The notes beneath the pieces are model-generated. The model saw nothing but the letters and a program-made list of their open reading frames with translations. It searched no databases and was not told the origin of the DNA. Of a DNA stretch of 34,410 nucleotides, positions 1-34,410 are shown in pieces. A program made the position numbers and the translations under genes. Position 1 is the stretch's first letter, and the number at the start of each line of letters is the position of its first letter. This DNA comes from Syntrophomonadaceae bacterium (GTDB lineage: Bacteria > Bacillota > Syntrophomonadia > Syntrophomonadales > Syntrophothermaceae): positions 1-34,410 of the forward strand of contig JAAYAC010000139.1 of NCBI GenBank assembly GCA_012719535.1, read 5' to 3'.

Positions 1-2935
1 CACGCCGCTCCCGGGCTTTTACCGTCCAACCGGCATCCGCAGGAAGCACGGCTTCGGCGGTACTGAGGTAGGAGAGCAGAGGCTGAATCTCATTGGCCAG
101 GCCGGCCAGTTCTTCAACCCTCTTCAGGGTGGCAAGGTACGGCTTCTGCTTATTTATATCCCGCTCGGAGTAGCGGAAGTTTTTCAACTTACCGGGAGTG
201 TTAAAAACCAGGAGTGACTCCAGAAACCCTTTTAAACTGGCCAGTTCATCCCTTAAACCGGCTTTCTTTTTCTCATCGAAGAGAGAAATACCCCATAAAG
301 ATAACTCTTGCTGGATCGCCTGCTGGGCTTGCACGGTGCGCTCCAGGAGCTGATCCACCGCTTTCTGAAGCTGCCTTACCCCTTCTTCACGAGTAGATTG
401 ATTGACGACCAGCCCGGGCGGCAGCCCCAAAAATTCAAACAGAGCCTGCAGGGGACCAAGGGGAAGATCCTTGGGACGCTCGATGTGCTTGAACTTGATA
501 AGTTCCTCCAGGGGAACTTTGCCCAGCTCCTCCAGGTTGGAAGCATCTATCTTCTTACCCGGAATGCTTAAAGTAACATCGCCGCTGTAGATCAAGCTCG
601 CCAGGATGACGACCACCCAATCCGGCTCCAATCTGAAACGGGTTTCGTACTCCACACCACGAAAATCGGCAATTATTTCGCCCCGGTTGAGTACCTGGCC
701 GGGACCCTTCCGGTCCAGCTGTCCCAGGATGTATTTGGCATAACGGGAATTTTGCGGCCTTAACTTATCTCCGTCCAGAAGCTCCAGGGCATCGAGGACG
801 GCAGCCCCCTGCCTGGTCCTGATGCTGCCGAGGATCCACTTTATCGCCTCCTGGGCAGCCTGAGGACGGTTCTTTACGGTAATAAGGATGGAGAAGGCCG
901 GGTATTCGGGCGCCAGCTCCTGGAAATAGGGTGCCAGGCAAAGGGAACCCACCAGGTTCACCAGATCCCGAACCGAGGCATGAGGAGTGGCACTGTGCTT
1001 AATCCACTCGACGAATTTCTTGGTTGCTCCCCGATAGGTAACTTCATAAGCTGTGGTGATGTTGTTCCGCAGCCATTCGACTATCTTTTTTAGCTGATCG
1101 TTAGCCTTATTTTCATAAACCTGCCGCGTTCCTTTCGAAGCCGTGCTGGCCATCTCGCTGGCGCCGGCGTAGAACTTAAGGGAACGGTCAAAGTGTTCAT
1201 CACGCTGCACCAGCCGGAAAAACACCTCATCGGGCTTTTTCTCATCCTCAAAGGGCGGCGGGTCAAAGGGCGGCAGGAAGTAGAGGTAAAAGTCCCTGGG
1301 CGGGTGGGCGGTAGAACGCTCGTTGGGAGCCCCAAAGAATAAATACCCTACCCGGGTAGCGTTTTTCTCACGCCCCTCGATTTCGTGCTCCCAAATCTGG
1401 AAATTGGGAACATACGTCGCTTCGGGGCACTCCATGGACCGGGCAAGAGCCTTAAAATAATAGCGGTCCAATTGGCTTGGGGTTAATGTCTCGGCTTTCT
1501 GCTCAATTAGAGAATCAAAGTCGATGTCCTTTTTCAGGTCAAGGTAGTACTGGCCGGTGTCCTGATTCAAAGAAATAAACTGGCCGCTCACTGTCCTTAA
1601 GATTTCACGCAACACGGTATCGATGGTAGTTTTAAGAAACTCGGCATCCTCTTCCGGCAAGGGCAAGTAAAGGCAGAGGTCGTCGCGGAGTTCTTCAGCC
1701 GTGACCCCCAGCGGGCTATAAATATCGCCGGTAGTCAGCCGGTGAACGCTCAAAGCGTGAATGATGCGGAGGGCCACAGGCTTATACTGCGGCCTTGTAA
1801 AGGCCTGCTGGACACGGCTTTCCAGCACCTGGCTCTTCTCAATCACTTCGCGAATGTCCGGATCACTGCGGAAAGAGGGATTGTCCTTTAAGGTTTGCCA
1901 GTAAGAATCATAAGCGATGAGGCCGGGGTCAGTTTCCGGAACTTCTTTGTCCAGGAGTTTTTTCATGGCAAAACTTATGGTTTTCAGCACCTCGCGCTTT
2001 TCGGCTACATAGACCCGCTCAAAAGTTTCCAGGTATGCCGGATGCACGGGGAAGAGAGCGACAAATTCGTCCATGCGCTCGGCCAGGGTGCCGTATAGCT
2101 TGGTGAAGCGCTGCAGGTGCTCCCTTATGAGGGCCTTCTGTCTGTCATTCTTGCGCAATAACCGCTGGGCAACTACGTAGGCTATGTCTTCACGGACAAT
2201 TCGTATCTGCTCAAAGCGGTCTTTGACCCGGCGCAGGGTCTCAGCCACAAACTGAAAGCGCGGGCTGTCGAAAATGGCTTCCTGCACCCCGGCCATGAAG
2301 CGAAACCGGATGAGCCGGCAAATCTCCCCGATTTCTCGCAAGAAGTTTAGGTCGAGGATTAGCTCCTGATCTTTGCGCGTGCGCAGGTAGTCCAGGAGTT
2401 CATCGACAACCAGCAAGAGCCCGTGATCCGGGTAAACTTCCTGGAAAACGTTCATCATCTCAATAAAAAGGGCTTTGTTGTTGGTAACTTTATCGGGTGC
2501 AGGAAAACGGTATTTCACCCCGAGATTAGCCAGCTGTTCTTCCAGCTCGGCGCAAATGATGTTCCTGAGGGACATCGTGGTGGAACCGATCTCGGTCCTG
2601 ATAACCTTGAACTTGCCGGCGATAACCTCCGCTTTTTTAGTCACGGCACGATCCCGTATCTTTTTGGCTAGGTCTGGATATTCCGCTATAGCAGACAGTA
2701 CCGACATTAAATGCGATTTGCCGGTACCATAGTTACCGACAATCAAAAGCCCCTTATTATCCTGGGGATGGTCGTATTGGAGCTGCGGAAAGACAACTTC
2801 AGTAATCTGCTCGGCCATCCGTTGCGAGATCACGTAGCTTTTTACCAACTCACCGGCCCTGCTTTTGGCATCAGCTTCCCGTAACTGCACTATAGTTTCA
2901 ACCGGTTCAAAATGTATCAGGTCAGCGTACTTCAC
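1..2935 (-). CDS. brxC: BREX type 3 P-loop ATPase BrxC (DUF6079-like), C-terminus beyond window
   Basis: A minus-strand frame appears open from a GTG at 2935 to the window edge (about 978 codons; regions spot-translated, not every codon). Near residue 55-75 it has a Walker A motif GNYGTGKSH and further on a Walker B-like [12 protein letters not shown], so it is a large P-loop ATPase. The rest is a long alpha-helical, charged protein with no membrane segment. BrxC/PglY proteins of BREX systems are about 1,200 residues and are needed for phage exclusion and host methylation; this size and motif layout fit. The start lies 30 bases after the stop of brxF, in the brxF-brxC order of type 3 BREX. 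The methylase, helicase and pglZ genes expected next would lie outside the window. Alternative: another DUF499/DUF6079-type defence ATPase. Confidence 0.75.
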
Positions 2936-2965
2936 AGTCTTTACCCACCTTTTCCTAAAATCTCT

Positions 2966-3424
2966 TTACCCCAGAGGATAAATAAGGGCATCGATTTCAT
3001 AATACTTTCGGTACTCCGGGTGATCTGGCTCCGCATAGACCAGCGCACCGCCCTCGAACTTGCCGTTCCATGCGGCAACGATAGTTCGATTGCGGCTGAC
3101 CTGTTGAAGCAAACGCAAGGGGTCCTGTTGAAGAACAGGATCAAAAAGTACCTCCGTATTATCCAGAAGAACAGTGTCCTTCCCCGTTTCGCCTATGATT
3201 GTCTCTACGATTCTCGGCAGGCGCAACGCTCGTATTTTAGCGGGGTATTCCAGGAGTTTCTGACTCAACATGAGGCTCAGATTAATATAGGGATAACCCT
3301 CATCTTTGGCTATTTGAACGAGAATTTTGGTTTTCCCGGTTGCAGCTGACCCAACCAGTAAAACCAGGCGATAATACCTCGACTGCGCTGCTGCTATTTG
3401 TTTTTTGAGTTCATCGGTTTTCAT
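2966..3424 (-). CDS. brxF: BREX-3 small P-loop protein BrxF
   Basis: This 152-residue protein starts at an ATG and carries a P-loop near its N-terminus (VGSAATGKTK, about residues 25-34) after a hydrophobic strand LVLLVG, and a strand-aspartate VLLDNTE near residue 95 that may be the Walker B acid. Size and pattern match BrxF, the small ATPase-like protein that opens type 3 BREX operons. It sits 38 bases downstream of an AbrB-like gene and 30 bases upstream of brxC on the same strand, so the three are probably cotranscribed. The exact role of BrxF is not established in the family. The assignment rests on size, P-loop and gene order together. Confidence 0.75.
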   Translation of the reverse strand: MKTDELKKQIAAAQSRYYRLVLLVGSAATGKTKILVQIAKDEGYPYINLSLMLSQKLLEYPAKIRALRLPRIVETIIGETGKDTVLLDNTEVLFDPVLQQDPLRLLQQVSRNRTIVAAWNGKFEGGALVYAEPDHPEYRKYYEIDALIYPLG

Positions 3425-3461
3425 GGGAATCCCAACACCTGCCTATATATTCCCTGAATAA

Positions 3462-3677
3462 TCACAGAAAGGACCAGGTTTCAGTAGCTTCCCCAAACTC
3501 ATCTTTCTTGCTGGCGGGAATAATTATCGCCTTTTCCAGGACAACCTTTCCATCGTCTTCGATTTTGAGGAGAAGCCGGTCGCCCTCTTCCATTTCAAGG
3601 GCAGTCCGTATTTCTTTTGGCAGCGTCATTTGACCTTTCGGTCCCATTTTGGGTGCAAAAATCTTCTTTTGGGCCAA
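3462..3677 (-). CDS. AbrB/SpoVT-type DNA-binding protein upstream of brxF
   Basis: A swapped-hairpin AbrB domain is visible: APKMGPKGQMTLPKEIR, then a GD turn (EEGDRLLLK). I place the start at TTG 3677, giving about 71 residues, because AGGTGG lies 5 bases upstream of it; a GTG/ATG-started longer frame reaching 3731 has no such site. Proteins of this kind bind DNA as dimers and act as antitoxins or transition-state-type regulators. No toxin gene follows; brxF follows after 38 bases instead. It may therefore autoregulate or control the BREX operon (inference). It could also be a stranded antitoxin, since the DNA just upstream is full of decayed antitoxin genes. Confidence 0.75.
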   Translation of the reverse strand: MAQKKIFAPKMGPKGQMTLPKEIRTALEMEEGDRLLLKIEDDGKVVLEKAIIIPASKKDEFGEATETWSFL

Positions 3678-3749
3678 GAAAACCACCTGCCAGAAAGTAT
3701 GGAAAACTGGATATGGAGATTTATTCGGCAAGAAAACATGAAAATCCTG

Positions 3750-3983
3750 TTAATAGACAAAGACACCCACCGGTGCCCCGGTATCGAGCTCGCCGTGGAG
3801 GTTCTCAGGAGTGATCCGCTCCAGGAGTTCCGCCAGCTCGGCCTTCTCCTTCCGAATAACAACAGCGTCCTATTTGACCTCTATGGTTACCGGAGCACCT
3901 TCTACGAGTTTCGGTTCTTTGGCCACTTTCTTTGGGACGCGCGCTGCCGCGCTGTTTCCCTGACTCGCCAGCCGCTTCTTCAC
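3750..3983 (-). pseudogene. MazE-like antitoxin interrupted by an in-frame TAG
   Basis: Reading the minus strand from GTG 3983 gives an N-terminal MazE/AbrB signature (QGNSAAARVPKKVAKE, then EGAPVTIEVK). A TAG codon follows at 3872-3870. The same frame continues with DAVVIRKEKAELAELLE and ends with ITPENLHGELDTGAPVG, the typical C-terminal tail of MazE antitoxins that contacts the toxin. The two halves join in one frame with no missing residues, so a single substitution (for example GAG to TAG) explains the break. No MazF-like gene follows; the next gene is the AbrB-like gene at 3677. Stop readthrough or pyrrolysine insertion is a remote alternative. Confidence 0.7.
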
Positions 3984-4279
3984 GCCCCGCATTCCCTTCG
4001 TAGTCAATCCGGAAAATTTCTTTTTTGTCGAAAGGACGGCAAAAAAAAGCCGTCACAGCTGCTTTCTAGTACACGAAAGCAAAGCTCACGGCCCGCACCC
4101 CCTGCACGGTCGGTTCCACATGCGAATTCCGCTAGTTGCCGGGCCTCTTCACCGTTCAGGTAGCGGAAAACTGCAGCAGTCTGAGGTCCGGGAAAACTTC
4201 GGACGGTCAACCGGAGAAATTTCCTATATTTCGTCCGGGGATGTCGAAAGGTATAAAACTATCTTCTTCTCTGAAAATG
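3984..4279. other. Gene-poor decayed stretch
   Basis: I recognise no gene here. Minus-strand frames of 60-80 codons exist but match nothing I know and have no convincing ribosome binding site. A short inverted repeat GACGGC/GCCGTC with an eight-base A/T loop lies at 4033-4052. Given the broken mazE and hicA on either side, this is probably degraded accessory DNA. Confidence 0.4.
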
Positions 4280-4366
4280 TTACGAAAAAAGTTCCCTGGC
4301 CAGGGTTTCTTTAGAGATTAAAAGTTTGGCTAGTTTTTCTCCGCTTATGTCCCGAGGTACTCTCAC
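4280..4366 (-). pseudogene. HicA toxin remnant with the middle deleted
   Basis: A 28-codon frame starts at GTG 4366, overlapping the hicB stop by four bases (GTGA). It begins RVPRDISGEKLAKLL, the usual first helix of HicA mRNA-interferase toxins, and continues straight into ISKETLARELF, which looks like the usual last residues of HicA. The central beta strands with the catalytic histidine are absent. Start, stop and both ends are in frame, so an internal deletion of roughly 45-50 codons is the simplest explanation. The toxin would be inactive, leaving hicB as an orphan. Confidence 0.6.
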
Positions 4367-4575
4367 AACGCCATGACCTCTTCTTTTACGATGTGCAGCC
4401 GGATAATTCGAGGCATATCCTTCTCATTAAAATGGCAGCGCACCGCGTCACGAACAGCAGCCCTTACCTCGTCCAGGTCCTCGCCTTCCGTGCATATGGA
4501 GTGACCGAGGGCTCGTGCCAAATATCCCCCCTCCGGGGCTTCCTCGACCAGAAAGATTATCTCCCTAGCCAACAC
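4363..4575 (-). CDS. hicB: HicB-family antitoxin-like protein
   Basis: This 70-residue protein starts at GTG 4575 behind AAGGGGG. It has the short beta-strand pattern of the HicB partial RNase-H fold (REIIFLVEEAPEGGYLARAL, then the helix EDLDEVRAAVRDAV). In this family HicB neutralises the HicA toxin. Many short HicB-like proteins of Firmicutes lack a DNA-binding tail, as here. Its partner gene overlaps its stop codon but survives only as a deleted remnant, so the antitoxin is probably without a function in toxin neutralisation. The reading frame itself is intact. Confidence 0.7.
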   Translation of the reverse strand: MLAREIIFLVEEAPEGGYLARALGHSICTEGEDLDEVRAAVRDAVRCHFNEKDMPRIIRLHIVKEEVMAL

Positions 4576-4710
4576 AATTCCCCCTTTTCATCCCTGGGCA
4601 GCTCGAAGAACTTACTTTCCTCAAGCAATTCCTAGATAACGGCAAAATCGAGCTCCTCCCCGTGGCCCGAACTATCCCCTCTTCAAGCGCCCGCTCCAAA
4701 CAAAACAAAG

Positions 4711-4748
4711 CCCGCTCCGACAGCACTCGGAACGGGTTTGTTTTTGTT
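4711..4748. terminator. Bidirectional intrinsic terminator
   Basis: The stem CCCGCTCCGA (4711-4720) pairs with TCGGAACGGG (4727-4736) around a six-base loop. On the plus strand it is followed by TTTGTTTTTGTT; on the minus strand by CTTTGTTTTGTTT. It lies downstream of tRNA-Val and upstream of hicB, so it probably ends tRNA-side transcripts. Confidence 0.7.
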
Positions 4749-4877
4749 ACTGGATTTGTTACTGGACTAACTAAGAAATCCCCATAATAGAGATTCTTAG
4801 AAAGACGAGGTTCCATCATCCATAATTTTGCAAATCGCCCAAATCCCGAATTATCAAGGGTTTTGGAATGGAAAAAA

Positions 4878-4952
4878 TGGTGGGCGCTACAAGACTCGAA
4901 CTTGTGACCCCTTCCGCGTCAAGGAAGTGCTCTCCCTCTGAGCTAAGCGCCC
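4878..4952 (-). tRNA. tRNA-Val(GAC)
   Basis: The minus strand folds as a complete 75-base tRNA. The acceptor stem pairs GGGCGCT with AGCGCCC, the D arm contains AGCTCAGAGGGAGAGC, the anticodon stem CTTCC/GGAAG holds the loop TTGACGC with anticodon GAC (valine), and the T arm contains GTTCGAGTC. The discriminator A and CCA end are encoded. Decayed toxin-antitoxin genes and the BREX operon begin just beyond its 3' end, the usual side for tRNA-targeted integration. Confidence 0.95.
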
Positions 4953-5068
4953 TTTTGTTCCAGGATTCGGAACGACCCGCCTCTTACAGTTATATATTAT
5001 CACGAATCTCTCAAAAATCAAGCATCAACTTGAACACCGCCGGTTACCCTCGCTTGAAGGATGTACCA

Positions 5069-5590
5069 TTACCTGGTGGTGGGAGTTAACCTTCTTCCTA
5101 GTTCCCTGAGCTCAGCGGCGAAACTAGAAATCGGCTTACCCTGGCCGATTCCCATGGCAATATCCCGAATGCGCTTTACCAGGTCCGGGTCACTGGTAAC
5201 ATTGACGGAATGAAGGCGAGGCTCGGCCGCTTTCAGTTTTCTTTCTACTTCCATTTTTACCCTGTTGGTCTCCTCTCCTTTTACCTCGGGTTTCAAGTTC
5301 AGACCAACATACGCATTCGGGCGGGGCCCGGTAGTATCGATTACCACGGCCGCTTTGTCAACACCCTCGACTTTTACCGCGTCTTTGGCCAGGCGGTCGG
5401 CAACGCGTTTGGCTTCCTGGGTGGTCATCATGGAAGATACGGGCTTTTTCGCCGGTGTGGGTGTCTCAACAGACGGCCTGGGGGTTGGGCTGGGGGCCGG
5501 TTTCTTGGCTTTTTCGGCACAACCTCCCGCCATAAACACACACAGGCCCAGTATGGTCACCACTCGTACCATCTTGTTGTTTAACAACAC
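5069..5590 (-). CDS. YhcN/YlaJ-type sporulation lipoprotein
   Basis: The 173-residue product starts at GTG 5590, seven bases after GGAGGTGA. A hydrophobic signal segment (ILGLCVFMAGG) ends at a lipobox cysteine (GGC, near residue 24), so it is probably a lipid-anchored extracytoplasmic protein. A proline/threonine-rich linker (about residues 30-52) leads into the conserved domain: AKRVADRLAKDAVKVEGV, VVIDTTG, AYVGLNL, then a predicted helix and a VTSDPDLVKRI segment. This is the YhcN/YlaJ pattern; members are spore or forespore membrane lipoproteins of spore-forming Firmicutes. It is divergent from the deacetylase gene at 5738, which also suggests sporulation or envelope work. Confidence 0.8.
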   Translation of the reverse strand: MLLNNKMVRVVTILGLCVFMAGGCAEKAKKPAPSPTPRPSVETPTPAKKPVSSMMTTQEAKRVADRLAKDAVKVEGVDKAAVVIDTTGPRPNAYVGLNLKPEVKGEETNRVKMEVERKLKAAEPRLHSVNVTSDPDLVKRIRDIAMGIGQGKPISSFAAELRELGRRLTPTTR

Positions 5591-5737
5591 GTAATCGTCA
5601 CCTCCTTTCCTTAAGAATTAGTTTGGGGAAAAAAAAGTGCATTAACACTGGTAATAGTTGACATGGAAAAACAGAATAAATACTCCCTGCTAAATCCTAA
5701 TAGAATATAGAAACAGGTTAGAAGGAGTGAATCAGGT

Positions 5738-6487
5738 TTGGCTGTCATCATCATCAAGAAGCGGACCCTGTGCATGGTACTGACCTTGTTGCTGGCCCTG
5801 GCCTTATTATTTGCAACCTACCAATTCTCCTATCACCCCCGGCTGGTTCAGTCCGTGAACCAGCCACACATAATACGTGATGTAAAGGTAACCAGGAAAG
5901 CGGTAGCCTTCACTTTTGATGACGGCCCCGATCCTCAGGGAACCCTGGCTATTCTAAAGGTCCTGAAAAAACATCAAGCGAAGGCCACCTTCTTCATGGT
6001 CGGGACCCAGGTCAGGAAGTATCCGGAGGTGGCCAGGCAGGTAGCACGGGAAGGCCACGAAATCGGCAATCACGGTTACCATCACAACTACAGGACATAC
6101 TGTAATTTGGAGCAAGCCCTGCATGACATCAAACTAAATGAAGCTCTCATCCACTCGATTACCGGTCAACGGCCAAAGCTTCTCCGTCCTCCGGGGGGAT
6201 TCCTGGCGGATGGGCTGGTTGAAAGTAGTCAGAAACACGGTTTTAATATCGTCTTCTGGTCATGGATTCAAGACACCAAGGACTGGAAAAATCCGCCGGC
6301 TCACAGGCAGGCGGAGCACATTTTGCGGAACATAAAACCCGGCCAGATCCTCATCTTTCATGACGGCGGGGGAGAGCGTACGCAAACAGTAGAAACCCTG
6401 GACATGTGCCTGGAGAGACTGGCCGTGGAAGGATACCGGTTCGTCACGATCAGCGAACTTTTGCGCATGGAACGACACCTGGAATAA
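5738..6487 (+). CDS. Polysaccharide deacetylase (NodB domain), membrane-anchored
   Basis: The 249-residue protein has an N-terminal membrane segment (about residues 10-30) and a NodB domain outside. Visible motifs are TFDDGPD (residues 59-65, metal-binding aspartates 61/62), HGYHH (112-116, metal histidines), RPPG (150-153) and IFHDGG (206-211). Such enzymes remove acetyl groups from peptidoglycan or other N-acetylated glycans. The start is TTG 5738, ten bases after AAGGAG; an ATG 36 bases on would still keep the membrane segment. It precedes a second, PdaB-like deacetylase by about 100 bases on the same strand. A TTGACA at 5658-5663 may be a -35 box, but no convincing -10 follows. Confidence 0.9.
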   Translation: MAVIIIKKRTLCMVLTLLLALALLFATYQFSYHPRLVQSVNQPHIIRDVKVTRKAVAFTFDDGPDPQGTLAILKVLKKHQAKATFFMVGTQVRKYPEVARQVAREGHEIGNHGYHHNYRTYCNLEQALHDIKLNEALIHSITGQRPKLLRPPGGFLADGLVESSQKHGFNIVFWSWIQDTKDWKNPPAHRQAEHILRNIKPGQILIFHDGGGERTQTVETLDMCLERLAVEGYRFVTISELLRMERHLE

Positions 6488-6589
6488 AGCAGAATAGGGG
6501 TAAATATCTATTTAAGTAGAATATCTGTACCTGTTCCTTAACAGGCAACGGACTCTAAAAACCAGTGCGGATAAGGGGGAGATAGCGTC

Positions 6590-7324
6590 ATGAAACCCGT
6601 GATCTTTGGGTTTTATCACATCAGCCGGAGAACCAAACTGGCTGTCATTGCCCTGGTGGCCGCTATGTTCTTGACCACCAGCGTGGTCTACGTACAGGCC
6701 TATCACAAACTTAAACCGATTTACGAGGTCCCGACCTCCAAGAAAGTCCTGGCTCTGACCTTTGACATCAGCTGGGGAAACCAAACACCCATGCCGGTTA
6801 TCGAAATTCTCCAGCAGGAGAAAATCAAGTGCACTTTTTTTCTTTCGGGTCCCTGGGTTAAGCAATACCCGGACATCCCAAAACGCATAAAAGAAGACGG
6901 TCATGAAATAGGCAGCCATGGCCACCGCCATATCAATTTATCCACCCTATCCCGCGAGGAGATAAAGAAAGAAATCAAACAGGCCCATGCCAGCATTAAG
7001 GAGGTTACCGGGGTTGACGCTGAGCTGATTCGAACCCCCAATGGAGATTACAACGATGAGGTCATCAAGGCAGCGGAAGAATGCGGGTACAAGGTAATTC
7101 AATGGAGTACGGACTCCCTGGACTGGATGAACCCCGGGGTGGATACTATTGTCGAACGGGTAAAGAAGAAAGCCCACCCGGGAGACATTATACTCATGCA
7201 TGCCAGCGATACCTGCAAGCAGACCACGGAAGCTTTGCCCATGGTCATTAAGGAACTAAAAAAGCAAGGCTATGAATTTGTAACCGTATCCGAACTATTG
7301 AAAGAGGCCGACAGGACTCAATAA
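6590..7324 (+). CDS. pdaB: PdaB-like sporulation polysaccharide deacetylase
   Basis: This 244-residue protein has an N-terminal membrane segment (about residues 17-36) and a NodB domain. The first motif reads TFDISWG (57-63) instead of TFDDGP; this variant marks the PdaB subfamily. The metal-binding SHGHRH (109-114) and a late ILMHAS are present. PdaB is needed to keep spores intact after release in Bacillus; its substrate is less certain than that of PdaA, and loss of the second motif-1 aspartate may affect catalysis. The ATG follows a GGGGGAG site. A small hairpin CCTGTT/AACAGG lies in the spacer after the previous deacetylase. Confidence 0.85.
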   Translation: MKPVIFGFYHISRRTKLAVIALVAAMFLTTSVVYVQAYHKLKPIYEVPTSKKVLALTFDISWGNQTPMPVIEILQQEKIKCTFFLSGPWVKQYPDIPKRIKEDGHEIGSHGHRHINLSTLSREEIKKEIKQAHASIKEVTGVDAELIRTPNGDYNDEVIKAAEECGYKVIQWSTDSLDWMNPGVDTIVERVKKKAHPGDIILMHASDTCKQTTEALPMVIKELKKQGYEFVTVSELLKEADRTQ

Positions 7325-7408
7325 CTCCTGGCCAACCTGCGCACAGGGTGGTGCCTCCAGCGCCAATGTTGTATAATATTGGTTGAGTTACGAGCGGAGG
7401 TGGACCTT

Positions 7409-7699
7409 GTGGAGTGTGTGTTTTGCGGGCACCAGCAAGAAGCCGGAGCATTCTGTACCAATTGCGGAATGAGGATGTACCGGGAAGACGAACTGGACCA
7501 GGCATTGACCGAGATGGTGGGTGAACTCAGCCGTGATTTCACCTGGCAAAGCCAGTTAGTCGACAACTCCCGGCTAATACGCCGCAAATCCAAGAAGAAG
7601 CCTCGGCACACATTGAAACGGGTAACCGGCCAAAGGTTTTACCGGATCCGAGCAGCCAGCTCTTGGGAGCCAGAAATTGGGCAGCCACGTAATGAATAG
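7409..7699 (+). CDS. Small zinc-ribbon protein
   Basis: The product has about 96 residues and opens with a treble-clef or ribbon motif CVFCGHQQEAGAFCTNCG (two CxxC pairs), followed by a charged, basic C-terminus (RRKSKKKPRH). I chose GTG 7409 because GGAGGTGG lies five bases upstream; the longer frame from 7379 would place this site inside the gene. A TATAAT sequence at 7372-7377 is a plausible -10 box, although no good -35 is seen. The ribbon suggests nucleic-acid or protein binding; no specific function can be assigned. Confidence 0.7.
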   Translation: MECVFCGHQQEAGAFCTNCGMRMYREDELDQALTEMVGELSRDFTWQSQLVDNSRLIRRKSKKKPRHTLKRVTGQRFYRIRAASSWEPEIGQPRNE

Positions 7700-7739
7700 G
7701 CCGTTTTTCGCCCACCCATACTAACCAAAGGGGTGGTCA

Positions 7740-8019
7740 TGGTGAAAAACATCCTTATTGCAGACCGACCAGTTCGGGCACTACAGGGCAGGCGAACTCT
7801 ATTCTGGGTAATCTTGGCTCTGGCGGAGTATTTATCCGCTACCTTCTGGTAGCCGGTTGTCTCCTCCTGACCATGACCCACCTGGTAGAAGGGTATGTTG
7901 CCACAGCTTGCGGGGTCATAGCCGTGGTTGAACTGGTAACCGCCCTGCTCCGGTACTCCCCGCTGTATGACCTGTATTACAACTTACGCCCTGACAAAAC
8001 TAAACCCAGGAATTCATAA
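7740..8019 (+). pseudogene. DUF2892-like small membrane protein, frameshifted
   Basis: From ATG 7740 the first frame reads MVKNILIADRPVRALQG, like the N-terminus of DUF2892 proteins (NxxxxDRxxR), but stops after 38 codons. A second frame, shifted by one base near 7790, continues without a start codon to TAA 8019 and contains a hydrophobic segment (FIRYLLVAGCLLLT), a second one, and LVTALLRYSPLYDLY, resembling the family's closing TALxxxCPLY motif. Together the two frames make a typical small two-helix membrane protein. A real frameshift or a sequencing error would both explain it. The family assignment is tentative. Confidence 0.4.
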
Positions 8020-8023
8020 GTCT

Positions 8024-8046
8024 GGGGGGCATCGCCCCCCTCTTTA
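8024..8046 (+). terminator. Intrinsic terminator
   Basis: GGGGGGC (8024-8030) pairs with GCCCCCC (8034-8040) around an ATC loop, followed by TCTTTAT. It follows the frameshifted small membrane protein gene and precedes the MFS gene. Confidence 0.75.
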
Positions 8047-8134
8047 TATGTCAGGATGGGGAAACCACAAAAGGAATACCCTCCTGTGCGGAGAATACTC
8101 GTAATATATAACACCAGTTCAGGGAGGATTGGCG

Positions 8135-9523
8135 GTGAATTCCAATAAAGAACGTTACACCTTACTGGCGGTCGGGATAACCTCTTTCCTGACACCGTTT
8201 ACCGGTAGCGCCATCAACATAGCCATACCCGCTATGGGGAAAAGTCTTGCCGCTGACGTGGTAACCATGACCTGGATGGCCACCGGTTTTTTGCTGGCCT
8301 CGGCCGCCTTCGCAGTCCCGGTGGGACGGATGGCTGACCTGCGGGGCAGGAAGCCTCTTTTTATGATAGGAGTGGCTATATTTGGCGCAGCTAGCTTGGC
8401 CGGGGGAATTGCCACATCAGCCCCTGTGCTCATCGCCATGCGTATGTTGCAGGGATTGGGGGGAGCATTTGTCTTCGGTACAGGTATGGCCATGCTGGCG
8501 GCAACCTACCCACCCAATCTGTGGGGCAAGGTGCTGGGTATCAATGCAGCTGTGGTTTATGTAGGTATCTCCGCCGGTCCGGTCTTGGGAGGGTTTATAA
8601 CCCATTACCTGGGTTGGCGTTACATATTCTATGTTTCTTTTGGACTGGCCATTCTGGCCCTGTGGGCCGCCAGGCGGGTCCAGCGGGATACCGCCCCCGC
8701 ACACGGGCAGACCTTCGATCTGCCCGGTTCCCTGTTATACGTGACAGGGCTGCTGGCCACCATGTACGGCCTATCCATCATCGTCAGTTCTGCCTGGGGA
8801 AAATGGTTGCTGGCGGCCGGATTATTACTTCTGGCTCTGTTTGTACGCCATGAGCTTGGCACCGCTTCTCCACTCATTCAGATCAAGCTACTGCTCAGAA
8901 ACCGGCCCTTTGCCTTTTCCAATCTGGCCGCCCTGATAAACTACATGGCTACTACCGGAGTCAGCTTTTTGTTCTCGATTTACTTGCAGGTGGTGAAAGG
9001 CCTCAACCCGCAGGTGGCCGGGCTTGTCCTCTTGTCCCAGCCGATCATCGTGGCGGCCATATCACCTTTCTCGGGGCGGCTCTCGGACCGGGTGGAGCCC
9101 CAGATTGTGGCCACCGCCGGAATGGTCCTGACCGTAGTTGGGCTGGTCATGTTCCAGTTCGCCGGCAACCGGGCTTCCTTATCTTTAATAGTCCTGATCT
9201 TGCTAATTATGGGAGCAGGGTTCGGCCTGTTTGGCCCCCCTAATAACAACGCAGTGATGAGTACAGTGGACGCCCACCAACATGGGATTGCGTCATCGAT
9301 TATAAGCACCATGCGGCTGGTTGGGCAGACTTTGAGCATGACTGTGGTCACTTTAATCATTGCGGTGGTAATGGGCAAAATACAGGTGGTCTCCGCGCAT
9401 GCGGGCTTATTCCTGGTAAGCATGAAAACGGCTTTCGCCATCTTCACGGTGCTGTGCCTGGGGGGCACTTTCGCTTCCCTGGCCCGGGGTAACCTTCATA
9501 CCCGGACTTATCCCGGAAACTGA
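8135..9523 (+). CDS. MFS drug efflux transporter, DHA2 (EmrB/QacA-like) family
   Basis: The product has about 462 residues, very hydrophobic throughout, with a segment number consistent with the 14-helix DHA2 group. Family signatures are visible: GRMADLRGRKP in the loop after helix 2 (motif A), and LQGLGGAFVFGTGMA and GPVLGGF (motif C, typical of drug/H+ antiporters). Proteins of this family export hydrophobic compounds using the proton gradient. GTG 8135 is preferred over TTG 8129 because GGAGG lies seven bases upstream of the GTG. It appears to be a single-gene unit between two terminators, and its substrate cannot be read from sequence. Confidence 0.85.
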   Translation: MNSNKERYTLLAVGITSFLTPFTGSAINIAIPAMGKSLAADVVTMTWMATGFLLASAAFAVPVGRMADLRGRKPLFMIGVAIFGAASLAGGIATSAPVLIAMRMLQGLGGAFVFGTGMAMLAATYPPNLWGKVLGINAAVVYVGISAGPVLGGFITHYLGWRYIFYVSFGLAILALWAARRVQRDTAPAHGQTFDLPGSLLYVTGLLATMYGLSIIVSSAWGKWLLAAGLLLLALFVRHELGTASPLIQIKLLLRNRPFAFSNLAALINYMATTGVSFLFSIYLQVVKGLNPQVAGLVLLSQPIIVAAISPFSGRLSDRVEPQIVATAGMVLTVVGLVMFQFAGNRASLSLIVLILLIMGAGFGLFGPPNNNAVMSTVDAHQHGIASSIISTMRLVGQTLSMTVVTLIIAVVMGKIQVVSAHAGLFLVSMKTAFAIFTVLCLGGTFASLARGNLHTRTYPGN

Positions 9524-9550
9524 CCGGGCGGAAGGAAAACTCATCACCTA

Positions 9551-9588
9551 GCAAGAAGAGCCGGGCCAAACGGCCCAGCTCTTCTTGC
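9551..9588. terminator. Long hairpin between convergent genes
   Basis: GCAAGAAGAGC...GGGCC pairs with GGCCC.GCTCTTCTTGC around a short loop. It lies between the stops of the MFS gene and the convergent acidic-protein gene, and probably ends transcripts from both sides. Confidence 0.75.
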
Positions 9589-9596
9589 CTGCTCTA

Positions 9597-10007
9597 TTAA
9601 TTTCCGAACTTATCCACCATATCCATGACCATGTCGAGAAACGGTTTTAAGTCTTCCCGGGAACGAATCCCCGCTTTGAAGCCCATCTCCGGGAATTTTC
9701 CCCTGGAACGGACCTTAATCTCTATCATACAGAACGCCTCGTCCTCGGTTTCTGCCGGCTCCTCATCTTCCTCCCATTCTTCTTCGTCGTAAAGTTCTTC
9801 GTCCTCATCCTCGACGTCATAAGAGCGCTCGGTTTCCTTTTCTTGCAGGCTTTCATTTTCATCCACGATTTCGGATACGATCCACATGATATCTGAACAG
9901 GTCATGTCCATCTCATCACGCAGTCGCAGGATCTCGTTGGCCACTGGGGTAATTTTTAGCAGATCGGACAGGTTTACTGGTTCACCTTTCTTCCACCTAT
10001 CTTTCAT
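9597..10007 (-). CDS. Acidic protein of unknown function
   Basis: I do not recognise this family. The 136-residue product has a helical N-terminal half (LLKITPVANEILRLRDEMDMT), then a very acidic low-complexity stretch of Glu/Asp (about residues 65-95), and a C-terminal segment (EIKVRSRGKFPEMGFKAG, then a helix with DMVMDMVDKF). ATG 10007 is chosen since GGAGGTG lies six bases upstream; a TTG 15 bases earlier overlaps that site. There is no signal peptide or membrane segment. An extended -10 box (TGGTATAAT) lies about 45 bases upstream, so it appears to have its own promoter. Confidence 0.65.
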   Translation of the reverse strand: MKDRWKKGEPVNLSDLLKITPVANEILRLRDEMDMTCSDIMWIVSEIVDENESLQEKETERSYDVEDEDEELYDEEEWEEDEEPAETEDEAFCMIEIKVRSRGKFPEMGFKAGIRSREDLKPFLDMVMDMVDKFGN

Positions 10008-10049
10008 CAACTTCACCTCCAAGGCTTGCGCTGAGAAAACCTCATTTAG

Positions 10050-10058
10050 ATTATACCA
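10050..10058 (-). promoter_or_regulatory. Extended -10 promoter of the acidic-protein gene
   Basis: The minus strand reads TGGTATAAT, a perfect -10 hexamer with the TG extension. No good -35 is seen at the usual distance, which is common for extended -10 promoters. It lies 43 bases upstream of the ATG. Confidence 0.5.
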
Positions 10059-10130
10059 TACTTCAAAACCTAGCCACTGTCCAGATTCAATTTTACTCTT
10101 CTCAGTTTAATATATGTAAAGAAACATACA

Positions 10131-10156
10131 AGAAAAACCGGGAGTTTCTCCCGGTT
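10131..10156 (-). terminator. Terminator of the HTH/zinc-ribbon gene
   Basis: On the minus strand ACCGGGAG and CTCCCGGT pair around a three-base loop and are followed by TTTTTCTTG. It lies about 100 bases after the stop at 10255. Confidence 0.75.
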
Positions 10157-10254
10157 CCAGGAAAAACCTTCGACCATAGGGCGGTAATCTTCCCCGCCTC
10201 CGAACTGGCAGTCTTTCTGTCTTTGCCTCCCCCTTTTCATGGCTTGCCACCTAC

Positions 10255-11109
10255 TTACAGGGAAGCAACTTCATCCTCGCTACCGGTCAGGAAAGTTTCA
10301 AGCTCCTGCACCACCACCGCCAAGGGGATGACCTTTTCCTCAATTCGGGTTATCCTGCGACCGTAAAAGTACATCGCATCATTCACTTCGTCGTGTTTAC
10401 GCTCCCGGACGGGCAATTCCTTAATGCCTGCCAACCATTTCCTGGCTACACTGACCGGAAGGTGAAAACAAAAGCGGTAATCGTCGCTTTCCAATGAAAA
10501 TTCAACCAGCGAATAGTATTCCCGCTCCACCACCTGGACATAACACTTCTCACAGTAATGTCCTAGTTTCACATAATCAAGATAGGTATATCCCGCGGCC
10601 CGGGCCGATTGCCGGCAGTCCTCACAGAGCCATATCTTGCTCCGATCCTGGCCTATCAGGTATACACACCGGACCATCTCGGGGTAATCCCTGACGATAC
10701 AGGCCAGCACCCGGTTCTTTAGAGCGTAGAGTGACTCCCTCTCTTTTTCATACGCTTTGGCATAATGGTTTAAGTGGAACAGGTAATATGCCGCCCGTAG
10801 CAGTCGAGCTTCAGGTAGAGCTGCAATAGAACGTAAGAAGTGGTCGTGACGGGCCACGGCCCGCTGTCTCTCCCGCCAGGCTCCTGGCAGCGAAGAAATA
10901 CACCGCCGGTGTCGCTTCTTTTCCTTGATCTCAGCCAGGATGGCGGGCACATTCAGAGACTCCAGCTCCTGCTCGGCGAAGAGGTAGCTCAAACCATTTG
11001 ACCTGGAACGATAGGTTCCGGCGACGGACAAATACCCGAAATCAACCAGATCCTGCACCTGGCTGTTGGTTATGTTCAGGCGCTGGGCCACTTCACTGGT
11101 CTTGAGCAC
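10255..11109 (-). CDS. Putative DNA-binding protein with N-terminal HTH and C-terminal zinc motif
   Basis: The product (about 284 residues) begins with a MerR/excisionase-like helix-turn-helix (TSEVAQRLNITNSQVQDLVDFG, about residues 3-25) followed by a wing-like segment. A basic helical middle (KEKKRHRRC) follows, then a CxxC...CxxC pair (CEDC and CEKC about 24 residues apart) suggesting a bound zinc. I recognise no named family. I prefer GTG 11109 (with GGGGAGGG about 6 bases upstream) to the longer frame from 11208, which overlaps the ribosome binding site of the divergent 3D-domain gene. That leaves a divergent intergenic region of about 115 bases. Confidence 0.6.
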   Translation of the reverse strand: MLKTSEVAQRLNITNSQVQDLVDFGYLSVAGTYRSRSNGLSYLFAEQELESLNVPAILAEIKEKKRHRRCISSLPGAWRERQRAVARHDHFLRSIAALPEARLLRAAYYLFHLNHYAKAYEKERESLYALKNRVLACIVRDYPEMVRCVYLIGQDRSKIWLCEDCRQSARAAGYTYLDYVKLGHYCEKCYVQVVEREYYSLVEFSLESDDYRFCFHLPVSVARKWLAGIKELPVRERKHDEVNDAMYFYGRRITRIEEKVIPLAVVVQELETFLTGSEDEVASL

Positions 11110-11225
11110 GGACCATCCCTCCCCCGGGGAATAGTGCAGCCCTTCCCTATAGAATACAACAAAAGTGGGCAAAGATAAATCAGGCAACTCTTCCCTGGCC
11201 ATTCGCATTCGAGGAGGTAGTCACA

Positions 11226-11774
11226 GTGAAGAAATACTGGCCACACATCGTTGTCCTGACGGTACTGGTGCTTGTTATTGCGGCAGCAGCTTCTCAGGTG
11301 CCCAAGTTACTCAAACCACCAGAACGTCATGCCCCTATCCCGGTCCAAACCAACCCCCGGTGGGTGATGACCGTCAACGTGGTAACAGACCAACGGGCCA
11401 CGGCCTACACCGAATCTACGGGCGCCAGGCCTGCCTCCAGTGGACAACCGTATACTCTGGGTTCGGTGGCCGTACACCCTGAGACCCCGGGCGGTGATCC
11501 CACCAAACCCATCATACCGTACGGAACCACCATTCGGCTTATCAACCCGAAACACATTACTATCCAGGGCCAGAAGTTCAACCACCTTAAAGTCATTGAC
11601 ACCGGTGACGTTTACTGGTCGCTCCGCAACGAATCTCCCTACTGGATCGACCTGTATTTTGGTACCACAGGCAGTTGGTCATACCGGGAAGCTTCACGCT
11701 TTGGGGTGAAAAAAGTAGACTACTACTGGTTTCACGTCATCGATGAAAATGGACCGGTAACCGGAGTAAAATAG
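11226..11774 (+). CDS. Secreted 3D-domain protein
   Basis: The 182-residue product has an N-terminal signal/anchor (IVVLTVLVLVIAAAAS, about residues 8-23). Its domain resembles the 3D fold: TAYT, then GSVAVHP, IPYGTTIRL, VIDTG and WIDLYFGT. The 3D domain is a double-psi beta barrel with three conserved aspartates found in cell-wall lytic proteins such as YuiC and resuscitation-factor-like enzymes, so peptidoglycan cleavage outside the membrane is the likely role. GTG 11226 follows GAGGAGGT by seven bases. A terminator follows at 11848. The middle of the domain is somewhat divergent from the usual pattern. Confidence 0.7.
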   Translation: MKKYWPHIVVLTVLVLVIAAAASQVPKLLKPPERHAPIPVQTNPRWVMTVNVVTDQRATAYTESTGARPASSGQPYTLGSVAVHPETPGGDPTKPIIPYGTTIRLINPKHITIQGQKFNHLKVIDTGDVYWSLRNESPYWIDLYFGTTGSWSYREASRFGVKKVDYYWFHVIDENGPVTGVK

Positions 11775-11847
11775 TAGCTCCCCTTGTATTGTTTTACAGC
11801 GCCAGCTCCGGTTTTATATGAACATTCGGCGACCCCAGGCTGCCTAC

Positions 11848-11881
11848 GGTAACCGCAAAAAAGCGGTTGCCGCTTTTGTTT
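11848..11881 (+). terminator. Intrinsic terminator
   Basis: GGTAACCGC (11848-11856) pairs with GCGGTTGCC (11863-11871) across six A bases, followed by GCTTTTGTTT. It follows the 3D-domain gene. Confidence 0.75.
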
Positions 11882-12076
11882 GGGCAGCGTCAAGGGAGGA
11901 TCCTTTATCTTACCGGGGAAGCATGCTAGAATCATAATTAAAGAGGAATACCTTATGGTAATTTCTAGTAAGCTGTTAGCAAATACAACCCGGCTGTTAT
12001 CCAAATAATAACTATCGAGTCGTGTAACCGGTTGCTACCAAAGGAGGAGTCAGCGATAGACATCTGGAGTTTAATA

Positions 12077-13393
12077 ATGGTTTTGATTGCCCTAGGGCTG
12101 GTGGCCTTGAATGCCTTTTTCGTGTTGAGCGAGTTTGCGCTGGTCAAGGTGAGGAGAACCCGGCTGCAAGAGCTGGCCGACAACGGTCACCGAAACGCTG
12201 AAGTAGCTCTAGATGTGACCGCAGACATCGATAGGTATCTTTCTGCTACCCAACTGGGCATAACCATGGCCTCCCTGGGGCTTGGCTGGCTGGGGGAACC
12301 CGCGATAGCAAGGCTCATCAGTCCCGTATTTATCAATGTAGCCGGTTGGTCTCCGGTATATACCCACACCATAGCCGGAATAATCGCCTTCGCCCTAATC
12401 ACGCTCCTGCATATCGTCCTGGGAGAACTGGTCCCCAAGTCGATAGCAATTCAGAAAGCCGAGCAGACGGCCCTGTTCACCGCGGGCCCGCTCAAGCTTT
12501 TCTTCCGAGTGTTTTACCCCATCATCTGGCTTTTTAACGAACTGAGCCGCCTGATTCTGGGCACGTTCAACATCAAACCGGCTAACGAAGCAGACCTGGC
12601 CCATACCGAGGAGGAACTGCGTATGCTGGTCTCAGCCAGTCAGGAACATGGTTTCCTGGACATGGTAGAGGGCAACCTCCTGAACAAGGTATTTACGTTT
12701 TCCGATCGGGTTGCCCGTGAGATTATGATCCCCCGCCAGGATATCATCACCCTTTATACGGATGACACCTATGAGGATGTTTTGAATATGGTTCGGCAGC
12801 ACGGCCATACCAGGTATCCCCTTTGCGAAACTGACAAGGATCATGTTATCGGTCTTATACACGTTCGTGACATTTTCAAGCTATCCGGTAACCCTCCCGG
12901 CAAACGGATCACCGAGATTAAGCGTGATATATTGATCGTTCCGGAAGGCATGTTAATTTCGGATCTGTTGCAGAAGATGCGGCAATCGCGTACTCACATG
13001 GCTATTGTGGCTGACGAGTTCGGTGGAACCGCAGGGTTGGTTACCATGGAAGATATACTGGAAGAATTGGTCGGAGAGATCCACGATGAATTTGATGTGG
13101 CACCACCGGAGATAACAATAATAGAAGAAGGGGAATACGAGGTTAGCGGCAGGGTTCTGCTGGAGGAACTGGAAGAATTGCTGGACATCGACTTCGGTGA
13201 AAATGATGAAGTAGACACCATAGGCGGTCTCATGTTTACCATTCTGGGTAGACGCCCTGAAGTAGGTGATCACATTGAACTGGGGTGTTATCGTTTTGAG
13301 ATTTCCGAGGTAGAAGGAATGCGCATCCTCAAGGTCAAAGTCCATGAGACCAATCCATCACGCCTAAAAGACATCCGGACCGCCAGCAGCTGA
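12077..13393 (+). CDS. HlyC/CorC-family membrane protein (CNNM + CBS + CorC domains)
   Basis: The product (about 438 residues) has an N-terminal CNNM membrane domain (LNAFFVLSEFALVKVRRTRL, then LGITMASLGLGWLGEP and VLGELVPKS), two CBS domains (PRQDIITLY..., then THMAIVADEFGGTAGLVTMEDILEE) and a C-terminal CorC/HlyC acidic domain. Relatives transport or sense divalent cations such as magnesium. The start is unsettled: a TTG at 12032 contains the AAAGGAGGA site itself; that strong site is best spaced for an ATA codon at 12056; ATG 12077 has a weaker GGAG. I use the ATG. A terminator follows. Confidence 0.85.
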   Translation: MVLIALGLVALNAFFVLSEFALVKVRRTRLQELADNGHRNAEVALDVTADIDRYLSATQLGITMASLGLGWLGEPAIARLISPVFINVAGWSPVYTHTIAGIIAFALITLLHIVLGELVPKSIAIQKAEQTALFTAGPLKLFFRVFYPIIWLFNELSRLILGTFNIKPANEADLAHTEEELRMLVSASQEHGFLDMVEGNLLNKVFTFSDRVAREIMIPRQDIITLYTDDTYEDVLNMVRQHGHTRYPLCETDKDHVIGLIHVRDIFKLSGNPPGKRITEIKRDILIVPEGMLISDLLQKMRQSRTHMAIVADEFGGTAGLVTMEDILEELVGEIHDEFDVAPPEITIIEEGEYEVSGRVLLEELEELLDIDFGENDEVDTIGGLMFTILGRRPEVGDHIELGCYRFEISEVEGMRILKVKVHETNPSRLKDIRTASS

Positions 13394-13412
13394 CCATTAT
13401 GCTTGAGGACCA

Positions 13413-13441
13413 GGCCCACCCCCGAGGGTGGGCTTTGTTTT
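13413..13441 (+). terminator. Intrinsic terminator after the CorC-like gene
   Basis: GCCCACCC (13414-13421) pairs with GGGTGGGC (13426-13433), followed by TTTGTTTTT. The next gene starts only a few bases further, so its transcription needs readthrough or its own promoter. Confidence 0.8.
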
Positions 13442-13445
13442 TGAG

Positions 13446-13958
13446 ATGTTAGTGGAAGTCTGTTCTGGAATTCTATTGTGGACGTTATGGCATTATATTA
13501 CAGGTAAGCCGGGAGGGAACAGTACACAGACTATTGGTATGGCTGGCAGGTTTGTGCTCTACGGTTTTATAGGTTGGATCGCCGAGGTAATATTTACCGG
13601 AACTAGCTCGTTCCTGGCCGGTTCCCTGCGCCTGACCGCGTATACCTACCTGTGGATGTTTCCCATCTACGGTACGGCAGTATTCCTGGAACCTCTGCAT
13701 GACCACATCCGCGATGTTCCCTGGCCCGTTAGGGGCTTCATCTGGGCGGGCGCAATCTTCGTCATCGAATACCTGGCCGGGGGGCTGCTCCACCTGCTCA
13801 TCGGATTCTGCCCTTGGGATTATACCGGCACCACTCCCTTCTCGGTGGGGGGATACATCCGGCTGGACTTTCTTCCGATATGGTTCGCAGGCGGCCTGAT
13901 TTTCGAGCGGCTTCACGATTACCTGGATACCCGGTGGGGCAAAGTTCGAGTCAGGTAG
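13446..13958 (+). CDS. CmpB-type (PF06541-like) integral membrane protein
   Basis: About 170 residues with four to five hydrophobic segments. The motifs RFVLYGFIGWIAEV, LWMFPIYG and the late GGLIFERLHDY resemble the putative ABC-transporter type IV (CmpB-like) family, whose biochemical function is not settled. The start is uncertain: the longest frame (GTG 13428) lies within the preceding terminator, ATG 13446 has no clear ribosome binding site, and a later start near 13536 would remove one membrane helix. A 33-codon membrane peptide gene follows after 53 bases. Confidence 0.6.
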   Translation: MLVEVCSGILLWTLWHYITGKPGGNSTQTIGMAGRFVLYGFIGWIAEVIFTGTSSFLAGSLRLTAYTYLWMFPIYGTAVFLEPLHDHIRDVPWPVRGFIWAGAIFVIEYLAGGLLHLLIGFCPWDYTGTTPFSVGGYIRLDFLPIWFAGGLIFERLHDYLDTRWGKVRVR

Positions 13959-14011
13959 AGGAATCTGCTCGGTAGTCGCGAAGTAATAGATATTTGAACC
14001 AGGAGGAAAAC

Positions 14012-14113
14012 ATGGAACCACGAAAATACAGGGCAGGACTAATAATCTTCGGGGTTACCACCGTGATACTCGTAGCCGGGATGATCGGCTTTCTGGTCGT
14101 ATTATCCAAATAG
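14012..14113 (+). CDS. Small single-helix membrane protein (33 residues)
   Basis: A 33-codon frame starts at ATG 14012 behind a strong AGGAGG six bases upstream and ends at TAG 14113. A basic N-terminus (EPRKYR) precedes a hydrophobic helix of about 24 residues (IIFGVTTVILVAGMIGFLVV), giving a typical small membrane protein. The function is unknown. It lies downstream of the CmpB-like gene and may be cotranscribed with it. Confidence 0.6.
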   Translation: MEPRKYRAGLIIFGVTTVILVAGMIGFLVVLSK

Positions 14114-14156
14114 ACAGCGCGGCCGGGCTCCCGTTCGCTCTAGCAACAACGCAGCA

Positions 14157-14178
14157 GAGCTGCCGTTAACGGCAGCTC
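14157..14178. terminator. Perfect inverted repeat between convergent genes
   Basis: GAGCTGCCG (14157-14165) pairs perfectly with CGGCAGCTC (14170-14178) around TTAA. There is only a poor T tract on either side, but its position between convergent genes suggests a terminator. Confidence 0.5.
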
Positions 14179-14207
14179 CATAAAAGCCAGGGCCAAGTGC
14201 TGGTCAG

Positions 14208-14558
14208 TTAGCCTTCACAACTCTCCAACATTTCTTTGGTCCGCCTGGACTTGTTAAAAACCATTTTCTCGCCAGGCCGGAAATGTTGGAATAAAGTAAA
14301 GACGCCGATTGCCAGGAAGATGACCCCGGTAATCCGGTTGAACTGGGCCGGGGCGATGTATTTGGCCAGCGTAACCCCCGCAGTTACTTCGATAAGCACA
14401 CATAAACTGAGAGCGAGGAAACTCGCCCCGAAAACCAGCCACCGCCGGGCGGGGTTGTTGCTGGTAATCAGCAGCACGGCCACTTGGGTTTTATCTCCCA
14501 GCTCACACAGGATAATAAGTACGTAGGTAGTCAACATGGTCAACACTTGCATACCCAT
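14208..14558 (-). CDS. GDT1/TMEM165-family half protein B
   Basis: The 116-residue membrane protein has an ELGDKT motif at residues 19-24 within the first helix, plus two more helices. This motif defines the UPF0016/GDT1 family of cation transporters, in which two repeats form the pore; the bacterial members studied are manganese exporters. Here each repeat is a separate gene: this one starts 26 bases after the stop of the partner at 14585, so the pair is cotranscribed and probably forms a heterodimer. ATG 14558 follows a GGGAGG site. The cation is inferred from the family only. Confidence 0.85.
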   Translation of the reverse strand: MGMQVLTMLTTYVLIILCELGDKTQVAVLLITSNNPARRWLVFGASFLALSLCVLIEVTAGVTLAKYIAPAQFNRITGVIFLAIGVFTLFQHFRPGEKMVFNKSRRTKEMLESCEG

Positions 14559-14584
14559 TGGTTAACCTCCCGCCATGCCAAAAC

Positions 14585-14902
14585 TCAGTCTACCCGAACG
14601 TTCCCCAGTAGGCCCGCGACCAGCAATACCCCCAGTACCAGGAAAGCTATGCCGGAGATCAGCCTGATGGTGGCCGGCTTGATGAAGCGTGCAATAACCT
14701 GGGAGCCGATGACGACTTCCAAAAAGGAAGTGCAGGCTAAAGCCAGTGCAGAACCCAGCCCCACCCACAACACGTGAAGAGGTTTAGCTCCGGCCAGCAA
14801 CATGGTAGTAATCTGGGTTTTGTCCCCCATCTCGGACAAAAAGATAATGCCAAAGGCAGACAGGAATAGCCGCCAGTTGTTCTTAACGGGCAGCAACTGC
14901 AA
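14585..14902 (-). CDS. GDT1/TMEM165-family half protein A
   Basis: The 105-residue membrane protein has EMGDKT at residues 24-29 and three hydrophobic helices, the single-repeat form of the GDT1 family. It starts at TTG 14902, five bases after GGAGG, and is the first gene of a two-gene unit with the partner at 14558. The two halves differ clearly in sequence, so this is not a recent duplication. Its leader contains an intrinsic terminator (14957-14981), suggesting conditional expression, perhaps by manganese as for other exporters of this type (inference). Confidence 0.85.
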   Translation of the reverse strand: MQLLPVKNNWRLFLSAFGIIFLSEMGDKTQITTMLLAGAKPLHVLWVGLGSALALACTSFLEVVIGSQVIARFIKPATIRLISGIAFLVLGVLLVAGLLGNVRVD

Positions 14903-14956
14903 ATCCGCCTCCTTCCCCTCTTTTTACTACCGCGTCCGGTCATTTTTACCTTCGGC

Positions 14957-14981
14957 AAAAAACTGGCCCGGCAGGGGCCAG
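14957..14981 (-). terminator. Leader terminator (putative attenuator) upstream of the GDT1 pair
   Basis: On the minus strand CTGGCCC and GGGCCAG pair around five bases and are followed by six T bases. There is no minus-strand gene upstream within 4 kb in this orientation that it would need to end, and it sits 55 bases before the TTG start. A TATAAT at 15035-15030 could be the -10 of the promoter, placing the hairpin in a short leader. I see no match to the yybP-ykoY manganese riboswitch core. Confidence 0.6.
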
Positions 14982-15154
14982 GCCTGAGCGCACCGCACCA
15001 ACATTTTGGTTAAAGACTTTCACATTAAGATTATATGTAGTTTATGGCCGTAGTGTTACCCGGCTGAATAGGCCCATCTTGTACCTCAGGCTCCGAACCG
15101 TTTCGCATAGAATCACATATGATATAGAAACCAATTAGGGAAGGGGGGTTAAGT

Positions 15155-15898
15155 GTGGCCTTTGAAGATGGGTTGACCTATTACTATTTCGGCAGCCGGG
15201 TTCTACGCCTGACCAGCCCCCAGATGCGGGGTACCGATGTCAAAGTACTGCAAACGCTGCTGAATTACCTGCCTAACTTCATCACCGGCCCCAACATAGC
15301 TGAGGATGGTATCTACGGGCCAAAGACTGAAAGCGCGGTAATCAAGTTCCAGCAATACTTCGGAGTTTCTGCAGATGGTATAGTCGGTCCCCAAACCTAC
15401 TATTATCTGGGCCAACCGGTAGGTAGGTACGCTCGGGGGACTGTTTTTGGCTCGCGAACCCTGCGGCGCGGTTCTCAGGGTATGGACGTATCGATCCTGC
15501 AGAACCGGCTCAACGCCAAGGCCAAGAAGTATGCTGTCGCCCTGGGGGGACCAGCGGACGGCATCTTCGGTCCCAGGACCGAATCTGCTGTCAAACTGTT
15601 TCAGGCAGATACTTCGATAGCAGTGGACGGAGTAGTGGGTCCCAAGACCTTTAACCAACTCTTTATCAATACCTTCATGGGGGGCAGAACACTTAGAAGA
15701 ACTATGAGCGGCCTGGATGTTTTCGCCTTGCAGGTCAAGTTGATCGATCTCGGATATCTCCCGATGGGAGCCGACGACGGTAAGTTTGGTCCCCAGACCG
15801 AGGCGGCTGTAAAGAAATTCCAGGCTGACGCCGGAATTACCGCGGATGGAGTCGTAGGACGCGTTACCTATTACCAGCTCGGGCTCAAGGGAGCCTAA
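15155..15898 (+). CDS. Protein of three peptidoglycan-binding (PG_binding_1) repeats
   Basis: The 247-residue product consists of three repeats of about 75 residues, each with the PG_binding_1 signature: DVKVLQTLLNYL...DGIYGPKTESAVIKFQ, DVSILQNRL...DGIFGPRTESAVKLFQ and DVFALQVKLIDLGYL...DGKFGPQTEAAVKKFQ, each followed by DG.VG..T. No catalytic domain or clear signal peptide is visible, which is common among small spore or cell-wall binding proteins of Clostridia. GTG 15155 follows a purine-rich AAGGGGGG. A terminator follows. Confidence 0.85.
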   Translation: MAFEDGLTYYYFGSRVLRLTSPQMRGTDVKVLQTLLNYLPNFITGPNIAEDGIYGPKTESAVIKFQQYFGVSADGIVGPQTYYYLGQPVGRYARGTVFGSRTLRRGSQGMDVSILQNRLNAKAKKYAVALGGPADGIFGPRTESAVKLFQADTSIAVDGVVGPKTFNQLFINTFMGGRTLRRTMSGLDVFALQVKLIDLGYLPMGADDGKFGPQTEAAVKKFQADAGITADGVVGRVTYYQLGLKGA

Positions 15899-15915
15899 TT
15901 AATACCACCACAAAA

Positions 15916-15939
15916 ACACCCCTGCAACCGCAGGGGTGT
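15916..15939. terminator. Intrinsic terminator, probably bidirectional
   Basis: ACACCCCTGC (15916-15925) pairs with GCAGGGGTGT (15930-15939). The minus-strand exit has TTTTTG; the plus-strand exit is only weakly T-rich. It lies between the peptidoglycan-binding gene and the convergent YmaF-like gene. Confidence 0.75.
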
Positions 15940-16040
15940 AATCATTTCCAATTCTGTTGACAGTAATGGACCTAAAACAGAAGCCCGGGCTGGACAGGGT
16001 TTCTGTTATAAGCCAGTCATCCGGGCTGAATACCTGCAGG

Positions 16041-16415
16041 TTACCTTAGCCGGCCGGGGTTTATTCGGGCTTTGATACGAGCAGGCTTATCTGAGTGATG
16101 TTCTGGTTCCTTGACCGGTACGTTAAACGTATCCACTTCATGGCGATGTTCCTTGACCATATCAGTTGTAAAAGTTATCTTGTGCGTGTGAAACCCATCC
16201 GGAAGCTCGTTATTGACTCCTGTTTGGCCGCAAAAGGAATGCCAGTGCCCAAAGTCAAACGACGTCATTCCTTCAAACTCGTGATAGTGTCGTCCGCCTG
16301 CCATCTCAATTTCCGGACCGGTGGTTCCCGTAAACAGGTGACAATGGCCTTTGTCACACGAGGTATCGCCTATCATTACATGCAGGTGCATCAGGTTCCG
16401 TTTTTCTTCGTGCAT
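16041..16415 (-). CDS. YmaF-family histidine-rich protein
   Basis: The 124-residue protein is very rich in histidine, with repeated HxH-type clusters (HLHVMIGDTSCDKGHCHLF, GRHYHEFEG, GHWHSFCG, GFHTHKI, EHRHEVD). This pattern matches the YmaF family of Firmicutes; the clusters would bind metal. The function is unknown. ATG 16415 follows GGAGGGTG by seven bases. It is convergent with the peptidoglycan-binding gene. Confidence 0.75.
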   Translation of the reverse strand: MHEEKRNLMHLHVMIGDTSCDKGHCHLFTGTTGPEIEMAGGRHYHEFEGMTSFDFGHWHSFCGQTGVNNELPDGFHTHKITFTTDMVKEHRHEVDTFNVPVKEPEHHSDKPARIKARINPGRLR

Positions 16416-16596
16416 GCAGCATCACCCTCCCCTCTCTCCGATTATGTTAACATTTTATGCCAGCAGGTATGATTTGGTGATTAGAGTAGTTTGTTTCCAG
16501 CGGGAGCCGAAAGCCAGATACACGGTAAACTGGTTGGGGCGAGCCTGCGAAACTGGTAAAATATAAACGTGAAAATCTAAAAAAGGGGAGAAAAGG

Positions 16597-17163
16597 ATGC
16601 TGCTTGATCTCATAACCAGGAACCGGAGTTATCGCCGCTTTTGCCAGGACGTTGCCATCGAAGGGGATACTTTGAGGACACTGGTTAACCTGGCCAGATT
16701 GTCGGCATCGGCAGGGAACAAACAACCGCTCAAGTACTTTTTGTCTTGCGACACCACAACCAACTCCGTCATATTTCGCACACTGGCCTGGGCCGCCTAC
16801 TTGAAAGATTGGCAAGGTCCCGAAGAGGGTGAACGGCCTTCAGCTTACATCGTTGTTCTCGGCGATACCACCATCAGCAACCGGTTCGAGGTCGATGCAG
16901 GCATTGCCTGTCAGAGCATACTACTGGGTGCCGCGGAATTGGGTCTGGGTGGTTGTATCCTGGCCTCGATCGATAGGCCCAAGCTACGAGAAAGCCTGGG
17001 CTTACCCGTGGAGTATGAAATCCTATTGGTGATAGCACTGGGCAAACCCAAGGAAACAGTGGTGCTTGAAACAGCCGACGGAGATATCAAGTACTGGCGT
17101 GACGCGACGGGTATTCATCATGTACCCAAGCGACCACTAGATGAGATAATTCTGAGTAAATGA
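16597..17163 (+). CDS. Nitroreductase-family flavoprotein
   Basis: A 188-residue protein with the nitroreductase FMN-binding start RNRSYRRF (residues 8-15), ARLSASAGNKQPLKYF (about 37-52) and a C-terminal GAAELGLGGCILAS and ALGKPKE. Members use FMN and NAD(P)H to reduce nitro compounds, quinones or other substrates in the cytoplasm; the substrate here is unknown. ATG 16597 follows AGGGGAG. It is convergent with the dynamin-like gene, with stops 46 bases apart and no obvious terminator between. Confidence 0.85.
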   Translation: MLLDLITRNRSYRRFCQDVAIEGDTLRTLVNLARLSASAGNKQPLKYFLSCDTTTNSVIFRTLAWAAYLKDWQGPEEGERPSAYIVVLGDTTISNRFEVDAGIACQSILLGAAELGLGGCILASIDRPKLRESLGLPVEYEILLVIALGKPKETVVLETADGDIKYWRDATGIHHVPKRPLDEIILSK

Positions 17164-17208
17164 TCACCATACCGCTCCGAAAATTGTTGAGGAACACCTC
17201 CTATGAAT

Positions 17209-18867
17209 TCAAACATATAAAGCTTGGAATTTGTCGCGAATACTGTTCATCCGTTCTAATATATAGCTGCTATCTCCTTTATTCTCAGACAACAAAATTT
17301 CAATCATATTTAATTCTCCATTCATATAGGCCAGTGCTTGGGCCATTAAACTGTCCATTTGTCTATTAATTCTTTCGGTTAAGCCCGAAGTTAGACGGTG
17401 TAAGTTTTTGTCGATTTCGTAAGGTACCTGACGTAAAAAATAACGGCGAAAGATATTTCTGTATATGAACATCGGGAAGAGGAACCACAGCAGATCCAGG
17501 TGCATTTCAAATGACCTGCTGATGGAGATGCTGGGCTTCCTGAATTCACCGACCGCGATCTCCCACTCCTCGAGCCTCATTTGCACCCCTAACACCCGCT
17601 CCAGATTTGCGCTAAGTCTTTCCCGGAAAGATCTAAGATAAAATGAAAGGTGCTTCTGAACGGCATTCAACAGCTCAAAGGACTTTTCTTCCTTCAACAA
17701 TATCTCCTTGAGTTCCGAATCCAGCGACTGCCTCAGCCATTTCTCAAACTGTCTGGTTACCTGATAAAGATTTCCCGTCCAATTGTTAAAAGCAATCTCA
17801 TAGTCTGCAATCAACTTTTCCTCTATACCCTTTCTAAATGAATCCAAATAGATTCTAATATTTTCCCGCGTTTTTTCTTTATAACTTCCAATAATAAGCA
17901 GGAGTTCCCGGCGGATAAAATGCGAGTTCAGATGCTCGTCCAAAATGATTTCCTTCAGTTTGCTTTTTTCGGATTCCATTTGTAATGAAGCCTGATAGGA
18001 TATATCCAAATGCGAAAGACAGCTATCAACCAGTGAGGCAATTTTATGGTGCAGCACACGAGCAAAAATTTTGTTCCGGTTCAAGGCAAGAGGCAGGAAT
18101 ATTTTCTTCTCAATCTCTTCGTTATACCGGCTGGTGTTCATATAAGCTGAATACCTGAGGATGGGAAAATCTCTGTCAAAAGCCCTTCTAAGCACTTCTG
18201 CAGTAAATGATTCGATTTCCTTTATCTGTTCTTCGGCAAAAAGGTCGACCTTGGTAATCACGATAGTAATTTCCGGTGAATATAGATAGACTTCTTTCAG
18301 GAAACTCAATTCATTTTCCGATATTGGCCTTTCAGCGCTGATAAGGAACAGGACGCTCCCTGTTTCCGGAAACCAGCCGGTGGTTGTTTCGGTATTATGC
18401 TTCCATATGCTGCCAATGCCTGGAGTGTCAACCAACCTTATTGCCTTGATATTGCTCAAAACGGGTACATCAATATCAACCGCGAAGACGTTTTTGCTAT
18501 TCTCCGGGTTTCCCGATTCAGAAACATAATCCTGTATTTCATCACTGGAGATTTCCTTACTTGTGCCATCCGCGAAGATTACGGTCACTTTTACTTCGGG
18601 CCCGAATCTTATCCTGGTGATAACTGAAGTAACCGGGATATTACCTACCGGCAACAAAGATTGACTGATAAAAGCATTCAAGAACGAGCTTTTACCCGCC
18701 TTAAACTGTCCCAATACGGCAACATCCAGGTATTGGTTCTGCTCGGCGAAGTTTTTTATGCTTCTTAATGTTTTTTCTAAGGAATACAGGCCAAAATCAT
18801 CGCAGGCTGACTGAATTTCCTTCAGCATTTCGTTTGATAGACAAAGAACTTTGTTTTCTGCTTCCAT
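17209..18867 (-). CDS. Bacterial dynamin-like GTPase
   Basis: The 552-residue product has a full dynamin-type GTPase domain: P-loop GQFKAGKSS (residues 53-61), switch I threonine in PVTSVI (about 78-83), DTPG (147-150) and TKVD (205-208). A long helical stalk follows, with a hydrophobic patch LDLLWFLFPMFIY near residue 465 that could insert in the membrane, and a helical C-terminus. Bacterial dynamins remodel or repair membranes, and some protect against phage or membrane-active agents. ATG 18867 is eight bases after GGAGGTG; the longer frame to 19032 covers the leader RNA and should not be used. A promoter and a terminator-containing leader precede it. Confidence 0.85.
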   Translation of the reverse strand: MEAENKVLCLSNEMLKEIQSACDDFGLYSLEKTLRSIKNFAEQNQYLDVAVLGQFKAGKSSFLNAFISQSLLPVGNIPVTSVITRIRFGPEVKVTVIFADGTSKEISSDEIQDYVSESGNPENSKNVFAVDIDVPVLSNIKAIRLVDTPGIGSIWKHNTETTTGWFPETGSVLFLISAERPISENELSFLKEVYLYSPEITIVITKVDLFAEEQIKEIESFTAEVLRRAFDRDFPILRYSAYMNTSRYNEEIEKKIFLPLALNRNKIFARVLHHKIASLVDSCLSHLDISYQASLQMESEKSKLKEIILDEHLNSHFIRRELLLIIGSYKEKTRENIRIYLDSFRKGIEEKLIADYEIAFNNWTGNLYQVTRQFEKWLRQSLDSELKEILLKEEKSFELLNAVQKHLSFYLRSFRERLSANLERVLGVQMRLEEWEIAVGEFRKPSISISRSFEMHLDLLWFLFPMFIYRNIFRRYFLRQVPYEIDKNLHRLTSGLTERINRQMDSLMAQALAYMNGELNMIEILLSENKGDSSYILERMNSIRDKFQALYV

Positions 18868-18890
18868 TCCTTCAGCACCTCCGGATGAGT

Positions 18891-18923
18891 ATAAAAATAA
18901 AACTCCTGTCAAATAAACAGGAG
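18891..18923 (-). terminator. Leader terminator of the dynamin-like gene
   Basis: On the minus strand CTCCTGT and ACAGGAG pair around seven bases, followed by TTTTATTTTTAT. It lies between the promoter and the ribosome binding site, so it must be conditionally avoided. Confidence 0.75.
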
Positions 18924-18980
18924 CCATTAGCCACATGGCCATTCGAGCCCTAGAGCCCGGGTGAGCACCATCACCCTTAT
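18903..18980 (-). promoter_or_regulatory. Structured leader resembling a fluoride (crcB) riboswitch
   Basis: On the minus strand a hairpin GGGTGATGGTGCTCACCC (18976-18959) has the GATGG-type loop of fluoride aptamers. A small GCC/GGC hairpin follows, then CTAATGGCTCCTGT, close to the aptamer 3' part (GCTAATGACTCCTAC in known examples). The CTCC also forms the 5' arm of the following terminator, the usual switching arrangement. Against it: the expected loop pairing GGTGC/GCTCC has one U-U mismatch, and the linker after the first hairpin is longer and lacks the usual AAAC. Confidence 0.4.
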
Positions 18981-19003
18981 TCACAGTTACTGATTCCAAT
19001 GAC

Positions 19004-19032
19004 ATTATACTGGAGAGCGTGCCATCATGCAA
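19004..19032 (-). promoter_or_regulatory. Promoter of the dynamin-like gene
   Basis: TTGCAT (19032-19027) and a perfect TATAAT (19009-19004) are separated by 17 bases. This places the transcript start near 18997 and gives a leader of about 130 bases. Confidence 0.6.
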
Positions 19033-19156
19033 AGTGGTAACGTCCTAATACCTGTAAAAAGTGATTAACCTTTGGTCAAACAAAAAGGATGCAGCACTGC
19101 CTTGGGGAATCTGGGATTATTCCAAAAACACCCGATTCGAAAAGGAGGCTGCAATT

Positions 19157-19345
19157 ATGAAAAGAGTACCACCCAGTGAGCGAATCAGGCAAGAATGGAA
19201 TCAACTTTTGTGTTCAGGCGCAAGCGGCGAAGAAAACCTGCTCGACGCCCTGGTAAGAACCGGTGCCCGGTACATGCTGCAGATGACCATAGAACAGGAA
19301 GTTGCTGAATTCCTGGGACGAGGCCATTATCAGCGCGGTGACTGT
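19157..19345 (+). pseudogene. IS256-family transposase, N-terminal fragment
   Basis: From ATG 19157 (behind AAAGGAGG) the frame reads the N-terminal part of a mutator-type transposase: a charged start, then NLLDALVRTGARYML and EQEVAEFLGRGHYQR. Similarity ends after about 63 codons, where the DNA becomes group II intron sequence on the other strand. A CTGTAAAA motif at 19052-19060 may belong to the left inverted repeat, since it recurs at the other IS256 ends in this window. It is not functional. Confidence 0.7.
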
Positions 19346-19489
19346 AACCGGGCCGGAGGTTTGCCGCCGGCTTCCTTCAGCAGTGGGTACCCGGCTCCAC
19401 CACGGACACCCTTGTCTTAAGCTAACGGCTACTGCTACCTTCGCCGTTCGGGACTTCCACCAGTAAGCCTTCGCCCGTGCCGGGCGCAC
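19345..19489 (-). mobile_element. Group IIC intron, 5' (domain I) fragment
   Basis: The minus strand starts GTGCGCCCGGC at 19489 and continues with GTGGAAGTCCCGAAC, GCGAAGG, GACAAGGGTGTCCGTGG, CTGAAGGAAGC and GGCGGCAAACC in the order and spacing of bacterial group IIC introns such as that of Oceanobacillus iheyensis. The 5' splice site lies 12 bases after a terminator stem, the preferred target of this class. Only about 145 bases remain; the rest of the ribozyme and the reverse transcriptase are missing, and the fragment ends at the IS256 remnant. Confidence 0.75.
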
Positions 19490-19501
19490 CACTACAATAA
19501 A

Positions 19502-19527
19502 GGCCGGGGTGATACCCCGGCCTTTTT
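19502..19527. terminator. Intrinsic terminator (also the intron target)
   Basis: GGCCGGGGT pairs with ACCCCGGCC around GAT. The plus-strand exit has TTTTTCTT and the minus-strand exit TTTATTG. It should end the minus-strand gene at 19556. Confidence 0.85.
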
Positions 19528-19555
19528 CTTGTGAACGATAAGTCTGTATACAATG

Positions 19556-20041
19556 TTAATTAGCGGGACAGACAGCCACATTCACTAATTCTTCCCGGGC
19601 TGCAACAATGCGCACGAGATAGACAACTTTAAGGTGTAGGTTTCCTCCTGTAGGTGCTCCTGTAACAGGGTCCAGAGTAGGGGTTCCGTAAACCAGCGTG
19701 CCTAATAAAGTGGGGAAATGTTGAACATGATCCCCTGCGACGGCATCAGGACAAGAAATGTGTCCTTGTAGCGGAATAGCATAGTGCGCACTGATTGGAA
19801 CCGCAATACCGGTAATACTCAGTACAGCATGAACCCAACCGTAGTTGATGATTTCGCCGTTGAGAACAGCGTCGTTGAGTATTGGATCACCCATTACTGT
19901 CAAAGTTGGTTTAACATTGAGTTGTCCGGTGATGGGATCCAATGTTACTCCTGCGGGGAGCGGAATAGTTACTTCTCCGACTTCCTGTATTGATTGCTCA
20001 CACAGAACGACTAAAGTCTTTAAACGTTGGCAGTCAGGCAT
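19556..20041 (-). CDS. Unrecognised beta-rich protein
   Basis: I do not recognise this 161-residue protein with confidence. It is rich in beta strands and hydrophobic residues with many prolines and glycines; two segments share the wording LDPITGQLN and LDPVTGAPTGGNLHL. It has three to four cysteines and no signal peptide. The general pattern (alternating strands, QGHISCPDAVAGDHV) is loosely like proteins with DUF3794/SPOCS domains of spore formers, but that is a guess. ATG 20041 follows AAGGGGGT. It is 85 bases downstream of the Cys/His-rich small gene and probably cotranscribed. Confidence 0.6.
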   Translation of the reverse strand: MPDCQRLKTLVVLCEQSIQEVGEVTIPLPAGVTLDPITGQLNVKPTLTVMGDPILNDAVLNGEIINYGWVHAVLSITGIAVPISAHYAIPLQGHISCPDAVAGDHVQHFPTLLGTLVYGTPTLDPVTGAPTGGNLHLKVVYLVRIVAAREELVNVAVCPAN

Positions 20042-20125
20042 GAGACCCCCTTCTTTCAGGTTTTTCTCGGTTGGCCAACCTACTGTATTTTATGTGATGT
20101 CTAGCAATTGAGTTACAATTTACCA

Positions 20126-20350
20126 TTAAGATTTTGCCTGACAGTGCGCTAGGAAGGCGGCTTGAAGACTTCTTAGCTCCAAGAGTAATTGATTATACAT
20201 TTTACTGTGATATTGATAACACTGGCATCTGTTCCGGTCATGTAGGTACAGCGGACAAGGCGGGTCCTCGCGTTTATTCTTCCCCTTGTGAGAATGCGAA
20301 TGACAGCATTCCTTACTCGAACAGTCGAAATAGTCTTGGTAATGCTGCAC
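20126..20350 (-). CDS. Small Cys/His-rich protein
   Basis: A 74-residue frame starts at GTG 20350, eight bases after AAAGGGGG. It holds a cluster of cysteines and histidines (DCSSKECCHSHSHKGK, then CPLYLHDRNRCQCYQYH), which could bind metal or form cross-links, and a helical tail. No family is recognised; small proteins of this composition occur in spore coats. It lies directly upstream of the beta-rich protein gene on the same strand. A plus-strand frame of similar length overlaps it but lacks a ribosome binding site. Confidence 0.5.
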   Translation of the reverse strand: MQHYQDYFDCSSKECCHSHSHKGKNKREDPPCPLYLHDRNRCQCYQYHSKMYNQLLLELRSLQAAFLAHCQAKS

Positions 20351-20454
20351 TAGTAAATCCCCCTTTCATGTTAAGTTAATAATGATATATGGTTATCTTG
20401 CATATCGGGTGAACAACAAGAGGTACAAATTAGGCCAAAAAAGAAAAAGTCAAG

Positions 20455-20555
20455 TCCCAAACTTCCTGTAAAAACGTTCTAAGCAGTCAACTACCTCGAA
20501 GAACCTTCTTTTAGGTTTTGGGGAGTATGGTTTATGAAGCCCTCCGGGACGGTTG
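20455..20555 (-). repeat. IS256-type right end, copy 1
   Basis: The stretch CTTCCTGTAAAAACGTTCT, AGCAGTCAACTACCT and GAAGCCCTCCGGGA (plus-strand wording) is shared with 25440-25530. It immediately follows the transposase C-terminal fragment, so it should be the outer end of the insertion sequence. Confidence 0.55.
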
Positions 20556-20855
20556 TGCTACTGAAGGTACTTCATCCTCGGAACCGGCTTTGTTTCTGTA
20601 GAGCTGACTTTTGAGCTCGCGTAGCTCTGGCAGCATGGCAGGGGTCATATGTATACCACGCCAGGATTGGCTGGCAGCCAGCAAAGTGGCAAAGAACAAG
20701 CTTAAGCATGACCCCTCGTTGGGGAACCGTCCTATCAACTTGGTACTGGTACGACGGCGTCCTTCCCCGCAGAGCCGTTCAAGCATATTGGTGGTTCCTG
20801 TTGCCTTGTGGTGTGTTGGCGGCAACCTCAGGTGTACCAGACAGTTTCGAAAACC
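20532..20855 (-). pseudogene. IS256-family transposase, C-terminal fragment
   Basis: The minus-strand frame ending at 20532 contains the conserved C-terminal block of mutator transposases: GTTNMLERL...GRRRT, GRFPNEGSCLSL and LLAASQSWRGIHMTP. Upstream similarity fades near 20855, where frames break. It is in the opposite orientation to the N-terminal fragment at 19157, so the two are not simply the halves of one element. The right-end sequence follows at about 20455-20530. Confidence 0.75.
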
Positions 20856-20876
20856 TCCCAGAAGAGGTCAGCAACA

Positions 20877-21077
20877 TTACGCCCCCGTCCCCGGGTTACA
20901 AATATCGCGGACCTCCACTCCCAGGGCTTGGGCCAGCGGCTGCCTGTACTCCTCCGGGAGCCGGTGACTAGCCTTTTCGATAAGGCGGAGAGTTATTTCG
21001 GGCATTCCTACTTCTGCCGCCAGTTCTGTAATGGTCGTATTCCTGGCAAGGCGGTACATTTTTACCTTGGTGCGCAT
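20877..21077 (-). CDS. Small XRE-family HTH regulator
   Basis: A 66-residue protein consisting of one XRE/Cro-type helix-turn-helix (MYRLARNTTITELAAEVGMPEITLRLIE...AQALGVEVRDI). ATG 21077 follows GGAAGG by seven bases; the longer frame to 21194 has no support. It lies 114 bases downstream of an MFS gene on the same strand. Its stop is close to the IS256 remnant. The target is unknown; it may regulate itself or the MFS gene. Confidence 0.75.
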   Translation of the reverse strand: MRTKVKMYRLARNTTITELAAEVGMPEITLRLIEKASHRLPEEYRQPLAQALGVEVRDICNPGTGA

Positions 21078-21190
21078 ACCGGTACCTTCCTTTTCTTCCT
21101 CGTGGTTTGTCCTCGGGACCCTGATATAAAATGAGGGACTAAACCTCTTCAGTAAAGCATGTATGGTAATACCCGTCATCGGGTTTACTC

Positions 21191-22399
21191 TCAAATAGCT
21201 TGTCGGCCTTGCTCTCTCTTAACCAGCAGGAGTACTGGCACCGAGGCAAGTTGCATTACTACTGAGAATCCAACCAGAACTGGGATGGAGATATCGTAGA
21301 AAAACCCCATTAAAGCACTACCCGCAAACCAAAGCACCCCATAACCGGAATTGAAAACCCCGTAAGCGGTACCACGCTTGTCCACGGGAGCCATCTCGGC
21401 AACCGCCGCCCTCATAATTGATTCCTGAGCTCCCATGCCGATACCCCATATGGCGATTCCTGCCAGAGCTAAATAAGCGCCCCCGAAAAAAACCAACGGG
21501 GCAAAAAGGGAAGATAACAAAGATACGAAAACTAATATGAAGATTCCCACCCGGTCAAACAAACGACCGAAGAGAAGCGCGGCGAGAGCATCCATCCCCA
21601 TAGCAAGAGCGTAAGAAATGGGGATCCACGTGTCGGACGCGACAGAGACCTTCTCAAAATGGTAGGCGATAAGTGGGAAATCCGCATAGCCTACCGCAAC
21701 AAGCCCGACGGCCACCAGGTAAAGCCAGAACCTACGCTGAAATCCCCTGGTCTGCATCTGGGGCAAGTCAACTTCAAGATCACGCGGGCGAGGATAAAGG
21801 AATCTTGCTGTCAAAAGAACAATTAGCGCCAGGAGTGCCGGAACCAGTAATATGCCAAAACTGACCTGATTCCCCCCCTTAAAATAGAGACCCGCGCTGA
21901 CGATAAGGGGTCCAATCACGGCCCCTATCTGATCCATGGCTTCATGAAAGCCGAATCCCCAACCCCGGCCAACGCTCTTGGTGGCATGTGATAACATCGC
22001 ATCTCGGGCGGGAGTTCGGATAGCCTTCCCCATTCGCTCCAGGACAATGAGGACAGCGGCGACCTGCCAGTGTCCCGCTAGCGCTAGAAAAGGGACCGCC
22101 AACAGATTCAGGCCATACCCAACCAGGGTTATGCTCCAATATCTCCCTGTACGGTCACTTACATAGCCAGATAACAGGCGTAAGCCATACCCAATCAACT
22201 CTCCAAACCCCGCAACTATCCCTACCGCAGTTGCGCTGGCCCCGAGAACAGCGAGGTATGGCCCGGTGATACTCCGGGCCCCTTCATATGTCATGTCCGC
22301 AAAAAGACTGACTAGACCCAGGAGGATGACCAGCTTCCAGGCGTTCCCTTCCAACAACCCCTTGGAATTTTCCTTCGAGCTTGACACATAACCAACCAC
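21191..22399 (-). CDS. MFS transporter, 12-helix
   Basis: The 402-residue protein is hydrophobic with about 12 helices and typical MFS loops: GYVSDRTGRYW (motif A-like, about residues 78-88) and GRLFDRVG in the second half. The wording ERMGKAIRTPARDAMLS is common in a family of uncharacterised Firmicute MFS proteins. The substrate is unknown. GTG 22399 follows AGAGGTG by six bases. It is followed by a small XRE gene and lies downstream of enolase on the same strand with a gap of about 200 bases that holds no gene. Confidence 0.8.
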   Translation of the reverse strand: MVGYVSSSKENSKGLLEGNAWKLVILLGLVSLFADMTYEGARSITGPYLAVLGASATAVGIVAGFGELIGYGLRLLSGYVSDRTGRYWSITLVGYGLNLLAVPFLALAGHWQVAAVLIVLERMGKAIRTPARDAMLSHATKSVGRGWGFGFHEAMDQIGAVIGPLIVSAGLYFKGGNQVSFGILLVPALLALIVLLTARFLYPRPRDLEVDLPQMQTRGFQRRFWLYLVAVGLVAVGYADFPLIAYHFEKVSVASDTWIPISYALAMGMDALAALLFGRLFDRVGIFILVFVSLLSSLFAPLVFFGGAYLALAGIAIWGIGMGAQESIMRAAVAEMAPVDKRGTAYGVFNSGYGVLWFAGSALMGFFYDISIPVLVGFSVVMQLASVPVLLLVKREQGRQAI

Positions 22400-22597
22400 A
22401 TTTCACACCTCTTCCCAGTTAATACTAAGTTCCTCAAGGCAATGAAACTGGTTACAACCCAATATACCTGCGAGTAGGGGTTCCTTATCCTATGGGGTAC
22501 ACAGCGCTCATATCAAGGATTCCACCCGGGACCAGGTATTACTTATTGTTTGGTTCAGTCACAAGTCGGTGGGATACCTGCATCCAGCGTGTGTACC

Positions 22598-23920
<1,323 letters not shown>

Positions 23921-23984
23921 CTAATCATCGCACATGTCTGGGCCAAGCCATGCAGCCACTGCTGTCGGCCTGTCAATATTACGG

Positions 23985-24315
23985 TCATCTTTGAAACGGT
24001 TTAATCTCCACCGGGCTGTCATCCTGCTGGGGCCCAAACCCCTTCTCCTCGTCCATTTCCTTAACCGCTTTTACTTTGGACAGGATGGAAGAGGCCGCCA
24101 GATCCCCCTTGCCCTCATCATACAAGTCGAACTCGGGATAGCCCGTAGTCGGTATACATCCGGGCCGACACCGGGGTCGGAGGAGGCTCCATACCTGTAA
24201 TCTCCAGAAACATCATGCTATTCATAATATGGACGAAAACCCGCCCGTAATTATTGCGGTCCCAGGTATCAATTCCATAAGGGTCGTTACTAGTAGGGTA
24301 CACCACCACATTCGG
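23985..24315 (-). pseudogene. Remnant of an unidentified gene, frameshifted
   Basis: On the minus strand a frame reads NDPYGIDTWDRNNYGRVFV, HIMNSMMFLEITG and PPPTPVSARMYTDYGL, then stops. One base out, the sequence resumes with EFDLYDEGKGDLAASSIL, KVKAVKEMDEEKGFG and ends at TGA 23985. Removing one T near 24138 would fuse the halves as YGLPEFDLYDE, so a single-base insertion is likely. The N-terminus is also missing: a stop codon precedes GTG 24312. I cannot name the family. Confidence 0.5.
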
Positions 24316-24348
24316 TTAATGATGTGTCGGCATCTTGTCTGTAATTTA

Positions 24349-24377
24349 TTGCCACAAAGCCCGGGTTTAGGTATAAT
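24349..24377 (+). promoter_or_regulatory. Promoter of the second nitroreductase gene
   Basis: TTGCCA (24349-24354) and a perfect TATAAT (24372-24377) are separated by 17 bases. The transcript would start near 24384, about 75 bases before the TTG start codon. Confidence 0.7.
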
Positions 24378-24459
24378 CTAGGTAATTGAGAGGTCCATGG
24401 CTTCTCGAAGTAAACACAGTCCACATCTGCTATCTTGTCTAGCAAAAGGAGGGGTCAAC

Positions 24460-25032
24460 TTGGATTTTTACCAGGTGATTCATTCGCGTCGTGCTATTCG
24501 GCAATACCGGCCGGACCCGGTACCTAGAGAAGTCTTACAGAGAATTCTAGACGCAGCTAACTGGGCTCCTTCGGGGATGAACAGGCAGCAATGGTACTTC
24601 ATCGTGGTTTCCGGCGAAAAGAAAAGACAACTGGGAGAAAGCTACGCCAGAATCGCTGAAACCTATACGGCCCGCTGGGACGATGCGGAACGCCGGAAAC
24701 AGTTTGTGGAGTTTGCCCGGGATTATGGTGGGGCTCCGGTAGTCATCGTAGCACTGACTGACGCCAGCGACGAGCCGGGTACACGGAAGATGAACCTGGA
24801 GAGCGTCAGCGCCGCCTTTGAGAACCTGCTCTTAGCTGCGTGTGCTGAAGGGCTGGGAAGTTGCTGGATGACTGGACCGCTTCAGGACGAAGCGTCTATC
24901 AGGCGGATTCTCGATATTGCACCGGATAAAGAGCTGGTCGCCGTGACCCCGATTGGTTACCCGGCCATATCACCACCACCTCCGCCACGGCTGGACCCGG
25001 ACCTCAAGACCAAAATCACCTGGCTGGAATAG
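24460..25032 (+). CDS. Nitroreductase-family flavoprotein
   Basis: A 190-residue nitroreductase: SRRAIRQYRPDPVP (FMN-binding arginines), AANWAPSGMNRQQWYFIVV, AAFENLLLAACAEGLGSCWM and the late TPIGYPA. The reaction is NAD(P)H-dependent reduction of nitro compounds, quinones or similar; the real substrate is unknown. TTG 24460 is five bases after AAAGGAGGGG; the frame upstream to 24397 lies in the leader. It is only distantly similar to the nitroreductase at 16597. A terminator follows. Confidence 0.9.
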   Translation: MDFYQVIHSRRAIRQYRPDPVPREVLQRILDAANWAPSGMNRQQWYFIVVSGEKKRQLGESYARIAETYTARWDDAERRKQFVEFARDYGGAPVVIVALTDASDEPGTRKMNLESVSAAFENLLLAACAEGLGSCWMTGPLQDEASIRRILDIAPDKELVAVTPIGYPAISPPPPPRLDPDLKTKITWLE

Positions 25033-25067
25033 TCAGCCACGTCTGCTTGAAACCCGAATATCCAACC

Positions 25068-25107
25068 CGGCGGGAAGCCAAGAAATACGGTTTTCCCGCC
25101 GTTTTTT
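25068..25107 (+). terminator. Intrinsic terminator after the nitroreductase
   Basis: CGGCGGGAA (25068-25076) pairs with TTCCCGCCG (25093-25101), followed by TTTTTT. Confidence 0.85.
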
Positions 25108-25160
25108 CGGGAGGATTGGGACGTTCTGCCCGGCCCGGGCTCATCCGGACATGGAGAAAT

Positions 25161-25328
25161 TCAGCCAAGTCTTGTGGTATTGAGGGAAGTACCGGAATCG
25201 GCAACCGCAGTGATTCCTTGCCTCATCCGCTCCTCTTCAACGCGCTTCTTAGAAAGCATGAAAACTGAGGGGATTCCAGCTAAAGCAAATATAGATAAAA
25301 TAACCAGGGTATCAACTATTCCGTTCAT
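25161..25328 (-). CDS. Small membrane protein (55 residues)
   Basis: A minus-strand frame from ATG 25328 to TGA 25161 encodes one hydrophobic helix (IVDTLVILSIFALAGIPSVFML, near residues 4-25) followed by a charged cytoplasmic-type segment (SKKRVEEERMRQ) and a polar tail. A weak AAGGCAGG lies five bases upstream. The composition is that of a genuine small membrane protein, but no family is recognised. Confidence 0.45.
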   Translation of the reverse strand: MNGIVDTLVILSIFALAGIPSVFMLSKKRVEEERMRQGITAVADSGTSLNTTRLG

Positions 25329-25384
25329 ATACGCCTGCCTTAAAGCGTAATAATAATAAACAGAAAAGTAGAATCGTGAGTAAT

Positions 25385-25407
25385 GACGGCTGGATAAGCC
25401 GTCTTTT
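25385..25407 (+). terminator. Hairpin with short T tract
   Basis: GACGGCT pairs with AGCCGTC around a short loop, followed by TTTTC. No plus-strand gene directly precedes it, so its role is unclear. Confidence 0.45.
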
Positions 25408-25439
25408 CAACTATTTCTTAATTTCTCAATCGGGGGTCA

Positions 25440-25530
25440 AGTTCCTCTTCCTGTAAAAGCATTCTGAGCAGTCAACTACCTGGAGAAACCTGGTTTAGAT
25501 TTATGGCTTACGAAGCCCTCCGGGATTGGT
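25440..25530 (-). repeat. IS256-type right end, copy 2
   Basis: It shares CTTCCTGTAAAA, AGCAGTCAACTACCT and GAAGCCCTCCGGGA with the copy at 20455, in the same order and orientation. The minus-strand frame ends QSRRAS then stop, as does the transposase fragment ending at 20532 (PSRRAS). Only the last few codons and the outer end of the element remain. Confidence 0.5.
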
Positions 25531-25722
25531 CCAAATGGATCCCCTACCCATCCGTCGTACTCCACTTGGATGAAGGAGTCGCATGAGAACCTCAAAACCC
25601 GTGAAAAACGGTTTCTGCGAACCGGGCCGTTATCTCAGAAGAATGACGGTAGAGTGTTTAGCCTATAGGATCGGGTGGGGTTGCTTTCTAATGCATTTCT
25701 GTCGACTACGCCAAAGCCCGTA
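25531..25722. other. Intergenic stretch without a recognised gene
   Basis: I see no convincing gene, RNA or repeat between the IS remnant and the promoter of the GntR operon. A partial inverted repeat (CCCGTGAAAAACGGTTT region, 25599-25615) is present. Confidence 0.3.
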
Positions 25723-25751
25723 TTGACAACTGTTACAGGGATTGATAACCT
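25723..25751 (+). promoter_or_regulatory. Candidate promoter of the GntR-ABC operon
   Basis: A consensus TTGACA (25723-25728) is followed after 17 bases by TAACCT, a poor -10. The dyad at 25755-25778 begins three bases downstream. Confidence 0.45.
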
Positions 25752-25754
25752 AAA

Positions 25755-25778
25755 AGTGTATTAGTGACATAGTACACT
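25755..25778 (+). promoter_or_regulatory. Candidate operator for the GntR-type repressor
   Basis: AGTGTA and TACACT form a perfect 6-bp dyad separated by 12 bases, just downstream of the candidate promoter and about 33 bases before the GntR start codon. Repressors of the YtrA subfamily usually bind palindromes at their own operon promoters. Confidence 0.5.
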
Positions 25779-25810
25779 AGAATAGTCCGGTGAAGCGGAG
25801 GTAGCATGTT

Positions 25811-26212
25811 TTGTGGTTTCGTATCGATCCCCGGTCGAGCGTACCGATTTACCAGCAGATTAAGGAACAGGTCAAGAAAGGTATCGACGGGGGACTCCTT
25901 GAGCCCGGGACCCGATTGCCGTCGGTACGCGAACTGGCATCCCGGCTGCTGATAAACCCCAATACCGTGGCCAAGGCCTACCAGGAACTGGAGTGGGAAG
26001 GGGTTATTGCCACCTCGCGGGGCCGGGGTACCTATGTTTCGTCATCAGCCCGTATGGCCAGCTGGGAGGAAAGAATGGAGATGTTGAAGCAGATGATGGA
26101 GAAGCTGCTGGAAGAAAGCCATCACCTGCAGCTCGGGCGGGAGGAGATGGAGGCCTGCTTCCAGGAGGTGCTCAAGAAATGGGAAGGGGGCAAGAATGGT
26201 GCTGGCGATTGA
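25811..26212 (+). CDS. GntR-family regulator, YtrA subfamily
   Basis: The 133-residue protein opens with the winged helix of GntR proteins: PIYQQIKEQVKKGI, LPSVRELASRLLINPNTVAKAYQELEWEGV and GRGTYV. The short C-terminal helical extension, with no sugar or fatty-acid binding domain, marks the YtrA subfamily, which typically represses a linked ABC transporter operon. TTG 25811 is eight bases after GGAGGT. The stop overlaps the start of the ABC ATPase by 17 bases, so translation is coupled. Confidence 0.9.
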   Translation: MWFRIDPRSSVPIYQQIKEQVKKGIDGGLLEPGTRLPSVRELASRLLINPNTVAKAYQELEWEGVIATSRGRGTYVSSSARMASWEERMEMLKQMMEKLLEESHHLQLGREEMEACFQEVLKKWEGGKNGAGD

Positions 26213-27083
26213 AACCAGCGAGTTGACCAAGCAATTCAACGGGGCCACGGTGGTTGACGGCCTGAACCTGGCGGTGCCGGAAGGGTCGATTTTCGGCTTG
26301 GTGGGGCCGAACGGGGCGGGTAAGACCACCACCGTCAGGATGCTGGTGGGACTGCTGCAGCCGACGAGGGGAAATGCATGGGTACTGGGCCGTGAGGCAA
26401 AAGATGCCGTTGCCCGGCACCGTATCGGGTATGTGCCGGACACCCAGAAGATGTATCCCTGGTTTCGGGTGGAAGAAATCTTTTTTCTGTGTTCCGGTTT
26501 GTATCAGAACTGGGATTGGGCCCGGGTTAAGTACTTGCAATCAAAGTTTAACCTGCCGGTGGAAAAGCGCATCCGCAACCTCTCTCAAGGCATGACCACC
26601 CTGGTAGCTCTAACCGTCGCCCTTTCCATCCGTCCCCGGCTCTTGATTCTGGACGAGCCGACCACCGGCCTGGACCCTATCAAGCGGCGGCAATTGCTTC
26701 AACTGGTACTGGAGGAAGTGGCCGGGGAGGGATCCACCGTGTTTCTGTCCACCCACCACCTGGGCGACCTGGAGAGGCTGGCCGACCAGATTGCCCTGCT
26801 GGATAAAGGCCGACTGGTCTTCTGCCAGGACATGGACGACCTCAAGCGGAGCTTCCGGCGTATCCAGACGGTCTTCCCGGGCGGGTTGCCGGCCGAACTG
26901 TCCCGGCTTCCCGGCGTATTGAAAGTAGAGAGTACGGAGCACGTCTGTTCGCTGATTGTAAACCGGGATGCCGACCGGATCCTGGCCAGGGTACGGGAGT
27001 TCAATCCAGCCTTTGTTGAGGCGCAGGAACTATCACTGGATGAAATCTTCTACTACGCTGTTGGAGGTGAACATCATGTTTAG
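26196..27083 (+). CDS. ABC transporter ATP-binding subunit
   Basis: The 295-residue ATPase has Walker A GPNGAGKTT (residues 37-45), the Walker B region LLILDEPTTGLD and the H-loop STHH. The signature is LSQGM rather than LSGGQ, seen in YtrB/EcsA-like and other exporter ATPases but with an unusual Q/M. A C-terminal extension of about 80 residues follows. With the GntR regulator and permease it forms a YtrA-type operon; such transporters often answer cell-wall antibiotics. It overlaps the permease start by eight bases. Confidence 0.9.
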   Translation: MVLAIETSELTKQFNGATVVDGLNLAVPEGSIFGLVGPNGAGKTTTVRMLVGLLQPTRGNAWVLGREAKDAVARHRIGYVPDTQKMYPWFRVEEIFFLCSGLYQNWDWARVKYLQSKFNLPVEKRIRNLSQGMTTLVALTVALSIRPRLLILDEPTTGLDPIKRRQLLQLVLEEVAGEGSTVFLSTHHLGDLERLADQIALLDKGRLVFCQDMDDLKRSFRRIQTVFPGGLPAELSRLPGVLKVESTEHVCSLIVNRDADRILARVREFNPAFVEAQELSLDEIFYYAVGGEHHV

Positions 27084-28101
27084 CCGGGTTTTTGGGCTGC
27101 ATCCCATGCTGTCCTTGAAGGAACTGCACCAGCACCAGCTCAAGTTTGTTATCTATACTCTGCTCCTGAGCGGTATGTATATCGCCGGGCCGTTTCTAGT
27201 CGCCGGGCTCAACGCCCGGGCCGGACAGCCCTGGGATATTGACCTGGTTGGCTTAGTTCACAGTACCATCGGGAGCGACGCGGGTACCACCGGTTTTGGG
27301 CTCATAGGGTGGATGACTGCCTTTGTCCTCGGCATCTTTCTGCTGTCGGATGAAAAGCAAAGTGGTACTCTGGAGTTTTTGCTGGCTACCCCGGTAACCC
27401 GGCGCCAGGTGGTCAAGGCGAAGTATGTAACCGGAATAACAGTCCTGGTTCTGAACGTGCTGGCAGTCGCCCTTTACCTGTCGGGCCTGGTTCAATTCAT
27501 CTCCACCCCGTACACCGTGTTAGACGTTTGGGTCTGGTGTGCCCGCCAGGCAGCGGTTATGGCCGCAGTTTTCAGCATTTCTTTCGCAGCTTCCACGGTG
27601 GCCGGAAACGCAGTATCGGCTGGTATTATGAGTGCCGGGTTGATTTTCGGGCCTGCCCCGGTTCTGCTGGGCCTCCGCAATTTCCTATACGGGTTGGGAT
27701 TGATTCGCCTGGAATATGGCCTGGGACGAGTGCTGGAGAAAATAGCATATGCAGTGGACATGTTGGGCAACGTGATGCTGGGGGGACCGCATGCCGCTCT
27801 CCCGTCGCTTCCGGCTTGTTTCTTGCTGACATTGCTGTGTGCAGGGCTTTATTATCTGTCAGTCTGGCTTTTTGACCGCAGTCCCCTGGAGAGAAACGGC
27901 CAGATACTGGTGTTCGGCGATACCCGGCGGGTGCTCCAGGTGGTGGCAGCGGTGGCGGCAGCCCTGTGGACGGCCTCGGCTGCGGCCGGCAACACCGGCC
28001 CCCTGGGTTTTCTGCTGCTGGTAGGTATTAGCTTCTTCGTACCTTACCTTCTTTTGGGGGCAGGCTTGAAATTTGTGAAACTCTTGTTTCCACGCGGCTA
28101 A
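27076..28101 (+). CDS. ABC-2-type permease subunit
   Basis: The 341-residue protein has a cytoplasmic start and about eight hydrophobic segments. The motif SDEKQSGTLEFLLATPVTRRQVVKAKY is typical of ABC-2 permeases (the loop contacting the ATPase). ATG 27076 follows GGAGGTG by six bases; the longer frame to 26968 runs through the ATPase gene and is not used. The substrate is unknown. Confidence 0.85.
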   Translation: MFSRVFGLHPMLSLKELHQHQLKFVIYTLLLSGMYIAGPFLVAGLNARAGQPWDIDLVGLVHSTIGSDAGTTGFGLIGWMTAFVLGIFLLSDEKQSGTLEFLLATPVTRRQVVKAKYVTGITVLVLNVLAVALYLSGLVQFISTPYTVLDVWVWCARQAAVMAAVFSISFAASTVAGNAVSAGIMSAGLIFGPAPVLLGLRNFLYGLGLIRLEYGLGRVLEKIAYAVDMLGNVMLGGPHAALPSLPACFLLTLLCAGLYYLSVWLFDRSPLERNGQILVFGDTRRVLQVVAAVAAALWTASAAAGNTGPLGFLLLVGISFFVPYLLLGAGLKFVKLLFPRG

Positions 28102-28368
28102 CGGTAACCTCAAGGCTGACAGGAGCATGTCACCCCAGGTCCAACCGCCGAGAACAAATCCGTTATAGGGAAAAGGATACATTTCCTCCTCATTGACGTT
28201 TTGTTGGGTCGTCTGTAACCTGGTTCCCGTCGAAATGTCTTTAACAGACTGTGAAACCGTGTGCGGCGGATATCAAAAAAGAAGGAGTATTCACTCGCGA
28301 AATCGAACTGTTTAAATGCGAACAAGGGCAATCACACTGACTGGGGACGGTTTAATAGATTGCAGAAC
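28102..28368. other. Gap before the DUF815 gene
   Basis: No gene is supported. The stretch contains a GGGGACGGTT element at about 28344-28353, one of three in the window. A minus-strand frame reading MYPFPYNG at 28182 has an AGGAGG too close to its ATG and runs into the permease gene. Confidence 0.3.
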
Positions 28369-29688
28369 ATGAAACAGGTGACCGAAGTGTATCCACTGTT
28401 ACAACGTCTGATGGTTTACCGCAACCTGCTTAACGATCCGGTTATTAGCAAGACCAAAGAATTAACCGCCTTCCTGCAAAACCCTCAGCAGGTTGCCAAG
28501 AGCGAACTGGAAAGCTGCTACTGCTCAATCTGGTATGATATTCTTCAGAAGGCGAAGACATTTGTTCTGGACCTGGATCCCTGGCGCAACTACATCTTGA
28601 ACCTGATACTCGAGGACGAAAATGTTTTCAGCCTCGCCTGCGAAAAAGGAGAAACCCAACCGGGTTCGCCTATCTGGAACCTGGCTATTCACGACCTCAG
28701 CATTTTGAGGGACCTATATAACCTTAACTGGCAGGCCGTAGCGCAGTACGTAGGAACCGATGCCTCCTGTTGGCTGACCAGTAACTGGCAGCCCCGGCCA
28801 GCCGAACATCCCTGGGCGCGAATGCGGGCCTCCATGATGACAAGAATTCACCAGCTTTTCACCGATTGCTCAGATATAACCACAGCGGTGGAAGCACTGG
28901 CCGAGTTCTACCTGAAGGTTGGATGCGGACAAATGGGAAAATACGCCGCTTTTCGCTGGAATCAAGGGTTGCAAGGGATCGACACCCCCGACCCCATTGA
29001 CCTTGACGACCTGGTTGGATACGAGGAACAAAAGGAAATACTGATAAGAAACACGGAGGCATTTGTTAAAGGGAATAGAGCCAATAACGTCTTGCTTTAC
29101 GGAGAGAAAGGAACGGGAAAATCTTCATCGGTAAAAGCTTTGCTTAACCGCTACGCCGCCAGCGGATTACGTATGCTCGAACTCGCCAAAAGCGACCTCG
29201 CGCACCTGAGCAGCATTGTTCACACAATAAGGGAACGAGGCTTTCGCTTTGTCATATTTATTGACGATCTCTCTTTCGAAGATTTCGAGATAGAGTACAA
29301 ACACGTAAAAGCCAGCATTGAGGGAAGCCTCGAAGCTACCCCGGATAACGTGCTGCTCTATGTAACCTCCAATCGGCGCCACCTGGTAAAAGAAACCTGG
29401 CGGGACCGTCAATCCCTGGACGAAGAAGTTCACGTTTCGGATTCCCATCAAGAAAAGCTTTCCCTGGTAGACCGTTTCGGAATCACCATTCACTACCCGA
29501 CACCCAGTCAAGAACAGTATCTCAGCATAGTTCAGCAACTTGCGCAAAGAAGCGGCCTGGAATTACCGGCAGACAACCTGAAACGTACAGCTATCGAATG
29601 GGAAATGAAGTATCACGGCCGGTCGGGACGCACAGCTCAGCAGTTTATCACCTACTTGTCCAGCCTGACGTCCGTGAGCAGTCCTTAA
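28369..29688 (+). CDS. DUF815-family AAA+ ATPase
   Basis: The product (about 439 residues) has a helical N-terminal half (YRNLLNDPVISKTKEL, family-like) and a C-terminal AAA domain: VGYEEQKEILIRNTE, Walker A GEKGTGKSS, Walker B FVIFIDDLSFE, sensor-1 VTSNRRHL and WEMKYHGRSGRTAQQF near the end. This order matches DUF815 (YcjX-unrelated MoxR/DnaA-like ATPases); their role is not known. The start is unsettled: ATG 28369 fits family length but has no strong ribosome binding site, while GTG 28261 also lacks one. It stands alone between the ABC operon and the convergent alcohol dehydrogenase. Confidence 0.8.
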   Translation: MKQVTEVYPLLQRLMVYRNLLNDPVISKTKELTAFLQNPQQVAKSELESCYCSIWYDILQKAKTFVLDLDPWRNYILNLILEDENVFSLACEKGETQPGSPIWNLAIHDLSILRDLYNLNWQAVAQYVGTDASCWLTSNWQPRPAEHPWARMRASMMTRIHQLFTDCSDITTAVEALAEFYLKVGCGQMGKYAAFRWNQGLQGIDTPDPIDLDDLVGYEEQKEILIRNTEAFVKGNRANNVLLYGEKGTGKSSSVKALLNRYAASGLRMLELAKSDLAHLSSIVHTIRERGFRFVIFIDDLSFEDFEIEYKHVKASIEGSLEATPDNVLLYVTSNRRHLVKETWRDRQSLDEEVHVSDSHQEKLSLVDRFGITIHYPTPSQEQYLSIVQQLAQRSGLELPADNLKRTAIEWEMKYHGRSGRTAQQFITYLSSLTSVSSP

Positions 29689-29929
29689 AGGCCCACTCAG
29701 AAGCTAACCGGAACACCTTTCATCAGCCCCACACGAATAGCTCTTCACCGCTCTCAAAATGCCTCATTAAAGCCTTGATGCCGACCATCGGTGCAGTATA
29801 CCGCAACATCAACAACGAGGAGGAAGTACTGCCCATAGCCTAATAAAACGACACCAAACCCCATCATAATGGTGACCATGACTATTGCTTGGAATTCTCG
29901 GTATTGGGTCCTGACCAGGGGGACCACCG
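29689..29929. other. Intergenic stretch without a recognised gene
   Basis: Only short overlapping frames occur here; none has a ribosome binding site or a recognisable motif. Confidence 0.35.
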
Positions 29930-29970
29930 AAAAAAAGGACCGCCCAGGCTTGTTATGACAAGCGGGCGGC
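29930..29970 (-). terminator. Terminator of the alcohol dehydrogenase gene
   Basis: On the minus strand CCGCCC pairs with GGGCGG and CTTGT with ACAAG inside, followed by a run of seven T bases. It lies 80 bases after the stop at 30049. Confidence 0.85.
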
Positions 29971-30048
29971 AGTGCTAAATTATTTGAACATGAACCCTAT
30001 GGTTAGCGTTGTCAACGTCGCGAAGCTACTTCAAGTACATGGCAATAT

Positions 30049-31104
30049 CTACCTTTGATAAGGGGTCACTATCCATTTAAGACAGTTGTCTTTCTTGTTG
30101 CCGAAGACGTCATAGCCCTTGACGATGTCATTTAGGGGGGCTCGATGGGTGATTAAGAAGTTAGTGTTGATCTTCCCGGTTTGAATCAACTTGATCAATT
30201 CCGGAATCCGATTTGCGTTTACCAGCCCCATGCTGATCCTGATGTTCTTGATCCACAGCGTATTCATGGGCAGAACCTGCGGATCTTCAAATACTCCAAT
30301 GATAGAAACGTTACCGCCTGGTCTTACAGCATCTAATGCAAGTTCGTAGGTCGGTTTGGCACCTACGGCCTCGATCGTCCGGTCGGCGCCGCGACCGTCC
30401 GTAAGGTCTCTGATGGCCTCGGGTACATTAACCTTGGCAGGATTGAGTGCTATATCTGCAATTCCCAACTTTACGGCCGCATCCAGGCGCTCCTGGTTTA
30501 CATCAACGGCAATAATCTGCGCCGGCCCCCACAACCTCGCGGTAGTCATGGCACACATGCCAACCGGGCCGCAGCCCATGACTGCAACCGTGTCTCCGGG
30601 TTCAATGCACGCTTGTTCGGAGCCAAAGTAGCCGGTAGATAGAATATCACCGACGAACAGTACATCTTCTTCTGTCAGGCCATTGGGTATCTTGAACATA
30701 CCCAGGTTTGCATGAGGGACCCGGACGTATTCGGCCTGGCAGCCGTCAATCATGTAGCCGAAAATCCAGCTTCCGGTAGTACAATGGGAGTAGATTCCTC
30801 GAACACAGTAGAAGCATTCTCCACATTGGGTGACACAGGAGACGGCCACCTTGTCTCCTACTTTGGAGTTTCTTACCGCGGGCCCCACTTCCACGACTTC
30901 ACCAACAAATTCATGACCCAATATTCTGGGGGCTTGCACTTCGGGCATGCCGCCGTGCCAGATGTGAATGTCGGTTCCACAGATAGTCGATGTGGTCACT
31001 TTGATGATAGCGTCATCAGGTTCAAGGATCCTGGGTGTTGGAACGTCTTCCATTCCAATGTTTTCTGGACCACGATATACCAGAGCTTTCATGGTATCTG
31101 CCAT
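30049..31104 (-). CDS. Zinc-dependent alcohol dehydrogenase (threonine/sorbitol/secondary alcohol type)
   Basis: The 351-residue medium-chain dehydrogenase has the catalytic zinc ligands CGTDIH and GHEFVGEVVEVG, the structural zinc set CGECFYCVRGIYSHC (Cys spacing 2-2-7) and the NAD(P) fold VAVMGCGPVGM. Overall wording is closest to a group annotated as threonine dehydrogenase-like or secondary alcohol dehydrogenase; the substrate cannot be fixed from sequence. ATG 31104 follows GGAGGTAAG; the longer frame to 31302 runs through the leader hairpin. The leader carries a strong terminator-like hairpin, suggesting attenuation. Confidence 0.9.
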   Translation of the reverse strand: MADTMKALVYRGPENIGMEDVPTPRILEPDDAIIKVTTSTICGTDIHIWHGGMPEVQAPRILGHEFVGEVVEVGPAVRNSKVGDKVAVSCVTQCGECFYCVRGIYSHCTTGSWIFGYMIDGCQAEYVRVPHANLGMFKIPNGLTEEDVLFVGDILSTGYFGSEQACIEPGDTVAVMGCGPVGMCAMTTARLWGPAQIIAVDVNQERLDAAVKLGIADIALNPAKVNVPEAIRDLTDGRGADRTIEAVGAKPTYELALDAVRPGGNVSIIGVFEDPQVLPMNTLWIKNIRISMGLVNANRIPELIKLIQTGKINTNFLITHRAPLNDIVKGYDVFGNKKDNCLKWIVTPYQR

Positions 31105-31200
31105 TTTACTTACCTCCAGGTTACTTGATTTTGCGTTATAACACCTGCAAGAGTGAAATGTCTGTGCCTCCACATCACCCCTTTTACGCCGGTTTACAAC

Positions 31201-31260
31201 AAAAAAACCAATATCTTTGTGCGGCTTACCTGATTTCCAGGTCCCGTCACAAAATATTGG
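31201..31260 (-). terminator. Branched leader hairpin with T tract upstream of the alcohol dehydrogenase
   Basis: On the minus strand CCAATATTTTGTG pairs with CACAAAGATATTGG (one bulged base), enclosing a second hairpin ACCTG/CAGGT, and is followed by seven T bases. It lies 97 bases upstream of the ATG. A perfect TATAAT at 31315-31310 may be the -10 of a promoter reading into it. Confidence 0.65.
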
Positions 31261-31328
31261 TCTTCTTTGAAGCCACCCTTTTATGGTTTCTTCGCAATCC
31301 ACCGGGGGTATTATATTTACTTCATCCG

Positions 31329-31630
31329 GACGTCACTGGTGACGGAGTCCCTGATGTCGTGGTGGGAGGGGCTATAGGTACCCCACCCGCCTGGTAACGA
31401 GCAACGGCCTAGTGCAGAAGGCCAGCGACGCGAAGATGACACAATCACCGCTGAGGCAGTTCTGGGGTGTGGACTTTAACGATGACACACAGTTGCTCAA
31501 GGGACCTCTAACCATTACCTCCAGCCCCGCCGCCGGCACCACCATTACCTTCAAGAAGGTTGGTGACCAGTGGCTGCTCGACTCCATCGACAAACCCGGA
31601 GAACAACAGTCCGGTTTTAGTGCCAAATAA
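31329..31630 (+). pseudogene. Secreted-protein remnant with an FG-GAP/VCBS-like piece
   Basis: One frame reads DVTGDGVPDVVVGGAIG, a calcium-loop motif of FG-GAP/VCBS repeats, then stops. A shifted frame continues TRLVTSNGLVQKASD and ends TITFKKVGDQWLLDS...FSAK at 31630. There is no start codon with a ribosome binding site. I take it as a broken 3' end of a surface protein gene. Confidence 0.35.
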
Positions 31631-31713
31631 TTAAGTGGGGACTGCAAAGTGCGGCTATCATTGACTGGTCCCTGGTATGTGGGGCAAGCCCCCCGGCGGT
31701 CAGCAAGCAGGAA

Positions 31714-32196
31714 ATGCCGGCCACTGACAATTACTACAGACTGTATGACCTCGAGGTTGGACCCAATAGTGGCCCTTCGGCCGAGGAAGCTAAAGCCTAC
31801 GTGTTAAAGCAGGGATTGCTGAAGACCGTGAAGGACGTTCAATTCACCCCCATTCGCTTTTGGGAATACGGCGACACTGATACTATGGTGGTCGGGAATG
31901 ATGAATTGGGCCGGGAAAAGGCTGTTTGGTTGACCAAGAACAGGTATGGAGGGACGGTGTCCGTCACAGGGTCTGTAGTGCTGGCAGAGGCGATCTCCAC
32001 AGAAAAAGTGTACGACATGCTGCGGGCCAAAGGCATTAAGACTGAAAACATAAAGAAAATGTATCTGGCACCGTATGAAAAAGATAAGATTTACTGGTTG
32101 GTCATTGCCGAGCAGGCCGATAAAACCTATCATAGTGCGTTTGACTGCAAAACCGGGACCATGGTTCTTGAAAACATGGTTCCGCGAACTCCTTAG
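31714..32196 (+). CDS. Unrecognised protein, possibly truncated at its 5' end
   Basis: I do not recognise this 160-residue protein. The sequence looks like real coding DNA (EEAKAYVLKQGLLKTVKDVQF, then VYDMLRAKGIKTENIKKMYL and IYWLVIAEQADKTYHSAFDCKTGTMV); the last part resembles a PepSY-like fold in which a strand pair ends a substrate-like domain. The ATG has only AGGA directly against it, and the frame stays open upstream with a hydrophobic stretch (IIDWSLVCGAS), so a signal peptide may have been lost or altered. It is flanked on both sides by gene remnants. Confidence 0.5.
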   Translation: MPATDNYYRLYDLEVGPNSGPSAEEAKAYVLKQGLLKTVKDVQFTPIRFWEYGDTDTMVVGNDELGREKAVWLTKNRYGGTVSVTGSVVLAEAISTEKVYDMLRAKGIKTENIKKMYLAPYEKDKIYWLVIAEQADKTYHSAFDCKTGTMVLENMVPRTP

Positions 32197-32223
32197 AGAG
32201 CACGGTATCTGCTCCGGATGCAA

Positions 32224-32420
32224 ATGGGGACGGTTCTAGAGTTGCGCCAATTATTGACAAGTCTGAAAAAAACAGGCATTGAGCAATTTCCGTCATCCAG
32301 TGGTGGCTCCTTGACAAGGTAAAAGAGACCACCAGGGAGGACGACCAATGGCTTGTATTCTATGACTGCGCGCATGAAGACCATAAGGTGAATGGCTGGG
32401 TAAGAGACAACGGGGACGGT
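32224..32420 (+). repeat. Pair of GGGGACGGTTCT elements
   Basis: GGGGACGGTTCT occurs near 32226 and again near 32412, about 185 bases apart in the same orientation; each has TGAC a short way downstream. A third, shorter copy (GGGGACGGTT) is near 28345. Such elements are common in genomes of this group and may be REP-like sequences or ends of small mobile units. Confidence 0.5.
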
Positions 32421-32429
32421 TCTTCTTGA
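32283..32429 (+). pseudogene. Short coding remnant
   Basis: A 48-codon frame without a start reads ISVIQWWLLDKVKETTRED, DQWLVFYDCAHEDHKVNGW and ends in the second GGGGACGGTT element. Composition is protein-like but no family is recognised. A stop codon precedes it directly, so it is a fragment between the two repeats. Confidence 0.3.
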
Positions 32430-32583
32430 CACCCCGATAAGCTGGTGTTTGGGTCTGTACCGTGTTTACCGCCGGCTCATAGACTCTAAAATCTTCTCAC
32501 CGTCTCCACGCCTGGTCTCGTCTGTTTAACAGTTCTACCGTGTTCAACGCCTTACTGAATCTGCCACCGGGTGAAAAGCTAAC

Positions 32584-32844
32584 TTATGGATTCTTTAAGG
32601 TCTTATCATGTTCTCCGATATTCCGCAATAGAATACCGTCTTCTACGTATTGCCAGGTCATCCGGATATCCATGGTGATACTTGCCTCGAAAATATTAGC
32701 TTGCCCCCGAATTTTCTTAGTACGGAGCGAAGGATGCCGGGGATTTTCAATCAACAGTTCGAGTTTAATTTTTAAGGCTCGCCTAATTTCTATCGGCAGT
32801 TGCTTCGCTTTATCGGCGAAAAGCTCGGAATAGTATATATTCAT
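32584..32844 (-). CDS. RelE/ParE-superfamily toxin
   Basis: The 86-residue protein has the RelE-like layout: an N-terminal strand, two helices (KAKQLPIEIRRALKIKLELL), a basic KKIRG and strands ending in LLRNIGEHDKTL, resembling the common closing motif of ribosome-dependent mRNA interferases. It would cut mRNA or bind gyrase unless neutralised. Its ATG overlaps the stop of the AbrB-type antitoxin gene by four bases, so the pair is translated together. The reading frame is intact. Confidence 0.8.
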   Translation of the reverse strand: MNIYYSELFADKAKQLPIEIRRALKIKLELLIENPRHPSLRTKKIRGQANIFEASITMDIRMTWQYVEDGILLRNIGEHDKTLKNP

Positions 32845-33119
32845 AATTCAGTGAGCCCCAGGCCATTTAACAAATCTTCTTTGCTTTTTGCTGCTTTTAC
32901 CCGGCCTTCCCGTATTTGTTGTTCTACCTTCTGCTCGTCTGCCTGCCATTCTGACGAATAAAACCACATCTGATTCCTCGGAATAACCGCAACCGGAGTA
33001 ATGATCAGGCAGCCATCCTTTTCTTCAATTTCCAGCTTGTCACCTGGCTTAAGTTTAAGTTTTTTCACCAACTCACTGGGAATAGTCACCTGAGACTTCT
33101 GTTTTAATTCCACGAGCAT
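32841..33119 (-). CDS. AbrB/MazE-type antitoxin
   Basis: The 92-residue protein has an N-terminal AbrB domain (LKQKSQVTIPSELVKKLKLKPGDKLEIEE) and a C-terminal helical tail (ADEQKVEQQIREGRVKAAKS) that would bind the toxin. It is the first gene of a pair with the RelE-like toxin. AbrB antitoxins normally repress their own promoter. The ATG at 33119 is preceded by GGAGATGG. This pairing of an AbrB domain with a RelE-type toxin is a known combination. Confidence 0.85.
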   Translation of the reverse strand: MLVELKQKSQVTIPSELVKKLKLKPGDKLEIEEKDGCLIITPVAVIPRNQMWFYSSEWQADEQKVEQQIREGRVKAAKSKEDLLNGLGLTEL

Positions 33120-33200
33120 GTTACCATCTCCATATTCAAGGTTTAACTTTCTAACTTTTATTGTATTCCAACTTGCTTTTATTATCTACTGCTTTTTAGA

Positions 33201-33461
33201 GCGACAAGAGGTTTACCCCTTGCACATTTACTTCGGGTAGCCACCACCCCGGTTGTAATAAAAGTGCACTGCAATGGCGATTTCCGTGGTAGTACCGCCT
33301 TTATTGATGCCCGGAGCGGTGTCGGCATGGTGCCTCTGGTCCTTATTGAAGGGTTGCCCGGATTACGTCTTAATGTGCGGGATAACCTGGCCTGGTTTGC
33401 CTTAAATGGACGAGAGCTGACCACTACCGTGGGCAGCAACCCCCAGGGTTTGAATTGGTAA
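33201..33461 (+). pseudogene. Stalk-domain (copper amine oxidase N-like) protein remnant
   Basis: A plus-strand frame without a supported start runs to TAG/TAA after GLNW at 33461. It contains GSTAFIDARSGVGMVPLVLI, which resembles the VPLRFIAEALG motif of stalk domains found in secreted Clostridia proteins, and a late LNGRELTTTVGSN. It is probably the surviving 3' end of such a gene. Weak evidence. Confidence 0.3.
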
Positions 33462-33560
33462 ACCTAATGCGCCAGTGGCCGGGCATTGGCTGGTAGAAAA
33501 ACATGCCATCCGATCCGTGGTCATGGGTTTTGACGCCCAACTGTTTAGCACTGGGAAGGT

Positions 33561-33806
33561 TCAACTAAGGGCGTCCAGAATCCTCTTTCGGCTTTCTTCG
33601 TCAAAGTCTTCTTTATACCAGCTTAGGAATAGCTCCACGCGCAGCTTATCCGGGGGTAAATCCGGATTTTTCTCCAGAATCACGGCCCGGCTAATCGCCC
33701 GGGCACTGTCAAACATGGAGGCACCCATCAGCATTTTCTCTACTCCACTCTTCTTCCGCATCATTTCGTTAAAGACTTTCCCTGCCATGGGACTGGTATC
33801 ATTCAT
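33561..33806 (-). CDS. Partner protein of the nucleotidyltransferase
   Basis: The 81-residue helical, charged protein (NEMMRKKSGVEKMLMG, SARAISRAVILEKNPDLPPDKL, ELFLSWYKEDFDE) starts within the last eight bases of the nucleotidyltransferase gene, so the two are translationally coupled. I recognise no named family, but small helical partners beside MNT-type nucleotidyltransferases are common in toxin-antitoxin loci. Which of the two would be the toxin cannot be told from sequence. Confidence 0.65.
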   Translation of the reverse strand: MNDTSPMAGKVFNEMMRKKSGVEKMLMGASMFDSARAISRAVILEKNPDLPPDKLRVELFLSWYKEDFDEESRKRILDALS

Positions 33807-34356
33807 GGTTTAGTCCCCCCAATAAATCCTCCACGCCCAGTTCGGTGGCCCAGTGCTTCAAGTATCCCCAATCTACTTGCTCACCAACATTGCGGATAAT
33901 ATCGGCTACGTCCCGCAATTGCAGTTCCGAGCGACTGTCCCTGGCCCAGAGCAATTTGGAAAGAATCAAGTCCTCCGCGCTAACTATCCAGAACGCAAAG
34001 TCACCTAACTGTCGCCGAATTCTGCGCTGGAACTCGAGAATCCGGTAAGGTGTGTTTTTCCGGACAATAAAGTCGATCTTGATTATTTCCTCCAGGTGAA
34101 TGATGTTGAACATTCCCTCATCCCTAACCGCTTCATATACCATGTCGGCATCAATGTAGAAATCATCTCGGAACAACTCCAGTAACCGGGTTACCCTTTC
34201 CTCTCCGATTTCAATAACGATGTCAATGTCCCTCGTCATACGGGGATGGCCATAAAAGTTTCCAGCTACAGAGCCGGACAGCATATACGGAATCCGGCTT
34301 TTGTCCAGTCGCGTGGCTACGGACTTGAATACCGCAATCTCTGTTGGTAAAGTCAT
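33799..34356 (-). CDS. AbiEii-like nucleotidyltransferase
   Basis: The 185-residue protein has the minimal nucleotidyltransferase core: GSVAGNFYGHPRMTRDIDI (residues 28-46), with GS and the DxD metal-binding aspartates 43 and 45, then IDFIV with a possible third acid. This is the layout of AbiEii/DUF1814-like and MNT proteins found in type IV or VII toxin-antitoxin and abortive-infection loci. ATG 34356 follows a GGAGGG site. It overlaps the 81-residue partner gene by eight bases. Confidence 0.75.
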   Translation of the reverse strand: MTLPTEIAVFKSVATRLDKSRIPYMLSGSVAGNFYGHPRMTRDIDIVIEIGEERVTRLLELFRDDFYIDADMVYEAVRDEGMFNIIHLEEIIKIDFIVRKNTPYRILEFQRRIRRQLGDFAFWIVSAEDLILSKLLWARDSRSELQLRDVADIIRNVGEQVDWGYLKHWATELGVEDLLGGLNHE

Positions 34357-34410
34357 AAATCCACCCTCCTATCACTCAGCCGTGTCATCATTGTTATAAT
34401 CCCCTGGAAG

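Follow-up and report, generated by a model that had tools for sequence, protein, structure and literature searches.

To our knowledge, the quiet-keeping of defence operons is understood for a few regulator families only. BrxR and CapW have been described as WYL-domain repressors encoded ahead of BREX, CBASS and further defence systems (PMC9122601 and PMC9122589, in the parts available), and RptR as a repressor encoded upstream of type I restriction-modification (R-M) systems (PMC12255303, likewise in part), so that lead repressors of defence operons as such exist already. Type 3 BREX comprises brxF, brxC, pglXI, brxHII, pglZ and brxA, in this order according to the available part of PMC10799925. 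In the literature retrieved on BREX together with AbrB, which was represented by excerpts and had subscription papers and outside preprints beyond its scope, no AbrB gene is placed before a BREX operon. Likewise, the titles and abstracts retrieved for AbrB, SpoVT or MazE in connection with defence islands, type I restriction, anti-phage functions, IetAS or Hma describe no cassette of the kind presented below, and in the available text of PMC12839542 on type 3 BREX, AbrB is unmentioned and MazE occurs 0 times.

The window studied here is the whole stretch of DNA analysed, 34,410 nucleotides in length, and represents the entire contig G000:C138 (base 1 to 34410). Its minus strand carries, in this order, abrB (3677..3462), brxF (3424..2966) and brxC (2935..2), the latter being cut by the contig edge. 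The brxF product, a P-loop protein of 152 aa, matched NF033453 (E 2.2e-54, cut-off passed) and PADLOC BrxF (E 1.9e-62). For brxC, the first 978 of about 1226 codons are present, starting with GTG and open at the contig edge; it matched PF19557 (DUF6079) with 1376 bits and PADLOC BrxC with an E-value of 0, and its product is 93% identical at the amino acid level to the intact copy in a relative (G261). Both genes are adjacent and in the canonical order by which BREX type 3 is recognised. The lead gene was assigned to the AbrB family by PF04014 (E 6.5e-11, 42.4 bits vs. a curated cut-off of 24.7) and TIGR01439 (E 2.5e-11, 43.1 bits vs. 28.3). These family matches agree with the initial annotation, which had described the edge of a type 3 BREX operon led by an AbrB-type gene; the position and direction given for that gene also held, whereas the spacer to brxF, stated as 38 bases, measures 37 (3425-3461).

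Since the contig starts at window base 1, a leftward extension was impossible, and the remaining BREX genes were sought on other contigs. Within this genome, the DUF6079 match is confined to the window. A separate contig of the same genome, C195, opens with the C-terminal half of BrxHII, which has one in-frame stop, followed by PglZ (E 5.4e-300) and BrxA (E 4.1e-98); both C138 and C195 terminate inside the BREX operon. The further BREX genes, whose absence had been named as the result that would speak against the initial annotation, are thus present. For pglXI, the search of the own assembly returned no such gene, the best matches having 28-30% identity, so that it is either absent or hidden in a gap of the assembly; it was found in G100, G261, G223, G247 and L035, and in a frameshifted form in G173. 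The intact relative G261 shows the arrangement brxF-brxC-pglXI-brxHII-pglZ-brxA, which corresponds in gene content and order to type 3 BREX as given in the available part of PMC10799925, and the lead abrB is an extra gene outside these six core genes.

The abrB gene comprises 71 codons beginning with TTG, and a Shine-Dalgarno-like AGGTGG (3683..3688, minus strand), read from the sequence, lies 5 bases ahead of this start. An alignment of 11 sequences (A4), representing six lineages when six near-identical ones are counted once, features 13 invariant columns; the last four codons of the window copy are an extension, the stop of its relatives being located 12 bases earlier. Of the 11 open copies, 10 have TTG as the start codon at the aligned place, G452 being the exception with CTG. 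Values for dN/dS ranged between 0.07 and 0.43 in ten pairs among the five open copies of the near-identical cluster (0.15-0.23 for the window copy against its four open relatives) and between 0.13 and 0.15 for open copies compared with the relic in G454, indicating that abrB is under purifying selection. With regard to the swapped-hairpin dimer fold of the AbrB/MazE family, the AlphaFold2 model of the monomer was of too low a quality for a fold search (mean pLDDT of 62.9) and contained one short helix and two strands. The closest solved structures by sequence are those of SpoVT (2ro5, 2w1t); however, the SpoVT chain has 178 residues and is matched in its N-terminal part only, the lead AbrB consisting of that domain plus a short tail. 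No WYL domain was matched by Pfam in the 72-residue abrB frame. Searches for abrB in plasmids, for window positions 1-3760 in phages and for abrB and brxF in viral contigs returned no match.

To determine the prevalence of this arrangement, BrxF was searched in 398 genomes of the phylum and was detected in 66 of them at E ≤ 0.001. A total of 65 BREX-3 loci was read, made up of 60 of the 68 BrxF places over the cut-off and five named loci (left out were G289, G328, G236, G388:C72, G381:C19, G201:C4, G086:C18 and G198; the duplicates L052 and L056 were removed before counting), and at least 500 bp of upstream sequence was available at 62 of the 65. With a wide AbrB profile, abrB was found to adjoin brxF in eight loci, all belonging to one cluster, being open in five (window, G100, G254, G247, and G173) and broken in three (L035, G261, and G223), and was not detected by profile in the other 57. 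Accordingly, the survey of other BREX-3 loci proposed earlier yielded seven further cases, open or broken, where an absence from all of them had been considered. Two deeper cases outside the 65 loci came from other searches: G452 (identities of 54% for AbrB, 46% for BrxF and 58% for BrxC), in which CTG is the only possible abrB start, the next gene follows after 22 bp and the aligned BREX parts are free of stops, and G454, in which an abrB relic without a start codon precedes a truncated brxF (71% DNA identity), both being decayed. The AbrB lead of BREX-3 is therefore real, but a minority arrangement. Other genes in the lead position of brxF encode HTH_17 proteins (L039, L096), WYL proteins on Leisingera and Roseicitreum plasmids and a Phd/YefM protein on a Roseomonas plasmid, and most of the BREX-3 loci read have no recognisable lead regulator.

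Sequence similarity among the eight cluster loci begins at about window position 3755-3775 and includes abrB, while the flanks are unlike, which argues that abrB is part of the transferred module; its assignment to the tRNA-side flank was rejected for the same reason. The flank itself features a mazE-like pseudogene (3750..3992, minus strand) outside the cassette, with a PF04014 match at 3837-3962 interrupted by one TAG, and, upstream of the island edge, a tRNA-Val gene (4878..4952, minus strand; ARAGORN and Rfam). The shared module begins at about the end of the pseudogene, and on its other side similarity stops about 30 bases past brxA in the three loci compared.

The subfamily is not restricted to BREX-3. 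Profile A3, run over the same 398 genomes, detected 15 genomes at E ≤ 1e-10; ten of these had E-values of at most 5e-26, and five (six places) had values of 3e-12 to 9e-11, so that the next matches are 14 orders of magnitude weaker than the strong ten. Nine of the ten strong matches head a recognised defence operon. Besides the five open BREX-3 copies (G000, G100, G173, G247, and G254), the lead abrB is followed by HmaA, HmaB and HmaC in G112 (E 3.5e-215, 1.9e-148 and 6.1e-157, respectively; gap of 25 bp), by an Hma-like operon of DUF499/HmaC-like, DUF1156/HmaB-like and PLD helicase genes in G111 (gap of 17 bp), by IetA and IetS in G276, where abrB and ietA are separated by about 400 bases, and by the methylase, specificity and restriction subunits of a type I R-M system in G002. 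In G162, abrB has a degenerate C-terminal end, the next gene belongs to no family, and a SNF2-type helicase gene is located 3.5 kb further on. Since Hma is termed a BREX-related system in the available part of PMC12839542, BREX-3 and Hma are remotely related, which does not apply to IetAS or type I R-M. The initial framing of this AbrB protein as a BREX-3 feature was consequently too narrow, and its candidacy as a BREX-3-only gene was rejected. A regulator specific for BREX-3, acting as BrxR does on type 1 BREX, would be in line with the eight loci in which abrB adjoins brxF, together with G452 and G454, and with the low BrxF identity (46%) in G452, which suggests that the pairing is old; it is nevertheless improbable, because the same subfamily heads the operons of G112, G111, G276 and G002 and the profile leaves 57 of the 65 BREX-3 loci without abrB.

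The exchange of operons behind abrB can be followed at G112. Its sequence is 95.4% identical to that of G254 over 720 bp, spanning the leader and abrB, and 90.7% identical to the window over 269 bp. Each of the six comparisons gave a match that runs through abrB and stops at one and the same G112 base, at about codon 61; past this junction, G112 continues with HmaA and the other loci with brxF. At the sequence level, this represents direct evidence for the joining of one leader-abrB unit to two different operons, BREX-3 and Hma.

The leader itself, a candidate promoter/operator, was delimited at 3675..3775 on the minus strand (leader profile E 3.1e-19, the window copy being part of the training set). 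Its aligned columns contain a 5' box, CAGGATTT (3742..3749, minus strand), and a second box, TTGCCGAAT (3723..3731, minus strand), which reads TTGTCGAAT in other lineages. Aligned across lineages, the layout over about 100 bases is GCAGGATTT, then TTGTCGAAT(TGG), a CCATAATCCAT-like element, TTCCTGGCAGGTG and the TTG start, the Shine-Dalgarno-like site being kept in the form ggCAGGTG/GGTG. Among seven lineage representatives, 17 of 21 leader pairs exceeded all 200 dinucleotide shuffles; in the four exceptions, the score was reached by 20 (window-G454), 6 (G454-G276), 2 (window-G276) and 1 (window-G111) of the 200. Control AbrB loci, taken from five of the weaker matches (30 pairs), stayed within their shuffles save for two values, L166-L160 (32 vs. 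32 for the largest of 50 shuffles) and L167-L159 (34 vs. 32).

Beyond its training set, the leader profile recovered the decayed loci L035, L050 and L053 and the cluster copies unused in training. Furthermore, it detected two sites in G371, one before a relic of abrB and brxF and one before an Hma-like operon without abrB, and a site in G388 directly before brxF, again without abrB. Including G371 and G388, leader-like matches of at least 6 bits were obtained ahead of brxF in 8 of the 57 loci outside the cluster, compared with none in 40 shuffle sets and none on the reverse strand. The pattern GCAGGA-N10..20-TCGAA occurred 15 times in 1.14 Mb vs. 4-8 times in shuffles, partly away from defence genes; as the 5' box is also found before non-defence genes, some of the resemblance among leaders may reflect a phylum-wide general promoter element. 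We take the TGTCGAA of the leader to resemble a Spo0A box, and the second box, TTGCCGAAT, presumably resembles a -35 hexamer or likewise a Spo0A box. A promoter scan returned none in the leader and one weak site inside abrB, and in G452 and G454 a possible promoter (TTGTCG or TTATCA, 16 bases, CATAAT) was discerned by eye. In the Hma-like leaders of G111 and G371, about 11-13 extra bases between the boxes break a simple -35/-10 reading.

The leader is kept without an open abrB at L035, L050, L053, L064 (twice) and L100, and, with L122 added, abrB is broken or gone at seven leader-bearing places, as compared to 9 to 11 places at which it is open. Hence, the operons do not need abrB, and the gene has been repeatedly lost while the leader stays, despite purifying selection. 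This persistence could mean that it is the leader DNA that works, either as a promoter or as a recombination patch, with abrB as a dispensable hitch-hiker and recombination swapping operons behind a common promoter. The leader-like matches before brxF (8 of 57 loci, as opposed to none in the 40 shuffle sets) and the sharp junction in G112 would also allow for this. We consider this explanation unlikely, given that the open copies have dN/dS values well below 1, that the frame is conserved in six lineages and that the G112 junction lies inside abrB and outside the leader.

Frequent decay, membership in the AbrB/MazE family, the mazE-like pseudogene in the window flank and PIN, HEPN and nucleotidyltransferase genes near other copies might, on the other hand, point to an orphan antitoxin or toxin-antitoxin remnant, a passenger from the mazEF- or vapBC-like modules crowding such islands. 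The 37 bp between abrB and brxF hold no toxin gene, none was recognised immediately downstream of the lead AbrB in the Hma, Hma-like and type I R-M loci, and the same applies to every copy read. MazE and VapB antitoxins share PF04014 with the lead AbrB, which differs in having no toxin gene behind it. Unlike the lead copies, three of the six weaker AbrB places (G186 and two in G179) have a PIN-domain gene directly behind abrB, as in VapBC pairs, and five of the six, tested as controls, have no leader; at a further weaker place, L163, no family was found downstream. Together with purifying selection on abrB and with a leader and a lead position that are conserved ahead of differing operons, this makes a toxin-antitoxin origin rather doubtful. 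As half of a toxin-antitoxin pair, abrB was rejected for want of a toxin gene, and the antitoxin-like safeguard offered in the initial annotation finds no support; of its two options, a different controller appears likelier.

As a side observation, the state of abrB and the integrity of BREX were compared within the near-identical cluster. In all four assessable loci with an open abrB, some BREX gene is damaged or absent (the stop in the own brxHII, absence of brxHII in G100, a broken brxC in G247, and frameshifts in brxC and pglX in G173), and all three with a broken abrB have intact BREX genes (G261, G223, and L035 over its available part); L034, whose contig ends in brxC, was left out. The one-sided Fisher value of 0.029 is post hoc, refers to few related loci in draft assemblies and is not relied on, and G452, G454 and G112 (Hma with an open abrB) contradict the pattern or do not decide it.

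Considering these alternatives, abrB and the roughly 100 bases ahead of it are, with reasonable likelihood, a portable lead cassette comprising promoter and regulator. Leader, TTG start, abrB and a co-directional defence operon follow one another in a conserved order; a near-identical cassette heads BREX-3 and Hma, and more distant copies precede operons of the Hma-like, IetAS and type I R-M kinds. The lead AbrB is probably an autorepressor. An AbrB dimer would bind the leader and repress it, thereby holding the defence operon low, and the operon would be released when AbrB runs down, e.g., after transfer to a new host or when cells are stressed by phages. Being a weak start, the conserved TTG would limit the amount of AbrB and make the switch easy to flip. 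Without abrB, the operon would become constitutive, an outcome that would be in keeping with the recurrent decay of the gene behind a kept leader.

Compared to the known regulators, the cassette is best read as an analogue of the WYL protein BrxR or of RptR, yet from a different protein family. With BrxR and CapW, as described in the parts available, it would share a small DNA-binding protein encoded by the first gene with its own promoter region, and the association of one family with several kinds of defence; however, BrxR is an HTH plus WYL protein, and the lead AbrB is an AbrB/MazE-type protein of 57-75 aa. The WYL genes in the lead position of brxF on two plasmids indicate that BrxR and AbrB share position alone. 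RptR is likewise a lead repressor of a defence island and is tied to type I R-M, but it is helical, with no close structural homologue described and the site TAGCTA, so that AbrB differs from it in family and site (PMC12255303, in the part available).

Opinion is evenly balanced as to a broader proposal, according to which mobile leader-AbrB cassettes are exchanged as a unit among unrelated defence operons, BREX-3, the BREX-related Hma, IetAS and type I R-M in this phylum follow a common regulatory logic and answer to a single signal, and AbrB loss is a common route to a constitutive operon. If true, an AbrB lead with a shared leader before at least four kinds of defence operons would add a regulator family, and the regulation of these operons would be linked within one clade. 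Furthermore, leader and abrB would provide a sequence handle for finding defence operons of a new kind, for which the helicase locus of G162 may be an example.

In five other BREX type 3 loci (L130, L132, L133, L039 and L096), the lead place before brxF was taken by other small DNA-binding genes, namely one of the Phd/YefM type, two of the WYL type and two of the HTH_17 type. The lead cassette, consisting of the leader and abrB, was also found before other operons. At positions 4101-10001 of locus L129, a cassette whose abrB has a degenerate C-terminal end is followed by a 472-aa gene without assignment and an SNF2-type helicase gene, and this stretch possibly represents an unnamed defence operon. 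Locus L064 (genome G371) carries two leaders, one before an abrB-brxF relic and the second before an Hma-like operon (Hma being a BREX-related defence system) located approximately 5 kb away.

Genes resembling type III CRISPR effectors were detected inside BREX-3 operons, inserted between brxC and pglXI: RAMP genes in locus L053 (6206-13576), and RAMP together with Cas10 genes in locus L062 (2702-9949), the inserts being roughly 7 to 10 kb in size. Judged by appearance, locus L036/L137 may harbor similar genes at the same place. brxC is broken in L062 and L036.

In the window, a mazE-like pseudogene containing a TAG (3750-3992) ends where the BREX module starts, and no mazF was found behind it. 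Small ORFs at 4200-4575 appeared HicB-like and HicA-relic-like by eye; a Pfam search of 4363-4575 returned no match. Further elements are a fluoride riboswitch on the minus strand (18911-18984; score above the gathering threshold) and a second AbrB-type gene (PF04014) directly followed by a short ORF, RelE-like by eye (32584-33119), which, unlike the lead abrB, form an ordinary antitoxin-toxin layout. Elsewhere, PIN/DUF3368, PIN, and HEPN plus nucleotidyltransferase genes were observed upstream of the cassette in loci L042, L158, L034 and L062, whose cassette flanks are toxin-antitoxin-rich islands.
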